DNA of 64,000 nt from Bacteroidales bacterium (GTDB lineage Bacteria; Bacteroidota; Bacteroidia; Bacteroidales; UBA932). The translations under genes and the position numbers were made by a program. Position 1 is the first letter of the stretch. Every line of letters starts with the position of its first letter. A model generated the notes under the pieces. The model worked only from the letters and a program-made list of their open reading frames with translations, made no database searches and was not told where the DNA came from. Of the stretch, positions 1-64,000 are shown piece by piece. The stretch lies in assembly GCA_017959005.1 (NCBI GenBank), contig JAGDBO010000007.1:29604-93603 (forward strand), in the 5' to 3' direction.

Positions 1-2
1 GA

Positions 3-773
3 GAGGGAAGAACCTTCTGGTGGGTTGTTCCGGACTCATTAGGTAAGTTTGCAGTTACAGAGTATGCAACCGCAGATGGCTATTACCAAGACTCTTACAC
101 CTCATATGTAACTTCAATTGCTCCATGGCTCGGAGGTTCTCTTCAGGGCATTCCTCAGCCTAAGGACTCCATTCAGGACCCTAGAGACGAGCAGTGGTAC
201 TATGTTAAAGAGATTGGAAACCTCATCTGGTTTACTGAGAACCTCAACTGGTACGGCAGCGGCAGCGGTTATTGCAAGGCAGATGATATAGGTTACGTTG
301 TAGGACGTCTTTACACCTGGAAGGAGGCTACCGGCGGAGTGAGCGCTACGGGACTTGGAAACGGACCTCAGGGAGCCTGCCCTGCAGGATGGAGAGTTCC
401 AACCAACGAGGATTGGGAAGATCTGGCAAAGGCTGCTACCGGAGAAGAGCACCCATTCCTGGGAATATGGAACAACGTAGGTGATTACGTTACGGTAGAT
501 GCAACCTTCAACGGAGACAGAATCTGGCCTTTCAGCATTAAGACAAATCATAAGAACAGCGTTGAGTTCAATGCTTTGGCGGGCGGAATGAGCCTTGGTA
601 AACACAGTAATTTTGAGGGATTTATGTCCCACGGCTATTTCTGGAGCGCAACTGAGAAAGATTCAAATAAAGCATACTATAGATATCTCTACTATGACCT
701 TCCGGATTTCCCGTTCGGAGATACGGACAAGGAGAATGTGGGATTCTCTGTAAGATGTGTGAAGAAAAAATAA
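3..773 (+). CDS. FISUMP-domain surface protein, 3' part only
   Basis: The reading frame is open from the first bases of the window to the stop at 773, so the 5' end lies outside. The visible 256 residues end in a fibrobacter succinogenes major paralogous (FISUMP) domain. Its marks are a tryptophan-rich block containing WFTENLNW, the segment CPAGWRVPTNEDW near the middle, a SATE motif and the C-terminal GFSVRCVKKK. The domain resembles C-type-lectin-like and formylglycine-enzyme folds and is common in secreted or lipid-anchored Bacteroidota proteins. The function is not established. There is no type IX sorting domain after FISUMP. The next gene, lemA, starts 20 bases later and could be on the same transcript. 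A methionine codon at 339 is internal and is not a plausible start. Confidence 0.8.
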   Translation, partial: EGRTFWWVVPDSLGKFAVTEYATADGYYQDSYTSYVTSIAPWLGGSLQGIPQPKDSIQDPRDEQWYYVKEIGNLIWFTENLNWYGSGSGYCKADDIGYVVGRLYTWKEATGGVSATGLGNGPQGACPAGWRVPTNEDWEDLAKAATGEEHPFLGIWNNVGDYVTVDATFNGDRIWPFSIKTNHKNSVEFNALAGGMSLGKHSNFEGFMSHGYFWSATEKDSNKAYYRYLYYDLPDFPFGDTDKENVGFSVRCVKKK

Positions 774-793
774 TAACCTAAAAAATAAAAGTC

Positions 794-1375
794 ATGAAAA
801 AGTTATCAGGAGGAGTAATTATTTTAATCGTACTGGCCATCATTGTAATGTGGGGAATTGGCAAGTACAACGGAATGGTAAAAGAGCAGCAGAAAGTTGA
901 GAAGGCTTGGGGAGACGTTGAGGCTCAGTATCAGAGAAGAGCAGACCTTATTCCTAATCTTGTTGAGACGGTTAAGGGATATGCATCTCATGAGAATCAG
1001 ACCCTTCAGGATGTTGTAAATGCAAGAGCAAAAGCAACTTCCATCACTGTAGATATTAACGATGAGGCTTCATTGAAGAAGTTCCAGGATGCTCAGGGAG
1101 AACTCTCCCAGGCATTGGGACGTTTGATTGCAGTAAGCGAGAGCTATCCGGATTTGAAGGCAAACCAGAACTTTTTGGAACTGCAGAGCCAGCTTGAGGG
1201 TACCGAGAACCGCATCACCACAGCTCGCAACGCTTTCAACGAGGCTGCAAGAAGCTATAACACAGGCATTATGACCTTCCCTTCAAATATCATTGCAAAT
1301 ATGTTCGGCTTCAAGAGCAAGGCATACTTTGCATCTAAAGAGGGTGCAGATGTTGCACCTGAGGTGAAGTTCTAA
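794..1375 (+). CDS. lemA: LemA family protein
   Basis: A 193-residue protein with one N-terminal membrane segment (about residues 5-22) followed by a long helical domain. Typical LemA features are YNGMVKEQQKVEKAWGDVEAQYQRR-type sequence around residues 25-50, the RADLIPNLVETVKGYA block just after it, and a closing NIIANMFGF motif. Length and order match the family. LemA proteins are membrane-anchored, four-helix proteins of unknown biochemical role that are often encoded beside TPM-domain proteins, as here: two TPM genes follow, the first only one base downstream. A three-gene operon is inferred. The start follows an A-rich leader and has no Shine-Dalgarno sequence, which is usual in this phylum. 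Confidence 0.93.
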   Translation: MKKLSGGVIILIVLAIIVMWGIGKYNGMVKEQQKVEKAWGDVEAQYQRRADLIPNLVETVKGYASHENQTLQDVVNARAKATSITVDINDEASLKKFQDAQGELSQALGRLIAVSESYPDLKANQNFLELQSQLEGTENRITTARNAFNEAARSYNTGIMTFPSNIIANMFGFKSKAYFASKEGADVAPEVKF

Positions 1376-1376
1376 T

Positions 1377-1820
1377 ATGCTCTTCAGACGTAAGATTCTA
1401 AAAAGAAGCGAAGAACGGAAGATTGTCTCCGCCATCAAAAAGGCGGAGAAGAATACTTCCGGAGAGATTCGCGTACACGTTGAGACCGAGTGTGAGGGCG
1501 AAGATCCTATTGCACGTGCCATATTCATTTTCAATGCAATAGGAATGTTTAACACCGCCCAAAGAAACGGAGTCTTAATCTATGTCTCTCTAAAATCCAG
1601 AATGTTTGCAATCATAGGAGACGTTGGAATCAACAATGTCATTCCGGAAAACTTCTGGGATTCAATTAAGGAGAAGATGAAAAAGAACTTCATCTCAGGA
1701 GAGATTATAGGAGGTATTGAGACTGCGGTTTTGGAAACCGGAGAACTTTTGAAGGAGAAGTTCCCTTATCAGACAGATGACGTAAACGAACAGCCGGATG
1801 AGATTTCATATGGGAAATAG
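1377..1820 (+). CDS. TPM-domain protein, soluble
   Basis: A 147-residue protein that is almost entirely a TPM (TLP18.3/Psb32/MOLO-1) domain. The fold is indicated by SAIKKAEKNTSGEIRVHVE near residue 20, NGVLIYVSLKSRMFAIIGD in the middle and a final helix with IGGIETAVLETGELL. No signal peptide or membrane helix is visible, apart from a weakly hydrophobic stretch around residues 50-60. TPM domains in plants and bacteria have been linked to photosystem repair and acid phosphatase activity; the bacterial LemA-linked forms have no settled function. The gene starts one base after lemA and overlaps the next TPM gene, so translational coupling is likely. Confidence 0.85.
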   Translation: MLFRRKILKRSEERKIVSAIKKAEKNTSGEIRVHVETECEGEDPIARAIFIFNAIGMFNTAQRNGVLIYVSLKSRMFAIIGDVGINNVIPENFWDSIKEKMKKNFISGEIIGGIETAVLETGELLKEKFPYQTDDVNEQPDEISYGK

Positions 1821-2883
1821 AGTAAGAAATTTTCTGCTTTGCCTGGTTATCTCCTGCATATCTGCAGGTTATGCGGCTGCACAGAACACCGTAATTCCGG
1901 GTGGAAAGATTCTGCAGGAGTTCAACCCTATGAATCAGAAGAGGTTGGATTCTCTCAACCAGATTTCACGTCTGGCCGCAGAGCGCACTCTGCAGGATGC
2001 CGTTAAGAGAAGCGAGAGCGGACAGGTGACAGAGACCTCCTGGGGAAGTGCCTTACCTACACAGAATTACGTTCCCGTTTCAGATGAGTGTCTTAAGAAT
2101 GCGGAGCAGGCTTTAAAGAATGCGAGAGAGATTGGCGGAACCATACCGTCACAGCCAAATCCGCCTCATCTGGTTAACGACTTTACCGGTATTCTTACCC
2201 AGGAGCAGCAGGATCTTCTGACCATACGTTGCAACGAATTTGCAAACAAGACCTCCAACCAGGTAGCAATTGTCATCCTTCCAACCCTTTACGGTCTTAC
2301 CAGAAGTGAGGCCGCTCTTAAGATTGGAAGAGAGTGGGGAGTTGGACAGAAGAGTCTGGATAACGGAGTTGTACTGCTTGTAAAACCTAAGGTTGCAGAT
2401 GAGGGAGGAGAGGTATTCATTGCTGTTGGTACCGGCTTACAATCTGTTCTTACAGATGCCTTTACAAAGAGAATCGTAGAACTGAGAATCATTCCGGCAT
2501 TTAAGAATAATGACTACTACAACGGAATAAATGATGCGCTCAACATCATATTCCCTGTAGCCAGCGGAGAGATCTCATCAGACGAGTTTGCAAACAAGGA
2601 GGAGGGTGATGACCTGTTCATCTTCAAGTTCCTCCTTATGCTCTTTATCATCTGGCTCATACTGCGCAGACATAAGAGAAACAACAATATGGGAAGCGGC
2701 AACCATAGGGTGAGCGACTTCACAACCGGCTATGTAGCAGGCAATATGGCAAGTTCTCTCTCCAGAGGAGGATTTGGAAGAAGCAGTGGCGGAAGCAGTT
2801 GGGGAGGCGGCGGACTCGGCGGCGGATTCGGCGGCTTTGGAGGAGGTGGCTTCTCCGGAGGCGGTGCCGGCGGTAGTTGGTAA
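1810..2883 (+). CDS. TPM-domain membrane protein with glycine-rich tail
   Basis: With the start at 1810 the 357-residue product begins with a clean signal peptide ending in AAAQ. An in-frame ATG at 1798 would add four residues and increase the overlap. After about 100 residues of linker comes a TPM domain (VNDFTGILTQEQQDLL to about residue 250), then one membrane helix around residues 270-286, a basic patch RRHKR and a tail made mostly of Gly, Ser and Phe. This architecture (signal peptide, TPM, helix, Gly-rich tail) is the standard partner of LemA in Bacteroidota. The domain probably faces the periplasm with the Gly-rich tail in the cytoplasm. The gene overlaps the end of the preceding TPM gene. 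Confidence 0.87.
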   Translation: MGNRVRNFLLCLVISCISAGYAAAQNTVIPGGKILQEFNPMNQKRLDSLNQISRLAAERTLQDAVKRSESGQVTETSWGSALPTQNYVPVSDECLKNAEQALKNAREIGGTIPSQPNPPHLVNDFTGILTQEQQDLLTIRCNEFANKTSNQVAIVILPTLYGLTRSEAALKIGREWGVGQKSLDNGVVLLVKPKVADEGGEVFIAVGTGLQSVLTDAFTKRIVELRIIPAFKNNDYYNGINDALNIIFPVASGEISSDEFANKEEGDDLFIFKFLLMLFIIWLILRRHKRNNNMGSGNHRVSDFTTGYVAGNMASSLSRGGFGRSSGGSSWGGGGLGGGFGGFGGGGFSGGGAGGSW

Positions 2884-2912
2884 CAAATTGATATAATTTG
2901 AGTTAAATCTAT

Positions 2913-3993
2913 ATGGAGAACTTTAAGGAACGCCTGGCTGCGTTAAGGAGGTCTCTTTGACTATGACGGTAAGGTCCGTCAAATAGCTGAACAGGAGAAA
3001 GTTGCAGCCTCCCCGGGGTTTTGGGATAACGCCAGGGAGGCTGAGGCTTTTGTAAAAAAGCTATCGGGATTAAAATATTGGGTTCGCCAATTGGATTCAC
3101 TCTCAAGCGGTTGGGAAGACCTGCAGGTTCTCAGGGAGATGGAGGCTTCTCAGGAGGAGATTGCTCAGGCAGAGAGTGAACTTGAGAAAAATCTGGAAGA
3201 CATAGAGTTTAAGAGCATGCTCTCTCAGGAGGGAGACAATCTGGGTGCGTTGGTTAAGATAAACTCCGGCGCAGGCGGAACCGAGTCAAATGACTGGAGT
3301 TCAATGCTTATGAGAATGTACTCAAGGTGGGGTGAGAGAAACGGTTACAAGGTTACCGTTACAGATTTGCTGGAGGGAGATGAGGCGGGAATAAAGTCTG
3401 CAACTCTGCAGATTGAGGGAGATTACGCATACGGTTATCTTAAAGCGGAGAACGGCGTTCACCGCCTGGTGAGAATTTCACCTTACAACGCTCAGGGGAA
3501 AAGGCAGACAACCTTCTCCTCTGTCTTTGTCTATCCACTTGTAGATGAGAGTATTGAGATAGTGATAAACCCTGCGGATCTGGAGTGGGATACTTTCCGC
3601 TCTTCAGGTGCCGGCGGGCAGAACGTCAACAAAGTTGAGACGGGTGTAAGAGTTAAGCACATCCCTACCGGAATAGTTGTAGAGAATACTGAGACCCGCT
3701 CGCAACTGGATAACCGCCAGAACGCTCTGAGAATATTGAAGTCTCACCTCTATGAACTGGAACTCCAGAAGAAGAGGGAGAAGCAGGCGGAACTTGAGGG
3801 GCAGAAGAAGAGAATTGAGTGGGGAAGCCAGATAAGAAGTTATGTACTGCACCCTTACAAGATGGTAAAAGACCTCAGGACAGGTTATGAAACCGCAGAT
3901 ACTCAAGGAGTTCTGGACGGAGATCTGAACGAGTTCATGAAGGCCTTTTTAATGGGTGTAAAACGCGGAGACAAAGAGATTGATTTGGAATAA
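2913..3993 (+). CDS. prfB: Peptide chain release factor 2 with programmed +1 frameshift
   Basis: Releases nascent chains at UGA and UAA codons. Translation from ATG 2913 gives 15 codons and then hits an in-frame TGA at 2958-2960. Shifting +1 at CTT-TGA-C gives a continuous product of 359 residues ending at 3993. The classic RF2 autoregulatory signals are present: an internal Shine-Dalgarno-like AGGAGG at 2946-2951, three bases before the slippery CTT at 2955, and a C after the TGA. The catalytic GGQ motif is encoded at 3613-3621 (about residues 234-236), and the anticodon-like tripeptide reads SPY where Escherichia coli has SPF. An ATG at 3091 lies well inside the protein and is not the start. 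Confidence 0.96.
2946..2961 (+). promoter_or_regulatory. RF2 programmed frameshift signal
   Basis: AGGAGG (2946-2951), spacer, CTT slippery codon (2955-2957), TGA stop (2958-2960), then C. Low RF2 levels slow termination at the TGA and favour the +1 shift, giving negative feedback. The internal Shine-Dalgarno-like sequence stands out because most genes in this window lack one. Confidence 0.93.
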
Positions 3994-4012
3994 GTAAACA
4001 AATAATATAGTT

Positions 4013-5635
4013 ATGGCATTTAAATATGAACCTATGTTTCAGCTTGGTGAGGACACCACTGAATATTACAAAATTCCCGGCTCCGAGAAACTGGTAAGTT
4101 CCGGTGAATTTGAAGGGAACAAAATCTTAAAGGTGAGCCCTGAGGCACTTACACTGGTGGCTCAGCAGAGTTTTCATGACTGTCAGTTCATGCTGCGCCG
4201 CTCTCACAACGAGCAGGTTGCAAAGATTCTTGCAGACCCGGAGGCTTCAGATAATGACAAGTATGTTGCACTCCAGTTTTTGCGTAATGCAGAGACTTCA
4301 GTAAAGGGGATACTCCCCTTCTGCCAGGATACCGGTACCGCCATCATCCATGGAGAAAAGGGACAGAGAGTCTGGACAAACTTTGAGGATGAAGAGGCTT
4401 TGAGTCTCGGCGTTTACAACACTTATACTCAGGAGAATCTGCGTTACAGCCAGAATGCTCCGCTAAACATGTATGACGAGGTTAACCCCAACTGCAACCT
4501 GCCGGCACAGATTGATATTGAGTCTACCCAGGGAGATGAATACCGCTTTGTTATGGTAGCAAAAGGTGGAGGAAGTGCAAACAAGACCTACTTCTACCCT
4601 ATGACTAAGGCAACCATCCAGAACGAAGGCACCCTGCATCCGTTCCTGGTTGAGAAGATGAAGACTCTGGGAACCGCTGCCTGCCCTCCATATCACATTG
4701 CATTCGTAATTGGCGGAACATCAGCGGAGAAGAACCTGCTTACAGTAAAACTTGCCAGCATCAAGTTCTATGACAATCTTCCTACTACAGGAGATGAAAC
4801 CGGCCGTGCATTCAGAGATATTGACCTGGAAGAGAAGCTCTTAAAAGAGGCTCAGAAGATTGGTCTGGGTGCACAGTTCGGCGGCAAATATCTGGCACAT
4901 GACATCCGCATTGTACGCCTGCCTCGTCACGGAGCAAGCTGCCCTATAGGTATGGGAGTAAGTTGCAGTGCAGACCGCAACATTAAGAGTAAAATCAACT
5001 CAGACGGAATATGGATTGAGAAGATGGATAGCAACCCTTCAGAACTCATTCCTGAGGAGTTCCGCCGTCCGGGAGAAGGCCCTAACGGTATTGAGATAGA
5101 TCTGAACAAGGGCATTGACGCCGTTCGCGCAGAGCTTACCAAATACAGCGTGGGAACCCGCGTTAACCTGAAAGGCACCATTATAGTTGCGCGTGACATC
5201 GCACACGCCAAACTCAAGGCCCGTTTGGATGCCGGAGAGGAGATGCCTGCTTACTTTAAGAATCATCCTATCCTCTACGCCGGCCCTGCCAAGACACCTC
5301 AAGGATATCCTTGCGGCTCTATGGGCCCTACTACAGCCAACCGTATGGATCCGTATGTAGATGAGTTCCAGAGTCATGGCGCTTCACTGGTAATGATTGC
5401 CAAGGGTAACCGTACACAGCAGATTACAGATGCCTGCCACAAACACGGCGGCTTCTACCTGGGCACCATAGGCGGCGTGGCTGCCGTACTCTCTCAGAGC
5501 AGTATTCGCAGCATAGAGTGCGTTGAGTACCCGGAACTTGGAATGGAGGCTATCTGGAAGATTGAGGTAGAGAACTTCCCTGCATTCATACTTGTAGATG
5601 ACAAGGGCAATGACTTCTTTGCTAAATTCAAGTAG
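4013..5635 (+). CDS. fum: Class I fumarate hydratase (iron-sulfur)
   Basis: A 540-residue oxygen-sensitive, [4Fe-4S]-dependent fumarase of the FumA/FumB type that interconverts fumarate and malate in the reductive or oxidative TCA branch. The N-terminal alpha domain carries [21 protein letters not shown] around residue 100 and the C-terminal beta domain carries [20 protein letters not shown] and [25 protein letters not shown] near residue 420-445. Candidate cluster-ligand cysteines lie in the [15 protein letters not shown] and LGTAACPP segments. Length agrees with the family. The gene stands 19 bases after prfB and one base before pldA, so it may share transcripts with them, although no functional link is obvious. 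Confidence 0.95.
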
Positions 5636-5636
5636 A

Positions 5637-6443
5637 ATGAAAAGATTATTCATATTGCTGATTCTGGCTGCTGCAACCTTCTCAGTTGCAGCGGCTCAGC
5701 AAGATGAGCCTTACTATGACAGCCCCTCCAAAGAGAAGCTGCCTCTGTTTGGTCTCTTCAGAGAGACATACGCTGCAACGGGTTTCTCACCTATGCATGA
5801 TCTGAACAAACACAATGCAGATGTACGCATACAACTTTCTATTGCACTGAGACTTTGGCGTGTAAGTGAAGATGTGGATCTGCTTGGAACCTACACCCAA
5901 AAGTGCATCTGGAACGCCTATGACGTCTCCTCTCCGCTTTTGGAATCCACTTATAATCCGACCGTTGCAGTTGCCTGGTATCTGAATCCAAAGGTGGATA
6001 TGATCTTTGAGTTCGGCCACGAATCCAACGGAAAAATAGACAATGACTCCAGAAGCATAAACCTCTTCTCCGCTCAGGCTATCTACACTCCGCAGAAGAA
6101 TCTTCAGTTTGGAGGCAAGGTCTGGTACGGCTGGTGGGAAAGGACGGACTATCATAAAAAATATATCCGTTACAGAGGAATAATGCAGGGTTGGGCTACG
6201 GTTCGCACCTCAGATAACCGTCTGAGTTTCACCGCTTCCGTAAACCCTTCACACTCCTTCAGAAACTACAACTGGGAATTCTCAGCATACTACAGATTGT
6301 CAAACAAGGGAAGTTTTCTTCCTTCTCTGTTTGTGCAGTACAGAATGGGATATGTTGAGACTCTCCTGGAGTATTGGAGATATCAGTCATTTATCCGTGC
6401 AGGTTTTGCACTGGAACTTAAGCACCCTACCGGAATACACTAG
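5637..6443 (+). CDS. pldA: Outer-membrane phospholipase A (OMPLA family)
   Basis: Starting at 5637 the 268-residue product begins with a typical signal peptide that ends in VAAAQ; a start at 5598 would lie inside fum. The mature part is rich in alternating aromatic beta-strands. The OMPLA catalytic triad is recognisable: GHESNG gives His128 and Ser130, and SRSIN places Asn142 exactly 14 residues after the histidine, as in Escherichia coli PldA. The neighbouring YTQ...W and YNP segments also match. The enzyme hydrolyses phospholipids that have reached the outer leaflet of the outer membrane, usually as a calcium-dependent dimer. The stop codon overlaps that of the convergent guaD gene. Confidence 0.88.
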   Translation: MKRLFILLILAAATFSVAAAQQDEPYYDSPSKEKLPLFGLFRETYAATGFSPMHDLNKHNADVRIQLSIALRLWRVSEDVDLLGTYTQKCIWNAYDVSSPLLESTYNPTVAVAWYLNPKVDMIFEFGHESNGKIDNDSRSINLFSAQAIYTPQKNLQFGGKVWYGWWERTDYHKKYIRYRGIMQGWATVRTSDNRLSFTASVNPSHSFRNYNWEFSAYYRLSNKGSFLPSLFVQYRMGYVETLLEYWRYQSFIRAGFALELKHPTGIH

Positions 6444-6919
6444 TATTCAACCTTATCTGTCTTCTGATTCCAAAGTTGGAAGGAATCCAGAGCCTCCTCT
6501 CTAAGAAGAGGAATGAGCGGGATTGAACGGTCATGCACCATCTTCTCCAACTCCTGATAGATAAAGTCATCTGCAAAGTCTATATCTGCGGCATCCTTAC
6601 GTGTGTTGCCGTAGTAGACTCTGCGTATGTGTGCCCAGTAAATTGCAGAGAGACACATAGGACAAGGCTCACATGATGTGTATAGTATACAGCCCGTAAG
6701 ATCAAATGTATTAAGGGCTTTGCAGGCCTTGCGAATTGCATTTACCTCAGCGTGAGCGGTAGGATCGTTATCTATGGTTACGCTGTTGGAGGCACCGGCA
6801 ACAACCTTTCCCTCTTTAACTATTACAGCACCGAACGGACCTCCTCCGTTCTTTACGCTCTCCGTAGCCAGATGAATGGCTTCACGCATAAACTCTCTGT
6901 CTTCTTTTGTAATCTTCAT
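6440..6919 (-). CDS. guaD: Guanine deaminase (CMP/dCMP-deaminase fold)
   Basis: A 159-residue zinc-dependent nucleobase deaminase. The zinc and proton-shuttle motifs are visible as HAEVNAIRKAC (His and Glu, about residues 56-66) and SCEPCPMCLSAIYWA (two zinc cysteines, about residues 86-92). The overall sequence, including the DFADDFIYQE block and the C-terminal end in VEY, follows the Bacillus subtilis GuaD pattern and not the tRNA-adenosine deaminase TadA, so conversion of guanine to xanthine is the best call. The gene is convergent with pldA and their stop codons overlap. It lies about 20 bases downstream of the GH84 gene on the same strand and may be cotranscribed. Confidence 0.87.
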   Translation of the reverse strand: MKITKEDREFMREAIHLATESVKNGGGPFGAVIVKEGKVVAGASNSVTIDNDPTAHAEVNAIRKACKALNTFDLTGCILYTSCEPCPMCLSAIYWAHIRRVYYGNTRKDAADIDFADDFIYQELEKMVHDRSIPLIPLLREEALDSFQLWNQKTDKVEY

Positions 6920-6942
6920 ATCTCAAATTTTACCCTGCAAAA

Positions 6943-8859
6943 TTACTTATTATTTTCATTTCTAAGCCACTCAATGAACGGCATCAGAATAACGTTGGAA
7001 GGCTCTGCATATCTCTCAGCCAGAGATATATGCTCACCCATTCCTCCAAGGATTTCAAACTTGAAATCTGCACTCTTGTAATCCACAGGAGCCGGATTCT
7101 CTCCCTTCAAAAGTGCAACGGCCTCTGCACTCATTGCCTTGAGTTTCAAAAGCCAAGGGCGCAAATCCTCATAAAAGAGTCTGTCACTTTCATTTTTTGA
7201 AGATGAGAGCAAACAAAGCCTGGTGCAAGCGTTGTTCACCTCGGTCAATTCCTCTATCAAAGTGCCTGGAGCAGGTTTACCTCTCTTTACAGATTGCTTG
7301 TAACGATCTACATAATAAGCAAGTGCATCGTTGTCATAATATCTCAGATATGGCGCCGCCTTACGGAAGTCTGCTGCAAAAACTCCAAGAACGGCGTCAG
7401 TTGCAGCCACCCAATTTCTCTCATTGTGGAAGGCCTCATTGTTCCAGGTGTAATCTGCCACTCCAAAGAGAGCAATCTTGGAGAGTTCTCCCTGTTGCAT
7501 AGGATTGATAATTACAGAATTGGCACCCTCAAGATTATCTTCCAACTTGGAAAGAGAGAGGATATGAGTCTCATCTCTGAAGTTGGAATAGGTATCCATC
7601 ACATATATCTTGGTCATATCCTGGTCATTGCAAGGGTAGTTCCACCACCAGCTCACCTTTCTTCCCAACCACTTCTCCACAGTCTTAAGGTCCTGATTGT
7701 TTGGAACTGACCAGACGTTACACCCTGTAATGTAGATATTTACCTTCTCCGGAGTAGAACTCAGTGACTCAAAAAACTTCTGCGCTCTCTCCTCAGAAAC
7801 CCAGGAATATGCGTAGAGTTGAGGAACATAATGGAGAGGTTTTACCATAGCCTCAGGAGAGGCTTCAGGCCTGTTCCACTTCTCATCAATCCTATTCTGA
7901 AGTTTGGTAAGATTCTCCGCACAGAGAGCCATAATGTTATCCTCAGAAGGAACTCCCACGTCATCCACAAAGACTCCGAACTCCCTGACACCCAGGTTGT
8001 ACATGCAGAGGAACTTCTCCATTATCTTATCTATAACCTCCTTGTTCTCAGGGTCTGCAAAGGCCTTGCCCGGGTGGATTGCCCAGATGAAGTTCACCTT
8101 GTTTGCAGTTGCAGTCTCTGCAATATCTTTCATCATATCCTGAGTCAGATAGCCAATCTTCTTCTGGTGCTCTGTTATCTCAACTGGGTAAGGCTCAGCC
8201 CAATAGCGTGAGTGGTAGGAGTCAGATTTTGCTCCGTACATATAGGTGTTCATCTTGTAGCGAGCCATAAAACGGAAAAGGTCTTTTGTAACAGAGGCGC
8301 TGTAAGGCACTCCGTAATAGCCCTCTATGATGCCTCTCTCTTTTACGTCCGCATAGTCATAAATGGTAACGCACTGAAGATCAGAAGTACCGTTGTCCAG
8401 TATCTGTTCCAATGAAGCAAGGCCGCAGAAGACGGCATCTGTATTCTCTCCCACAATCACCACCTGAGCAAATTTATCCGGTACAAAAGAGAGAATGTGG
8501 CGATCATATTTATCGAGATTAAAAACAGATCTGTCTGAAAGAGGAGGGTAGTTAAAAAGATTTCTGTCTGCCACTCCGTGTGAAGAGTTGATACCCAAGA
8601 AAATACCTGAGCAACCGCTATTTAAATTGCCTTTGGCAACCTCAGGTTTTAGCCCATGCTCAGAGAGAATTTGCCTGGCTCTCTCTACAGTAACATCATC
8701 TATCCCCTTCTCCGCATAAATGAATACTTTCTCTGAGAATGAGACATTTATATCAATCACCAACTGCTCTTTAACCTTAGGATAGATGTTATACTGTGCA
8801 AAGGAAACCGAACCCGCCATAAGCATTAACAGCGTAAAAATCAAACATTTATTCTTCAT
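6943..8859 (-). CDS. Secreted GH84 beta-N-acetylglucosaminidase (O-GlcNAcase family)
   Basis: A 638-residue exported enzyme. Residues 1-21 form a signal peptide ending in SFAQ. An N-terminal alpha/beta domain (about 25-165, GH20b-like) is followed by the catalytic barrel that opens with RGIIEGYYGVPY near residue 176. The paired catalytic aspartates of GH84 enzymes, which use substrate-assisted catalysis on N-acetyl-glucosaminides, are Asp299 and Asp300 in the GVFVDDVG segment. The remaining helical part ends at residue 638. No carbohydrate-binding module or sorting domain is present. In gut Bacteroidota such enzymes act on mucin or host O-GlcNAc in the periplasm. Its start overlaps the end of recX by 11 bases. 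Confidence 0.9.
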   Translation of the reverse strand: MKNKCLIFTLLMLMAGSVSFAQYNIYPKVKEQLVIDINVSFSEKVFIYAEKGIDDVTVERARQILSEHGLKPEVAKGNLNSGCSGIFLGINSSHGVADRNLFNYPPLSDRSVFNLDKYDRHILSFVPDKFAQVVIVGENTDAVFCGLASLEQILDNGTSDLQCVTIYDYADVKERGIIEGYYGVPYSASVTKDLFRFMARYKMNTYMYGAKSDSYHSRYWAEPYPVEITEHQKKIGYLTQDMMKDIAETATANKVNFIWAIHPGKAFADPENKEVIDKIMEKFLCMYNLGVREFGVFVDDVGVPSEDNIMALCAENLTKLQNRIDEKWNRPEASPEAMVKPLHYVPQLYAYSWVSEERAQKFFESLSSTPEKVNIYITGCNVWSVPNNQDLKTVEKWLGRKVSWWWNYPCNDQDMTKIYVMDTYSNFRDETHILSLSKLEDNLEGANSVIINPMQQGELSKIALFGVADYTWNNEAFHNERNWVAATDAVLGVFAADFRKAAPYLRYYDNDALAYYVDRYKQSVKRGKPAPGTLIEELTEVNNACTRLCLLSSSKNESDRLFYEDLRPWLLKLKAMSAEAVALLKGENPAPVDYKSADFKFEILGGMGEHISLAERYAEPSNVILMPFIEWLRNENNK

Positions 8860-9352
8860 ATTTCAACTCTTTTTCTATTTTCTGAATCATACCGTATGTA
8901 AATCCTCTCTGCTGTGCAAAGCCATAAAGTGAAGCCTTTTTTTTCAACTTCAACGTGCTCTCATCTTCTCCCTCTTTTTTACTGAACTTTCTTTCAATCT
9001 CCTTTTTCTTTGCAGCAATCAGACTCTTCAACTTGCTTTCAATCAGGTCATTTTCACTCCAGATGGCCTCCTCTCCAACCTCTCTTTTGACCCCCGCCTC
9101 TTTAAGTTTCATCATAATCTTCACAGGCCCCCAGCCGGAAAAGCGCACTTTGTCTCTAACGAAGCACTCTGCAAAACGCACATCATCTATATACTTCTCT
9201 CTCTTTAACTCCTCGATGATTTTCTCCAAATCTTTTTTGGAGACCTCCTCTCCGGCCCACTTTTCCAACTTTGCAAAGGCCTGTTTTTCCGAGAGTTCCC
9301 GCCGTGAGCACTCCGCCATAAGCCTCGTTTTAGCCTGCTTTAGATCCATCAA
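8849..9352 (-). CDS. recX: Regulatory protein RecX
   Basis: A 167-residue small helical protein. The RecX signature includes repeated three-helix units with the motif YIDDVRFAECFVRDKVRFSGWGP-type sequence around residues 55-77, a CSRRELSEKQAFAKLEKWA start, and a C-terminal KKASLYGFAQQRGF block. RecX binds RecA filaments and limits recombinase activity. In many bacteria recX sits beside recA; here the two are about 3.5 kb apart with a patatin gene and rlmN between. It overlaps the following GH84 gene, and begins seven bases after the patatin gene stop, so these minus-strand genes could form one operon. Methionines at residues 1 and 2 are equivalent starts. Confidence 0.9.
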   Translation of the reverse strand: MMDLKQAKTRLMAECSRRELSEKQAFAKLEKWAGEEVSKKDLEKIIEELKREKYIDDVRFAECFVRDKVRFSGWGPVKIMMKLKEAGVKREVGEEAIWSENDLIESKLKSLIAAKKKEIERKFSKKEGEDESTLKLKKKASLYGFAQQRGFTYGMIQKIEKELKYEE

Positions 9353-9359
9353 TAATCAA

Positions 9360-11657
9360 CTAAAAGAAATAACCCAAACTGAGGTATGCACCAACCTTCT
9401 TTTTGTTGTAATCACTCCAGTGGATGTTGAAGCTGAGCGGTCCAATCTTGGTTCTGTAGGAGTACTGAAGTCCGAACCCCCAGAAGCCGGAGTGTTTGAA
9501 ACTGAGCATATTGTCTACCTCGTGCCCGCTGCGCAGATAGTTGGCCATAACGTATGCGTAATGTTTCTTGGCAAACTGATAGCGCAAATCCGTTCTCAAA
9601 ACAAGGAGTGAATTGTCAAATACGGAGGTGTAGTTAATTCCAATAAACGGAATCTGATGATCTAGGTAACGTCCTTCCTCCAAGCCTCCTACGTAATTGT
9701 AGAAAGGAAACTCCATCTTGTTTTTAATGTTGATTCTTGTATAGAGCTGAGGTATTACGGCAACCTTTTCCGCAGGAGACCAGACTCCGGTAATGTTTCC
9801 GTAAATGGAGGCAAAGGCCTTGAATCCGCCGTGGAATCCCAACATATAGTAGGCGGCACGCACCTTTGTCTGAATTCCGTTGGTTGGGAAAGACTGGTCA
9901 TCTCTGTTATCCATCTGAGCCTCAGTAAATACGGAGAGATAACTCTTTGCCTTTGTATTAACCTCTTTTTCCATCTCGCTTAAGAACTTCACAAACTTGT
10001 AGTTATCCAGCCTTACACCCAGGCGTGCATCAAATGTCCTGAAGTATTTGAGGTTTGCAAATGCAGCCTCCAAACCGTTGTAAATGAACTTGATATTGTT
10101 GCGTGAATCTTTGTCGCTGTAGATGTTTACGTCCGTCTTTCTGAAGTAGTAGTTAAAATCCACTCTTGGGAAATTGCGGAACACATATCCGTAACTGAAG
10201 TTGGCGGTAGGATTGAATCCCAAACGGAAATTGATTGCCCCACGTCCTCCGTGCAGAGAGTTCTCGTTAATTCCCAGGTGAAGAAGCATTGCCGCAGCCT
10301 CCTCAGTGTCATAACGGGCACCTATGCTCACCACATTTGTAGGTGCAGGTTTAAAGAGGAACTTCAGAATATAGGCTCCGTTATTCTCCTTATCCTCAGA
10401 GAGAAGGAAGGTTACCTGAGAGAAGGCGTCAGTTCCGTTAAAGAGAGATATTGCCTGGTTAATCTCCTTTCCGGAGATAATGTTGTTCTTCTTAAGACGG
10501 GAGAGATTCATAAGCCAGTTCTCATCTTCCGGGTCTATACCCTCAAAGATAATGTTTGTAACGTGGAATGTAGATTCCTGTATGTTCCTGGCTTTGATCA
10601 CCTTATCATCCACACCGTTCTGCTCTCCCAAAAGTTTTTTCAGAGCCAGAAGAACTTCACTCCTCTCATCTGCTGCCTTGTATCCGTTAACAAGCAGAGT
10701 GTCACAGGCCTCCTTGTTAAAACTCATAGTTCCAAACTTAGAAACGTCCGGCTTTATGTAGATGTTAGCTTCCTTCTTGTTCTCCAGAAACTTCTCGTTA
10801 CCCATAAGGCTAATGAGCTGAAGCAGAATGGCATCCAGAGATTCCAAATCATCCCCGGAGATAAGGTCTGACTGCACGTCCACGCCAATGACAATATCCG
10901 CTCCCTTCTTTCTTGCAACATCCACCGGGAAGTTGTTTACCACTCCGCCGTCTACCAGCACCTTGCCCTCTATCTTTACAGGAGCAAAGAATCCCGGAAT
11001 GGACATACTTGCCCTCATACAGAGCGGCAGGTGACCGTGATCCAGCACAACCTCATCTCCCGTAGAGAGATCCGTTGCAATGCAGGCAAACGGAATAGGT
11101 AGTTTGTCAAAGCTTATAGAGTCCTGGTAGCCAACTGCCAGACCGTTAAGAAGGTTGAGCACGTTGTTTCCGTTGCAGAATCCGCTTGGGAAATTTTTGA
11201 GAATGGAGCCGGCTCCCTCCTCATCCTTTTTGCCTCTGAGTTCTTTAAAATCAGAGCCAAACGGAATGCTTATAAAGTACTTCTCCTCAGACATTTTCTT
11301 GGAGAAACTCACATCCGAACGCTGCACGCTGTTAGAGAGCAGATAGGACCAGTCTGCATTGGAAACTATGGTGTCCATCTGTTTGGAATCATAGCCCATT
11401 GCGTAGAGACCGCCAACCAAGGAACCTATTGAGGTACCTACAATTACATCCGGTCTGATACCAACCTCCTCCAACTTTCTGATCACTCCGATGTGAGCCA
11501 CACCCTTTGCACCTCCACCGCAGAGAACCAATCCCACCTTTACCTTCTTCTTTTTTCCCGATGGGTTACCGTCATCACCGGCACCGTTGTCTGCAAAGAT
11601 TAATGATGAAACAAGGAGCATTAAAACTACCAAGGAATACTTCATTAACGCCTTCAT
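9360..11657 (-). CDS. Patatin-like phospholipase with C-terminal outer-membrane barrel
   Basis: A 765-residue protein: signal peptide (residues 1-22), a patatin phospholipase domain (about 38-235), a POTRA-like linker (about 350-430) and a BamA/TamA-type beta-barrel ending in a Phe-terminated strand (SLGYFF). The Ser-Asp dyad of patatins is visible: oxyanion motif CGGGAKG at 46-52, nucleophile Ser76 in GTSIGS, and the aspartate of DGGVVNNFP. The layout is like PlpD-type V-secretion proteins, in which the barrel anchors or exports a lipolytic domain. Lipid hydrolysis at the cell surface is inferred. A second protein of the same type is encoded at 42549-44924. Confidence 0.9.
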   Translation of the reverse strand: MKALMKYSLVVLMLLVSSLIFADNGAGDDGNPSGKKKKVKVGLVLCGGGAKGVAHIGVIRKLEEVGIRPDVIVGTSIGSLVGGLYAMGYDSKQMDTIVSNADWSYLLSNSVQRSDVSFSKKMSEEKYFISIPFGSDFKELRGKKDEEGAGSILKNFPSGFCNGNNVLNLLNGLAVGYQDSISFDKLPIPFACIATDLSTGDEVVLDHGHLPLCMRASMSIPGFFAPVKIEGKVLVDGGVVNNFPVDVARKKGADIVIGVDVQSDLISGDDLESLDAILLQLISLMGNEKFLENKKEANIYIKPDVSKFGTMSFNKEACDTLLVNGYKAADERSEVLLALKKLLGEQNGVDDKVIKARNIQESTFHVTNIIFEGIDPEDENWLMNLSRLKKNNIISGKEINQAISLFNGTDAFSQVTFLLSEDKENNGAYILKFLFKPAPTNVVSIGARYDTEEAAAMLLHLGINENSLHGGRGAINFRLGFNPTANFSYGYVFRNFPRVDFNYYFRKTDVNIYSDKDSRNNIKFIYNGLEAAFANLKYFRTFDARLGVRLDNYKFVKFLSEMEKEVNTKAKSYLSVFTEAQMDNRDDQSFPTNGIQTKVRAAYYMLGFHGGFKAFASIYGNITGVWSPAEKVAVIPQLYTRINIKNKMEFPFYNYVGGLEEGRYLDHQIPFIGINYTSVFDNSLLVLRTDLRYQFAKKHYAYVMANYLRSGHEVDNMLSFKHSGFWGFGLQYSYRTKIGPLSFNIHWSDYNKKKVGAYLSLGYFF

Positions 11658-11671
11658 AATATCTTAATTAT

Positions 11672-12721
11672 TTAATTTTCAGTTTTATTACGCTCTTTTA
11701 TACCGCTTAGCATGCCGCAGGCCGCCTCAATATCCTGCCCTCTTGATGCCCTCAAAGTAGCGGTGATGCCTGCCTTCAAAAGGGTATCCTTAAACTCCTC
11801 AATCACTTTCATATCAGAGGCTTGAAACTCTGTCTGGCCAATATCGTGAAAGCGGATGAGGTTCACCCTGCACTCCAGCCCCTTAAGCAACCCTACAAGC
11901 GCCTTTGCATGGCGCAGAGAATCATTGATTCCCTTGAACATTATATACTCAAAGCTCACCCTTCTCTGGCCTGTAAAGTCATATCTTTTAATTATTTCTA
12001 AACTCTTTTGCAGCGGGAACGGCCTCTCTGAAGGCATAATCTCCGCCCTCTCCTTTGCAAACGGGTTGTGCAGAGAGATTGCAAGATGGGCCTTGCACCC
12101 ATCCAGATACCTCTCAAGCGGGGAGACCTCTCCCTGAGCAGAAGAGTTGTTTAGGCCTATTGAACTGAGAGTTATCCTTTTAGGGCTCCAGCCAACACCC
12201 CACTCGGCAGTCAGGCACTCTATTGCCCTAAGTACCTCATCCAGGTTGTCCAGCGGCTCTCCCATCCCCATAAATACCGCATTGGTAAGGAGTTGCGCCT
12301 CCTCAATAAAGAAGAACTGAGAGAGAATCTGAGCAGCATCCAGGTTTCCCTTAAACCCCTGCCTTCCAGTCATGCAGAACTTGCAGCCCATTTTGCAACC
12401 TCTTTGTGATGAGACGCATAGAGTGTAACGCTCCTCATCGGGAATCATTACCGCCTCCACATAACTGCCGCAGTCAAAAAGGTACTTTTTGGTTCCATCC
12501 CTGCTTACAGCGGTATAGGAGGGCATCACACCCCCCACTTCAAATCTCTCCGAGAGAAGTTCCCTGCTCTTAAGAGAGAGGTTTGTCATCTGCTCAATGG
12601 AGGAGACACGCTTGCGGTAGAGCCAGTCTGCTATCTGCTTGGCTGAGTATGAAGGAAGTGAGAGCTCCTTGCAGAGTTCCTTCAATTCATTCAAAGATTT
12701 GCCTAACAGTTTCTCCTTCAT
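11672..12721 (-). CDS. rlmN: 23S rRNA (adenine-2503-C2)-methyltransferase RlmN
   Basis: A 349-residue dual-specificity radical-SAM methyltransferase that modifies A2503 of 23S rRNA and A37 of some tRNAs. The iron-sulfur cluster motif CxxxCxxC is at Cys109, Cys113 and Cys116. The catalytic cysteine segment near the C-terminus reads TLRASRGQDIEAACGML. I chose the start at 12721 (MKEKLLGKSLNELKEL) because RlmN proteins of this phylum begin with this helix. An upstream in-frame ATG at 12787 would add 22 residues unlike the family. A -7-like TATCTTTG element sits only six bases before this start, so the message may be leaderless. Confidence 0.94.
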   Translation of the reverse strand: MKEKLLGKSLNELKELCKELSLPSYSAKQIADWLYRKRVSSIEQMTNLSLKSRELLSERFEVGGVMPSYTAVSRDGTKKYLFDCGSYVEAVMIPDEERYTLCVSSQRGCKMGCKFCMTGRQGFKGNLDAAQILSQFFFIEEAQLLTNAVFMGMGEPLDNLDEVLRAIECLTAEWGVGWSPKRITLSSIGLNNSSAQGEVSPLERYLDGCKAHLAISLHNPFAKERAEIMPSERPFPLQKSLEIIKRYDFTGQRRVSFEYIMFKGINDSLRHAKALVGLLKGLECRVNLIRFHDIGQTEFQASDMKVIEEFKDTLLKAGITATLRASRGQDIEAACGMLSGIKERNKTEN

Positions 12722-12727
12722 ACCCTC

Positions 12728-12735
12728 CAAAGATA
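12728..12735 (-). promoter_or_regulatory. Candidate rlmN -7 promoter element
   Basis: On the minus strand this reads TATCTTTG, a match to the Bacteroidota TAnnTTTG element. It lies six bases upstream of the chosen rlmN start. No good TTTG -33 element was found at the right spacing, so this is tentative. Confidence 0.4.
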
Positions 12736-12780
12736 GATAAATCTTGCCAAAAGAGCGGGCATTTTGAAAAATTTTAAACA

Positions 12781-12797
12781 TTGACAAAACCTGTCAA
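12781..12797. promoter_or_regulatory. Palindrome between rlmN and recA (candidate operator)
   Basis: TTGACA-AAACC-TGTCAA, a perfect 6-bp inverted repeat around a 5-base spacer. It lies 98 bases before the recA start in the divergent rlmN/recA intergenic region. No run of T follows, so it is not a terminator. A regulator-binding site is an inference. Confidence 0.4.
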
Positions 12798-12851
12798 ACA
12801 GCACAATTATTTTTGCAGTGAAATTGATTGAAGAAAGCAACCAAATTTGAG

Positions 12852-12859
12852 TATATTTG
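12852..12859 (+). promoter_or_regulatory. recA -7 promoter element
   Basis: TATATTTG, matching TAnnTTTG, 35 bases before the recA start. An ATTG at 12827-12830, 21 bases upstream, is a near match to the -33 TTTG. Confidence 0.5.
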
Positions 12860-12894
12860 TAGAGTTATTACGAACAATTAAAAAAATATAGATT

Positions 12895-13932
12895 ATGGCT
12901 AAAGAGAAAGTAGCTGCCGATGTGCAGAGCGAGAAAGTTAACGCAGAGAAGCTTAAGGCCTTACAGGCTACACTGGACAAGATTGAGAAAGATTTCGGCA
13001 AGGGGACGATAATGAAGCTGGGAGACCAGCCTAAGTTTGATGTGTCCATAATCCCTTCCGGATCAATTTCTTTGGACCACGCATTAGGAATTGGAGGTTA
13101 TCCGAGAGGCAGAGTAATTGAGATTTACGGCCCGGAGAGCAGCGGTAAGACAACCCTTGCTATCCACGCTATTGCCGAGGCTCAGAAACAGGGCGGCATT
13201 GCCGCTATCATTGATGCGGAGCACGCATTTGACAGAACATACGCTAAGAAGCTGGGTGTCAACGTAGATACGCTTCTTATCTCTCAGCCGGACAATGGAG
13301 AGCAGGCGTTGGAGATTGCAGACTCTCTTATCCGTTCAGGTGCAGTAGACATTGTTGTTATAGATTCCGTTGCAGCACTTACGCCAAAGGCTGAGATTGA
13401 GGGAGATATGGGAGACAGCAAGATGGGCCTCCAGGCAAGATTGATGAGCCAGGCTCTCCGCAAACTTACTGCAAATATCAGTAAAACAAATACTTGCTGC
13501 ATCTTCATCAATCAGTTGAGAGAGAAGATTGGTATTATGTTCGGTAATCCGGAGACCACAACCGGAGGTAATGCACTTAAGTTCTACGCCTCCGTCCGTC
13601 TGGATGTCAGAAAGTTGACCCAACTTAAAGACGGAGATGACGCTACCGGTAACCGTGCAAGAGTTAAGGTGGTTAAGAACAAGATGGCTCCTCCTTTCCG
13701 CAAGGCAGAGTTTGATATCGTATTCGGTGAGGGTATCTCCAAGGTTGGAGAGATTGTAGACCTCGGTGTTGAGTTTGATATCATCCACAAGAGCGGAAGC
13801 TGGTTCAGCTATAATGACTCTAAACTTGCACAGGGCAGAGACGCTGTAAAACAGCTGCTTAAAGACAACCCTGAGCTCTGTGAGGAGATAGAGGCCAAGG
13901 TTAGAGAGGCTCTCAAGGGTGTCAAAGACTAA
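12895..13932 (+). CDS. recA: Recombinase RecA
   Basis: A 345-residue ATP-dependent strand-exchange protein that also triggers the SOS response where LexA is present. The Walker A motif GPESSGKTT is at residues 79-87 and Walker B lies in the hydrophobic [14 protein letters not shown] block; the DNA-binding loop and the [20 protein letters not shown] segment are intact. The length is normal and no intein interrupts it. The gene is followed directly by dnaG with no base between stop and start, so the recombinase and primase genes are likely cotranscribed. A palindrome and a -7 element lie upstream. Confidence 0.99.
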
Positions 13933-15915
13933 ATGATAGATCAAGCCACCATAGCGAGAATCAGAGATGCCATAGACATCGTTCAGGTAATCGGAGACTT
14001 TGTTCCACTAAAGAGACAGGGCTCCGATTACGTGGCTTGTTGTCCCTTCCATCAGGAGAAAACTCCAAGTTTCCACGTCTCCCCTTCTAGGCAGTACTTC
14101 AACTGCTTTGGCTGTCATGAGAAAGGCAATGCCATTACCTTTCTGATGAAGCATGAGCAGATGACTTATACAGAGGCGCTTAAGTGGCTTGGGGACAAAT
14201 ACGGCATAGAGGTTAAAGAGAGCGTGGAGCGGCCGGAAGATTTGGAAAAAAGAAACCATCGGGAGGCTCTGCAAATCATCAATGAGTATGCCGGTAATCT
14301 CTTCACCAACACCCTGTTCAATACGGAAGAGGGTAAAGCGGTTGGTCTCAGCTACTTCCATGAGCGTCAGTTTACAGACAACACCATAAAAGAGTTTGCA
14401 CTGGGATACTCTCTTAGGGAGAAAGATTCCTTCTTCCGTGCTGCAGTTGCTGCGGGTTACAAGAAGGAACTGCTTCTGGAACTGGGACTTGTGGTTCAGA
14501 AACAGGATGGTAAATATGCCGGCGAGATTGTAGACAAGTTCAATGAGAGAGTAATCTTCCCTATCCGCTCAGTGAACGGAAAGATTGTGGCTTTTGGCGG
14601 CAGAATCCTCTCCAAAGAGAAGAGTCCGGTTAAATATATGAACTCTCCGGAGAGCGAGATCTATCAGAAAAAGAGGGTTTTATACGGACTTTACGAGGCA
14701 AAGAGCACCATATCACAGCAGAAAAACTGCTATCTGGTAGAGGGTTACACGGATGTAATCTCTATGCACCAGGCGGGAATATGCAATGTTGTAGCAAGTT
14801 GCGGCACTGCGCTTACGGAAGAGCAAGTGCTTCTGCTTAAGAGATTTACGCAGAAGATTACCATCATCTATGACGGAGATAACGCCGGTATAAACGCCGC
14901 CCTCAAGGGAATAAATATGTTCCTTCAGAAGGGAATGAACGTTAAGGTGGTTCTTATTCCGGACGGAGATGACCCGGACTCCTTTGCCCGCAAACATAAC
15001 AAGCAGGAGCTGGAGGAGTTCCTAGCCTCTGCGGAGGAGGACTTTATAAACTATCAGCACCGCACTCTCAAACAGAGGGTTAAAGATGACCCTTACCAGG
15101 AGGGCGTGATGATAAATGAGATTGCTCTAAGCGTCTCAATGATAGAAGATACCGGCATCCGCTCTGCATACGTTAACAACGCTGCAGATCTTTTGGGCAT
15201 AACCAGAGATGAGTTCCAGGAGAAGGTGATGTCTCTCCGCACGGAGAGAAAGAAGAGTAACAACGGATACATTTCCGGGCAGAGAGGATTCTCAACCACC
15301 CCGGCCAACTATAAGAAAGCGGTTGCTCCGCCAAAGGAGAGGGATGAAAAGAGCGCAGAAGAACTTAAGAGAAGCGAGCAGGATCTGCTCTACTTCCTGC
15401 TCAAGTTCGGAAGAGAGACTCTCCACAACCTTCAAAATGCTCAGTACGGCAGAGAGAGGGTTTACGAACCAACTGTAGCCGAGTATATTAGAGCGGCTCT
15501 GGCTGTAGATTCTCTGGAGATTTCAGACCCTGTACTCAAGAGAATTTATGATGACTACTTTGAGCACGTCACTCAGGCGGAGAGCGCAACGGAGGTAGAG
15601 AGATACTTTGTAAGCAGTATGGATCCGGAGATTTCCAACGCTGCAATTCAAATAATATCATCATCTTACCGCTTCCGCAGCGAGAAGATAGAGAACTCCG
15701 TTGAGGGAGTAAGCAAGAGACTCTCCGCAGTTTTGCCAAGGACCGTCTATGTTTACAAATCCAAGGTGATTAACACTCAACTGGAAAAACTCAAACAGCA
15801 ACTCTACTCGCTGGATGCAGGCCAGGAGGCTGAGATAAAAGCCCTTACGGAGAAGATACAACAACTGACAATTATAAAGAGCAAACTGCTGAGAGAAGCT
15901 AAATTTGCCAGATAA
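13933..15915 (+). CDS. dnaG: DNA primase DnaG
   Basis: A 660-residue primase that makes RNA primers for replication. The N-terminal CHC2 zinc finger uses Cys37, His40, Cys58 and Cys61 and includes the EKTPSFHVSPSRQYFNCFGC block. The RNA-polymerase core and TOPRIM domain follow, with the acidic YLVEGYTDVISMHQAG motif near residue 270 and DGDNAGINAA near 316. The C-terminal third (after about residue 480) is variable and should be the DnaB-binding helical region. It starts directly after the recA stop codon. Confidence 0.97.
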   Translation: MIDQATIARIRDAIDIVQVIGDFVPLKRQGSDYVACCPFHQEKTPSFHVSPSRQYFNCFGCHEKGNAITFLMKHEQMTYTEALKWLGDKYGIEVKESVERPEDLEKRNHREALQIINEYAGNLFTNTLFNTEEGKAVGLSYFHERQFTDNTIKEFALGYSLREKDSFFRAAVAAGYKKELLLELGLVVQKQDGKYAGEIVDKFNERVIFPIRSVNGKIVAFGGRILSKEKSPVKYMNSPESEIYQKKRVLYGLYEAKSTISQQKNCYLVEGYTDVISMHQAGICNVVASCGTALTEEQVLLLKRFTQKITIIYDGDNAGINAALKGINMFLQKGMNVKVVLIPDGDDPDSFARKHNKQELEEFLASAEEDFINYQHRTLKQRVKDDPYQEGVMINEIALSVSMIEDTGIRSAYVNNAADLLGITRDEFQEKVMSLRTERKKSNNGYISGQRGFSTTPANYKKAVAPPKERDEKSAEELKRSEQDLLYFLLKFGRETLHNLQNAQYGRERVYEPTVAEYIRAALAVDSLEISDPVLKRIYDDYFEHVTQAESATEVERYFVSSMDPEISNAAIQIISSSYRFRSEKIENSVEGVSKRLSAVLPRTVYVYKSKVINTQLEKLKQQLYSLDAGQEAEIKALTEKIQQLTIIKSKLLREAKFAR

Positions 15916-15947
15916 CAGAAAAGAGAATTGAAAATAGATAGATAACA

Positions 15948-18053
15948 ATGGAGAAAACTTTTAAAAGACATCTTATTACAGCTGCACTTCCATACGCCAA
16001 CGGAAGCGTTCACATTGGTCACCTTGCAGGAGTTTATGTGCCTTCGGACATCTATGTACGCTATCTGCGCCTAAAGGGAGAGGATGTATTATATATATGC
16101 GGAAGTGATGAGCACGGTGTCCCTATCACATTCAAAGCCAAAGATTTGGGATGCTCTCCGCAGGAGATAGTAGATAAGTATCACGCAATAATCAAAGATT
16201 CATTCAACAGGTTCGGAATCAGTTTCAGCATCTACTCCAGAACAAGTTCAAAGATTCATGAGCAGACAGCTTCCGAGTTTTTTGAGAAACTTTACAAGGA
16301 GGGAAAGTTCATTGAGAAGGAGAGTGAGCAGTTCTATGATCCTGCTGCTAAGGTCTTTCTGGCAGACAGATACATTATGGGCACCTGCCCTAAGTGCGGC
16401 AATGACAAGGCATACGGAGACCAGTGCGAGAAGTGCGGAAGCACCCTTTCACCGGATGAACTCATAGAACCTCATTCACGCCTCAGCGGTGAGAAGCCTC
16501 AGAAGAAGATGACCAAACACTGGTATCTTCCTTTAGATCAGTATGAAGGATGGCTTAAGGAGTGGATACTGGAGGGCCACAAAGAGTGGAAGATTAATGT
16601 TTACGGACAGTGCAAGAGTTGGATAGACGGAGGTCTTAAACCGAGAGCCGTTACCAGAGATTTGGATTGGGGAGTTCCCGTTCCGCTGGAGGATGCAAAG
16701 GGCAAGGTTCTCTACGTTTGGTTTGACGCCCCTATAGGCTATATCTCCAACACCAAAGAACTTCTTCCAAACGATTGGGAGAAATGGTGGAAGAGCCCGG
16801 ATACCAGAATGATACACTTCATTGGAAAAGACAACATAGTCTTCCACTGCATTGTATTCCCTGCAATGCTTAAGGCTTACGGAGACGGCTACATTCTTCC
16901 GGAGAACGTACCTGCAAACGAGTTCCTCAACCTTGAGGGAGACAAGATTTCCACCTCAAGAAACTGGGCTATCTGGTTGGAGGAGTACCTGAATGATTTC
17001 CCTGGCCAGCAGGATGTTATGCGTTACGTACTCTGCGCCAACGCTCCTGAAACCAAAGATAATGACTTTACCTGGAAGGATTTCCAGGCAAGAAACAACA
17101 GTGAACTGGTTGCAATCTACGGTAACTTTGTAAACCGTGCATTGGTCCTCACTCATAAGTATTTTGGCGGCAAAGTTCCTCAGTACCAGGAGAGTGACCT
17201 TACCCCTACTGACAAAGAACTCATAGCTTCCATACCTCAGATTACTGAAAAGATTCAGAGCAACCTGGATCAGTTCAAGTTCAGAGATGCAGTCAAAGAG
17301 GCAATGAATCTTGCAAGAGTGGGTAACAAGTATCTTACAGACACAGAACCTTGGAAGGTATTCAAGACAGATCCTAAGAGGGTTGCAGTTATTCTTAACC
17401 TTTCTCTGCAACTCTGTGCAAATCTGGCAATTGCATTTGAGCCTTTCTGCCCGTTCTCATCCAAGAAACTGCAGGCTATGCTCAACCTCGCTCCAAAGAA
17501 CGAGGAGGTTTGTCCAACCAGTGCTCCTAACGGAAAGGTAAGATGGGAGAACCTCGGCCGCATAGATTTCCTTGAGGCAGGCTCCCCTATCAACCAGGCG
17601 GAACTTCTCTTCAGCAAGATTGAGGATGAGGTTATAGATGCTCAGCTTCAGAAACTTGCCAACACCAAGAAACAGAACGAGGAGAAAGAGGCTAAGGAGG
17701 CGGCTAAACAAGTTGCTCCTCAAAAGGATGAGTGCACCATTGAAGATTTTGACAAGATGGATATCCGCACCGCAACCGTACTTGCAGCGGAGGCAGTTCC
17801 AAAGACAAGCAAACTTCTGCGTCTTACCATAGATACCGGTATAGACCAGAGAGTCATTGTTTCCGGTATTGCGGAGTACTACAAACCTGAAGATATGGTA
17901 GGCAAACAGATCTGCATACTTGCCAACCTCAAACCTCGTACTATCAGAGGTATAGAGAGCAAGGGCATGATCCTCATGGCCAAAGACCAGAGCGGCAAGA
18001 TGAGATTCGTCACCCCTCAGGAGGTAATGGTCAACGGCGCCCAAATAGGCTAA
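15948..18053 (+). CDS. metG: Methionyl-tRNA synthetase with C-terminal tRNA-binding domain
   Basis: A 701-residue class I synthetase that charges tRNA-Met. HIGH is intact at residues 22-25, a zinc-binding knuckle [18 protein letters not shown] occupies about residues 147-164, and the KMSKS loop reads KISTS at 333-337. The anticodon-binding domain covers about 390-550. A lysine/glutamate-rich linker leads to a Trbp111-like OB-fold domain (about 595-701) with [23 protein letters not shown] and [17 protein letters not shown]. This fused form is usual in Bacteroidota. A strong hairpin terminator follows at 18075. Confidence 0.97.
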
Positions 18054-18074
18054 GACTTTATTATTTATAAAGAA

Positions 18075-18106
18075 AAAAGGTGACGGCCGATTGACCGTCA
18101 CCTTTT
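18075..18106. terminator. Bidirectional terminator between metG and rplI
   Basis: A perfect 12-bp stem, AAAAGGTGACGG with CCGTCACCTTTT, around an 8-base loop. It has A runs on the left and T runs on the right, so it can stop metG on the plus strand and the rpsF-rpsR-rplI operon on the minus strand. Confidence 0.9.
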
Positions 18107-18126
18107 AGTTTACTGAGTGTTGCTGA

Positions 18127-18606
18127 TTATTCAGCCTTCTTCTCTGTTACTTTTCCCTCCTCGTCAACTACGTTAACCTTAACGGTTGCCTCAACGCCTC
18201 TGTAGAGGTCAATGATTGCATCGTAGGTTCCGATCTCGGTAATCTTGTCTGCGTTCTTAAGCTCAATCTTACGGCGGTCAATCTCATATCCCTGAGCTGC
18301 GAGAGCCTCTGCAACCTGGATGTTGTTAACTGAACCGTAGATCTTACCGGTCTGGCTTACCTTGGTAGGAATAGTAACTGAAACTGCGTTGAGCTTCTCA
18401 GCAACAGCCTTAGCATCAGCCATAAGTTTCTCCTCCTTGTGAGCCCTCTGCTTGATGTTCTCAGCAAGCTGCTTCTTTGCAGAAGGTGTTGCCAAGATTG
18501 CAAGTCCCTGAGGGAAAAGGAAATTGTTTGCGTAACCGTCTTTTACGTTTACGATATCATTTTTGTGTCCCAACTTGCGGACATCCTGAATAAGAATAAC
18601 TTCCAT
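18127..18606 (-). CDS. rplI: 50S ribosomal protein bL9
   Basis: A 159-residue large-subunit protein. The N-terminal rRNA-binding domain carries the bL9 signature: MEVILIQDVRKLGHKNDIV followed by VKDGYANNFLFPQGLAILAT. A long connecting helix (about residues 42-75) and the C-terminal domain follow. The last residues, after EGKVTEKK, are charged. It is the last gene of the rpsF-rpsR-rplI operon, and transcription should end at the hairpin at 18075-18106. Confidence 0.97.
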   Translation of the reverse strand: MEVILIQDVRKLGHKNDIVNVKDGYANNFLFPQGLAILATPSAKKQLAENIKQRAHKEEKLMADAKAVAEKLNAVSVTIPTKVSQTGKIYGSVNNIQVAEALAAQGYEIDRRKIELKNADKITEIGTYDAIIDLYRGVEATVKVNVVDEEGKVTEKKAE

Positions 18607-18617
18607 TTCTCTCCTCC

Positions 18618-18896
18618 TTATTTCAAAAGGTCAGTAACATAAGGGAGCAAAGCAAGGTGGCGTGCACGCTTAATTGCCTGAGCCACTTTCTTCTGGAACT
18701 TCAGAGATGTTCCGGTAAGACGGCGAGGGAGAATCTTTCCCTGCTCGTTGAGGAACTTCTTCAGAAACTCTGCATCCTTGTAATCTACATACTTAATACC
18801 TGCTTTCTTAAAGCGGCAGTATTTTTTCTTCTTTACCTCTACGGTAACAGGGTTCAGATAGCGGATATCTGTATTTTCATCATTTCTCTGTGCCAT
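18618..18896 (-). CDS. rpsR: 30S ribosomal protein bS18
   Basis: A 92-residue basic small-subunit protein. The family motifs [20 protein letters not shown] and [33 protein letters not shown] are complete. bS18 forms a heterodimer with bS6 in the 30S platform, and the gene lies between rpsF and rplI as in most bacteria. Spacing to both neighbours is 11-14 bases, with GGAGG-like bases before the start codons. Confidence 0.98.
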
Positions 18897-18910
18897 AATT
18901 CTTCCTCCTG

Positions 18911-19288
18911 TTATTCGTTAGTCTCTTTTTTCTCAGCAGCTGCGCCGCTCTTCTTAGCAGCCCAGTTTGCTCTTCTCTTCTCTGCGTAAGCAACAGCATC
19001 TTTGTCCATTGCAAAAGTGAGGAAGCGGATAACTCTCTCATCTCTGCGATACTGTGTCTCAAGCTTTTCAATAAATTCAGGCTCTGCCTGGAACTCTACC
19101 AAGTGGTAGAATCCTGAAGTCTTTTTCTGGATAGGGTAGGCAAGTTTCTTCAGCCCCCAATCCTCTTCACTGACAACCTTGCCGCCGTTCTCCTTTATAA
19201 GGGAGATGTACTTGGCCGCCGTTTCCTTCATCTGAGCTTCAGACAAAACGGGAGTTGCAATGAAAACGGTTTCGTAATTCTTTAACAT
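18911..19288 (-). CDS. rpsF: 30S ribosomal protein bS6
   Basis: A 125-residue small-subunit protein and the first gene of the rpsF-rpsR-rplI operon. The start at 19288 gives [19 protein letters not shown], the normal bS6 N-terminus; an earlier ATG at 19348 adds 20 residues that do not belong to the family. [19 protein letters not shown] and [12 protein letters not shown] are typical bS6 segments, and the C-terminal tail (after about residue 105) is Ala/Lys/Glu-rich. A -7 element on the minus strand lies at 19319-19326. Confidence 0.97.
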
Positions 19289-19318
19289 CTCTTTTAAATT
19301 TTGTTTGTAAATGGGCTG

Positions 19319-19326
19319 CAAAGATA
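19319..19326 (-). promoter_or_regulatory. rpsF operon -7 promoter element
   Basis: Minus-strand TATCTTTG, 30 bases upstream of the bS6 start. An ATTG at 19346-19349 (minus strand), 19 bases away, is a near match for the -33 element. Confidence 0.55.
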
Positions 19327-19375
19327 GTAAAAACTTCAAAACCTCCAATTTTTTTAGATTTCTTTGAAAAAAGTG

Positions 19376-19383
19376 TAGCTTTG
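19376..19383 (+). promoter_or_regulatory. M16 protease gene -7 promoter element
   Basis: TAGCTTTG, matching TAnnTTTG, 53 bases before the chosen start at 19437. A TTTA 19 bases upstream is a weak -33 match. The element is divergent from the rpsF promoter. Confidence 0.5.
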
Positions 19384-19436
19384 TGAGTTTTCATACGTCA
19401 TTATATATAGGAATAAACCAAATAAAAGTTTTAGAT

Positions 19437-22247
19437 ATGAAAAAGTTTGTAATTCTCCTTTCTATGATGCTGATTGCCGCCTTCTCATTCGGCCAGCAGA
19501 TAGAGTATTTGGAGATGGACCCTACCGTAAGGGTCGGTAAACTGGAGAACGGTCTTACCTATTTTATTAAGAAGAACGCAAATCCTGAGAAGAGGGCTGA
19601 GTTCTACATTGCCACCAATGTAGGTGCAATTAACGAAACTCCGGCTCAGAGAGGACTTGCTCACTTTTTGGAGCACATGTGCTTTAACGGAAACAAAGAT
19701 TTCCCGGGCAATACAATGCTCTCATACTTAGAGAAGAACGGTCTTATCTTCGGAGCAAACATTAACGCTATGACCGGAGTTGAGAGTACCGTATACACAC
19801 TTAACGCCATTCCTACAGACAAGCAGTTCCTTGTAGATACTGCATTGGTTGTTCTGCAGAATGATGCAGCCTTTGTAACCAATGACTTTGGTGAGGTTGA
19901 GAAGGAGAGAGGCGTTATTATAGAGGAGTGGAGAGGCGGTAATACCGCTCAGAGACGCCAGCAGGAGGCTCTTTTTGAGGTTCTCTTTAAGGGTTCCAAG
20001 TATGCTACCTGCAACGTCATAGGAGACGAGCAGTGCCTTTCAACATTTGATCCTCAGGAGCTTGTAAACTTCTACAAAACTTGGTACTATCCGGCAAACC
20101 AGGCTATTATAGTTGTGGGTGATGTAGATATGGATTATATAGAGAGCAAGATTAAAGAGTACTTCAGCATTATCCCTAAGAAGGAGCAGACTCCTGTAAA
20201 AGAGAAGATTACCGTGCCGGACAATAACGAGCCTCTTGTAAAGGTCTTCACGGATCCTGAAGTCTTTGCTTCAACCTGTATCTTAATCAACAAGCAGCCT
20301 GCTATGCCTAAGGCATATAAGACTACTAAACCGGGACTTCTTATCAACATGCTTAAGAGCCTGATTTCAAGCATGGTTAACGAGCGCTTTGATGATGCTT
20401 CAAAAGAGCCGAACGCACCATTCGTTCAATCTGCATTTGCTATGACAAGCCTTATGGAGCCTATGGATGGCGTTATGTGTCAGATAGTTATAAAGAACAA
20501 TCAGAACGAGGAGGCTATTAAGAAAGCCATCGAGATTGTGCGCCAGGCTGAGAAGTTCGGTTTCACTCAGGAGGAGTTTGACAGAGCAAAGGCTTCATTA
20601 CTGCGCGGTTACCAGTCCATGGAGGATAAGGCTGCTACCAGAAACAACCGTCAGTTGGCAAATCAGTACGTTCAGTACTTCCTCAGCAACGAGCCTTACT
20701 GTGATCCGGCTTACCTCAATTCTCAGGCAAAAGAGTTGATGGCAATGCTTAATCTGGATATGGTTAACCGTGCTGTTGCACAGGGTCTTATGCCTACTAC
20801 AAACAACGTAGTATTCTTTGCGGCTCCTAAGAAGGAGGGCGTGGCAGTTCCTACAGAGGAGCAACTGCTCGCATATGTTAATGAGGGTTATGCTGCAGAG
20901 ATTCAGCCTCTTAAGAGCGAGGAGATAGCAAAAGAACTTCTGGATCCTGCATCAATCAAAGAGGGAAAGATTAAGAAGTCATCTAAGGGATATCTGGATT
21001 GCACAGTATGGACACTCAGCAACGGAGTTGAGGTATATCTCTATCCAACAGATGTTAATAAAGACAGAGTCTCTATAGATTTTGTACAGAAGGGCGGTAG
21101 ATCTCTCCTTCCTGCAGAGATTCTTCCAAGCTTTGAGAATGACGTACTCTATTTCTATAAGAACAACTGCGGTACTGCAGGCTTCTCAGAGAGCGTGCTC
21201 AATAAGATGCTTGCTGGTAAGAGCGTTAGCGTATCCAACTATGTTAACGAGAGTTACAGCGGTGTAGCAGGCAGCTGCTCTACCAAGGATATTGAGACTG
21301 CAATGCAGCTTCTCTATCTGGAGTACACCCAGCCTAGAAGTGACGAGAAGGAGTTTGAGTCTACCCTCTCTACTATGAAGGTTCTTGCTCAGAACATTGA
21401 GAACTCTCCTGAGTATCAGTTCCAGAAACTCCTCAGCAACGTTGAGAACAACAACAATCCTAGAGCGGAGATATTCAGCAAGGAGATAGTTGAAAAGGTT
21501 AACGTCAACGATATTAAGAAGGGTCATCAGATTCTCTTCGGAGATGCTACTGGTGCTAAGTTGTATATTGTGGGAGACTTTGATGTTGAGACAATTAAGC
21601 CGCTGGTAGAGAAGTATGTTGCCTCTCTTCCTGCAAAGAGCAAGAAGGCTCGTGAGATTGTAAACCACAAACTCTATCCTGCTTCAGGTACCTTTGATGT
21701 TAACGAGAGCGTTAAGATGCAGAACCCTGCAGTTTATGTAGCAATCATATACAACGGAGAGATGGCTAAGACTCCGGAGAACACCCTGGTAATGAACGCA
21801 TTCAGATATATTATGAGAATGCGTTACCTCAACTCGCTCAGAGAGGAGGACGGCGGAACCTACACTCCTAGCGCAACCGGTAATATCTCAGCAATACCTA
21901 ATCAGAGATACAACTTTGAGATCTCATTCAATACCGGTAAGGAGAAAGTTGCCACTCTTCTGGAGAGAGCTTACAGCGGTATGGAGGTGATGGCTAAGGA
22001 GGGTCCTACAGATGAGGAGATGACAAAGACCATTGAGATGCTTAAGAAGAACATTCCTGAATCCAAGAAGCAGCAATCTTACTGGCAGGGTCTTCTTGAG
22101 AACTACTACAACAATAACGGCTATGACGGAGTGGTTACGGATGAACTTATTGACAAAATTGTTACAAAGGAGAACATCCAGGCTATGGGTCGTAAAATTG
22201 TAGAAAATGGTAACAGGATTACGGTAAAACTTGCTCCTCAAGAGTAA
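19437..22247 (+). CDS. M16 family zinc metallopeptidase, exported
   Basis: A 936-residue pitrilysin-type protease made of two M16 halves. The start at 19437 gives a standard signal peptide ending in FGQQ; the ATG at 19383 overlaps the -7 promoter element and is unlikely. The active half carries the inverted zinc motif HFLEH (about residues 75-79), with the third ligand expected in EVEKERGVIIEEWRGG some 75 residues later. The C-terminal half (after about 520) is the inactive partner that closes the chamber. Periplasmic degradation of small peptides is the likely role. The gene stands alone between divergent and downstream promoters. Confidence 0.93.
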   Translation: MKKFVILLSMMLIAAFSFGQQIEYLEMDPTVRVGKLENGLTYFIKKNANPEKRAEFYIATNVGAINETPAQRGLAHFLEHMCFNGNKDFPGNTMLSYLEKNGLIFGANINAMTGVESTVYTLNAIPTDKQFLVDTALVVLQNDAAFVTNDFGEVEKERGVIIEEWRGGNTAQRRQQEALFEVLFKGSKYATCNVIGDEQCLSTFDPQELVNFYKTWYYPANQAIIVVGDVDMDYIESKIKEYFSIIPKKEQTPVKEKITVPDNNEPLVKVFTDPEVFASTCILINKQPAMPKAYKTTKPGLLINMLKSLISSMVNERFDDASKEPNAPFVQSAFAMTSLMEPMDGVMCQIVIKNNQNEEAIKKAIEIVRQAEKFGFTQEEFDRAKASLLRGYQSMEDKAATRNNRQLANQYVQYFLSNEPYCDPAYLNSQAKELMAMLNLDMVNRAVAQGLMPTTNNVVFFAAPKKEGVAVPTEEQLLAYVNEGYAAEIQPLKSEEIAKELLDPASIKEGKIKKSSKGYLDCTVWTLSNGVEVYLYPTDVNKDRVSIDFVQKGGRSLLPAEILPSFENDVLYFYKNNCGTAGFSESVLNKMLAGKSVSVSNYVNESYSGVAGSCSTKDIETAMQLLYLEYTQPRSDEKEFESTLSTMKVLAQNIENSPEYQFQKLLSNVENNNNPRAEIFSKEIVEKVNVNDIKKGHQILFGDATGAKLYIVGDFDVETIKPLVEKYVASLPAKSKKAREIVNHKLYPASGTFDVNESVKMQNPAVYVAIIYNGEMAKTPENTLVMNAFRYIMRMRYLNSLREEDGGTYTPSATGNISAIPNQRYNFEISFNTGKEKVATLLERAYSGMEVMAKEGPTDEEMTKTIEMLKKNIPESKKQQSYWQGLLENYYNNNGYDGVVTDELIDKIVTKENIQAMGRKIVENGNRITVKLAPQE

Positions 22248-22281
22248 AAACCATATCAAACCAGCTCAAAAACACGATTTT

Positions 22282-22313
22282 TTTGGTAAAATCCGAAAAT
22301 AATCATACTTTTG
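22282..22313 (+). promoter_or_regulatory. Promoter of first OmpA-type gene
   Basis: A full Bacteroidota promoter: TTTG at 22282-22285, 20 bases, then TACTTTTG at 22306-22313. It leaves an untranslated leader of roughly 50 bases that is A-rich and includes a short AAACAT repeat. The strong match fits a highly expressed envelope protein. Confidence 0.8.
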
Positions 22314-22369
22314 TGGCTGGTTGAACAAGAATCGACTATTAACAAACATAAACATAAACTCATTTTAAA

Positions 22370-23578
22370 ATGAAAAAGTTCTTTTTAACAATTGCAGTTT
22401 TCGCTTTAGCTGTAGCTAGCGTAAACGCACAGGTTGTTAAGGGTGCTGAGGCTCAAACCAAGAGAGGCCCTTATGAGACTAACGGTCTGTTCGATAACGT
22501 ATTTATCGGTGCAGCCGGTGGTGTAAACGTTTATTTCGGTGAAAATGACAACGATTTAAAATTCACTAAGAGATTGGCTCCTGCAGTTCAGGGCTATATC
22601 GGAAAGTGGGTTACCCCTTGCGTAGGTCTTAGAGTAGGTTACTACGGAATCAAGGCTAAGGGTGTTACTTATGATCATCTGAACCCTTTCGTTACAGGTG
22701 GTGTTGCTACTAAGCATGGTCTTGGTGGATGGAAGCAGGAAATGAACCAAAACTATGTAAGAGGTGACGTTATGTGGAACATCTCTAACGCTATTTCCGG
22801 CTACAGATCAGATCGTTTTGTAGACTTTGCTCCTTACATTGGTGCAGGTGTTATGTGGAACAGATCTAAGAACAAGTTTGCTGGCAAGTATGCTCGTCAC
22901 CATGAGTTCGCAGTATCAGTTGGTTTGTACACTATGTTCCGCGTTGCTCCGGCTTTGGACATCACTTTGGATGTTAACGGTAGCATGATGAACCAGAGAT
23001 ATGAGAGCGAGGTTGGCGGTCATCGCCGTGAAGGCATCGCTTCTGCATCCCTCGGTCTTGCTTATCAGTTCAAGAACAGAGAGTTCTCAAGAGCACACGC
23101 TGCTGTTGACGTAACTCCTTACAACAACAAGATTAAGGATCTCAACTCTGCAATTGAGAACGCTAACGCTCTCAACAAGAAGCTCCAGGACGAGCTCGCA
23201 GCAGAGAAGGGTAAGAAGAAGGGTGAGACTGTAATCGTTAAGGAAGGTGAGACTAAGATCGTTCCTTCTCCATTTGCAGTTTACTTCAAGCTTGGTAAGG
23301 CAACTCTTACTGAGGCTCAGGTTAACAGCATTAAGTACTTCGTTGAGAATGCAATGGCTACTAACAAGGACCGCGTATTCGAGATCGACGGTGCTGCTGA
23401 CAGCGCAACTGGTTCTGTTAAGACTAACGAGAAACTCGGTCAGGCTCGTCTTGACGCAGTTTTGAAGGTTATCAAGGCTTGTGGTGGTAACTACAAGATT
23501 GCTGACAAGAACCTTGGTGGTACAATGCAGTTCAGCCAGACTGACAAGACCCTCAACCGTGTAGTTGTTATCAAATAA
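22370..23578 (+). CDS. OmpA family outer-membrane protein, copy 1
   Basis: A 402-residue protein: signal peptide ending in VNAQ (residues 1-21), an eight-strand-type barrel region (about 40-245), a lysine/glutamate coiled linker (about 260-290) and an OmpA-like C-terminal domain. The peptidoglycan-binding part includes FKLGKATLTEAQ, DGAADSATG with the expected aspartate, NEKLGQARLDAV with the expected arginine, and the end LNRVVVIK. It should link the outer membrane to peptidoglycan. The codon choice is more biased to T-ending Gly, Ala and Thr codons than in the neighbours, suggesting high expression. A paralogue follows at 23715. Confidence 0.9.
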   Translation: MKKFFLTIAVFALAVASVNAQVVKGAEAQTKRGPYETNGLFDNVFIGAAGGVNVYFGENDNDLKFTKRLAPAVQGYIGKWVTPCVGLRVGYYGIKAKGVTYDHLNPFVTGGVATKHGLGGWKQEMNQNYVRGDVMWNISNAISGYRSDRFVDFAPYIGAGVMWNRSKNKFAGKYARHHEFAVSVGLYTMFRVAPALDITLDVNGSMMNQRYESEVGGHRREGIASASLGLAYQFKNREFSRAHAAVDVTPYNNKIKDLNSAIENANALNKKLQDELAAEKGKKKGETVIVKEGETKIVPSPFAVYFKLGKATLTEAQVNSIKYFVENAMATNKDRVFEIDGAADSATGSVKTNEKLGQARLDAVLKVIKACGGNYKIADKNLGGTMQFSQTDKTLNRVVVIK

Positions 23579-23600
23579 TTACAATTAGGTTAAGAAATTA

Positions 23601-23629
23601 AGCCGTTCCTTAGGGAGCGGCTTTTTTTT
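23601..23629 (+). terminator. Terminator after first OmpA-type gene
   Basis: The stem AGCCGTTCC pairs with GGAGCGGCT, including one G-T pair, and is followed by a run of eight T. It separates the two OmpA-type genes into independent transcripts. Confidence 0.85.
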
Positions 23630-23639
23630 ATTGTATGTC

Positions 23640-23669
23640 TTGATTTATGGCATTTTATTACTATATTTG
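23640..23669 (+). promoter_or_regulatory. Promoter of second OmpA-type gene
   Basis: TATATTTG at 23662-23669, preceded 19 bases upstream by TTG at 23640-23642 (CTTG against the TTTG consensus). It fixes the start of the second gene at 23715, not at the ATG at 23631, which lies upstream of the promoter. Confidence 0.65.
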
Positions 23670-23714
23670 CAATTGCTACATGCTAAAATGAAAGTAAACC
23701 AAAAATTAACTAAT

Positions 23715-24947
23715 ATGAATTTGAAAAAACTATTTGTAACTGTTGCTGTATGCGCGCTTGCAGTAGTAAGCGTTAATGCACAGGTTGTTAGAGGCGCTGA
23801 GGCTCAGACCAAGAGAGGTCCTTATGAGACTAACCGTCTGTTTGACAACGTATTCATTGGTGTTGCCGGTGGTATTAACTGGTATCAGGGAGAGCAGGAT
23901 CATCAGCTCAACTACAAGGACAGAGCACGTCACTCTATCCAGGCTTACATTGGTAAGTGGATTACCCCATCTGTAGGTCTCAGACTCGGATGGTATGGTG
24001 GAAAGGCTAGAGGATTCTACTACAATGACAAAGTAACTCCTACTACTCCTGCATGGTCTGGAAATCAGTATGTAGACCCTGCTGACAACTATAGCTACGG
24101 CTATATTCAGAAGTTCCGTCCTCATCATTTCAGAGGTGACCTCATGTGGAACATCTCTAACGTGATTGGCGGCTACAGAACAGACCGTTTCGTAGAGTTT
24201 GCTCCTTACTTAGGTGCAGGTTTCATTGTAAATCTTGCTCCTGGTGAGCACAAGTTCCGCAAACAGGGACACCACGAGTTCGCTGGTACAGTTGGTTTGT
24301 ACACAATGTTCCGCGTATGCTCCGCTTTGGACGTTACTTTGGATATCAACCAGTCTATGTTCAATCAGGCACTTGACGGTGACACAAGACACCATCGCAG
24401 AGAGTATATGGGTAGTGTAGCTCTCGGTCTTGCTTATCAGTTTAGAAACAGAGAGTTCCACCGTTCACACGCAGCTGTTGACGTAACTCCTCTTAACAAC
24501 AAGATTAAGGATCTCAACGGTGCTCTTGATGCTATCAACGCAAAGAACAACAAGCTTAAGAGTGACCTTGACGCTGAGAAGGCTAAGAAGCCTGCTGAGA
24601 CAATTATCGTAAAGGGCGAGACCAAGTACACTCCTGCTCCATTTGCAGTTTACTTCCCACTCGGAAAGGCAACTCTTACAGAGGATCAGGTTAAGAGTAT
24701 CCAGTACTTTGTTAAGACCTCTATGGAGAGCAGCAAGGATCGCGTATTTGAGATTTGCGGTGCTGCAGACAGCGCAACAGGTTCTGCTAAGACTAATGAG
24801 AAACTCGGTCAGGCTCGTCTTGACGCAGTTTTGAACGTTATCAAGGCTTGCGGTGGAAACTACAAGATCTCTGATAAGAACCTTGGTGGAACAAGCGAGT
24901 TCAGCTCTAAGGACAGCAAACTTAACCGTGTTGTTGTAGTTAGATAA
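23715..24947 (+). CDS. OmpA family outer-membrane protein, copy 2
   Basis: A 410-residue paralogue of the preceding gene. Signal peptide (residues 1-23, ending VNAQ), the shared block GAEAQTKRGPYET just after it, the barrel region, a coiled linker and the OmpA-like domain appear in the same order. In the C-terminal domain, FEIDGAADSATG of copy 1 is FEICGAADSATG here, but the following aspartate and the NEKLGQARLDAV arginine are kept. The barrel loops differ most (for example an insertion around residues 105-125), as expected for surface-exposed parts. It has its own promoter and terminator, so the two copies can be regulated separately. Confidence 0.9.
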   Translation: MNLKKLFVTVAVCALAVVSVNAQVVRGAEAQTKRGPYETNRLFDNVFIGVAGGINWYQGEQDHQLNYKDRARHSIQAYIGKWITPSVGLRLGWYGGKARGFYYNDKVTPTTPAWSGNQYVDPADNYSYGYIQKFRPHHFRGDLMWNISNVIGGYRTDRFVEFAPYLGAGFIVNLAPGEHKFRKQGHHEFAGTVGLYTMFRVCSALDVTLDINQSMFNQALDGDTRHHRREYMGSVALGLAYQFRNREFHRSHAAVDVTPLNNKIKDLNGALDAINAKNNKLKSDLDAEKAKKPAETIIVKGETKYTPAPFAVYFPLGKATLTEDQVKSIQYFVKTSMESSKDRVFEICGAADSATGSAKTNEKLGQARLDAVLNVIKACGGNYKISDKNLGGTSEFSSKDSKLNRVVVVR

Positions 24948-24969
24948 TCTTGAACTTCTTACAAACTAG

Positions 24970-24998
24970 AGGAGGGAGGCTGAGGCTTCCCTCCTTTT
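24970..24998 (+). terminator. Terminator after second OmpA-type gene
   Basis: An 11-bp stem, AGGAGGGAGGC with GCTTCCCTCCT (one G-T pair), closes a TGAG tetraloop and is followed by TTTTG-TTTT. Its T run overlaps the -33 element of the next gene. Confidence 0.85.
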
Positions 24999-25026
24999 GT
25001 TTTATGGCCCATTTAAACTATCTTTG
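24996..25026 (+). promoter_or_regulatory. Promoter of Kdo-kinase-like gene
   Basis: TTTG at 24996-24999, 19 bases, then TATCTTTG at 25019-25026; a perfect match to the Bacteroidota consensus. A short palindrome ACTGTCAACAGT (25029-25040) lies at the expected transcription start. Confidence 0.8.
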
Positions 25027-25047
25027 TAACTGTCAACAGTAAAGAGT

Positions 25048-25827
25048 ATGAAAGTAGTTGTCAATCCGGAATTTATTGCCTTAAAGGGTTTTGTGGAGAA
25101 CGTTCTCTCTCACTCCTATAACGCAACCGAGACATACCGCGCCTTCCGTAACATAGTAGAAGATGTAACTGTAAACGGAGTGCGTATGGTTGTAAAACGT
25201 TTTCGTAAACCAACCGAGTTCAACCGCATTGTTTACACCTTCATCCGCCCTACAAAAGCAAAGCGTTCATACAACTACTCTCTCCGTCTTAAAAGTATGG
25301 GAATAGATGTTCCTGCTCCAATAGGTTACGTTGAGAAGAGAAAGGGACTCTTCTTCCACACAGGCTGCTACGTCTCTCTTTACACAGACTACAGAAGCGT
25401 AAAGGATTTTGAAAGCCCGGAAAAGAGAGATCAGATGGAGCACTTCTTAAAAGAGTTCACGGACTTTATTGTGGAGTTCCACTCTAAGAAACTGGTTCAT
25501 AATGACTTCAACGTAGACAACATTCTTTACAAAGTTATAGACGGTCACTATTGTTTCCAGCTTATAGACCTCAACCGCGTTCAGTTTAACAACCGCAGCC
25601 TCAACAAGTGCGCCAAGGATATAAGCAGCATTCACTTTGACAAAAAGATAATGGACAAAGTGATAGATGACTACTGCCGCCTCCGTTCAATAGATAAAGA
25701 AAAGTTCCTCAAACTGGTAGAGAACAACCGCAACCACTCCAAGAGAGTCTCCCATATAAAAGACATAATACTAGGCCCTTTGGGACTCCGTAAAAGCGCA
25801 CAGGCAAGAAGAAAGATCTCTCAGTAG
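25048..25827 (+). CDS. Lipopolysaccharide (Kdo/WaaP-type) kinase family protein
   Basis: A 259-residue protein-kinase-fold enzyme of the Kdo/WaaP family, which phosphorylates sugars of the lipopolysaccharide inner core. The catalytic loop HNDFNVDNIL has Asp153 and Asn158, and the metal-binding aspartate is Asp174 in LIDLNR. A lysine of VRMVVKRF near residue 50 probably contacts ATP. No signal peptide or membrane segment is seen, so it should act on the cytoplasmic face. It is a single gene with its own promoter and ends flush against the convergent HU-domain gene. The exact substrate cannot be read from the sequence. Confidence 0.85.
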   Translation: MKVVVNPEFIALKGFVENVLSHSYNATETYRAFRNIVEDVTVNGVRMVVKRFRKPTEFNRIVYTFIRPTKAKRSYNYSLRLKSMGIDVPAPIGYVEKRKGLFFHTGCYVSLYTDYRSVKDFESPEKRDQMEHFLKEFTDFIVEFHSKKLVHNDFNVDNILYKVIDGHYCFQLIDLNRVQFNNRSLNKCAKDISSIHFDKKIMDKVIDDYCRLRSIDKEKFLKLVENNRNHSKRVSHIKDIILGPLGLRKSAQARRKISQ

Positions 25828-26562
25828 TTAGAGCTTGTAATGAATAATCTTCAGCTCTTCATCACTGTATAGAATCTCCTCAAGAATTGGTCTGAGTGAA
25901 TCTCTGAATATATAGATCAACGCTGCTGCAACCAACAGCACCACTATTATCACAACAATAGTAATCAGCGCCTTAGAAGTGTTGCTCCTCTTTTTCTCGA
26001 TGGTTTCTTTTGCAGGAACTTCTGCGACCTTCTCTATAACAGGCTCTGTAACAGGCTCTACCGCAGGCTCACTGACTTTCTCTTCTACGGGCTCTTCTAC
26101 AACCGGCTCAACAACAGGTTCTTCTGCAGGCTCTTCTACATCTTCATTCAGATCTACTGCCGTAAGACCGAATGTGTCTGTGGAGATTACAAAACCGGGA
26201 GCCGGATCTACGGTGTAACCCTCTCTCTCCGAGAATCTGAAAGTTCCAAATCCTTCAAGGGTTAAAACGCCCTCCTTTTCCGCCTTGGTACGCAGTTCTT
26301 CCAAGTCCTTATAAAGTGCCTGTTTTGCGGCAAAACGGGAGATTTCACGCCTCTTTGCATATTCATTGAGGAGAATATCATTAGAAGAGAGATTGTAGTT
26401 GTTAAAGACCAATTTCTTGGAAGGCGGGGTAACAACCATACCGTCCTCCGAGAAGGATGCGGGAACATCTTCCAATAAGATATAACCCATAAACGGAAGT
26501 ATCAATTCTCCCTCTCTGAGGATGATATCCCTAAACAGACCGGAAAGGAACTCGCTATTCAT
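25828..26562 (-). CDS. HU-CCDC81-type DNA-binding-fold membrane protein
   Basis: A 244-residue protein. The N-terminal ~125 residues look like the paired HU/CCDC81-type domain of Bacteroidota (LSGLFRDIILREGELILPFMG and the later ALYKDLEELRTKAEKEGVLTLEGFGTF). A Pro/Glu/Val-rich spacer with repeated EEPVVEP-like units follows (about 140-195), then one transmembrane helix (about 203-226) and a short tail. Related proteins usually end in a peptidoglycan-binding SPOR domain beyond the helix; here the tail after the helix is only about 18 residues and no SPOR domain is present. A -7 element (minus strand TAACTTTG, 26582-26589) lies upstream. Confidence 0.75.
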   Translation of the reverse strand: MNSEFLSGLFRDIILREGELILPFMGYILLEDVPASFSEDGMVVTPPSKKLVFNNYNLSSNDILLNEYAKRREISRFAAKQALYKDLEELRTKAEKEGVLTLEGFGTFRFSEREGYTVDPAPGFVISTDTFGLTAVDLNEDVEEPAEEPVVEPVVEEPVEEKVSEPAVEPVTEPVIEKVAEVPAKETIEKKRSNTSKALITIVVIIVVLLVAAALIYIFRDSLRPILEEILYSDEELKIIHYKL

Positions 26563-26625
26563 TTTTCTCTTCTTTGTGCTGCAAAGTTATCTATTTTGGG
26601 GATTAATTATAATTATTCTAAAAGA

Positions 26626-26657
26626 TTTGGAGGATTATCAAAAAAAACATACTTTTG
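26626..26657 (+). promoter_or_regulatory. tRNA-Asn promoter
   Basis: TTTG at 26626-26629, 20 bases, TACTTTTG at 26650-26657; a perfect consensus match, 16 bases before the mature tRNA 5' end. Confidence 0.8.
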
Positions 26658-26673
26658 CAGTCCCAAAAGGGAT

Positions 26674-26747
26674 GCCTGCATAGCTCAGTTGGTTAGAGCA
26701 CATGACTGTTAATCATGGGGTCCTAGGTTCAAGTCCTTGTGCAGGCG
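26674..26747 (+). tRNA. tRNA-Asn (GTT)
   Basis: A 74-base cloverleaf: acceptor GCCTGCA with TGCAGGC, D arm GCTC/GAGC, anticodon loop CTGTTAA with anticodon GTT, T loop TTCAAGT and discriminator G, which is right for tRNA-Asn. One mismatch is seen in the T stem. The CCA end is not encoded. Confidence 0.95.
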
Positions 26748-26750
26748 CAA

Positions 26751-26789
26751 AAAAGAGGGGGGTGGCCAGTTAGGTCACCCCCTCTTTTT
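26751..26789. terminator. Bidirectional terminator between tRNA-Asn and H1-like gene
   Basis: A long G/C-rich stem: AAAAGAGGGGGGTGGCC pairs with GGTCACCCCCTCTTTT with one bulge. It has A runs on the left and T runs on the right, so it serves both the tRNA gene and the convergent histone-like gene. Confidence 0.88.
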
Positions 26790-26804
26790 CAATAAGAAAG
26801 GTTA

Positions 26805-27194
26805 TTACTTCTTAGCGCAAGCTTTCTTTGCACAAGCCTTCTTTGCAGGGGCTTTCTTTGCAGCAACTTTCTTTGCAACAGCCTTCTTAACGGTAGCAAC
26901 TTTCTTTGCAACAGCTTTCTTTACAGCAGCTTTCTTTGCAGGAGCAGCCTTCTTAACAGCAGCAACCTTCTTTGCTACGGTCTTCTTAACAGCAGCAACT
27001 TTCTTTGCTACAGTCTTCTTAGCAGCAGCAACCTTCTTTACAACAGCCTTCTTTACAGCAGCTTTCTTAGCAGCTGGTTTTGCAGCCTTCTTAGGAGCAG
27101 CTTTCTTTACGACTTTCTTTGCAGCTGGCTTTGCAGCTTTCTTTGCAGGGGCCTTCTTTGCAGGCGCCTTCTTTGCAACTTTCTTTGTTTCCAT
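26805..27194 (-). CDS. Lys/Ala-rich histone H1-like protein
   Basis: A 129-residue, extremely basic protein made almost only of Lys, Ala, Val and Pro. Units such as KKVAAKKAPAKKA and KKTVAKKVAAV are repeated throughout, as in the C-terminal tails of eukaryotic histone H1, chlamydial Hc2 and Bordetella BpH1. No globular domain is visible. DNA compaction by charge neutralisation is the inferred role. The repeated codons make the gene a likely site of copy-number change by slippage. The opposite strand is also open across this region because of the skewed codons, but that frame is a Phe/Ala-rich artefact. Confidence 0.85.
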   Translation of the reverse strand: METKKVAKKAPAKKAPAKKAAKPAAKKVVKKAAPKKAAKPAAKKAAVKKAVVKKVAAAKKTVAKKVAAVKKTVAKKVAAVKKAAPAKKAAVKKAVAKKVATVKKAVAKKVAAKKAPAKKACAKKACAKK

Positions 27195-27225
27195 AATATT
27201 AGTATAAGATTGTTAGTGTTAGTGC

Positions 27226-28695
27226 CTATTTATTAATCTTGGATGCAGGTGCATTCTTGAGAAGTTCTACCAGATACTTCCAGCATTTCTCAACTGATGC
27301 AATCTCAACTCTCTCATCCGGTGAGTGAGGTGAGTAGATTGTAGGACCGAATGAAACCATATCCCAGTTTGGATAAGCGGCTCCCAAAATTCCGCACTCA
27401 AGTCCTGCGTGAATTCCGGTAACCTCTGGCTCCTTGTTGTAAAGGCCTTTGTAAACATCCTTTGCAACCTTAAGGATAGGAGAGTTCATATCCAACTGCC
27501 ATCCTGAGTAACCACCTGAGAAGTTGCAGGTTCCACCTGCCAGCTCAACGATTGCTCTCATGCTCTCTGCAAGATCATACTTGGATGAATCTACAGAACT
27601 TCTCATAAGAGAGTGAACCTTAATGGTCTTAGCATCCTGCTGAACGATAGCCATGTTGTTGGATGTCTCAACGAATCCGGCAACGGTGTCACTCATTCTG
27701 TTTACTCCGTTAGGAATAGCGTAGATTGCTCTTACAATTGCAAGGGCTGTATTCTTCTCAATAGCAGGAGCTTTCTCCTTAACAGGAGCAATGGTAACCT
27801 TAAGATCCTTATCTGTATATTTATATTTCTCAGTTACCTCTTTTCTTACCTTAGAAACTATAGCGGCAACCTTTCTCTCATTCTTCTTAGGTATTGCAAC
27901 AATAGCGTGAGCATCTCTTGGGATTGAGTTGCGGATGCTGCCTCCTGCAATATTGCAGAGACGAACGTTGAGATCTCTCATAACAGGAACGAGAATTCTT
28001 GAGAGGATCTTGTTTGCATTTGCTCTGTAGAGAACGATGTCCATTCCTGAGTGACCGCCAATCAGACCGCTGACTGCAATCTTCTTGAATACGTATCCTG
28101 CAGGAACTTTCTCTGTCTTGTAGTTGAAGACAGCCTCACCGTCCAAACCGCCGGCACATCCTACATATATAATACCCTCAGTCTCGGAGTCCAGGTTCAT
28201 AAGAATCTCACCCTTGAGAATGCCTGGTTTCAAAGCCCTTGCACCGCTCATTCCGGTCTCCTCGTCTACTGTAAAGAGAGCCTCAATAGGTCCGTGCTTC
28301 AGTGTCTTTGATTTCAAAACTGCCATTGCCATTGAAACTCCGAGTCCGTTGTCTGCGCCCAAAGTTGTACCGGTAGCGTAAACCAAATCACCTACAATTC
28401 TAGGTTTGATAGGATCTGTCTTGAAGTCATGTTTTACATCAGGGTTCTTCTGAGGTACCATATCCAGGTGAGCCTCAAGGATAATGCCCGCCTTCTTCTC
28501 CATTCCCTTTGTTGCAGGTTTACGGATGATGACGTTTCCAATCTGATCTTTGATTGTCTCAAGACCGAGTTTCTTACCAAAGTTGTAAGCAAATTCTACA
28601 GCTTTGTCTTCATGCTTTGAAGGACGTGGAATCTTTGCCAGTTCGTTAAAGATTGTCCAGACCTCTTTTGGTTCTAGTTGATCTATAGTTTTCAT
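27226..28695 (-). CDS. pepD: Aminoacyl-histidine dipeptidase (peptidase D, M20 family)
   Basis: A 489-residue M20 metallopeptidase (PepD/Xaa-His dipeptidase). The start at 28695 gives MKTIDQLEPKEVWTIFNELA, the usual PepD N-terminus; the ATG at 28737 lies inside the upstream gene. Di-zinc ligands lie in the ILEAHLDMVPQK, GADNGLG and TVDEETGMSGA segments of the first 160 residues, and the final histidine in IHAGLECGILG near residue 436. It hydrolyses carnosine-like and other dipeptides in the cytoplasm. It starts 25 bases after the DUF4831 gene and is likely cotranscribed with it. Confidence 0.94.
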   Translation of the reverse strand: MKTIDQLEPKEVWTIFNELAKIPRPSKHEDKAVEFAYNFGKKLGLETIKDQIGNVIIRKPATKGMEKKAGIILEAHLDMVPQKNPDVKHDFKTDPIKPRIVGDLVYATGTTLGADNGLGVSMAMAVLKSKTLKHGPIEALFTVDEETGMSGARALKPGILKGEILMNLDSETEGIIYVGCAGGLDGEAVFNYKTEKVPAGYVFKKIAVSGLIGGHSGMDIVLYRANANKILSRILVPVMRDLNVRLCNIAGGSIRNSIPRDAHAIVAIPKKNERKVAAIVSKVRKEVTEKYKYTDKDLKVTIAPVKEKAPAIEKNTALAIVRAIYAIPNGVNRMSDTVAGFVETSNNMAIVQQDAKTIKVHSLMRSSVDSSKYDLAESMRAIVELAGGTCNFSGGYSGWQLDMNSPILKVAKDVYKGLYNKEPEVTGIHAGLECGILGAAYPNWDMVSFGPTIYSPHSPDERVEIASVEKCWKYLVELLKNAPASKINK

Positions 28696-28720
28696 ACAGT
28701 ATCTATAATTACTATTAACG

Positions 28721-29812
28721 TTATTTTCCCAAAGCAATATCTAAAGGAAAGTAAAGTACCTTTCCAAACTGATAAACCGGCACTCTGGTCTGCCCTATAA
28801 CCGTCTGCCCGTCAATAAGTTTTGCAGTTACCACAAGCGGAGTGCGGTAAGCAATCTTACCCTTTGAAGTCATAATCTCCTCCTGTGAAACGGCCTCTGC
28901 AATCTTCCCCTCGGTAACGGTAAGTTCAACATAAACGGGACGTCCGCTCATATTCTCCGCCGGCAGAAGACCCTGAGTGTCCGAGATGCGGAATGCAACG
29001 TAAGTCTGCTTTGCACTTCCCGCCTTTGGAACAACCTCAAAGGAAGCCTCCTGGTAAACCACGGAGTTTTTACCGGTGAAGAGTGAAGTGTACTCACTCT
29101 CCAACTTGTTGATATTCTCTACCGCAGAACCCAAAGCGGCACCGCTGTAATTTGCATCCGTCTCCCCTACCAGTATATCAATTTTTTTCTCTCTAAGTTT
29201 GAAAATGAGATTTGCAGTCTCTTCCGCCTTTCTCTCGATAGACTTTGCAACTGTCTGAGTCTGAGGAACTGCCACCTTTTCAACCTCTCCGTTCTCATTT
29301 GTCACGCTCTTGTAAAGTTGAGTGGTCTGAGTTCCAAGATGCGGAACAGCTTCGTTGAATCTTGTCTGAAACTGTGAAGGAAAACGAAGTGGTGCACCCT
29401 CACTGTTGAAGTAACCCGGAGCAACAATAAGACCCTGTGATGAGAAGTTAAGGAAGTTGGCTCCCGCATTTTTTGAGTTACCGATATTGACTGCAACTGA
29501 GAGTGAAGGATCTGCTTCAACCAAAGGAGTAATCTCCACCTCTTCAATGCTGCAACTCTTCTTTGAACTCTTATCTGCTGAAACGCCAAGATACTTTTCA
29601 GAGTAAGATGCATAGGGACCTGCAGTAAAAGTTTTCACTGCAACCTTAACTCTTACACTTATGGAAGTCTGTGGAAGTGAGTAGATTATAGCGCCTTGTG
29701 GAAGCGGATCGGACTCTTTCAGAATTTGGGAGTTTGCCCTATTGGAACTTAAAATTACAAGTACCATTGAAAGCAAACATATTACTTTTTTCGTCCGCAT
29801 TTTCGGAATCAC
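28721..29812 (-). CDS. DUF4831 family exported protein
   Basis: A 363-residue protein of unknown function that I place in the Bacteroidota DUF4831 family from the conserved block in which TAGPYASYSEKYLGV occurs near residue 65, preceded by short beta-strands. A signal peptide ends around residue 29 (NRANSQ). An alternative start at 29800 would shorten it by four residues. The second half contains a helical stretch (about 200-245) and closes with beta-strands. No catalytic motif is visible. It precedes pepD by 25 bases on the same strand. Confidence 0.75.
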   Translation of the reverse strand: MIPKMRTKKVICLLSMVLVILSSNRANSQILKESDPLPQGAIIYSLPQTSISVRVKVAVKTFTAGPYASYSEKYLGVSADKSSKKSCSIEEVEITPLVEADPSLSVAVNIGNSKNAGANFLNFSSQGLIVAPGYFNSEGAPLRFPSQFQTRFNEAVPHLGTQTTQLYKSVTNENGEVEKVAVPQTQTVAKSIERKAEETANLIFKLREKKIDILVGETDANYSGAALGSAVENINKLESEYTSLFTGKNSVVYQEASFEVVPKAGSAKQTYVAFRISDTQGLLPAENMSGRPVYVELTVTEGKIAEAVSQEEIMTSKGKIAYRTPLVVTAKLIDGQTVIGQTRVPVYQFGKVLYFPLDIALGK

Positions 29813-29882
29813 TTTTTGTTTCAGCTGATTGTCAGAAAATTTCCCACTACAATTATAAGAATAATTGTTTAATAATGTATCA

Positions 29883-30794
29883 CTATTTCAATATATTTCT
29901 TTTCCAACGTCTGTGACTCCAAAGCCAATTCACCTTGTTTGCTCTGATATCTTCTTCCAAAAGTTGAGCAAAACGTTTGGTCACAAAGCCCTTCTCCAAC
30001 GTTGAAGCGTCCTCTGCAATTTCCTTGTAGTCAACGTGGTACCTACCTCTTGCAGCTTTCCTCATACTCAGATACACAACCGGCATCTTAAGTTTTACCG
30101 CCAGAAATTCAGGACCGGAAAGCATGTAAGTTGGCTGAGAAAGAAAAGTTACAACAGGATCATTTTTTCCGGTTGGGTTCTGATCTGCTATCAGAACGTA
30201 CGCAACTTTCTGCTCTTTGTTCTTTAGAGCATGACGTATCACCTCATTGGATTCCAACACTCCGCCTACTGAACCGGACTTCTTGTACTTCCTGGTTCTC
30301 AATAGTTTGATGAGTTCATTGGAGAGATTGTTCTTTGCTTTTTTATAGACAATGTATACCGGATTGGAGACATAACTGTTCTTTGCTCTTACACTCCTGT
30401 CTACGGAGACTCCGCTTATCATCTCCCAGTTTCCAAAGTGTCCCATAACAAAGAGAATCTTTCCGTGTTTTTCCTGCAGAGAGTTTGGAACCTCCTCGTT
30501 GGAAACCGTTATTCTCTTCCTTACTGCAACTGCAGAATGGCCTAAATCCCAGATACTTTCAAAGATAAGGTCACACATGTGACGGTAGTATTCATTGGTG
30601 AGTTTCTTTACCTCTTCATATCTCATCTCCGGAAATGAGCGGGCAATATTTGTGGTGATGACGGAGTATCTGTAACGAAACAGATTCTTTATGAAGAAGC
30701 GGGCGATATCCGAGAAGATGTAGTGAACTCCCAAAGGGAGAAGAGAAAAGATGTAAAGGAGGGAAAAAATTATCCGTGCAAAAAATTTAGTCAT
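29883..30794 (-). CDS. LpxL/HtrB-type lipid A acyltransferase family protein
   Basis: A 303-residue inner-membrane acyltransferase of the lysophospholipid-acyltransferase superfamily. One N-terminal membrane segment (about residues 5-25) precedes the catalytic domain. The HxxxxE motif reads HFGNWE near residue 118, and the later ADQNPTGKNDPVVTFL block near residue 205 corresponds to the substrate-binding part. In Bacteroidota such enzymes add a secondary acyl chain to lipid A or to related lipids; which one cannot be decided here. It is a single gene, transcribed away from the divergent peptide transporter gene. Confidence 0.88.
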   Translation of the reverse strand: MTKFFARIIFSLLYIFSLLPLGVHYIFSDIARFFIKNLFRYRYSVITTNIARSFPEMRYEEVKKLTNEYYRHMCDLIFESIWDLGHSAVAVRKRITVSNEEVPNSLQEKHGKILFVMGHFGNWEMISGVSVDRSVRAKNSYVSNPVYIVYKKAKNNLSNELIKLLRTRKYKKSGSVGGVLESNEVIRHALKNKEQKVAYVLIADQNPTGKNDPVVTFLSQPTYMLSGPEFLAVKLKMPVVYLSMRKAARGRYHVDYKEIAEDASTLEKGFVTKRFAQLLEEDIRANKVNWLWSHRRWKRNILK

Positions 30795-30871
30795 CTCTGT
30801 TGTTTTGCTAACTTCGGAGTAAAGATACTACTTTATTAAATATAAGACAGCCAACTTTTCCCAATTTTTAA

Positions 30872-30879
30872 TATATTTG
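30872..30879 (+). promoter_or_regulatory. Peptide transporter gene -7 element
   Basis: TATATTTG, 31 bases before the start codon at 30911. No TTTG is found at the standard -33 spacing, so the promoter is weaker or activator-dependent. Confidence 0.5.
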
Positions 30880-30910
30880 TCAAACTAGAAAACAATCAAT
30901 AAAAAGCAAT

Positions 30911-32494
30911 ATGTTTAAATCACATCCAAAGGGGTTGCTTGCAGCAGCTCTAAGTAACATGGGAGAGAGATTCGGCTACTACATTATGAACGCCGTACTT
31001 ACACTCTTCCTCTGTTCCAAGTTCGGACTGAGTGATCCTCAGGGCGGACTTATCTACTCATTCTTCTATTCAGGTATCTATGTGCTCTCTCTTGTCGGCG
31101 GTATAATCGCAGACAGAACAATGAATTACAAGGGTACTATTCAGAAAGGACTCGTCATTATGGCCCTCGGCTATATTGTTCTTTCCATCCCTATCCTTGC
31201 AACTCCTGAGAACAAAACAGGGCTTCTTATTCTTACTTGCGTAGCCCTCTTCCTCATTGCATTCGGTAACGGTCTCTTCAAAGGAAACCTCCAGGCAATC
31301 GTAGGTCAGATGTATGACAAGTTTGAAGCAGAGGCTGCTCTTCAAGGTCCTGAGGCTCTGAAACAAGCAAAGGAGAAGAGAGATTCCGGTTTCCAGATTT
31401 TCTATGTATTCATCAATATAGGAGGTCTTGTTGCTCCGTTCGTAGCTCCTCTTTTAAGAAGCTGGTGGCTGAAGGTTCACGGATTCCTCTACAACGCTCA
31501 GCTTCCTAAGCTTTGCCATGAGGCAATCAACAACGGAGGCCAGGTATCCGCAAACTTCAACACTGAAGCTGCTAAGGCTATCATAGAGGGTGGAGGTCAG
31601 GTACTTCCGCAGAGCGCAGATGCTGCCGTTCAGTTCAGTACTCAGTATTTGGATGTATTCAATACAGGTATCCACTACTCATTCATAGCATCAGTTGCTG
31701 CAATGATAATCTCTCTGATTATCTTTGTTTCAACCAAGAAGATATTCCCTAATCCGGAGAAGAAAGAGGCTGCTGCTGCAGCAAACTATACTCCTGAGGA
31801 GAAGGCTTTGATGGCAAAGGAGATCAAACAGAGAATGTATGCCCTCTTCGCTGTATTGGGTATCGTGATATTCTTCTGGTTCTCATTCCATCAGAACGGT
31901 CAGTCACTCTCTTACTTTGCAAGAGACTTTGTCAATACGGATAAGGTAGCACCTGAAATTTGGCAGGCTGTCAACCCATTCTTCGTAATTGTTCTGACTC
32001 CTGTAGTTATGCTCCTCTTTGGCGCTTTGGCAAAGAGAGGAAAGCAAGTCTCAACACCTAAGAAGATTGCCATAGGTATGGGTATTGCTGCAATGGCTTA
32101 TCTCTTCCTCTCAATCTTCTCTGCAAAGATGGGTTATCCTTCATCTAACGAGTTCCTTACATTAGATTCTGGTACTCAGGCAAGTATGAAAGCAGGATGG
32201 TGGGTTCTCATTGTTGTTTACTTCTTCCTTACAGTTGCAGAGCTCTTCATTTCACCTCTGGGACTCTCATTCGTAAGTAAAGTTGCTCCTAAACATCTCC
32301 AGGGTATTTGCCAGGCTCTCTGGCTCTGTGCAACCGCTATAGGAAACCTCTTCCTCTTCCTTGGACCTATGATGTACAACGTTATGCCTCTATGGAAATG
32401 CTGGGGTGTATTCCTCATCCTCTGTCTGCTCTCAATGGGCGTAATGTTCGGAATGGTGAAGTGGTTGGAGAGAGTAACCAACGAAAAACAATAA
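30911..32494 (+). CDS. POT family proton-coupled peptide transporter
   Basis: A 527-residue major-facilitator protein of the proton-dependent oligopeptide transporter family. The first helix carries the POT motif GERFGYYIMNAVLTLFL (residues 18-34), and the IGNLFLFLGPMMYN block lies in the last helices. A long soluble insertion (about residues 190-250, including the segment rich in AANYTPEEKALMAKEI around 290) separates the two six-helix halves. It should import di- and tripeptides with protons across the inner membrane. It is followed at once by a glycosyltransferase gene. The nearby pepD could use the imported peptides, but that link is only an inference. Confidence 0.92.
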   Translation: MFKSHPKGLLAAALSNMGERFGYYIMNAVLTLFLCSKFGLSDPQGGLIYSFFYSGIYVLSLVGGIIADRTMNYKGTIQKGLVIMALGYIVLSIPILATPENKTGLLILTCVALFLIAFGNGLFKGNLQAIVGQMYDKFEAEAALQGPEALKQAKEKRDSGFQIFYVFINIGGLVAPFVAPLLRSWWLKVHGFLYNAQLPKLCHEAINNGGQVSANFNTEAAKAIIEGGGQVLPQSADAAVQFSTQYLDVFNTGIHYSFIASVAAMIISLIIFVSTKKIFPNPEKKEAAAAANYTPEEKALMAKEIKQRMYALFAVLGIVIFFWFSFHQNGQSLSYFARDFVNTDKVAPEIWQAVNPFFVIVLTPVVMLLFGALAKRGKQVSTPKKIAIGMGIAAMAYLFLSIFSAKMGYPSSNEFLTLDSGTQASMKAGWWVLIVVYFFLTVAELFISPLGLSFVSKVAPKHLQGICQALWLCATAIGNLFLFLGPMMYNVMPLWKCWGVFLILCLLSMGVMFGMVKWLERVTNEKQ

Positions 32495-32495
32495 G

Positions 32496-33551
32496 TTGAA
32501 AGTTAACGTAGTTATATTAAACTGGAACGGCAAGGACTTCTTACAGAAGTTCTTGCCTTCCGTTTATTACAGCGTTTTGGAGAGTGATTTCTCCGTAGAT
32601 GTAGTTGTTGCAGACAACGGCTCAACGGATCAGTCACTTCTGGCTTTCAACACCGTTAAAGAATCCCTTCCACATTCGGAGGGGATAACGCTTAAATGGC
32701 TTCCTCTGGAGAAGAACTGGGGCTTTGCAAAGGGCTATAACTTAGCCTTTAAGAGACTCCAGGAGGAGGGAGACAATTCTGATTACTATCTTCTTCTCAA
32801 TTCAGATATTGAGACTCCGGAGGGCTGGCTTACTCCGCTTGTAAAATTTATGGAGGCCAATCCCTCTGTTTCAATCTGCCAGCCAAAGATTCTCTCCTAC
32901 TCTCATCAGAAGATGTTTGAATATGCAGGAGCTGCCGGCGGATTTATAGACCGCTGGGGATTCCCTTTCTGCCGCGGAAGAATTCTCTCCCACCTGGAGG
33001 AGGACCTGGGGCAGTATGATACCCCTATCAGATGTTTCTGGGCATCAGGGGCTTGCATGATGGTGCGCAGCAGCGTCTATAATAACCTGGGAGGGTTGGA
33101 TGACAACTTCTTTGCTCACATGGAGGAGATAGATTTCTGCTGGAGAAGCGCACTTATGGGGGGAGAAATCTGGTGCGTTCCTTCAAGCAAAGTTTACCAC
33201 GTGGGCGGCGGAACACTTCCTAACAACTCCCCAAGAAAACTCTACCTCAACTACCGCAACAACCTTCTTATGCTCTATAAAAACCTACCGGAGAGGGGAA
33301 AAGGTGGTAAGATATTCCTGCGTAAATGTCTGGACGGTCTCTCCGCCATCTGTTACTTTTTCCAGGGAAACTTCAAACTTGTTAGCGCAGTCTTTAAGGC
33401 TCACAGAGATTATAAAAAGATGAAGCGTGAGGCTTTGGTTTCACCACGCTCCAACTCTTATGTTACCGAGAGTGTTTACGGAACTGCACCTTTTTCTATC
33501 GTGAGAAAATTCTTTACAGGAAAGAAAAAGTTCTCCGATCTCTCCTTCTAA
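32496..33551 (+). CDS. Family 2 glycosyltransferase, TTG start
   Basis: A 351-residue GT-A fold glycosyltransferase. The start is TTG at 32496, one base after the stop of the transporter gene; it gives MKVNVVILNWNGKDFL, the conserved GT2 opening. ADNGSTD (residues 41-47), LNSDIETPEGWL (the DxD-like site near 101) and the GGLDDNFFAHMEEIDFCWR acceptor block (about 201-219) place it in the rhamnosyltransferase-like group. No membrane helices are seen, so it should act peripherally at the inner membrane on a lipid-linked sugar. Its stop codon overlaps that of the convergent PG0541-like gene. Confidence 0.9.
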   Translation: MKVNVVILNWNGKDFLQKFLPSVYYSVLESDFSVDVVVADNGSTDQSLLAFNTVKESLPHSEGITLKWLPLEKNWGFAKGYNLAFKRLQEEGDNSDYYLLLNSDIETPEGWLTPLVKFMEANPSVSICQPKILSYSHQKMFEYAGAAGGFIDRWGFPFCRGRILSHLEEDLGQYDTPIRCFWASGACMMVRSSVYNNLGGLDDNFFAHMEEIDFCWRSALMGGEIWCVPSSKVYHVGGGTLPNNSPRKLYLNYRNNLLMLYKNLPERGKGGKIFLRKCLDGLSAICYFFQGNFKLVSAVFKAHRDYKKMKREALVSPRSNSYVTESVYGTAPFSIVRKFFTGKKKFSDLSF

Positions 33552-33835
33552 TTATCTATACTCCAGATAAATACTCTGAGGCCCAGCCTCTCCTTTTGAG
33601 CATCCAGCTCTTCAAGATCTTTCTTCAGTTTCTTTGCCGCATCGTCATCCATAAAGGAGATGAGAGCGGAGTTGAGGGTTGGCCAGGCGTGTGAACCCAG
33701 GTGAGGCTCACCATCTTTACTTCCTGTTCCCGTTACCTGTTCCCACATGGTGTAACCCTTAATGAAGAGCTTTTCCATTACCACTTTAATGGCCTCATCG
33801 TGAGCCTGATTGTATGATATAAATACTGCTTTCAT
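33548..33835 (-). CDS. PG0541-family transporter-associated protein
   Basis: A 95-residue soluble protein with a PII-like (ferredoxin fold) layout, beginning MKAVFISYNQAHDEAIKVVM and including MWEQVTGTGSKDGEPHLGSHAWP. It matches my recollection of small proteins named PG0541 family transporter-associated, encoded next to RND pumps in Bacteroidota. It is the last gene of the efflux operon, three bases downstream of the pump. A sensing or modulating role is suggested by position but not shown. Confidence 0.7.
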   Translation of the reverse strand: MKAVFISYNQAHDEAIKVVMEKLFIKGYTMWEQVTGTGSKDGEPHLGSHAWPTLNSALISFMDDDAAKKLKKDLEELDAQKERLGLRVFIWSIDN

Positions 33836-33838
33836 AAT

Positions 33839-36800
33839 CTACTTTTTTGCTTTAAGTTTCTTACTGCGGGTAAGACCGAACGCCGCAAAGGTGGTATAGA
33901 GCACCGGAACGAATACCAGGGTTACCAGTGTGGAGACGCTCAATCCCCAGGCAACCGTCATACCCATACCTCTCCAAACTTCTGATCCTTCACCTCTTCC
34001 CAGGGCAAGAGGAAGCATACCAAGAACGGTTGTAAGAGTTGTCATAAGCACAGGACGCAGACGGGAGTGACCGGAATCCACAACGGCGCGGATGATTCCC
34101 ATACCTCTCTCTCTGTTGAGGTTGGCGTAATCTACCAGCACAATACCGTTGTTAACCACAATACCGATTGTCATTACCGCTCCCACCATAGCCATGATAC
34201 TCATTGGGGTTCCTGTAACTACCAGACCTATAAGCACTCCCACGAATGCAAACGGTACGGCGAACATAATCACGAACGGATAGGTAAGACTCTCAAACTG
34301 AGAAGCCATCACAATGAATACCAGGATTACAATCAGAACCATCAAAAGACCGAGGCTCTTGAATGTGCTTACCTGATCATCATAAGTACCTCCAATCTTC
34401 CAACTTACACCTGCAGGAAGACCGGCCTCCTCAATCTTTGCGGAAATAGCCTCATTCATATCACTGGTTGCCATACCGTCAGGCAGAGGTGCTGTAACGG
34501 AGACATATCTCTCACGATCTTTACGCTGGATTGTAGGAGGAGTCATAGCCTCAACGATAGTTCCAAGCTCACGCAACTTAATTGCCTGACCTGTAGAACT
34601 GTAAACAGTGATATTCTCAACATCCTTAAGGCTCTCTCTGTACTCGGGAGCATACCTTACTCTGATGTCATACTCATCTCCGCTCTCGCGATATTCTGAA
34701 GCAATGGCACCGTTGATTCTGTTACGCAGGAAGGTGGCAACCGTTGCTGTGTTGAGACCGTAGAGAGCAAGTTTCTCTCTGTCCAAATCTACCTGATACT
34801 CAGGAATGTAGTCATCTCTGCTTATAACGGTCTGCTTAACGCCCAACTCTTTGAACATCTTGGAAACCTCTGCGGCGGCAGCATCAGTTGCAGCAAAGTC
34901 ATAGCCGTAAAGGTCTATCTGGCAGACGGTTTGACCGCCCATTCCACCGCTCTGTCCGCCGGCCACAACGTTGTATCTTCTGATCTGGTTGTACTCTGCA
35001 AGCTCGCTCATCATAATGTTGGAGATCTCCTTGATGCTTCTCTTACGTTTCTCCATACTTCCAACACCTATGTTCATACTTATAATATGTGAACCGTTGG
35101 AACGCATAGATGCAAACATATTGTCTGAATCTGCCGTACCCTCGGAGAGTCCCAGACGCTCAATTTCAGGGAATTCCGTTCTCCACCTGCGGTCAAGTTC
35201 AAGGGCAAGGTCTCTTGTAATCTCCTGGCGTGTTCCTACAGGAAGCTGAACCGTAACGGAGATTCTTCCGTTATCCTGCTCAGGGATGAACTCGCTCTTA
35301 AGCATAGGTCCGCAAATTGCACCCACTGCGGCCAACACCGCAACGGCTATTGCAACTACTATTCTCTTATGACGCAGAGCCCAATCCAGGATTCTTGCAT
35401 AAGTGCGGCTCAACCAATCCAGAGCTTTGTTAATTGGAGTAAAGAGTATCTTGTACCACTTTGAGTCCTTGTCTTTATTCTTGGCTCTCAACATTCTGGA
35501 GCACATCATAGGGGTAAGTGCAAGTGCGCAGAGGGTTGATACCGTGATAACTATACTTACCATCCAACCCAACTGGCGGAACATGATTCCGGCAAGACCG
35601 CTCACAAGTGTCATCGGGAGGAATACGGCAAGAGTTGTGAGTGAAGAGGCCACAACCGCCATAGCCACCTCGTTGGTAGCATAGACCGCCGCCTGTTTAG
35701 GGTTACTTCCGTTGTCAATGTGAGTGGTGATGTTCTCCAGTACCACAATAGCCGCATCCACCACCATACCTATCGCGATGGAGAGGGAACTCATTGAGAT
35801 CATATTCAACGTATTACCCGTTGCAAAGAGGTATACCAGAGAGGCCAGCAGTGAGATAGGTATCGTGATGAGAATAATGATTGTAGCCCTCCATCTTCCC
35901 AGGAAGAAGAATACCACCAGCATCACAATCAAAAGGGTGATTATGATGGTCTTCTCCAGAGAGCCTATCGTTCTGATAATATTCTCCGTAGTATCAATGA
36001 TAACGTTAACCTTTACATCTGAAGGGAGTTTCTTCTGAAGACGAGGAAGCTCCTCGTTAACCTTCTTTACAATATTTACGGAGTTCTCACCGGTCTGCTT
36101 CTGAATGATAATCATACCGCCCAACTCTCCGTTTATGAAACTCTCCTGTGAGCGCTCCTGAAGTCCGTCCACAACTCTGGCTACATCTTTAAGATAGATA
36201 TTACCACCGTTGTATGAGCCAACTACAAGGTTTTCTATCTCTCTTGAGTTGTTGAACTCCTTCTGAACTCTAAGGGAATATGTATTGGAACCGGTCTCAA
36301 TTGAACCGGCCGGAATGTTTCTGTTTTCTGCAGAAATCAGAGAGGAGATGTTCTCAATGGTAAGGTTGTATGCATCCAGTTTATAAGGGTCACAGAGAAC
36401 CATAATCTCTCTCTTTGGAATACCGGAAACTGAAACGGAACCTACACCGTTCACTCTGGCGAGCTCATTTACAATGACCTCATCCATAATTCTATAGAGA
36501 CCAGGCATACTCTCCTTTGCCGTTACGGAGAGAATCAGAATTGGAATATCATCCGAGCCGAACTTAAAGATAACCGGGTTACCCGCACCGTCCGGCAGAG
36601 ATGATTTAACCATCTCAAGTTTGTCTCTTATATCATTGGTTGCATCCTCAATATCTCTACCATACTGGAACTCAAGGGTTACCACGGAGACATTCTCTCT
36701 GGATGCGGAAGATATATGCTTCAGATAGGAGACGCTGTTAAGCGTATTCTCTATTGGCTTGGATATATTGTTCTCAATATCAGAGGCACTGGCTCCTGCG

Positions 36801-36952
36801 TAAGAAGTCATAACCATCACTGAGTTACTCTCTATATGCGGGAACAAGTCTATAGGAAGAGTTACCAGAGAAAATATACCGAATATAGCTATAGCCACAA
36901 AGATTAAGGCTGTGGTTATAGGTTTCTTAACTGCTGATGAAAATAGACTCAT
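33839..36952 (-). CDS. RND efflux pump, inner-membrane permease (HAE1/AcrB-like)
   Basis: A 1037-residue proton-driven pump with the usual two halves, each made of a membrane bundle and a large periplasmic loop. Helix 1 is at residues 9-30, and PIDLFPHIESNSV follows. In helix 4 the proton relay reads GMVVDAAIVVLENI: the first aspartate is kept, but the second (AcrB Asp408) is Ala. In helix 10 NNGIVLVDYAN replaces the lysine-bearing AcrB sequence. These changes occur in other Bacteroidota pumps and suggest a different relay. It exports hydrophobic or amphiphilic compounds with the adaptor and TolC-type protein encoded upstream in the same operon. Confidence 0.94.
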   Translation of the reverse strand: MSLFSSAVKKPITTALIFVAIAIFGIFSLVTLPIDLFPHIESNSVMVMTSYAGASASDIENNISKPIENTLNSVSYLKHISSASRENVSVVTLEFQYGRDIEDATNDIRDKLEMVKSSLPDGAGNPVIFKFGSDDIPILILSVTAKESMPGLYRIMDEVIVNELARVNGVGSVSVSGIPKREIMVLCDPYKLDAYNLTIENISSLISAENRNIPAGSIETGSNTYSLRVQKEFNNSREIENLVVGSYNGGNIYLKDVARVVDGLQERSQESFINGELGGMIIIQKQTGENSVNIVKKVNEELPRLQKKLPSDVKVNVIIDTTENIIRTIGSLEKTIIITLLIVMLVVFFFLGRWRATIIILITIPISLLASLVYLFATGNTLNMISMSSLSIAIGMVVDAAIVVLENITTHIDNGSNPKQAAVYATNEVAMAVVASSLTTLAVFLPMTLVSGLAGIMFRQLGWMVSIVITVSTLCALALTPMMCSRMLRAKNKDKDSKWYKILFTPINKALDWLSRTYARILDWALRHKRIVVAIAVAVLAAVGAICGPMLKSEFIPEQDNGRISVTVQLPVGTRQEITRDLALELDRRWRTEFPEIERLGLSEGTADSDNMFASMRSNGSHIISMNIGVGSMEKRKRSIKEISNIMMSELAEYNQIRRYNVVAGGQSGGMGGQTVCQIDLYGYDFAATDAAAAEVSKMFKELGVKQTVISRDDYIPEYQVDLDREKLALYGLNTATVATFLRNRINGAIASEYRESGDEYDIRVRYAPEYRESLKDVENITVYSSTGQAIKLRELGTIVEAMTPPTIQRKDRERYVSVTAPLPDGMATSDMNEAISAKIEEAGLPAGVSWKIGGTYDDQVSTFKSLGLLMVLIVILVFIVMASQFESLTYPFVIMFAVPFAFVGVLIGLVVTGTPMSIMAMVGAVMTIGIVVNNGIVLVDYANLNRERGMGIIRAVVDSGHSRLRPVLMTTLTTVLGMLPLALGRGEGSEVWRGMGMTVAWGLSVSTLVTLVFVPVLYTTFAAFGLTRSKKLKAKK

Positions 36953-36954
36953 TT

Positions 36955-38037
36955 CTACTTGGTTTTATCTACAAGATTATCAGGAGTGAAAGTGGCAGGC
37001 TCTCCAAATGTGGCTTTAACCTCCTGGCCATTCACTACTCTGTTTTGACCCTCTACAATAACAACGTCACTCTCATCCAGACCGCTCTTTATTTCATACT
37101 CTGTCCCTATGAGCTGCCCAAGCTTTACCTTCTTGAATACCACTTTGTTATCTACTACGGTATATACATAATGGTCTCCGCTGCCCATCTGCTTTACAAC
37201 TGCAACGTCCGGAACCACAATGTTGTGCTCAACTCCGTAAACGAATCTCACCCTTGCAAACATACCCGGGCGCACTCTCTCATTTGAGTTGGCTATCGTA
37301 ATCTCGATAGGGAAAGTTCTAGATGCTGCAGAGAGTGTAGGATATACCAGATAAACAACGCCTTGGAACACCTCGTCTCCGTAAACGTCCAGCTTAACGT
37401 TAACCTTCTGTCCTCTCTTAATCTTTCCGTAGAGAGACTCCGGAACATTCACCTTAATCTTAACCGGACGAATCTGCTCAACTGTGTAAAGAGGAGTTGC
37501 TCCGTTATACATATCACCCGCATCATAGTTTCTTGCAGATACCACTCCGGAGATTGGAGAGATAAGGTAAGTATTGGTTTCCAGATTCTTATAGGCGCTC
37601 ATAGAAACCTCATAAGCCATCTTTCTGGAATCATACTCGCTCTGGGAAGCACCGCCTATCTCATAGAGCTTCTTTGTTCTCTCAAACTCAAGTTTGTTAT
37701 TCTCCATCTGGAGTTTTGCCTGAGTAAGGTTGGTTGCCTCCATCTGTGCAAGTTTCTGGCCTTTAGCCACATGGTTTCCCACCTCTACAAAAATTCTCTC
37801 AATTCTGCCGGGAGACTGCGGAGAGATGTTGTTGGTGTTGAACCCCTCAACCGTACCGGTAAATATCTCTGCCTGCTCAACATCTCTGGATGAGATATTC
37901 ATAACGGTAACATTCACAACTTTAACCTCCGCATCCTTTGCGGAATCGCTCTTCTTGCCTGAACATGAAGATACCGCTACAACTGCAAAGAGGCAGAGAG
38001 CGGAAGCGGCAAGTAATCTGATGATCTCTTTTTTCAT
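36955..38037 (-). CDS. RND efflux periplasmic adaptor (membrane-fusion protein)
   Basis: A 360-residue lipoprotein adaptor. The N-terminus has a lipobox ending in VSSC near residue 25. The order is typical for HlyD/AcrA-type adaptors: a biotinyl-lipoyl half (GRIERIFVEVGNHVAKGQKLA, about 78-98), a helical hairpin (about 100-150), the second lipoyl half (ISGVVSARNYDAGDM, about 160-175), a beta-barrel and a membrane-proximal domain (to 340). It bridges the pump and the outer-membrane channel. It lies two bases upstream of the pump gene. Confidence 0.94.
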   Translation of the reverse strand: MKKEIIRLLAASALCLFAVVAVSSCSGKKSDSAKDAEVKVVNVTVMNISSRDVEQAEIFTGTVEGFNTNNISPQSPGRIERIFVEVGNHVAKGQKLAQMEATNLTQAKLQMENNKLEFERTKKLYEIGGASQSEYDSRKMAYEVSMSAYKNLETNTYLISPISGVVSARNYDAGDMYNGATPLYTVEQIRPVKIKVNVPESLYGKIKRGQKVNVKLDVYGDEVFQGVVYLVYPTLSAASRTFPIEITIANSNERVRPGMFARVRFVYGVEHNIVVPDVAVVKQMGSGDHYVYTVVDNKVVFKKVKLGQLIGTEYEIKSGLDESDVVIVEGQNRVVNGQEVKATFGEPATFTPDNLVDKTK

Positions 38038-38058
38038 ATATATACTTTTTAGATTTTT

Positions 38059-39402
38059 CTACTCGTTATTGTTCACACCCAGTGTAAGTTCCAAAGCAGA
38101 CTTTGCAACCAGGAATGAGTGAATTGATTGATGAAGGTTGAGTTTTGCCTGAAGCAGTGCAAGGTTGGCATCATTTACGTCCAGAACTGTAGCACGTCCT
38201 ACCTCGTACATCTTGCTTGCAATCTCAAAACCGGTCTGTGCTCCTTCCAATGTAGCCTTAGCCGCATTGTACTGTTTCAGAGCTGTTTCCATAGAGCTCA
38301 GGCTCTGCTTAACGGAGACTTCCAAACCGCGTCTTGCATTCTCCTTCTGAAGTTCCAGCTGCTCCATCTGAACCTTTGTCTGACGTATTGTGTTTCTCTT
38401 CTGACCGCCTGAGAATACAGGGATTGAGAGACCCAGTGCTGCAGTTGAATATGGATTCCACTGGTAGTGGTTAATCTTAAAGTCATTGCTCATTGAGACG
38501 TAGGAGTAAGAGGCACTCAGACCTAGTGAAGGAAGGAACTGAGAACGTTGCATCTTAAGAGTCTCATTAAGTATACGGGACTGAATATCCAACTGGCGAA
38601 TACTGGAGTTGTTCTCCAAATCCACTTGATCTGAGGCCATTACAAGCTCCTGCATCTTTGATGTATAATCACTGAGACTTCCCACACATTTGATTTTTGT
38701 AGAGAGGTTAATTCCCATAAGAGCCTTAAGCTGCCACAAAGCCAAAGTGAGAGAGTTCTGAGAATCATATACGTTAGGCTCTGCGTTCTGCATATTCACC
38801 TCAGCCCTAATCATATCATACTTTGCAACTCTTCCGCTCTCATACTGAGCCTTCACCTTCTCATAATTATCCTTTGCATTCTGATAATTCTCCTTGTAAA
38901 CCTTGCAGAGATCTGAAGCCAGAAGGCAGGTGTAGAAAGCCTGTTCAACCTGGTTAATCAAATTCTGACGGCTGGCACGAGCCTGTTCTACAGCCATTTC
39001 CACGTTCAGGCCTGATATATTCAAACTCTTCCACAAAGCCACGTTCACCAGCGGCATCTGAGCGGAGAGACCTGCGTTGTAAACATTGTCCGTACCAACG
39101 GAAATCTTCTGGGTCTGGCCGTTCATACTCATGGCCATTGTCTGTTTCTTAATGGTTCTCTGGTAAGAACCGCTTGCATCTATCTGAGGGAAAAGAGCAG
39201 CGTATGCTCCCTTCTTTGCATAGCCTGTCTTCTCAATCTCCTTGTCTGCAACTTGAACGGTAAGAGACTGACTCTTAGCAATCTCCAACGCCTCATTAAG
39301 GGTCAGCGCAACGGTATCCGAACTCTGTGCCGCAATCTTTCCCATAGGAATCAACAGAGCGGCAAATGTTAGGGCGCCAACAATTCTAAATAATCTCTTC
39401 AT
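38059..39402 (-). CDS. TolC-family outer-membrane efflux protein
   Basis: A 447-residue outer-membrane channel protein. A signal peptide ends around residue 25 (IAAQ). Two similar halves of long coiled helices follow, with the family blocks LNEALEIAKSQSLTVQVADKEIEKTGYAKKGA near residue 35 and LQKENARRGLEVSVKQSLSSMETALKQYNAAKATLEGAQ in the second half. It is the first gene of the operon (channel, adaptor, pump, PG0541-like), with 21 bases to the adaptor. The divergent neighbour is an AraC-type regulator gene, a likely controller. Confidence 0.93.
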   Translation of the reverse strand: MKRLFRIVGALTFAALLIPMGKIAAQSSDTVALTLNEALEIAKSQSLTVQVADKEIEKTGYAKKGAYAALFPQIDASGSYQRTIKKQTMAMSMNGQTQKISVGTDNVYNAGLSAQMPLVNVALWKSLNISGLNVEMAVEQARASRQNLINQVEQAFYTCLLASDLCKVYKENYQNAKDNYEKVKAQYESGRVAKYDMIRAEVNMQNAEPNVYDSQNSLTLALWQLKALMGINLSTKIKCVGSLSDYTSKMQELVMASDQVDLENNSSIRQLDIQSRILNETLKMQRSQFLPSLGLSASYSYVSMSNDFKINHYQWNPYSTAALGLSIPVFSGGQKRNTIRQTKVQMEQLELQKENARRGLEVSVKQSLSSMETALKQYNAAKATLEGAQTGFEIASKMYEVGRATVLDVNDANLALLQAKLNLHQSIHSFLVAKSALELTLGVNNNE

Positions 39403-39537
39403 ATCTTATTACAATTTTATTCAATCAAAAGGGGCTACAAAGTTGCAATTTTCAGCACCGTTTTTATGGGCTTCAATAATACAATTTTGGTCCAAATCTA
39501 TACAAATTTTAATTATTTTTGTTCCAAAATCAAGGTT

Positions 39538-40470
39538 ATGAGAAAAAACATCCCTCAAAAAAAGACATTTCTTGTAGAAAAGTTAGATGACATACTAAAG
39601 ATTTTGGGAGGTTATCAATTCAACAATGAGATAATGATAACAAGGATGAGTGAGACAAACATCAAAAAGGCCAATAACAACCTGCAGACCTTTAAGGATA
39701 TAGTGAAGTTAGATCTTATGACCATCATTCTGATTCCGGAGGGAGAGATAACCTTCTCCGTTAATTATCAAAAGATTAAATTGAGCCGTCACTCGCTTAT
39801 GTTCATCTCTCCCTTTGACAGCCTTACAGGCCCTACCATAATGTCTCAGGAGGGTACATACTATGTGCTTATGGTAAAGCGTTCATTTGTTGAAAAATAT
39901 ATGAATGACCCTTCACCCGCTCCCCCACCTGCACTTTTTGAATCTCACATAAACCCCTATTTCCATATAGAAAACGACAAAAATTTTTTAAGGCTGAAAA
40001 AGAACTTTGATACCCTGTACAGTTATATGGGTGAGACACTTACGCTAAAGGAGTACTTTCTAAAGCACAGTCTTAACCTGCTTATGCTTGAGATTCTCAA
40101 CGCCTTTACGGATCAACTGAATATCCCGATAGAGACAGACAAAATCCCAAGAAGCGAGGAGATTATACGTAAGTTCATTGGACTTCTGCAGACATACGGA
40201 GAGAGGGAACACTCCCCATCATTCTATGCAGAGAAACTCTTTATCTCCGTGCAGTATCTCTCCTCCATCTTAAAGGAGCACACAAGACAGAACTGCTCAG
40301 ATTGGATAGGACGGCATATTACCCAGAAAGCCAGAAGATTGCTTAAGGCACCAGGCGCCACCATTCAGAAAGTTGCAGAAGAACTGAACTTTGCAGACCA
40401 GTCCTCCTTTGGTAAGTTCTTTAAGAAACATACGGGAACAACTCCCAAAAAGTTTATGAACTCTATATAG
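39538..40470 (+). CDS. AraC family transcriptional regulator
   Basis: A 310-residue regulator. The start at 39538 gives MRKNIPQKKTFLVEK; the ATG at 39466 would run through the promoter region. The first ~190 residues are a cupin-like sensing domain (the GEITFSVNYQKIKLSRHSLMFISP block near 85-105). The C-terminal pair of helix-turn-helix motifs occupies about 215-310: SPSFYAEKLFISVQYLSSILKEHTRQN and IQKVAEELNFADQSSFGKFFKKHTGTTPKKF. It is divergent from the RND operon with about 135 bases between, so regulation of that operon is likely. The inducer cannot be read. Confidence 0.9.
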   Translation: MRKNIPQKKTFLVEKLDDILKILGGYQFNNEIMITRMSETNIKKANNNLQTFKDIVKLDLMTIILIPEGEITFSVNYQKIKLSRHSLMFISPFDSLTGPTIMSQEGTYYVLMVKRSFVEKYMNDPSPAPPPALFESHINPYFHIENDKNFLRLKKNFDTLYSYMGETLTLKEYFLKHSLNLLMLEILNAFTDQLNIPIETDKIPRSEEIIRKFIGLLQTYGEREHSPSFYAEKLFISVQYLSSILKEHTRQNCSDWIGRHITQKARRLLKAPGATIQKVAEELNFADQSSFGKFFKKHTGTTPKKFMNSI

Positions 40471-40476
40471 ATCCGG

Positions 40477-40986
40477 CTAAATGATTCCTTCCGGAACCCT
40501 CATCCTCAGGGTCTTAGCCTCCTGATTGAACTCCAGAATGAGTTCTTCATGGAAAGGAAGCAGAGTCTCTGACTCCTTTATCTCAAGACAAATGTTTGAA
40601 GGGTACTCAATAACTCTTCCAACTGTTCCAACCTTACTGCCCTCCTCGGAAAGAACGGTAAAGCCAACAAGAAGATTCAAATCTTCAGAGAAATCCTCCT
40701 CCCCTTCCAGGAAGATATCTCTACCAACCACCTCTTCTGCGTGAGCGCTGTCTCTTATTGTAGAGAAGGTTACAACCCAGGCGTTATTGGATCTGTGGTG
40801 AACGGAGTTAATAAAAAAGGGAACCGGCAACCCATCAAAATAGATGAATACCGGTTCCTTTAAAGCTTCAGCCTTATCTTCGCACTCCTGGAGCAAATCT
40901 GAAAATGAATCTGACTCAGATCTGATGAGAAGCTCACCCTCTTTGCCGTATCCCTTTGCAATCTGCGCTACGGAGCGTAAAGCCAT
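40477..40986 (-). CDS. rimM: Ribosome maturation factor RimM
   Basis: A 169-residue 30S assembly factor. The N-terminal RimM domain (IAKGYGKEGELLIRSESDSF, LPVPFFINSVHHRSNNAWVVTF) covers residues 8-80 and the PRC-barrel (about 95-169) contains LLVGFTVLSEEGSKVGTVGRVIEYP. It binds bS19 and helps to assemble the 3' domain of 16S rRNA. The gene follows rpsP by three bases, and the rpsP-rimM order is conserved in bacteria. trmD and rplS, often next in other groups, are not here. Confidence 0.95.
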   Translation of the reverse strand: MALRSVAQIAKGYGKEGELLIRSESDSFSDLLQECEDKAEALKEPVFIYFDGLPVPFFINSVHHRSNNAWVVTFSTIRDSAHAEEVVGRDIFLEGEEDFSEDLNLLVGFTVLSEEGSKVGTVGRVIEYPSNICLEIKESETLLPFHEELILEFNQEAKTLRMRVPEGII

Positions 40987-40989
40987 AAG

Positions 40990-41565
40990 CTATTCTGCCT
41001 TTGGTGCCTCCTCTGCAGGTGCAGCAGCCTCCTCAGCCGGAGCCTCGGTAGCGGCAGCAGCCTCTGCCTCAGCGGCCTTGCGAGCCTCTTCAGCAGCCTT
41101 CTCAGCCTCGGCCTTCTTCTTGGCAAGTTCCTCTGCTCTAGCAGCGTTTACCTTACCCTCAGCCTCAACTGCAGCCTTCTTTGCATCTGCCTTGGAAACT
41201 TTGAGATTTTCTCTCTTCTTCTCAACCTTAGCCTCTTTCTCTGCTACCCAAGCGGCAAACTTAGCATCTGCCTGCTCCTGAGTGAGAGCGCCCTTTGCTA
41301 CTCCCTCTGCAAGGTGTTTCTTAAGAAGCACACCCTTGTAAGAGAGGATTCTTCTAGCTGTGATTGTTGGCTGTGCGCCATTCTGAAGCCAATAAAGAGC
41401 TCTGTCCACGTTGAGGACAATAGAAGCCGGATTGGTGTTAGGATCGTATGATCCCAAAAGCTCAATAAAGCGGCTATCACGAGGAGCTCTGACATCTGTT
41501 GCCAGGATGTGGAAGAAAGCGTAGTTCTTCTTTCCGTGACGTGATAAACGAATTTTTACAGACAT
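40990..41565 (-). CDS. rpsP: 30S ribosomal protein bS16, long form
   Basis: A 191-residue bS16. The core (residues 1-80) carries [24 protein letters not shown] and [19 protein letters not shown]. The remaining half is a charged Ala/Glu/Lys-rich extension that ends with PAEEAPKAE. Long bS16 tails of this type are usual in Bacteroidota. The gene is the first of the rpsP-rimM operon and has a perfect promoter upstream. Confidence 0.97.
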
Positions 41566-41629
41566 AACTGTGAGTCTTTTAAGTTGTTAATTATAAATAT
41601 TCATCCTTTCCTACCCGAGAAAAGGAGTG

Positions 41630-41660
41630 CAAATATACACCATTTACCTATAAAACCAAA
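41630..41660 (-). promoter_or_regulatory. rpsP-rimM promoter
   Basis: Minus strand: TTTG (41657-41660), 19 bases, TATATTTG (41630-41637). A perfect consensus match. The leader of about 60 bases up to rpsP contains a small CCTTT/AAAGG hairpin. Confidence 0.8.
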
Positions 41661-41673
41661 AAATCATATAATG

Positions 41674-41701
41674 AAAAAGGGGGTGGCAACCGCCATCCCC
41701 A
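41674..41701 (-). terminator. Terminator downstream of cyclophilin gene
   Basis: A 9-bp stem, GGGGATGGC with GCCACCCCC on the minus strand (one G-T pair), closes a four-base loop and is followed by five T. It insulates the rpsP promoter from the upstream cyclophilin gene. Confidence 0.8.
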
Positions 41702-41710
41702 TTTCTCAAA

Positions 41711-41747
41711 CCTAAAAATTAACCTATGAAAAAACTACGCTTTTAGG
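41711..41747. other. Inverted repeat with six-codon ORF
   Basis: CCTAAAA ... CTTTTAGG flank about 23 bases that include ATGAAAAAACTACGC on the plus strand. Read as a frame, this gives Met-Lys-Lys-Leu-Arg-Phe-stop, with the stop inside the right arm. It lies between the cyclophilin stop and its terminator. The function is unknown; it may be part of the 3' untranslated region. Confidence 0.25.
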
Positions 41748-41771
41748 TATTGCAAAGGGCGTGCCAAACTT

Positions 41772-42458
41772 TTAATCGGCCGCCGGACGCACTGAAATTA
41801 TTTTCACAGGTTGGTTAGGAAGGTCTTGTTTACGGGCCCCTGTAGGCACTTTTGCTATTTTATCAATAACCTCAAAACCTTTTACGGTCTCTCCGAATAC
41901 GGTGTAATCTCCGTCCAGCTGCTTGCAAGACTGCTCGCTCTGTACAATATAGAACTGTGAACCGCTGGAAGCCTTCTCCGGATTGGAGGTATCACCCTTG
42001 CGGGCTGCCGCCAGAGCACCTTTCTTGTGCTTGTGAGTATTCACAATCTCTGCAGGGATGGTGTAGCCTGGGCCGCCTGTACCGTAACTCTGATATGCCT
42101 GAGGGTACTCTGTCTCTGAATACTTGGTGTAAGGGTCTCCGGTCTGAATCATAAAGTTGTTGATTACTCTGTGGAACTGCATTCCGTCAAAGTAACCCTC
42201 TGATGCCAAACGGATAAAGTTCTTTTTATGCTTAGGGGTATCCTCATAGAGTTTGATTCTTATTGTACCCAGAGAGGTTACTATATCAAACTGAGGTTCT
42301 GTCCCTAGTGAATCTGTATTAAAGAGTTTTGCAGGTTTCTGAGGTTCAGCCTGTTGTGCCTGCTCAGGCTGCTCAGCCTGTTGAGCCTTTTTCTCTCCGC
42401 CTTTGCAGGAGAAAAGAATCAGTGAAATGGCCAATGTGCCAAGTAGAATCTTTTTCAT
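41772..42458 (-). CDS. Cyclophilin-type peptidyl-prolyl isomerase lipoprotein
   Basis: A 228-residue protein. The start at 42458 gives a lipoprotein signal with lipobox LFSC (cysteine at about residue 18); the ATG at 42536 overlaps the divergent gene and adds residues that would bury the signal. A Gln/Pro/Glu/Ala-rich spacer precedes a cyclophilin domain (about residues 60-228) with FHRVINNFMIQTGDP, SGSQFYIVQSEQ and YTVFGETVKGFEVIDKIA. It should assist folding of periplasmic or outer-membrane proteins from a membrane anchor. A -7 element (minus TATATTTG, 42481-42488) lies 22 bases upstream. Confidence 0.92.
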   Translation of the reverse strand: MKKILLGTLAISLILFSCKGGEKKAQQAEQPEQAQQAEPQKPAKLFNTDSLGTEPQFDIVTSLGTIRIKLYEDTPKHKKNFIRLASEGYFDGMQFHRVINNFMIQTGDPYTKYSETEYPQAYQSYGTGGPGYTIPAEIVNTHKHKKGALAAARKGDTSNPEKASSGSQFYIVQSEQSCKQLDGDYTVFGETVKGFEVIDKIAKVPTGARKQDLPNQPVKIISVRPAAD

Positions 42459-42523
42459 ATCTGTTTTGCTTAATTTTCTACAAATATAACTCAACTTTCT
42501 TAAGTAAGGGGAGAAATAATGAC

Positions 42524-42531
42524 TAACTTTG
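42524..42531 (+). promoter_or_regulatory. Second patatin gene -7 element
   Basis: TAACTTTG, 17 bases before the start at 42549 and divergent from the cyclophilin -7 element at 42481-42488 (minus strand). A -33 TTTG at standard spacing is not present. Confidence 0.5.
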
Positions 42532-42548
42532 GGCATTATTTAATCTGT

Positions 42549-44924
42549 ATGAAAAGAGAGAGGTTTTTTATTGTTTTTTCTATCGCGATGGGTATTGCAA
42601 TACTCACCTCCGCGCTGCCTCTCTACTCTCAGGAGCAAAAGGTGGGAGTGGTGCTGAGCGGCGGAGGAGCCAAGGGTCTCTCTCACATTGGTGTACTTAA
42701 AGCTCTGGAAGAGAATAACATACCAATAGATTACATCTGCGGAACATCAATGGGTTCCATTATTGGAGGACTCTACGCCTCCGGCTACTCCCCGGATGAG
42801 ATGATAGAGATGTTCAAAAGGCCGGAGTTCAAGGCCTGGTCTTCCGGTAAGCCGGAAATCAACTATGCCACATACTTTTACAGTGAGGATCCGGACCCTA
42901 AGATGGCAACCTTCAAACTGGGTCCCATAAGAAGTCTGACAGATACAATGAAGAGGTTCAGCGTGGCGCTGCCTACCTCAGTAGTCTCCGCCTATCCTAT
43001 GGATCTTGCTGTGCTGCAACTCTTTTCAGGAGCATCTAAGGCGGCGGACTTCAACTTTGACTCCCTTATGGTTCCATTCTTCTGCGTCTCTACGGATCTG
43101 CAGAAACGCTCTGAGAACATCTCCAGAGAGGGCAACCTGGGAACGGCCATAAGAGCCTCAATGTCAATCCCAATCTACTTCACTCCGGTTAGGGATGGAG
43201 AGAAGTACCTCTATGACGGAGGCCTGCACAACAACTTCCCGTGGCAGCACATGAAGAACTTCTACAACCCGGATGTGATGATTGGGGCACAGTGTACTCA
43301 GGCCTACAATATAGATGAGGACAACGCAGCCTCCCTAATCCTGGCATTGGGAATAGGCGGCAGCAACTACAATATGCCGGACTCTCTGGGAGTTCTTATA
43401 AACGGAGATTACAACAGATTCGGGATTCTGGATTTTGATAAAATTGATGAGATTGTTCAGCAGGGATATGACCTTACAATGGAGAATATCAATGAGATAA
43501 AGAGGCGCATCAACCGTACCAGAACGCCTGAGGAGTTATCTGCAATGAGACATCAGTTCAGAGAGAAGTGCCCCCCTTTAAAGTTCCACCATCAGATTCT
43601 TGTAGAGGGAACCGTCTCTTCTCAGACAGCCCGCTTCATTGCCAGAACAATACGTGAAGACAGACGAGAAGATTTTGATTTCACTCAACTGCGTAAAGGT
43701 TATTACAGGGTTATCCGCAGCGGTGTGGTAAATATCTTCTATCCATCTGTTCTCTCAAATAAAGAGAACTCTGTCTTTAGAGAGAAGGATTCTCTCTTCT
43801 TCCTCAAAATCAGGGCAACCAAGAGAAATCCAATGGAACTGAGCATAGGCGGAAACATCTCCTCATCCTCTTTGAACCAGATTTTTCTGGGAGTGGATTA
43901 CCTCCATGCCGGACGTACTCCTTGGAGGACAAGTTTCAATATGAATGCGGGAAGATTCTACCGCGGTGTTAACGGTTACTTCCGTCAGGATGTGGGAGTT
44001 ACACCTCTCTCCTATTACTTTGTTTCCATTACCGCACACCAGTTTGACTTCTACAACGGCAACCAGAACTTCCTAAGATCCTACAAGTTACCGCAGAACG
44101 TACAGTTTAAGGAACTCTATGCAAGGGTGGGTGCTGCTACACCTCTCTCACTGAGAAAAAACACCGTACTCTCTGCAGAGGTTGCAGTGGGAAGACTCTA
44201 CCAGAGTTCTTATCTGACGGATATTATAAACTCAGATGATACTCCGGACAGAGGCACCGTAAGTTTTATAACTCCAAAGATTCTGGTTAAGAAGAACAAT
44301 CAGAACTTTGTTCACTACCCAACGGAGGGGACAAAATATGCAGCCTCCCTCAGATACTCATTCTTCTCCTGCGCATACAGGCCTGGTTCCACAAACCATA
44401 CCGCAGTAAGACAACACGGTGAGAATCATTCTGTTCCCGCCTTCAGTTATGAACTCTCCAAGTACCTGAAACTGGGCAACGGATTCTCTGTTGGATTCTC
44501 AACCCAGTTGGAGTACGGACATAAAAAGAAGATGAACAACTACTACGCCGCCATAATGGTGATGAATCCATATACACCTATCCCTCACTCCGCCACGCTT
44601 CTAATGGAAGATTACAGGGCAGATACATTCGGCGGCTTTGCAGTTCATCCGGTAATTAAGTTTACGGAGAAGATTTACCTCCACTCCACAATGGGATACT
44701 TCCAGCCATACCGCCAGATTATAAGAGAGACAGACGGCTGGAGATACTCATACACAGAGCGTTGGCCAAAGGGAGCCTGGATTGGGAATGCCGCCCTGGT
44801 ATGGCAGACCCCTATAGGCCCCGTTTCACTCTCCGCCTCATACTACTCCAAAGGAGAGTACAAATGGTATCCTCAACTTAATATTGGATTTTTGCTCTTT
44901 AACAAGAAAGCTTTTGAGAACTGA
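42549..44924 (+). CDS. Patatin-like phospholipase with outer-membrane barrel, second copy
   Basis: A 791-residue protein. The start at 42549 gives a signal peptide ending in LYSQ at about residue 28; the ATG at 42519 precedes the -7 element. The patatin domain has LSGGGAKG, nucleophile Ser67 in GTSMGS and the aspartate of DGGLHNNFP. A POTRA-like part (about 345-430) and a C-terminal barrel (about 430-791) follow. Domain order is the same as the protein encoded at 9360-11657, but the sequences have diverged well beyond recent duplication. The stop overlaps the start of the flippase gene (TGATG), so the two are translationally coupled. Confidence 0.9.
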   Translation: MKRERFFIVFSIAMGIAILTSALPLYSQEQKVGVVLSGGGAKGLSHIGVLKALEENNIPIDYICGTSMGSIIGGLYASGYSPDEMIEMFKRPEFKAWSSGKPEINYATYFYSEDPDPKMATFKLGPIRSLTDTMKRFSVALPTSVVSAYPMDLAVLQLFSGASKAADFNFDSLMVPFFCVSTDLQKRSENISREGNLGTAIRASMSIPIYFTPVRDGEKYLYDGGLHNNFPWQHMKNFYNPDVMIGAQCTQAYNIDEDNAASLILALGIGGSNYNMPDSLGVLINGDYNRFGILDFDKIDEIVQQGYDLTMENINEIKRRINRTRTPEELSAMRHQFREKCPPLKFHHQILVEGTVSSQTARFIARTIREDRREDFDFTQLRKGYYRVIRSGVVNIFYPSVLSNKENSVFREKDSLFFLKIRATKRNPMELSIGGNISSSSLNQIFLGVDYLHAGRTPWRTSFNMNAGRFYRGVNGYFRQDVGVTPLSYYFVSITAHQFDFYNGNQNFLRSYKLPQNVQFKELYARVGAATPLSLRKNTVLSAEVAVGRLYQSSYLTDIINSDDTPDRGTVSFITPKILVKKNNQNFVHYPTEGTKYAASLRYSFFSCAYRPGSTNHTAVRQHGENHSVPAFSYELSKYLKLGNGFSVGFSTQLEYGHKKKMNNYYAAIMVMNPYTPIPHSATLLMEDYRADTFGGFAVHPVIKFTEKIYLHSTMGYFQPYRQIIRETDGWRYSYTERWPKGAWIGNAALVWQTPIGPVSLSASYYSKGEYKWYPQLNIGFLLFNKKAFEN

Positions 44925-46486
44925 TGGCTAATCCACTGAAAAAACTTGCAGGCGAGACCGCCATATACGGTTTAAGTACGATTCTGGCAAGAATCATAAA
45001 CTTCTTCTTTGTACCCATTTACACCAGAATACTCACTACGGACGGTTACGGCTCCTATGCTGAGATTATGTCCTATATTGCAGTATTCCAGGTAGTTCTG
45101 GTATTGGGACTGGAGACAGGATGTTTCAAGTTCGCCTCAAAGGGAGTAACGGAGAAGGACGGCACGGACAGCGGAAACAGTTCCGGCATTAACAACACGG
45201 TCTTCTCCACTGCACTAAGTACCGTAACAACAATAGCAATCTTCTTCTTTGCGATAACCGTTCTTTTTGGCGGAAACATCTCTGCCGTAATGGGTTACGA
45301 GGGATACTCAAAGATGATTGTATATGTGGGAGGAATACTTGCGCTGGATGCAATAACTGCTATTCTATTTGCTAGATTGAGGTACCAGCAGAAGGCTCTA
45401 AAGTTTGCCCTCTTCAAATCAATAAAGATTCTGAGTGAGCTGGGCTTTAACCTGCTGCTCTTCTTTGTGGTGCCGGCATACTTTAAGAGCCATCCGCAAA
45501 GTGCTCTGGGTCATTTGATTCCTACAACGGTTCACTTCTCATATATCATCTTTGCGGTATTCCTGAGCTGCGTTGTATGCTTCATACTCTTCATTCCGGA
45601 TCTGCTGAAGATAAAGTTCTCCTTCAACAAATCTCTGTGGAAGAAGATGATGTTTTACTCACTCCCTCTTATGATTGCCAACCTTCCGGGAATCATAAAC
45701 GAGAGTGCAGACAGGTTCATGTTCCGCTTCCTTGTAAAGGATAGCATAACGGGAGCGGGATGGCTGGCGGATTTGGGCGTATATCAGGCGGCTATAAAAC
45801 TAGCCGTCATTATGAACCTCTTTATTCAGATGTTCAGATATGCTGCGGAACCTTTCTTCTTCTCCAGGTATAAGGAGAAAGGAGCCAACGAGTTATACGC
45901 AAAGGTTATGGAGTACTTTGTGGCCTTCTGTATGCTAATATTCCTTGGGATAGTCTTTTATATGGATATTATAGGACTTATTCTTGGAAAGGATTTCAGA
46001 AGCGCACTGGGTACCGTTCCAATTATGCTCCTCTCATATATGATTTTGGGCATGCTCTTTAACGTCTCAATGTGGTACAAACTCTCCGGAGAGACAAAGT
46101 ATGCAATTGCGATAACCCTTCTGGGACTGGGAGTTACCATTGTGGGCAACCTTATCTTTATGCCTTTCTTCTCCTACTGGGCATCCGTTTGGGTTCACCT
46201 TGCAAGCTGTCTGATTATGCTCTTTGTAAGTACATATCTGGGACAGAAACACTACCCTATTCCTTACAGGTGGAAAGAGATAATCAAGTACATAGGCTTT
46301 GGTGTAATTCTCTATTTAATATCCGTTCTTATCCAGTTCGGCATAGAGAAAACCACCGGCAGAAATATGGATTTGACAGATACTAATATGCTGATACTCA
46401 AGATGGCCGTTAACACCGTTCTAATGGTGGCCTTCCTTGTGTTCCTTCAGAAAAAGACTCATATACTCAAACTTATCAGAAGATGA
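44924..46486 (+). CDS. Oligosaccharide flippase (MATE/Wzx-like polysaccharide exporter)
   Basis: A 520-residue integral membrane protein with about 12-14 helices and the opening [30 protein letters not shown], which is the polysaccharide-biosynthesis (PST/Wzx, MurJ-related) signature. [21 protein letters not shown] (about residues 245-265) is the second conserved block. It should flip a lipid-linked saccharide across the inner membrane. Overlaps of one base upstream and four bases downstream place it in an operon with the patatin gene and the Dut-MurF fusion. A role with peptidoglycan or surface polysaccharide precursors is therefore plausible but unproven. Confidence 0.9.
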
Positions 46487-48360
46487 TTGTAAAGATTGTA
46501 AACAATTCCAACTACCCTACTCCAAAATACGCAACTCCAATGTCTGCGGGTATGGATCTTAATGCAAACATAGATGCCCCAATAACATTGGCTCCGCTGG
46601 AGAGATGTCTGGTTCCTACGGGACTCTTCATTGAACTGCCGCAAGGGTATGAGGCTCAGATAAGACCACGCAGCGGACTGGCTGCAAAATACGGTATTAC
46701 AGTGGCTAACGCCCCGGGAACCATAGATGCGGACTATCGCGGAGAGATAAAGGTAATATTGGTAAACCTCTCCAAGGAGGAGTTTGTAATTAAGCCGGGT
46801 GAGAGAGTTGCTCAGATGGTTATTGCAAAGTATCAGCAGGTGCAGTGGAGTGTGGTGGATAAGTTGGATGAGACGCTCAGAGGTGAGGGAGGATTCGGCT
46901 CTACAGGTCTGGGTATTAAGGCAAACAACATCTCCGCCTCCAAGATAAGCAACGCCAACGGCAAGGCGGATATTGTAAAACTCTACACCGTATACCAGAG
47001 ATGCAGCGGCCTCTGCACAGATACCAGAAAACTTACGGAGGGGTGTCTCTTCTTTGCCCTCAAGGGTGAAAACTTTGACGGTAACGAGTTTATAGTAAAG
47101 GCATTGGAAGGAGGAGCAGCATACGTTGTAACTGATAATCCAAAGATGGCTAAAGAGGCTCGTAAGAAGTTCCCTAAGAGAATCATTCTTGTAGAGAGTT
47201 CTCTTAAGACTCTCCAACTTCTGGCAAAGCACCACCGTCTTCAGTTTAAGATTCCGGTAATAGGACTCACCGGAACCAACGGAAAGACCACAACTAAAGA
47301 GCTTATAAACGCCGTACTCTCAACAAGATACAAAGTCATTGCAACAGAGGGCAACTTTAACAATGATATTGGAGTTCCGCTCACTCTGTTAAGAATAGAT
47401 AAAGATACGGAGGTTGCAGTAGTGGAAATGGGAGCCTCTCATCCAAAAGATATTGCAACCCTCTCCTCAATAGTCTGCCCATCATTCGGTCTTATCACAA
47501 CCATAGGTAAGGCCCACCTCCAGGGATTCGGTTCATTGGAAGGAGTTATGAAAGCAAAGGGGGAACTCTATGATAACCTCCAGGAATACAAGAAGATAGC
47601 CTTTGTAAATACAGACAACCCTATACTTGTAAAGATGGCGGAAAAGAGGCCTAACCTTCAGATTGTGCCTTACGGAGTTACCAGCAACTGCGCCTACATC
47701 ATTCCGGGAAGTGACAAGGATCCGTTCCTCAAGATGGAGATTGCAGACCCTACCGGCTCATCAAAGGAGGGCAGAATGATTACCGTAAAGACCAACCTTA
47801 TAGGAGCTTACAACAGTGATAATGTTCTTGCGGCTCTCTGCATAGGAACCTACTTTGCAATCCCTACAGCAGATGCAATCAGAGCAATTGGTGCCTACGT
47901 TCCATCCAACAACCGCTCTCAGATGACAAAGACCAAGAGCAACATTCTTATCAAAGATACCTACAACGCCAACCCTACAAGTATGAAGTGCTCTCTCAAC
48001 AGCTTTGAGACTCTGCAGACTTCACGCTCAATGAAGGGGGGGAAGGTGCTGATTCTGGGAGATATGAGAGAACTGGGCAAGGAGTCGCAGAAGGAGCACA
48101 AAGATATTTTGGATACCGCACTTAAGATGCTGCCTTCAAAGATTCTGCTTGTTGGTGAGGAGTTCACAAAGGCATACAATGAACTCTTCTCCAAGAAATC
48201 TTCTGCAATCAAACAGGCAAAGGACAAAGTAGAAGTTAAGACCTTCCCTTCTACCTCAGAGGCTGGAGCTTTCCTTAAGGAGAACCCGCTCAAAGGTTGC
48301 ACCGTCCTTATAAAGGGCTCACACAGTGTAGGTTTGGAAAAACTGTTTGATCTGTTATAG
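46483..48360 (+). CDS. dut-murF: Dut-MurF fusion: dUTPase joined to UDP-MurNAc-tripeptide D-Ala-D-Ala ligase
   Basis: One 625-residue frame with two complete enzymes. Residues 1-142 are a trimeric-type dUTPase with all five motifs: SAGMDL (21-26), RPRSGLA (61-67), [10 protein letters not shown] (79-88), GERVAQ (106-111) and GEGGFGSTG (134-142). A 20-residue linker rich in Asn, Ser, Lys and Ala follows. From about residue 163 comes MurF, with N-terminal CTDTRKL, the ATP loop GTNGKTT (264-270), the [11 protein letters not shown] block and [11 protein letters not shown] near the C-terminal domain. dUTPase makes dUMP; MurF adds D-Ala-D-Ala to the peptidoglycan precursor. No ATG or ribosome-binding site is seen near the joint. 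The gene overlaps the flippase stop by four bases (ATGA). Confidence 0.95.
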
Positions 48361-48362
48361 AG

Positions 48363-49538
48363 ATGTTTAGGAGAATTCTTTTAAGTGTTGTGTTTTTGCT
48401 GGCAACTGTTTCTCTCTTTGCTCAGACGGAGAGGACTCAGCCGGAACCCACAATAAACCAGGATAATACCGTAACCTTCCATTTTGCCGCTCCTACGGCA
48501 GACTCTGTTTTTGTAGACGGAGATTTCCTACCGGACAACAAGCGCCATCAAAAAATGCAGAGGGGAGAGAACGGTGTATGGGTATACATAACGGAGAAAC
48601 CTCTGGAGCCTGAGATCTACACCTACTCCTATTTCATTAATGGAAACAGAGTTGAGGATCCATACAACATATTCGTTTGGAGAAACTGCGCCTCCTTCTA
48701 TAACATCTTTATTATCAACGGAGAAAGGACTAGGAACTATGTAAATAAAGATGTGCCTCACGGCTCGGTTGCAAAGGTATGGTACCCTTCCGCTTCATTC
48801 AGCAACAGCCGCAGAATGAGTATCTATACTCCTCCGGGATATAACCCGCGCGGCAGCAAAAAGTATCCGGTCTTCTATCTTCTTCACGGAGCGGGACAGG
48901 ATGAAGATTCCTGGCTGGGCTTTGGAAGAATGGCTCAGATAATGGATAACCTTATCAGAGAGGGAAAGGTAAAGCCTATGATTGTTGTGATGCCTAACGG
49001 AAACGTTTCTCAGCAATCTGCACCGCTGGAAGGATCAGACAGTTACATACTTCCAACCTTCTTCCCTCCAAGAACAATGAACGGGGAGTTTGAGGCAAGT
49101 TTCAATGAGATAATCTCATTTGTAGAGAGCAATTACAGGGTTAAAAAATCCAAAGATTCAAGAGCAATAGGCGGCCTGAGCATGGGCGGCTTCCACTCAA
49201 TTTACATCTCCGCCAACAACCCAAAACTCTTTGGTTATGTTGGCCTTTTCTCCCCGGTTCTGGACCCTTCAATTGCCCAACCGGCAAACAAGACAGGTTT
49301 CGAACTTTCAGAGATTTACATAAATTTTGAACAGAAACTGAAAACTCAGTTTGAAAAGGCTCCGCTATATTGGATTGGTGTTGGTGATAAAGACCCTTAC
49401 AAACCGCAGGTAGACAAACTTAGAACACTTCTCAACAATAACAACCTTCAGTACAGTTACAACGAGACCTCAGGCGGCCACGTCTGGACCAACTGGAGAA
49501 TCTACTTAGAGGAATTCCTACCACTGCTGTTCCAATAA
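48363..49538 (+). CDS. Exported esterase (esterase D/feruloyl-esterase-like) with E-set domain
   Basis: A 391-residue secreted hydrolase. Signal peptide: about residues 1-20 (SLFAQ). A CBM48/E-set-like beta domain (about 30-125) with VTFHFAAPTADSVFVDGDF precedes an alpha/beta-hydrolase domain. YLLHGAGQDEDSW marks the oxyanion region, the nucleophile is Ser273 in GGLSMGGFHS, and the histidine is in SGGHVWTNWR near the end. In gut Bacteroidota, this architecture deacylates plant polysaccharides (feruloyl or acetyl groups), but it also occurs in enzymes for other esters. It starts two bases after the dut-murF stop, so it may be expressed with that operon. Confidence 0.88.
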   Translation: MFRRILLSVVFLLATVSLFAQTERTQPEPTINQDNTVTFHFAAPTADSVFVDGDFLPDNKRHQKMQRGENGVWVYITEKPLEPEIYTYSYFINGNRVEDPYNIFVWRNCASFYNIFIINGERTRNYVNKDVPHGSVAKVWYPSASFSNSRRMSIYTPPGYNPRGSKKYPVFYLLHGAGQDEDSWLGFGRMAQIMDNLIREGKVKPMIVVMPNGNVSQQSAPLEGSDSYILPTFFPPRTMNGEFEASFNEIISFVESNYRVKKSKDSRAIGGLSMGGFHSIYISANNPKLFGYVGLFSPVLDPSIAQPANKTGFELSEIYINFEQKLKTQFEKAPLYWIGVGDKDPYKPQVDKLRTLLNNNNLQYSYNETSGGHVWTNWRIYLEEFLPLLFQ

Positions 49539-49563
49539 CAGCCGACGCCCCCTCACACTCTCT

Positions 49564-50190
49564 TTATTCCACAGAGTAAGAGACTCTTACAAGAACACAC
49601 TGTCTAGGAACTGATAGCTCTGTATTTTGATTTAGATAAGAGACTATACAAGTATTAAAGTCATTGTTGAGTTTGTTATCAACATTCCAATGCAACCTGT
49701 TGTTTGATGCACTGAGAGAGTCCGGTAATATATAGAATGAACGAGCCACACCACCTGAAGTTCTATCTCTCAAGGTAAATGAAGCATCTGTGTGGAATGT
49801 TTCATAGGGCAACAAAATCCCCCATAATGGCGGAAAAGATGATGACATTAATTCTAAAGCATCATCTATATCAACATGACTTAAGAGAGGTGTCATCAAA
49901 CTAGTATTATCTTCAATAACAATCCCATTCTGTTTTAAAGAATAGACTCCCAAAAAAACGATACTATTCGTACCGGAAAGACTGACTGAATTGAAGGCCT
50001 TTAACTTAACATTAAACTCTATGTTTGTGAGCGTATCTACAAATTGCCATGTGCCCTGATAAGCAACTTTGGCGCTGTCCAAAGAATTAGACTGAACACC
50101 CGGAGGATTGAAATCCAGTTGACCAAACAGTTCTGAAGATGTCAAAACACTCACTAATAGGCTTATAACAATGAACAATAGTTTTCTCAT
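49564..50190 (-). CDS. Small secreted protein of unknown function
   Basis: A 208-residue protein that I do not recognise. The start at 50190 gives a signal peptide MRKLLFIVISLLVSVL ending at LFGQ (about residue 24). The mature part is a beta-rich domain: YQGTWQFVDTLTNIEFNVKLKAFN (about 45-68) recalls small DUF6705-like or lipocalin-like Bacteroidota proteins, but this is weak. No lipobox, catalytic motif or repeat is visible. Its base composition looks more A/T-rich than the neighbours, and it is not part of the adjacent conserved cluster, so recent acquisition is possible. Confidence 0.6.
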   Translation of the reverse strand: MRKLLFIVISLLVSVLTSSELFGQLDFNPPGVQSNSLDSAKVAYQGTWQFVDTLTNIEFNVKLKAFNSVSLSGTNSIVFLGVYSLKQNGIVIEDNTSLMTPLLSHVDIDDALELMSSSFPPLWGILLPYETFHTDASFTLRDRTSGGVARSFYILPDSLSASNNRLHWNVDNKLNNDFNTCIVSYLNQNTELSVPRQCVLVRVSYSVE

Positions 50191-50235
50191 ACTATTACTA
50201 ATTTGAAAATGTTGTAAAACAGTTTGTTCCAATAG

Positions 50236-51129
50236 CTATTCCTTGTGCAGGGTGATGACATCTATTTCAGGCCAGGCACCAAGGCGGAAACGTATCATAC
50301 CTCCAATGCCCGTAGAGACAAAGAGTTGCTGGTTGCCCTCTTTATAGAGGCCGCCCCAGTAAGGACCAACCATCCACCTTGCAAATGAGAACTTGCCTAT
50401 TCTGAAATGGCCGCCGTGTGTGTGGCCTGAAAGAGTGAGTGGAATCTCTTTTTTTCCCAACACTTTGTGTCTCCAGAACCAGGGGTCATGAGAGAGGAGG
50501 ATTGTGAAGCAGTCTGACGGAACGCCCTCCATTGCCTTATCCAAATCTGCCAGGTGAAGCCTTCCTACTTTGCCCTCATTTTCCACTCCGGCTATTGCAA
50601 GACTTGAGGTAGAATCTCCTATGATAATATTCTCATTCAAAAGCACTTGCCATCCCATGTTGCGTTCCGTTTCAACCAATTTGTTCTTATCTTTTACAAC
50701 AGAGGAGGGATTCTTTCTAAGTTGGCCGTAAATGGCATAATCGTGATTACCCAAAACGGAAATGACACCGTAACGAGCCTTTAAGCGGGAGAGAATATCT
50801 GTAAAAGGAGCAAGTTCTTTACTCTGTTTTGAGACTATATCTCCAGTAAAAACAATCAAATCAGGATTTTGTGCGTTAATGGTATCTACTATTTTTGAAA
50901 CGCACTGAGGACATTTGACAAAATTATTCAGATGAAGATCTGAAATCTGAACTATCTTAAAGTTGTTAAACTCCTTTGGCAGAGTGTTATCTGAGATTAC
51001 TTGCTCTTTTACAACAAGACGTTTCCAACCGGATGTAAAGCCATAAAAAACTGAAGCAATGACAATTACGGCAAGGATGAGCCCTGCCGCTTTCAATACT
51101 TTACGGCCAAATGAAGAGCATTTCTTCAT
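50236..51129 (-). CDS. Membrane-anchored metallophosphoesterase (YkuE-like)
   Basis: A 297-residue calcineurin-type phosphoesterase with an N-terminal membrane segment (about residues 12-33). Metal-binding motifs appear in order: ISDLHLN (61-67), VFTGDIV (95-101), LGNHDYAIYG (125-134), LSHDPWF and SGHTHGGHF (235-243). The group includes UDP-diacylglucosamine-type and other lipid-headgroup phosphatases, and the active site probably faces the periplasm. The start overlaps the stop of def by one base. The physiological substrate is not known. Confidence 0.88.
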   Translation of the reverse strand: MKKCSSFGRKVLKAAGLILAVIVIASVFYGFTSGWKRLVVKEQVISDNTLPKEFNNFKIVQISDLHLNNFVKCPQCVSKIVDTINAQNPDLIVFTGDIVSKQSKELAPFTDILSRLKARYGVISVLGNHDYAIYGQLRKNPSSVVKDKNKLVETERNMGWQVLLNENIIIGDSTSSLAIAGVENEGKVGRLHLADLDKAMEGVPSDCFTILLSHDPWFWRHKVLGKKEIPLTLSGHTHGGHFRIGKFSFARWMVGPYWGGLYKEGNQQLFVSTGIGGMIRFRLGAWPEIDVITLHKE

Positions 51130-51674
51130 TATTTGATTTTATAACGGGGATGGAAGTTGCGGCTCTCCAGTTTGCGGAGTTTGCCGCCTATGAGTTTGCG
51201 GCGAATCTGTGAAACGCGGTCTACAAAGAGGTGGCCGTCTAAATGGTCAAGTTCATGCTGAACCATACGGCAACCGAATCCACTGAACTCCTCTGTAACC
51301 TCCTGGCGCTTCTCATTGATATAACGTACTTTAATCTTGCTTGGACGGATTACGTTGCAGTTGATGTCTGGAACGCTGAGACACCCTTCAGAGTACTCCG
51401 ATGTCTCTTCACTCTTCTCCAGAATCTCCGGATTAATCATAAAACGCTTAAAATCTTTTAGTTCCGGATAGTCATCTGCTATGTCTGTTCCGTCTACTAT
51501 AAGAACTCTCAGACTCTTTCCCACCTGCGGAGCGGCAATTCCCACGCCGTCTGCATTTTTCATAGTCTCATACATATCGTTAAGCAGAGTATCCAACCCC
51601 TCCATATTGGGATCTACGGGTTTTGCTATCTCTCTGAGGACCGGTTGTCCATATACATATATAGGTAGTACCAT
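51129..51674 (-). CDS. def: Peptide deformylase
   Basis: A 181-residue iron/zinc hydrolase that removes the N-formyl group from nascent proteins. All three active-site motifs are present: GIAAPQVG (46-53), EGCLSVP (95-101) and QHELDHLDGHLFVD (138-151). It overlaps the phosphoesterase start by one base and stands four bases from ruvX, giving the common Bacteroidota order ruvX-def. Confidence 0.97.
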   Translation of the reverse strand: MVLPIYVYGQPVLREIAKPVDPNMEGLDTLLNDMYETMKNADGVGIAAPQVGKSLRVLIVDGTDIADDYPELKDFKRFMINPEILEKSEETSEYSEGCLSVPDINCNVIRPSKIKVRYINEKRQEVTEEFSGFGCRMVQHELDHLDGHLFVDRVSQIRRKLIGGKLRKLESRNFHPRYKIK

Positions 51675-51678
51675 ATCT

Positions 51679-52095
51679 CTAAATATTTTTCCTGTCCATA
51701 TACCCCTGCAAAATCAGTGCTGCGCTTATTTTATCTGCAGCGCCTTTTTGGCTACGGTCAGATTTTTTCATACCACCCTCAATCATAGCGCGTTGCGCCA
51801 GAGTAGTGGTAAAGCGCTCATCCTCTAAAACTATCGGGATATTGGGGAAATTCTTCTTAAGGTTCTTCAAAAAAGGGTCAACATACTGTGCGCATTCGGC
51901 CGGAGTGTTGTTGAGATTTTTGGGATATCCCACCACAAATAGAGTGATAGTCTCACTCTGAGCATAGTTTTTGAGATATTCAATTATCTTTGCAGAGGAT
52001 ACTGTGTCTAGAGCGGAGGCAAAAATGCCGAGGGGATCACTTACTGCAACCCCAACCCTTTTTCTTCCGTAATCTATTCCGATTATCCTCTCCAT
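51679..52095 (-). CDS. ruvX: Holliday junction resolvase RuvX / YqgF family
   Basis: A 138-residue RNase H-fold protein. The start at 52095 gives MERIIGIDYGRKRVGVAVSD; the upstream ATG at 52161 lies inside the divergent gene. Catalytic acidic residues lie in GIDYGRKRVG, in LEDERFTT near residue 98 and in AADKISAALILQGY near the end. The family takes part in pre-16S rRNA 5' processing and perhaps junction resolution. A -7 element (minus TAACTTTG, 52104-52111) is nine bases upstream. Confidence 0.93.
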   Translation of the reverse strand: MERIIGIDYGRKRVGVAVSDPLGIFASALDTVSSAKIIEYLKNYAQSETITLFVVGYPKNLNNTPAECAQYVDPFLKNLKKNFPNIPIVLEDERFTTTLAQRAMIEGGMKKSDRSQKGAADKISAALILQGYMDRKNI

Positions 52096-52103
52096 ACGGA
52101 GGA

Positions 52104-52111
52104 CAAAGTTA
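52104..52111 (-). promoter_or_regulatory. ruvX-def -7 promoter element
   Basis: Minus-strand TAACTTTG, nine bases before the ruvX start codon. Any -33 element must lie inside the divergent gene that starts at 52121; no clear TTTG was found. Confidence 0.45.
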
Positions 52112-52120
52112 GGTAATTTT

Positions 52121-52480
52121 ATGTTAAAGATACTTTCAGACAAATACCACCTGAAGTTCACTCAGGAAGAGCCTGAGAAAGACCTTTTTGTGGTTAAGGG
52201 AAGCGGTAGGAGCATTCTGCTTACCCTTCTGCTTGTTGTAGTGGGCGGATTCCTGCTCTCTTTTGTGGTAATAATGGTAACGCCGCTAAAGAGGCTTTTG
52301 CCGGGCTACCCAACAGAGCAAACCCGCAAGGAGATGGTGGAAAACCGCATAATGGTAGATTCACTTAAACAACAGATAAATCAGTGGCAGAAGGAGATGA
52401 AGGCCATTCAGCTTGTAACCTCAGGCATGACTCCGGATAACCAGCCAAAAATGGAGGAGGAGAATGAGCAGGGAAGATAG
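52121..52480 (+). CDS. M23-type N-terminal membrane protein without peptidase domain
   Basis: A 119-residue protein with a short soluble start, one membrane helix (about residues 32-53), the segment VTPLKRLLPGYPTEQTRKEM and a coiled-coil (about 73-98). This region resembles, from memory, the N-terminal part of a Bacteroidota M23 metallopeptidase that has a TPIRNYLPGY-like segment followed by a coiled-coil. The LytM/M23 domain that normally follows is missing, and the reading frame ends at 52480, overlapping dxr by 17 bases. It could be a truncated remnant, or a small anchor with a scaffolding role. No frameshift that would restore a peptidase is visible because dxr begins here. Confidence 0.6.
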   Translation: MLKILSDKYHLKFTQEEPEKDLFVVKGSGRSILLTLLLVVVGGFLLSFVVIMVTPLKRLLPGYPTEQTRKEMVENRIMVDSLKQQINQWQKEMKAIQLVTSGMTPDNQPKMEEENEQGR

Positions 52481-53630
52481 ACGCAGGATTGCCATACTGG
52501 GCTCTACCGGCTCAATAGGAACCCAGGCTTTGGATGTGATTTCTCAGCATCCGGATTTGTTTCAGGTGGAGATGCTCTCTGCCGGCAGCAATGCAGAACT
52601 TCTGATTCAGCAAGCAAAACAGTTTAACCCGAATTCTGTAGTAATCTGTAACAAAGAGCGTTACCAGGAGGTAAAGGATGCTTTGGACCCTCTGGATATT
52701 AAGGTCTTTGCAGGTGTGGAATCTGCCGGAGAACTCTCCGGAGGAAGCAACGTAGATATAGTACTTGCCGCAATGGTAGGCTTTAGCGGACTCTCTCCAA
52801 CAATCACTGCAATAAAGAAGGGAAAGATTATTGCCCTTGCAAACAAGGAGACACTGGTTGCTGCAGGAAGCATAATAAGTAAACTGTCCGCAGAGTACAA
52901 CGCCCCTATAATTCCCGTAGACTCAGAGCATTCCGCAATCTTCCAGTCACTGCAGGGAGAGAGAACTCAGATAGAAAAACTTCTGCTTACAGCCAGCGGA
53001 GGTCCTTTTAGATATACAGATGTTTCTGAGTTTGAGAACATTACAATGGAACAAGCTCTCAACCATCCTAACTGGAATATGGGAGCAAAGGTCACAATTG
53101 ACTCAGCCACAATGATGAACAAGGGTTTGGAGATTATGGAGGCGGCCTGGCTCTTCAACGTTCCAGTGGAGAAGATTGAGGTAGTGGTTCATCCTCAATC
53201 TATTGTACACTCTATGGTACAGTTTGTAGACGGCAGTATAAAGGCACAGTTGGGCTTCCCGGATATGAGAGTTCCTATCCAGTACGCACTCTCCTATCCT
53301 GTACGTATATCTCTGAATACAAAGAGGATAAGCTTCTCGGAGCTAAAAGAACTTACCTTCTCCGCTCCGGATCTGAACAAGTTTGTTTGCCTTAGAATAG
53401 CATATGACTGCTTTAAGAAGGGAGGCAACATTCCTTGTGCAATGAACGGAGCCAACGAGGTTGCAGTTGAAGCATTTTTGAACAAAAAGATAAAATTTAC
53501 CCAGATACCTCAGCTTATTGAAAAGACCCTTGAAAAAATCTCTTTCATTCCTGTATGCACGTTGGATGAAATTTTTGAAACAGACAGAGTTTCAAAGGTT
53601 TATGCAAGAGAGCTTTTAAGTAAATTTTAA
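52464..53630 (+). CDS. dxr: 1-deoxy-D-xylulose 5-phosphate reductoisomerase
   Basis: A 388-residue enzyme of the MEP isoprenoid pathway that makes 2-C-methyl-D-erythritol 4-phosphate with NADPH. The nucleotide-binding site LGSTGSIGTQALDV is at residues 11-24. ALANKETLVAAG (about 121-132), PVDSEHSAIFQ (about 152-162) and SGGPFR with the metal ligands follow; ATVDWS-type sequence is replaced by KVTIDSATMMNKGLE. Length and motifs are standard. It precedes rseP by 18 bases. Confidence 0.97.
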   Translation: MSREDRRRIAILGSTGSIGTQALDVISQHPDLFQVEMLSAGSNAELLIQQAKQFNPNSVVICNKERYQEVKDALDPLDIKVFAGVESAGELSGGSNVDIVLAAMVGFSGLSPTITAIKKGKIIALANKETLVAAGSIISKLSAEYNAPIIPVDSEHSAIFQSLQGERTQIEKLLLTASGGPFRYTDVSEFENITMEQALNHPNWNMGAKVTIDSATMMNKGLEIMEAAWLFNVPVEKIEVVVHPQSIVHSMVQFVDGSIKAQLGFPDMRVPIQYALSYPVRISLNTKRISFSELKELTFSAPDLNKFVCLRIAYDCFKKGGNIPCAMNGANEVAVEAFLNKKIKFTQIPQLIEKTLEKISFIPVCTLDEIFETDRVSKVYARELLSKF

Positions 53631-53648
53631 CCGCACGCAGTTTTTATC

Positions 53649-55016
53649 ATGGCAGTTTTAATTAAGATAGTTCAAGTTATACTGGCACTCAGTCTGCTGG
53701 TTTTGGTTCACGAGTTCGGACACTTCTTCTTTGCAAGATTGTTCAAGATAAAGGTGGAGAAGTTTTACCTCTTCTTTGACGCAGGGTTTGCACTCTTCAG
53801 ATGGAAGCCTAAAAAGTCTGATACTGAGTACGGTATAGGCTGGTTGCCAATTGGAGGTTACTGCAAGATTGCGGGAATGATAGATGAGTCTATGGACAAG
53901 GAGCAGCTCAAGAGTGAACCTAAACCTTGGGAGTTCCGTTCACATCCAGCCTGGCAGAGATTCTTTGTTTTGTTCGGAGGTGTATTCTTCAACGTCATAC
54001 TTGCTATAGTAATCTATACCGTAATGATGTGCACCTGGGGAGAGCAGTACATTAAGAACTCGGATGTAACTACCGGTATAGCAACCAATGAGTTAGGACG
54101 TGAGATCGGTTTCCGCAATGCAGACAAGGTGATTGCATTTGACGGAAAAGAGGTTGAGAAGTTTGATGAACTCCGCATACAACTCATTCAGAATCAGGCA
54201 GCAGAGGCAACAGTTGAAAGAGCCGGCAAGGAGATGACACTTAGCATTGACCCTAACTACATGCCTGCAATTTTGGAGAGTGCAGACCTCTTTGACTACG
54301 GTATACCGTTTGTGGTTCAGGAGATTCCGGATACTTCATCAAATGCAGGAGCAGGTCTGCTTGCAGGTGACAGGATTGTTGCAATCACCTCTTTGGCAGA
54401 TACCCTCGGGAAGGAAGAGGGAGGACATGAACTGATGCTCTCAGAGGTGAGAGAGTTCCTTGCAAATCATCCGGGGCAGCAGATAGAGGCAATGGTGCAG
54501 AGAACTGTTAACGAGAAGGATACAACCCTTCAGATTCCGCTCAAGGTTAATGAGAACGGATTGCTGGAGATTCTTATAGACGGAGACCTTTCCAACTACT
54601 ACAAGATTACTGAGCACAAATACTCCGCACTTGCTGCAATTCCTGCAGGAATCAAGAAGGCCGGAGAACAGATATCCAACTACTGGAAGCAGTTGAAACT
54701 AATCTTCACACCTAAGACTCAGGCATATAAGTCTGTGGGTAGTTTCATTGCAATAGGACAGATTTTCCCTGGCGTTTGGAACTGGAGATCATTCTGGGCC
54801 ATAACCGCCTTCCTCTCAATAATGTTGGCGGTTCTGAACATACTCCCTATTCCGGCACTGGACGGCGGCCACATATTATTCACTCTTTATGAGATGGTTA
54901 CAGGGCGCAAACCAAGTGACAAGTTCCTTATGGTGGCGCAGACCGTAGGTATGATTCTTCTGATTGCCCTAATGATTTTGGCATTCGGAAATGATATACT
55001 CCGTCTTCTGAAGTAG
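53649..55016 (+). CDS. rseP: RIP-type site-2 zinc metalloprotease RseP
   Basis: A 455-residue intramembrane protease. Zinc ligands His21 and His25 lie in HEFGHFFFAR within the first helix and the second site is NILPIPALDGGH (about residues 398-409). A large periplasmic part between them (about 125-340) contains one or two PDZ domains, including the ATGI/NADKVIAFDGKEV segment. Four membrane helices match the family. It cleaves anti-sigma factors or signal-peptide remnants within the membrane. The dxr-rseP pairing is common in Bacteroidota. Confidence 0.95.
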   Translation: MAVLIKIVQVILALSLLVLVHEFGHFFFARLFKIKVEKFYLFFDAGFALFRWKPKKSDTEYGIGWLPIGGYCKIAGMIDESMDKEQLKSEPKPWEFRSHPAWQRFFVLFGGVFFNVILAIVIYTVMMCTWGEQYIKNSDVTTGIATNELGREIGFRNADKVIAFDGKEVEKFDELRIQLIQNQAAEATVERAGKEMTLSIDPNYMPAILESADLFDYGIPFVVQEIPDTSSNAGAGLLAGDRIVAITSLADTLGKEEGGHELMLSEVREFLANHPGQQIEAMVQRTVNEKDTTLQIPLKVNENGLLEILIDGDLSNYYKITEHKYSALAAIPAGIKKAGEQISNYWKQLKLIFTPKTQAYKSVGSFIAIGQIFPGVWNWRSFWAITAFLSIMLAVLNILPIPALDGGHILFTLYEMVTGRKPSDKFLMVAQTVGMILLIALMILAFGNDILRLLK

Positions 55017-55054
55017 CTGCATATTGATAAATAATTGATGTTTCAAAGAGGGGT

Positions 55055-55080
55055 GTTAAGGTCAAATACCCTTAACTTTG
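55055..55080 (+). promoter_or_regulatory. DUF4837 gene promoter with inverted repeat
   Basis: TAACTTTG (55073-55080) is the -7 element. GTTAAGG (55055-55061) and CCTTAAC (55070-55076) form a perfect 7-bp inverted repeat with an 8-base spacer, and the right arm covers the first bases of the -7 element. No T run follows, so an operator is more likely than a terminator. The -33 TTTG is missing. Confidence 0.5.
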
Positions 55081-55100
55081 GTCTGTAAAACAGAATCAAT

Positions 55101-56093
55101 ATGCGCAAATATCTATTACTTCTTGCTACCGCCCTCTTGCTTTGGGGCTGCAAAGATGAAAACTCCTATCTGAAAACCGTTACCGGAAAGGCAGGTGAGG
55201 TTATTGTTGTATTGGACAGGAACAACTGGACGGGAGAGGTTGGAAACTCCCTCAGGAACACACTGGCAATAGATTACCCTATGCTTCCTCAGAAGGAGCC
55301 TTCCTTCAACCTTATAAACATCAGCAAGACATCATTCTCAGATCTATTTAAGATTCACCGTAACATAATCTACTTTAACATAGACGAGAAGGTTACCCAG
55401 AGCGGCGTCTTTGTCAGAAGAGACGTATGGGCTCAGCCTCAGATAGTTATTACGGTAGAGGCAAAGGATTCCCAGGAGGCTTCCGAACTCATTCAGAATA
55501 ACTCCCAGGTAATCTTCAATGCCATAGATCAGATAGAGAAGGAGAGAATTGCACGAAGTTCAAAGAAGTATGAGGAGAGTTCCATCCGAAGCGTTGTGGC
55601 TGAGAAGTTTGGCGGCAGCCCTTACTTCCCTAAGGGGTACTCCATAAAGAAGGTTACGGAGAGTTTTATCTGGGCCTCACAGGAGACAACCTCCACAAAC
55701 CTGGGCATACTCATCTACACCATTCCATATGACGGAACGGAGTTCCCTACTATGGAGAAAATCATCGCGGAGCAGAATGAGGTTTTGAAGAACAACGTTC
55801 CGGGTATGTTCCCTAACAGTTATATGACAACCGCAACGGCAGAGACCCCTATTATGACGCCTTACAAGTATAAGAACAAGAATTTTGTGGAAATCAGGGG
55901 GTTATGGGAGGTTGCCAACGACTATATGGGAGGCCCGTTCGTAGAGCACATCATGTATGCAAAAGAGCCGGGCAAACTCCTTGTGGTTGAGGGATTTGTA
56001 TATGCTCCAAGATACAAGAAAAGAAACTATATCCGCCAGGTGGAGTCTATAGTCTATTCATTTGAATGGGCTGAAAATTTTCAGAATAAATAA
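55101..56093 (+). CDS. DUF4837 family lipoprotein
   Basis: A 330-residue lipoprotein with lipobox LLWGC (cysteine at about residue 17). The sequence KDENSYLKTVTGKAGEVIVVLDRNNW and the later FPKGYSIKKVTESFIWASQETTSTNLGILIYT fit the Bacteroidota DUF4837 family. It is probably anchored in the periplasm or outer membrane. No enzymatic motif is seen. It is separated from rseP by 84 bases containing a -7 element and an inverted repeat. Confidence 0.8.
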   Translation: MRKYLLLLATALLLWGCKDENSYLKTVTGKAGEVIVVLDRNNWTGEVGNSLRNTLAIDYPMLPQKEPSFNLINISKTSFSDLFKIHRNIIYFNIDEKVTQSGVFVRRDVWAQPQIVITVEAKDSQEASELIQNNSQVIFNAIDQIEKERIARSSKKYEESSIRSVVAEKFGGSPYFPKGYSIKKVTESFIWASQETTSTNLGILIYTIPYDGTEFPTMEKIIAEQNEVLKNNVPGMFPNSYMTTATAETPIMTPYKYKNKNFVEIRGLWEVANDYMGGPFVEHIMYAKEPGKLLVVEGFVYAPRYKKRNYIRQVESIVYSFEWAENFQNK

Positions 56094-56108
56094 ATTTTCC
56101 TATATTTG
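56078..56108 (+). promoter_or_regulatory. tRNA-Glu promoter
   Basis: TATATTTG at 56101-56108, 10 bases before the tRNA, with TTTT at 56078-56081 (19 bases upstream; one mismatch to TTTG). Confidence 0.6.
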
Positions 56109-56118
56109 CGCCCCAATT

Positions 56119-56190
56119 GGTCGGTTCGTCTAACGGTTAGGACACAAGATTTTCATTCTTGTAATAGGAGTTCGATTCTCCTACCGACTA
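56119..56190 (+). tRNA. tRNA-Glu (TTC)
   Basis: A 72-base cloverleaf: acceptor GGTCGGT with ACCGACT (one G-T closing pair), anticodon stem CAAGA/TCTTG with loop TTTTCAT and anticodon TTC, and T arm AGGAG-TTCGATT-CTCCT. Discriminator A; CCA is not encoded. No terminator separates it from rpsT, 35 bases downstream, so the two are probably on one transcript. Confidence 0.94.
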
Positions 56191-56225
56191 CCGTTAAAGA
56201 AAGTTTTAAAAATATTTAATTAGAT

Positions 56226-56486
56226 ATGGCAAATCATAAGAGTGCAGACAAGCGTGTTCGTCAGAACGCAAAGCGCAAGGAGCATAACCACTATTATGCA
56301 AAGACTGCCCGCAACGCCATCAAGGCTTTGAGGGAGACTACAGAGAAGAAAGAGGCAGAGGAGAAGCTTCCTCAGATGGAGTCTATGTTGGACAAACTCG
56401 TAAACAAGGGCATTATCCACAAGAACAAGGCTTCCAACCTCAAGAGCGGTCTTGCAAAGCACGTTGCAAAACTCTCTGCTGAGTAA
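56226..56486 (+). CDS. rpsT: 30S ribosomal protein bS20
   Basis: An 86-residue, very basic helical small-subunit protein that opens MANHKSADKRVRQNAKRK, as bS20 does. The second half contains LDKLVNKGIIHKNKASNLKSGLAKHV. It binds 16S rRNA early in assembly. It lies 35 bases after tRNA-Glu with no promoter of its own visible, and a strong terminator follows at 56557. Confidence 0.97.
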   Translation: MANHKSADKRVRQNAKRKEHNHYYAKTARNAIKALRETTEKKEAEEKLPQMESMLDKLVNKGIIHKNKASNLKSGLAKHVAKLSAE

Positions 56487-56556
56487 ATTTTATCCTTTGG
56501 GTAAAAACTTTTAATATCCGTAGAAGTTTTTACGGGAATGCTGTGTAGTTAGATTT

Positions 56557-56584
56557 AACTTCCCGAATTTCGGGAAGTTTTTTT
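56557..56584 (+). terminator. rpsT terminator
   Basis: A perfect 9-bp stem, AACTTCCCG with CGGGAAGTT, closes a five-base loop and is followed by a run of T. It ends the tRNA-Glu/rpsT transcript. Confidence 0.9.
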
Positions 56585-56596
56585 ATTTACACAGCT

Positions 56597-57289
56597 ATGA
56601 AAAAGAACCTTACAACAATCAAGAACTGGGATGAAAGCCAGCGGCCGAGAGAGAAGTTTCTTGCCAAAGGTGCCGGGGCGTTAGGAACAGAGGAGCTGAT
56701 AGCTATCATCCTTGGAAGCGGAACCACCAGAAAAAACGCGGTTGAACTCTCCAGAGAACTATTAGATGCAGCGGATAATGATCTGCACAAACTCTCAAAG
56801 TTCTCATTAGAAGAGTATAAGGAGTTTGAGGGGATGGGAGAGGCAAAGGCCGTCTCAATAATGGCTCTCTTTGAATTCTCCAAAAGGTATCAGACAGAGA
56901 GTGCCCAACCTCTTCCAAGAATCTACTCGTCACTGGCGGCAGCAGACAACATCTCCCCGCTGCTTAAGGATTTACCCTATGAAGAGTGTTGGGTAATGTA
57001 TCTCAATAGAAATAACCGCCTTATAGCCAAGGAGAGACTCTCGAGCGGTGGAACCCATTCCACCGTACTGGATGTGAAGATGATTCTCAAAAGGGCAATG
57101 GCAAAACTGGCCACCTCAATCATTCTGATTCACAACCACCCGAGCGGAAGCAAAAAGCCGGGGAAGGATGATATCATACAGACCAGGCGTCTGGTGGAGG
57201 CTGCCAAGCTCTGCGATATCTCTATTCTGGACCATTTAATCATAACGCCTAACGGCTACTTTTCTTTCTCTGACGATGGGGCAATATAG
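56597..57289 (+). CDS. radC: RadC family protein (JAB1/MPN-type)
   Basis: A 230-residue protein with an N-terminal helix-hairpin-helix part (KFLAKGAGALGTEELIAIILGSGT, about 20-43, then EYKEFEGMGEAKA) and a C-terminal JAMM metal-binding domain. The metal motif reads ILIHNHPSGSKKPGKDD near residue 180. RadC was once linked to DNA repair but its role is now considered unclear. Complete and of normal length. It is followed by the palindromic upp promoter. Confidence 0.94.
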   Translation: MKKNLTTIKNWDESQRPREKFLAKGAGALGTEELIAIILGSGTTRKNAVELSRELLDAADNDLHKLSKFSLEEYKEFEGMGEAKAVSIMALFEFSKRYQTESAQPLPRIYSSLAAADNISPLLKDLPYEECWVMYLNRNNRLIAKERLSSGGTHSTVLDVKMILKRAMAKLATSIILIHNHPSGSKKPGKDDIIQTRRLVEAAKLCDISILDHLIITPNGYFSFSDDGAI

Positions 57290-57291
57290 TT

Positions 57292-57315
57292 TTTTACTAT
57301 CTTTGGATAGTAAAA
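57292..57315 (+). promoter_or_regulatory. upp promoter with perfect 10-bp palindrome
   Basis: TTTTACTATC-TTTG-GATAGTAAAA: two perfect 10-bp arms around a TTTG centre. The -7 element TATCTTTG (57298-57305) lies inside it, and the start codon of upp is 10 bases after its end. No T run follows, so this is probably an operator or promoter-proximal RNA hairpin, not a terminator. Confidence 0.65.
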
Positions 57316-57324
57316 CCAATCAGT

Positions 57325-57978
57325 ATGAAAATAGTAGACCTCAGCAAAGAAAATTGCATTGTGAGCCAGTACATGGCTGAACTCAGAGACAAAAAAGTTC
57401 AGAAAGACAGTATGCGTTTCCGCCTCAATATGGAGCGTATAGGAATGTATGCGGCTATGGAGATTAGTAAGACTCTCAGTTACAAAGAGACTCAGGTACA
57501 GACTCCTCTTGGAATAGCACAGTGTAAAACATTGGAAGACAAGGTAGTTATCTCATCTATTATGAGAGCGGGCCTCACTATTCACAACGGAGTTTTACAA
57601 GTCTTTGACAAGGCAGAGAACTCATTCATTGCAGCATACCGCAAGTATGGAAATGATAACAAGTTCCTGATTCAGATGGAGTATATGAGCAAACCACCTA
57701 TGGAGGGTAAAGTGCTCATTCTCACGGACTGTATGATTGCAACCGGAAGTTCTTTGATGTTGGCTTACAACAAATTGATAGATGAAGGAGAGCCTAAACA
57801 TACTCACATTGTAGCATCAATTGTAAGTGAGGCAGCTCTTTCATACCTCTCAAAACAACTTCCTCACAAGCGTGTAACGCTCTGGGTAGGAGCTGTAGAT
57901 GAGGAGCTTACAAATAAAGCATATATCATTCCAGGATTGGGAGACGCAGGAGATCTGGCATACGGAGAGAAACTTTAA
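57325..57978 (+). CDS. upp: Uracil phosphoribosyltransferase
   Basis: A 217-residue salvage enzyme that makes UMP from uracil and PRPP. The PRPP-binding loop contains VLILTDCMIATGSSLM (about 128-143) and the uracil-binding end GAVDEELTNKAYIIPGLGDAGDLAYG (about 190-215). It resembles the Bacteroidota form of the family. The stop region overlaps that of rpoN by four bases (convergent). The palindrome directly upstream suggests control by a repressor or attenuator. Confidence 0.95.
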   Translation: MKIVDLSKENCIVSQYMAELRDKKVQKDSMRFRLNMERIGMYAAMEISKTLSYKETQVQTPLGIAQCKTLEDKVVISSIMRAGLTIHNGVLQVFDKAENSFIAAYRKYGNDNKFLIQMEYMSKPPMEGKVLILTDCMIATGSSLMLAYNKLIDEGEPKHTHIVASIVSEAALSYLSKQLPHKRVTLWVGAVDEELTNKAYIIPGLGDAGDLAYGEKL

Positions 57979-59411
57979 ATCTCTCTTCTCATTCTTGCAA
58001 TAGGAATATTCAACTGGCTGCGGTACTTGGCAATAGTACGGCGTGATATCTTGTACCCCTTACTTGTAAGGAGATCTACAAGTTCCTCATCTGTAAGTGG
58101 TTGAGACTTATCTTCGTTCTCCACGCTCTGCTGGAGAATCTTCTTGATTTCTCTTGTGGAGACCTCCTCTCCGGAGTCCGTACTCATTCCCTCTGAGAAG
58201 AAATGTTTGAGCGGATAGATGCCGAACGGAGTCTGTATATACTTGCTGTTCACCACTCTGGAGATGGTTGAAATATCCAGGCCGGTCTTCTCCGCCACGT
58301 TACGCAGTACCATTGGTTTGAGTTCCGTATCATCTCCGTCTAAAAAGTAATCTCTTTGCAATGAGACAATTGCCTCCATAGTTCTCTGCATTGTATCCTG
58401 GCGGCGGCGTATTGCCTCAAGGAACCACTTTGCTCCGTCCACCTTGCTCTTTACAAAACTTGAAGCCTCCTTCTCAGTCTTGCTCACACCTGGACGTTTC
58501 TCCAGATATTTCTCATAATCTTTGGAGACCTTAATCTGAGGAATGTAGAACTTTGGAAGAGAGACAACAAGATTACCATCCTCATTCTCAAGAATAAAGT
58601 CCGGAACAATCTGCATTGTCTGATCCGTGTAGGAGTCATCTACCTGCCCGCCTGGATGGAGGTTGAGTTTACGGATAACATCATAGGCCTCCTTAACTTC
58701 ATCCTCAGTGATGTTCAAACGGGCCATTATCTTCTCAAAGTGTTTCTTTGTAAACTCCTCATAATAAGACTCCAGTATCTGCTGAGCATGCTCTACCGCA
58801 GGAGTTCTGTTCTCTTTTGCTTTCAGTTGCAGAAGCAGACACTCTTTTGTATTGCGGGCACCCACGCCAACGGGATCTAACTGCTGGATATCTTCAGTAA
58901 GTATGTTCTCCAACTCCTCTACGGTAGTATCTATATTCAAACGGAGATAGATATCGTTTTCCAATGAGGAGAGATCTCTTGTAAGATAACCGCTGGAGTC
59001 CAGCGAGCAGATAATAAAGCTTGCAATCTTGCGCCTTCTCTCATCCATCTTGCGGTAACCAAGCTGGTCTAAAAGAGACTGATACAAACTCTCCTTTACG
59101 GAGAAGGTGTTGTACTGCGGCCTCTCATCTTTTCCGCGATTGTTTACATAGAGTTTGTATGACGGGATGGTATCATCCTTTACCTCACTCAGAGACAATT
59201 TCTTGCGCTCTTCCGGATTCTCATCTTTCTGGCTCTCTTCCGGATCTTCCAAAACGGGGTTCTCCTCTATCTCCTTCTGTATCTTCTGTTCAAGCTCAAC
59301 AAGAGGGAGTTCCAGAAGTTTGATAGTCTGGATCTGTATAGGGGTCAGAGTCTGTATCTGCGCGGTAGTCTGACCTATTCCTAATCCCGTTTTTGATGAT
59401 TGCTTTGCCAT
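57975..59411 (-). CDS. rpoN: RNA polymerase sigma-54 factor
   Basis: A 478-residue sigma factor. Region I is the Gln-rich start (TLTPIQIQTIKLLELPLVELEQKIQKEIEENPVLED), an acidic region II follows (about 50-85), then the core-binding domain and the DNA-binding domain. The RpoN box appears near the C-terminus as SRRTIAKYRSQLNIP. It needs an enhancer-binding ATPase; none is encoded in the window. A -7 element on the minus strand (TATCTTTG, 59419-59426) lies just upstream, opposite the divergent acyltransferase gene. Confidence 0.96.
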   Translation of the reverse strand: MAKQSSKTGLGIGQTTAQIQTLTPIQIQTIKLLELPLVELEQKIQKEIEENPVLEDPEESQKDENPEERKKLSLSEVKDDTIPSYKLYVNNRGKDERPQYNTFSVKESLYQSLLDQLGYRKMDERRRKIASFIICSLDSSGYLTRDLSSLENDIYLRLNIDTTVEELENILTEDIQQLDPVGVGARNTKECLLLQLKAKENRTPAVEHAQQILESYYEEFTKKHFEKIMARLNITEDEVKEAYDVIRKLNLHPGGQVDDSYTDQTMQIVPDFILENEDGNLVVSLPKFYIPQIKVSKDYEKYLEKRPGVSKTEKEASSFVKSKVDGAKWFLEAIRRRQDTMQRTMEAIVSLQRDYFLDGDDTELKPMVLRNVAEKTGLDISTISRVVNSKYIQTPFGIYPLKHFFSEGMSTDSGEEVSTREIKKILQQSVENEDKSQPLTDEELVDLLTSKGYKISRRTIAKYRSQLNIPIARMRREI

Positions 59412-59418
59412 ATCTATA

Positions 59419-59444
59419 CAAAGATACTATTTTTTTTAAATTTG
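59419..59444. promoter_or_regulatory. Divergent -7 elements, rpoN and acyltransferase genes
   Basis: Minus-strand TATCTTTG (59419-59426) points to rpoN and plus-strand TAAATTTG (59437-59444) points to the acyltransferase gene at 59467. Both lack a good -33 TTTG at the standard spacing. The boxes are only 10 bases apart, so the two promoters may compete. Confidence 0.5.
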
Positions 59445-59466
59445 TCCTGTAAAGCAAGTGCGGTAT

Positions 59467-60288
59467 ATGGAACCTATCAACCTAGAAGAAGTAATCAGAA
59501 AGAAAAGTCCAAAACTGGCAAAGAAACTTCCAAAATTTGTCATCAGACTTATGGCAAGGCTGGTACATCTTAAGGAGATTAACTATGTTTTGGAGAACTG
59601 GGGCCATCTGAAGGGTGTGGAGTTTGCAGAGGCCACTCTCAAATACATGAACGTAACCAGAGAGGTTAAATTGCTTGATCCTGAATCTCTTAAGGAGGGT
59701 CAAAGGTATATCTTCGTCAGCAACCATCCGCTGGGAGGATTGGACGGAATGATTATAGCCTCTGAAATGAACAAGAGGTTTGGTCCCTCAAAGTTTTTGG
59801 TAAACGATATTCTTATGAATGTTGAACCGTTGCAGGAGATTTTTGTCCCCGTAAACAACCTCGGCTCTACCGGAAAGGAGGGAATAAAATTGGTGAAGGA
59901 ACTCTATCAATCTGACTACAATGTTCTGAACTTCCCTGCCGGTGCCTGCTCACGTCTGATTAAGGGCAAGATACAGGATCTTGAGTGGAAGAACAGTTTC
60001 ATTAAGGAGGCTCTAAAGTGTAAGCGCCCTATTGTTCCTCTCTACTTCAACGGTAAAAATTCCAAACTTTTCTACTGGACTTCAAAGATAAGGATGGCAC
60101 TGGGTATCAAGGCTTTCATAGAGATGATACTGTTGCCTAGAGAGATGTTCCGCCAGAAGAACCGCAAACTGACGATGACCATCGGGAGCCCTATAAGCTG
60201 GGAGGAGATTGCAGCCTCAAAAAAGAGCCCTCAGTATTGGTGCAATGAGATTAGAACAATAGTGTACAGTTATGCAGACCGTAGTTGA
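59467..60288 (+). CDS. glsA: O-acyltransferase (PlsC family), GlsA-like
   Basis: A 273-residue acyltransferase. The start at 59467 gives MEPINLEEVIRKKSPKLAKK; the ATG at 59458 adds three residues. The HxxxxD active site reads NHPLGGLDG near residue 90 and the second motif FPAGACSR near residue 158. Next to it, overlapping by 17 bases, is an N-acyltransferase gene. The pair has the same order and kind as glsB/glsA of Bacteroides thetaiotaomicron, which make glycine and serine-glycine lipids; here the O-acyltransferase comes first. Esterification of an N-acyl-glycine is inferred. Confidence 0.75.
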   Translation: MEPINLEEVIRKKSPKLAKKLPKFVIRLMARLVHLKEINYVLENWGHLKGVEFAEATLKYMNVTREVKLLDPESLKEGQRYIFVSNHPLGGLDGMIIASEMNKRFGPSKFLVNDILMNVEPLQEIFVPVNNLGSTGKEGIKLVKELYQSDYNVLNFPAGACSRLIKGKIQDLEWKNSFIKEALKCKRPIVPLYFNGKNSKLFYWTSKIRMALGIKAFIEMILLPREMFRQKNRKLTMTIGSPISWEEIAASKKSPQYWCNEIRTIVYSYADRS

Positions 60289-61252
60289 AGCAATAGATAG
60301 AGAGCTGATAAAAAGAGAGTTAACTCCGGAGAAATTTATCGGGAAAACACGCAAGGGAGATAACTACATCTTTGAAGTTACCGCAGCAGACTCTCCTTTT
60401 ACAATGAGGGAGATTGGAAGACTGAGAGAGGTCTCTTTCCGTTTGGGAGGCGGCGGAACAGGAAAATCCATAGATATTGATGAGTACGATACGGATTCCG
60501 AGGATGCCTATAAACAGCTGATAGTGTGGGATAAAGAGGAGCAGGAAATTATCGGAGGCTACCGTTACATTGTCTGCAGCGCGCTGGATCCCAAGAAGAT
60601 GGCTACTGCGGAACTCTTCAAGTTCTCAGATAAGTTTGTAAACACCTACCTTCCCTGGACTATAGAACTGGGAAGAAGCTTCATACAACCTAACTATCAG
60701 AGTGCCAACCTTCGCAGAAAGAGCATCTTTGCTCTGGACAACCTTTGGGACGGATTGGGAGCGCTCATTGCAAAATATGACAACATCCAGTATCTCTTTG
60801 GAAAGGTTACCATGTATACCGGTTACAACCGTACCGCAAGAAACATTCTGATTACCTTCCTAAACAGATATTTCCCGGATAAAGAGGGGCTTGTACTTGC
60901 CTATAAACCACTGGATTGCAACACCAAAGACCCATATATTCTCTCTCTCTTTGAGGGATTGGATTACAGGGAGGCTTGTAAGGTTTTGGTTAAAGAGCTC
61001 AAGAACAGAGGAGAGAATATTCCACCTCTCATTCACTCCTATATGAACCTCTCACCATCTATGAAGATTTTTGAAACCTCTATAAACGAGGGCTTTGGAG
61101 GAGTTGAGGAGACAGGTCTTCTGATTAAGATTTCAGATATCTATCCGGAGAAACTGGACCGCCACGTAGCCCCTATCCGCAAGTGGGCGGAGGAGAAAAA
61201 ATACAAATGGTGGATGAGAAGAAAGGTCTTTAAAAAGCGTACCAGCCTATAG
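60272..61252 (+). CDS. glsB: N-acyltransferase (OlsB/GlsB-like, GNAT fold)
   Basis: A 326-residue protein of the ornithine-acyl-ACP N-acyltransferase/GlsB group, often named hemolysin in annotations. The segment FTMREIGRLREVSFRLGGGGTGKSIDIDEYD (about 47-77) and the later ELGRSFIQPNYQSANLRRKSIFALDNLWDGLGALI are family hallmarks. It should add a 3-hydroxy-acyl chain from acyl-carrier protein to an amino acid, the first step of glycine-lipid synthesis in Bacteroidota. It overlaps the O-acyltransferase gene by 17 bases and runs 23 bases into the convergent SPOR gene. Confidence 0.78.
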   Translation: MQTVVEAIDRELIKRELTPEKFIGKTRKGDNYIFEVTAADSPFTMREIGRLREVSFRLGGGGTGKSIDIDEYDTDSEDAYKQLIVWDKEEQEIIGGYRYIVCSALDPKKMATAELFKFSDKFVNTYLPWTIELGRSFIQPNYQSANLRRKSIFALDNLWDGLGALIAKYDNIQYLFGKVTMYTGYNRTARNILITFLNRYFPDKEGLVLAYKPLDCNTKDPYILSLFEGLDYREACKVLVKELKNRGENIPPLIHSYMNLSPSMKIFETSINEGFGGVEETGLLIKISDIYPEKLDRHVAPIRKWAEEKKYKWWMRRKVFKKRTSL

Positions 61253-61718
61253 CGGACTTTACAACTTTGGCCTGCTTATACTCTGAAGAGAGTTCATAGC
61301 AGATTTTCATAGCATCTGACTTGTTGCGGAAATCCCCGATGTGCACCATAAAGTATGGCGCCTTGTAATCTCTGTATACTTTATGGTTGGGATAAGCGCT
61401 TTTGAGTGAGCTCTCTACGCTGGCAGATACCCTTCTTGCACTCTGTGCGTTGCTTGAATAGACCAGCACCTTATATCCGTTTCTCTTTTTAGCGGATTGC
61501 TGAGAGAGATAACGCTCAAAAGCACCCTTTACCTCAGGAGTCTGATTAACTGTAATATTTCCCCCGGAAGATTGTGAAAGTAATGTAAATACGGAGGTGT
61601 TAATCAGAGTGGAATCCATCGTATCCATATACGGTGGTTGAACTTTTAGAGTATCCTGTCCCTTGGCATAAACAGAGACCATGAGAATCAAAGGAAGTAT
61701 GTAGAGTATCTTTTTCAT
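61230..61718 (-). CDS. SPOR-domain exported protein
   Basis: A 162-residue protein. The start at 61718 gives a signal peptide MKKILYILPLILMVSVYAKGQ; the ATG at 61838 lies in the divergent miaB gene. The mature region is mostly a linker followed by a SPOR domain (about 90-160): GYKVLVYSSNAQSARRVSASVESSLKSAYPNHKVYRDYKAPYFMVHIGDFRNKSDAM. SPOR binds denuded peptidoglycan glycan at the division site. A perfect promoter overlaps the divergent miaB promoter region. Confidence 0.88.
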   Translation of the reverse strand: MKKILYILPLILMVSVYAKGQDTLKVQPPYMDTMDSTLINTSVFTLLSQSSGGNITVNQTPEVKGAFERYLSQQSAKKRNGYKVLVYSSNAQSARRVSASVESSLKSAYPNHKVYRDYKAPYFMVHIGDFRNKSDAMKICYELSSEYKQAKVVKSAIGWYAF

Positions 61719-61727
61719 ATCCAAATA

Positions 61728-61759
61728 CAAAGTTAAAAATCTTATCTTTGTCTTGCAAA
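61728..61759 (-). promoter_or_regulatory. SPOR gene promoter, overlapping miaB promoter
   Basis: Minus strand: TTTG (61756-61759), 20 bases, TAACTTTG (61728-61735); a perfect consensus match. The plus-strand -7 element of miaB (TATCTTTG, 61743-61750) lies between these two boxes. Confidence 0.75.
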
Positions 61760-61768
61760 AGAGAAGCC

Positions 61769-63208
61769 ATGGATCAGAAGATTTACATAGAAACCTACGG
61801 ATGCCAGATGAATGTGAATGATTCTCAGGTGGCTGCATCCATTCTCGTAAACGAGGGGTGCACCATTACGGAAGATATCCACCAGGCAGACGTTATCCTT
61901 GTAAACACCTGTTCTGTAAGAGATAACGCAGAGAAAAGAGTTCTCGGCCGCCTGGAGGTATTCCATCAGGAGAAGAAAAAACGTCCTAACATCATAGTTG
62001 GAGTTATGGGCTGTATGGCTCAGAGGCTGAGAGAAAAACTTCTGGAGAACAACAATGTAGATTTCTCCATAGGACCGGACTCCTACCGCTCTCTTCCAAA
62101 TGTCATCAAACATATTTCAGACGGAGGAGAAAAACTCTCTGAGACCACTCTCTCCAAAACGGAAACTTATGCAGACATCAATCCTGTACGCGTTGATTCT
62201 AACGGAGTTACAGCCTTTATATCTATTATGAGAGGCTGCAACAATATGTGCTCCTACTGCATAGTTCCCTTTACAAGAGGAAGGGAGAGAAGCAGAGATC
62301 CAAAGAGTATTGTACAGGAGGCTAAGCAACTTGTAGAAGAGGGCTTTAAAGAGGTTACCCTTTTGGGACAGAATGTAGATTCCTACCTCTGGAAAGAGCC
62401 GGACAACCCTACCAAGACAGTAAACTTTGCCCAGCTTCTGGAGCTTGTTGCACTGGTTAATCCTAAACTTAGAGTAAGGTTCCAAACCTCTCATCCTAAG
62501 GATATAAGACGCGGCGTACTCTACACTATGGCAATGTATCCAAACATCTGCCCTCACATCCACCTGCCGGTTCAGAGCGGAAGCAACCGTATGCTGGAGA
62601 AGATGAACCGCAAATACACCAGAGAGGAGTACCTTCAGAAGATCCAGGATATCAGAGAGATACTTCCGGAGAGCGCCATCACCACAGATATAATTGCAGG
62701 CTTCTGCTCGGAGACGGATGAAGATCACAAGCAGACCCTCTCTCTTCTGAAAGAGGTGCAGTATGACAGCGCCTTTATGTTCCAGTACTCGCAACGGCCT
62801 GATACTCTGGCTGCCAAGAGATATCCCGATGATGTCCCGGAAGAGACAAAGACCGCACGTCTTAATGAAATCATCTCCCTTCAGAACACAATCTCCCTTG
62901 CCGCCAATAAAAAATGCATTGGCAAGACTTATGAAGTTCTTGTAGAGGGAACCTCCAAACGCTCAGAAAACCAGATGATTGGGCGCACCCCTCAAAACAA
63001 GGTCTGTGTCTTTGACAAAAAGGACTGTGCACCCGGGGACTTTGTTCACGTCAAAGTTCTCTCCGCAACCAGCGCTACCCTTATGGGTGAGATTGTAAAG
63101 CCAAAGAACAACCTGATTTACAAGGCAGAACAGAGCTTTGACGAGATTATAAAAGAGAAGGTGATTGAACCTATCGAGAAACTTAAAAAAGAACTCAAAA
63201 AAAAGTAG
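61769..63208 (+). CDS. miaB: tRNA-2-methylthio-N6-dimethylallyladenosine synthase MiaB
   Basis: A 479-residue radical-SAM methylthiotransferase acting on A37 of tRNAs reading U-starting codons. The N-terminal UPF0004 domain begins YIETYGCQMN with the first auxiliary-cluster cysteine at residue 12. The SAM cluster CxxxCxxC is Cys157, Cys161 and Cys164 (GCNNMCSYCIVPFTRG). A TRAM domain (about 375-440) follows, and a short Lys/Glu-rich tail ends the protein. The start is ATG 61769; an in-frame TTG at 61748 coincides with the -7 element and is rejected. The tRNA-Leu encoded at 63687 reads UUG codons, a possible substrate. Confidence 0.95.
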   Translation: MDQKIYIETYGCQMNVNDSQVAASILVNEGCTITEDIHQADVILVNTCSVRDNAEKRVLGRLEVFHQEKKKRPNIIVGVMGCMAQRLREKLLENNNVDFSIGPDSYRSLPNVIKHISDGGEKLSETTLSKTETYADINPVRVDSNGVTAFISIMRGCNNMCSYCIVPFTRGRERSRDPKSIVQEAKQLVEEGFKEVTLLGQNVDSYLWKEPDNPTKTVNFAQLLELVALVNPKLRVRFQTSHPKDIRRGVLYTMAMYPNICPHIHLPVQSGSNRMLEKMNRKYTREEYLQKIQDIREILPESAITTDIIAGFCSETDEDHKQTLSLLKEVQYDSAFMFQYSQRPDTLAAKRYPDDVPEETKTARLNEIISLQNTISLAANKKCIGKTYEVLVEGTSKRSENQMIGRTPQNKVCVFDKKDCAPGDFVHVKVLSATSATLMGEIVKPKNNLIYKAEQSFDEIIKEKVIEPIEKLKKELKKK

Positions 63209-63215
63209 AATAGTT

Positions 63216-63623
63216 ATGACAAAGATGCTTACCATTTATAAGGGCAACTTAAGAAATGAAGTTACCCATCTACAGTCCGGAACCAAAATCATTACGGACG
63301 CACCTCTGGATAACCACGGCAAAGGAGAGAGTTTCTCCCCTACTGACCTACTGGCCAGTTCATTAAGCTGCTGCATGCTTACTATTATGGGCATCTCTGC
63401 CGCAACTTACGGTTACAACCTTGAGGGCACAGAGGTTGAAACAGAGAAGATTATGGGTACAGACCCAAGAAGGGTCATAGAGATAAAAGTGGACTTCCGC
63501 TTCCCTAAAAACAGCAACTTTACTCCTCAGCAGAAGAGAGTTATAGAGGCTGCTGCAAAGAGTTGCCCTGTCTACCACTCCCTCCACCCAGATATCAAGA
63601 AGACAATAACCTTCAACTGGTAA
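63216..63623 (+). CDS. OsmC family peroxiredoxin-like protein
   Basis: A 135-residue OsmC/Ohr-type protein. The start at 63216, seven bases after the miaB stop, gives MTKMLTIYKGNLRNEVTH. The two redox cysteines are expected in SSLSCCMLTIMG (about 47-58) and AAKSCPVYHSL (about 111-121). It should reduce organic hydroperoxides, and closely spaced genes suggest cotranscription with miaB. The frame also extends back to 63165 inside miaB, but those residues are not part of the family. Confidence 0.88.
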   Translation: MTKMLTIYKGNLRNEVTHLQSGTKIITDAPLDNHGKGESFSPTDLLASSLSCCMLTIMGISAATYGYNLEGTEVETEKIMGTDPRRVIEIKVDFRFPKNSNFTPQQKRVIEAAAKSCPVYHSLHPDIKKTITFNW

Positions 63624-63634
63624 CAATTTTTTAC

Positions 63635-63642
63635 TATATTTG
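63635..63642 (+). promoter_or_regulatory. tRNA-Leu -7 promoter element
   Basis: TATATTTG, 44 bases before the mature tRNA. Upstream there is no clear TTTG at -33 spacing. Confidence 0.5.
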
Positions 63643-63686
63643 CATCCCGATTCGCAGGAAGCACTTAGCTTCCTTCAATCACTGAG

Positions 63687-63770
63687 GCCCGGATGGCGGA
63701 ATTGGTAGACGCGCTGGTCTCAAACACCAGTGGGGTAAAACCTGTGCCGGTTCGATCCCGGCTCCGGGTA
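63687..63770 (+). tRNA. tRNA-Leu (CAA)
   Basis: An 84-base cloverleaf with a long variable arm: acceptor GCCCGGA with TCCGGGT (one G-T pair), anticodon stem CTGGT/ACCAG and loop CTCAAAC giving anticodon CAA. T loop TTCGATC; discriminator A. CCA is not encoded. It reads UUG codons. Confidence 0.95.
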
Positions 63771-63775
63771 CAAGA

Positions 63776-63826
63776 AAGACTTTGTAAGTTGCTGATTTTC
63801 AAGCACCATACAAAGTCTTCTTTTTT
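63776..63826 (+). terminator. tRNA-Leu terminator
   Basis: AAGACTTTGTA and TACAAAGTCTT are a perfect 11-bp stem around a 22-base loop and are followed by C and six T. Confidence 0.85.
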
Positions 63827-63834
63827 ACCCCCCA

Positions 63835-63886
63835 GATTTGGTCACTTTTGGTCACCTTCCCCCGAAATCGGTCACTTTCGTTCACC
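63835..63886. repeat. Imperfect direct repeats with GTCAC core
   Basis: Two copies of a ~22-base unit (63835-63856 and 63864-63886), sharing 14 of 16 bases in the core GTCACTTTtGgTCACC. GTCAC occurs at 63841, 63851 and 63871, and a variant at 63881. The rest of the window to 64000 holds no gene or ORF that I can support. The cluster could be the end of an element integrated beside the tRNA-Leu gene. Confidence 0.4.
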
Positions 63887-64000
63887 CTTTCCGTGTATTA
63901 TTACAACTCACCGAGTCCGGACCTAAGCGATGACCAGTCAATATTATAAATAGTAATTGACAGCTCACGATAGTCCCAGATTCACTTGCTTCCGCCCGAG

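Follow-up and report, generated by a model that had tools for sequence, protein, structure and literature searches.

A dut-murF gene fusion in part of one Bacteroidales genus, encoding a putative bifunctional dUTPase and MurF ligase

Fusions of Mur enzymes and of dUTPases with other partners have been described. The MurE-MurF fusion of Bordetella pertussis is reported to be a catalytically active protein of elongated and flexible shape, and a fusion of the MurG-MurC kind is mentioned in the same article (PMC6420597). As for dUTPases, a review states that Dut enzymes are almost all trimers, and that the betaretrovirus nucleocapsid-dUTPase remains trimeric even with another domain fused to it (PMC4531489).

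The window, i.e., the whole stretch of 64,000 nucleotides of Bacteroidales DNA that was analysed, carries a single frame of 625 aa plus stop at 46483-48360 on the forward strand, which begins with ATG and holds both dut and murF. The two products act in different pathways: dUTPase converts dUTP to dUMP and pyrophosphate, and MurF adds D-Ala-D-Ala to UDP-MurNAc-tripeptide.

The dut-murF gene and its surroundings

The gene, its parts and its neighbours are located in the window as follows:

42519..44924, + strand: patatin-like gene, the start of the recurrent patatin-flippase-dut-murF run
44924..46486, + strand: polysaccharide-synthesis/flippase family gene (PF01943), a recurrent upstream neighbour that overlaps the dut start by 4 nt
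46483..48360, + strand: dut-murF fusion gene (open reading frame, Pfam and NCBIfam matches; the joint is likewise open in 20 further genomes of this genus)
46483..46908, + strand: dUTPase domain, residues 1-142 (family models, alignment to solved Duts)
46909..46971, + strand: linker, residues 143-163 (21 residues), gap-free in 21 genomes
46972..48357, + strand: MurF domain, residues 164-625 (TIGR01143 match at 179-625, GTNGKTT at 264-270, [10 protein letters not shown] at 492-501)
48363..49538, + strand: esterase-family gene, 2 nt downstream of the fusion stop, adjoining the fusion in some fused genomes only

The patatin-like, flippase-family, dut-murF and esterase genes form a tight run in which neighbours overlap or stand apart by 1 to 4 bases, and the order patatin, flippase, dut, murF recurs across the family. 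A promoter and terminator scan of the region stayed near the chance level (15 against 12.4 expected and 8 against 7.3 expected).

The initial annotation had placed all five dUTPase motifs and the complete MurF core in one uninterrupted frame, with a connecting stretch of about 20 residues free of start codons. Both statements were borne out, by the Pfam and NCBIfam models together with the two MurF motifs listed above, and by a linker of 21 residues that contains no ATG, GTG or TTG and a single CTG at residue 143. In the Dut half, the NCBIfam dut model TIGR00576 matches residues 6-142 with 183.8 bits (cut-off 102.55), NF001862 scores 201 (cut-off 103), and the Pfam dUTPase model PF00692 matches residues 12-142 with a score of 113 (cut-off 22). 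Segments at about 22-28, 62-67, 79-88, 105-114 and 133-142 are those that we take to be dUTPase motifs 1-5. Residues D82, Y85, R133 and F138 are invariant among eight aligned fused proteins; D82 presumably represents the motif-3 Asp, and the region of R133 and F138 the motif-5 Arg/Phe arm. The best match among solved structures is 8y1q (E 1.1e-53). With a model match above cut-off over nearly its full length and five motifs, this half belongs to the dUTPase family.

The MurF half matches the NCBIfam model TIGR01143 with 371.8 bits (cut-off 288.6), and it contains the three Mur ligase domains, all above their curated cut-offs: Mur_ligase (PF01225, residues 175-251), Mur_ligase_M (PF08245, 263-454) and Mur_ligase_C (PF02875, 478-614). 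The NCBIfam dut and murF models are thus both covered nearly or fully from end to end. Within the P-loop GTNGKTT, residues G264, T265, G267, K268, T269 and T270 are invariant among the same eight proteins. The best match among solved structures is 1gg4 (E 1.3e-53), and the conserved motifs are common to 1gg4, 4ziy and 4qdi. The whole-length TIGR01143 match, the three domains, the GTNGKTT motif and the position of this gene as the sole full-length copy found in its draft genome assign it to MurF.

The possibility had been raised that a free-standing dut or murF elsewhere in the genome would mark the fusion as a degenerate duplicate. The genome from which the window is taken is a draft of 1.80 Mb in 22 contigs, 86% complete, and in this draft we found neither another dut nor a further match that exceeds the murF cut-off (five other Mur-ligase hits score below it), so that for this draft the reading as a degenerate duplicate was rejected. 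A separate dCTP deaminase-like gene was likewise not found in the draft, in which the fusion is the sole match to the dUTPase and dCTP-deaminase-like families. Among the 20 other fused genomes, 19 contain one dut match, and 19 contain exactly one murF match at 1e-40; in the remaining genome of the latter comparison (G028) the gene is cut by a contig end. Since most of the genomes compared are incomplete MAGs, a second copy may have been overlooked in some of them. The exception for dut is G027, which contains a second, divergent copy (L108:3172-3672). Its neighbours are an IstB-like ATPase and a Lin1244-like protein, which make it appear phage-like.

Distribution of the fusion and its likely origin

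A search of the genus yielded matches in 39 of 39 genomes. One of these matches is weak (G035, 2.4e-12); this genome is 73% complete, neither dut nor murF is assembled in it, and it stands outside the 38 genomes that were counted. The junction was read in each of these 38 genomes: dut and murF are fused without a stop in 21 and are separate genes in 17. The fused set comprises the window, loci L009-L027 and L074; in G028 and G030 contig ends truncate the gene away from the joint, which is open. One fused genome, G024, is a single-contig assembly. The occurrence of the same two-domain frame in related genomes, which the initial annotation had proposed to look for, was thereby established. Because the joint is conserved across genomes, a chance frame can be excluded; the length of the frame alone is not the ground for this.

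Outside the genus, the family search covered 299 genomes of 25 genera, 284 of which have a match at 1e-30. Among the matches listed, a stop-free span over both genes is confined to the fusion genus, and at least 57 genomes of other genera show a same-frame match through dut and murF that one to three stops interrupt. At 1e-120, five of the 393 genomes in the order sample match, namely the window's genome and four members of the family; the other 388 have no match. In the class sample, 112 of 395 genomes match at 1e-100, and the window's genome alone spans both halves. In the order and class searches, scoring was limited to the 3 or 4 best candidate places in each genome, and a divergent fusion could escape them. 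Other phyla were otherwise covered through the control genomes alone. Among plasmid and phage records, none reaches 80% coverage of the fusion query. An exact-peptide-pattern scan of genome contigs, a method that reaches close relatives only, returned seven loci, all of them full-length relatives. The nearest named records are MAGs that carry the label Bacteroidales or Bacteroidia; two come from the rumen or reticulum of water buffalo.

In a dUTPase search of the phylum, 339 of 395 genomes gave a match, and among the matches listed the window's genome alone has a frame above 500 aa (648 aa). The next longest among the matches listed, a dut frame of 461 aa in G878, looks like a chance open stretch before an ordinary dut. 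The long murF frame of G501 was judged by eye to be an open stretch before an ordinary MurF start. A murF frame of 850 aa occurs in G1337 (locus L110).

The split genomes of the genus are of two kinds. In nine of the 17, a gene of about 900 bp lies between dut and murF; the one example that was scanned (L060:6893-7780) is a ferredoxin-type nitroreductase, and the other eight look alike. In the other eight the two genes are directly adjacent, two of them (L057 and L058) in the same frame. The murF matches of L058 (genome G004) fall into separate pieces, which indicates either a broken frame or a faulty assembly. The remaining six are out of frame and have shorter gaps; in the MurF tree they belong to the rows closest to the fused group. 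In the 20 loci taken from other genera, which were mostly picked for good joint matches and are not a random sample, dut stops right after motif 5 and murF begins within a few tens of bases.

In each of three trees the fused rows fall on one side of a single branch, with SH-aLRT values of 99 for MurF (56 rows), 99 for Dut (57 rows) and 89 for the flippase (44 rows); the trees are unrooted, were built by a quick method and carry SH-aLRT support only. Given this common grouping, one fusion event without reversal is the likeliest and simplest reading. Since the nearest split relatives are out of frame, more than the loss of a stop would have been needed, namely an indel or short insertion together with loss of the murF start. 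In the scheme that we propose, the dut stop and the adjacent murF start would have been lost once in the ancestor of part of this genus, with the frames brought into register and joined via about 20 new residues. Because relatives hold dut and murF adjacent in an operon with a stop between them, such a loss of the boundary can explain the origin of the fusion without a metabolic link.

A second fusion was observed in the same genus. A MurG-MurC fusion of 841 aa (L111:5976-8501, reverse strand) lies on contig 1 of the window's genome, in a cell-division cluster of the dcw type that also contains murE and murD (identified by eye; the fusion by domain search) and no murF. The MurG-MurC frame is open in 20 of the 39 genomes of the genus, two of these 20 being incomplete (G032 and G036). 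It is present in 19 of the 21 Dut-MurF genomes; of the other two, G034 has separate murG and murC genes, and in G026 no more than a piece of murG is seen. G035, the one with neither dut nor murF assembled, is the twentieth MurG-MurC genome. Among the 17 genomes with split dut and murF, 16 are without MurG-MurC, and in G002 murC alone is seen, at the edge of a contig. Of 109 genomes sampled from the family, four that belong to two other genera (G060, G062, G079 and G094) also contain stop-free MurG-MurC frames; their best matches to the Dut-MurF query (1e-107 to 1e-113) are of the strength expected from MurF alone. These nearly matching genome sets, with their exceptions, indicate that the two fusions track nearly the same clade and that each is able to exist without the other.

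Translation through the joint and function of the fused protein

The linker is free of gaps in all 21 fused genomes (0 of 441 cells). Third positions are variable in all of its 21 codons, first positions in 15 and second positions in 11. Pooled pN/pS is 0.27 for the linker, 0.23 for MurF and 0.13 for the Dut core, and linker dN/dS in the eight closest pairs is 0.023; purifying selection acts across the joint. A scan for ATG, GTG and TTG (rare starts such as ATT fall outside it) found none at residues 143-180 in 10 of the 21 genomes, and no position in that range at which such a codon is common to all 21. The gap-free linker, the third-position variation and the absence of a common start among these codons together support translation through the joint.

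The linker is also constant in length. The span from GSTG to KLY measures 23 residues in 21 of 21 genomes, as opposed to 9-31 residues in the 20 MurG-MurC genomes, the two spans being measured between different kinds of anchors. This constancy suggests that the joint is ordered and not a loose tether. An AlphaFold2 monomer model computed on eight sequences was of low confidence (mean pLDDT 58.1, pTM 0.42), and the joint could not be read from it.

We consider it quite probable, on the evidence of sequence comparison, that loss of the boundary between dut and murF in an ancestor within the genus produced a single bifunctional housekeeping protein. Its N-terminal part would be the dUTPase of the cell and its C-terminal part the MurF ligase. 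Because both halves keep their family hallmarks and are the only copies found, the fused chain probably performs both reactions, and we infer that the polypeptide is made, stays whole and keeps both activities. By analogy with other Dut enzymes, nearly all of which are trimers, and with the betaretroviral protein, whose fused dUTPase keeps its trimer, the product would likely be a Dut trimer carrying three MurF units, an arrangement that the initial annotation had put forward and that is a fair deduction from the Dut family. Any benefit probably lies in equal dosage or in co-assembly, not in a metabolite common to both reactions. A shared UMP/UDP-sugar link, suggested speculatively at the outset, gained no support: nothing that we found ties dUTP to MurF or to wall synthesis.

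The alternatives differ in which part of this account they dispute. An assembly or sequencing artefact might be suspected from the draft state of most of the MAGs and from the broken murF frame of the split genome G004, but the same open joint in 21 genomes, one of them in a single contig, and a linker without any frame break lead us to reject both an artefact and a frameshift. It is improbable that separate Dut and MurF proteins persist, either from an internal MurF start or by cutting of the chain after translation. Start-type codons do occur near the joint in some fused genomes (at residue 145 in five of 21 and at residue 152 in five of 21), yet none is shared by all, nearly half of the genomes have none there, the commonest one (residue 189, 12 of 21) is inside the MurF N-terminal domain, and the linker is constrained at the protein level. 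Still less credible is a reading in which one half acts only as a scaffold, e.g., with Dut serving to trimerise MurF. In the Dut tree a long branch (0.28) leads to the fused clade, and Dut positions 2, 27, 54, 104 and 132 changed with the fusion, substitutions that indicate no clear mechanism; against this, of the two halves Dut varies less (mean identity 0.87 in the core and 0.97 in motif 5, compared with 0.74 for MurF), its motifs are kept, and it is the only dUTPase/dCTP-deaminase-like match in the genome.

A bifunctional protein could also have arisen without any advantage, as a neutral operon fusion fixed by drift, in which two independent enzymes share a chain and gain co-expression at most. 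This alternative concerns the benefit and overlaps with our preferred explanation, which concerns what the protein is; we hold it to be a tentative but real possibility. The adjacency of dut and murF in many relatives, with the same frame interrupted by stops in the genomes outside the genus counted above, speaks for it, and the presence of MurG-MurC in nearly the same genomes hints at a general tendency to fuse neighbouring genes. On the other hand, no reversal is seen in 21 genomes at saturated synonymous divergence, and the invariant linker span, set against that of MurG-MurC, would be unexpected for a functionless tether. At the opposite extreme, a folded and docked linker could let the Dut trimer set three MurF units in a defined geometry, so that MurF senses when the Dut C-terminal arm closes over dUTP and the nucleotide pool tunes the last cytoplasmic step of wall-peptide synthesis; together with MurG-MurC, the lineage would then be welding its wall-precursor enzymes into larger assemblies. 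We regard this extended proposal as doubtful.

A fusion of enzymes from unrelated essential pathways that is kept across many species provides a natural test of whether a shared metabolite is needed for such a joint. The steps are visible side by side, from operon genes through adjacent genes with a stop between them to a single fused group. If the joint is functional, a trimeric MurF would already be at hand, and thymidylate supply might be tied to wall synthesis; if it is not, the gene would be a clear case of essential genes fusing without adaptive benefit.

Comparison with known systems

The initial annotation knew of no described fusion of the two enzymes and, in agreement with this, no described fusion of a dUTPase or dUTP diphosphatase with MurF or a Mur ligase was found in the open-access literature. 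Like the free-standing trimeric dUTPases (8y1q, 7n56 and 1dud, the last of which we take to be E. coli Dut), the fused protein contains five motifs and a family match over nearly the whole length; unlike them, its chain runs past motif 5 into the linker and a second enzyme. It shares the three Mur ligase domains and the whole of TIGR01143 with free-standing MurF enzymes (1gg4, which we take to be E. coli MurF, and others), whereas the MurF of the window is without its own start codon and stands behind Dut.

The nucleocapsid-dUTPase is likewise a dUTPase fused to another domain (PMC4531489), but a viral one. In the MurF-alanine racemase family MurF is also combined with another enzyme, but there it occupies the first part of an 822-position model; this model (NF008897) scores 229.3 bits on the fusion, below its cut-off of 804. 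The nucleocapsid-dUTPase, for its part, is presumably derived from a polyprotein and has its partner, which we assume not to be an enzyme, at the other end from that in Dut-MurF.

The MurG-MurC protein of the same genus resembles Dut-MurF in that neighbouring operon genes were fused in nearly the same set of genomes; it differs in that both partners belong to one pathway and in its variable linker length. The model for MurE-MurF (NF008896) scores 351.3 bits on the fusion, well below its cut-off of 1023. As in Dut-MurF, MurF forms the C-terminal half of that bifunctional chain, which is reported to be active (PMC6420597), but its partner is another ligase of the pathway, whereas in Dut-MurF it is an unrelated nucleotide-pool enzyme. 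By analogy, MurE-MurF may serve as a model for Dut-MurF, each half then simply doing its own work next to the other. Fusions of Mur enzymes are already known; the nucleotide-pool partner appears to be new.
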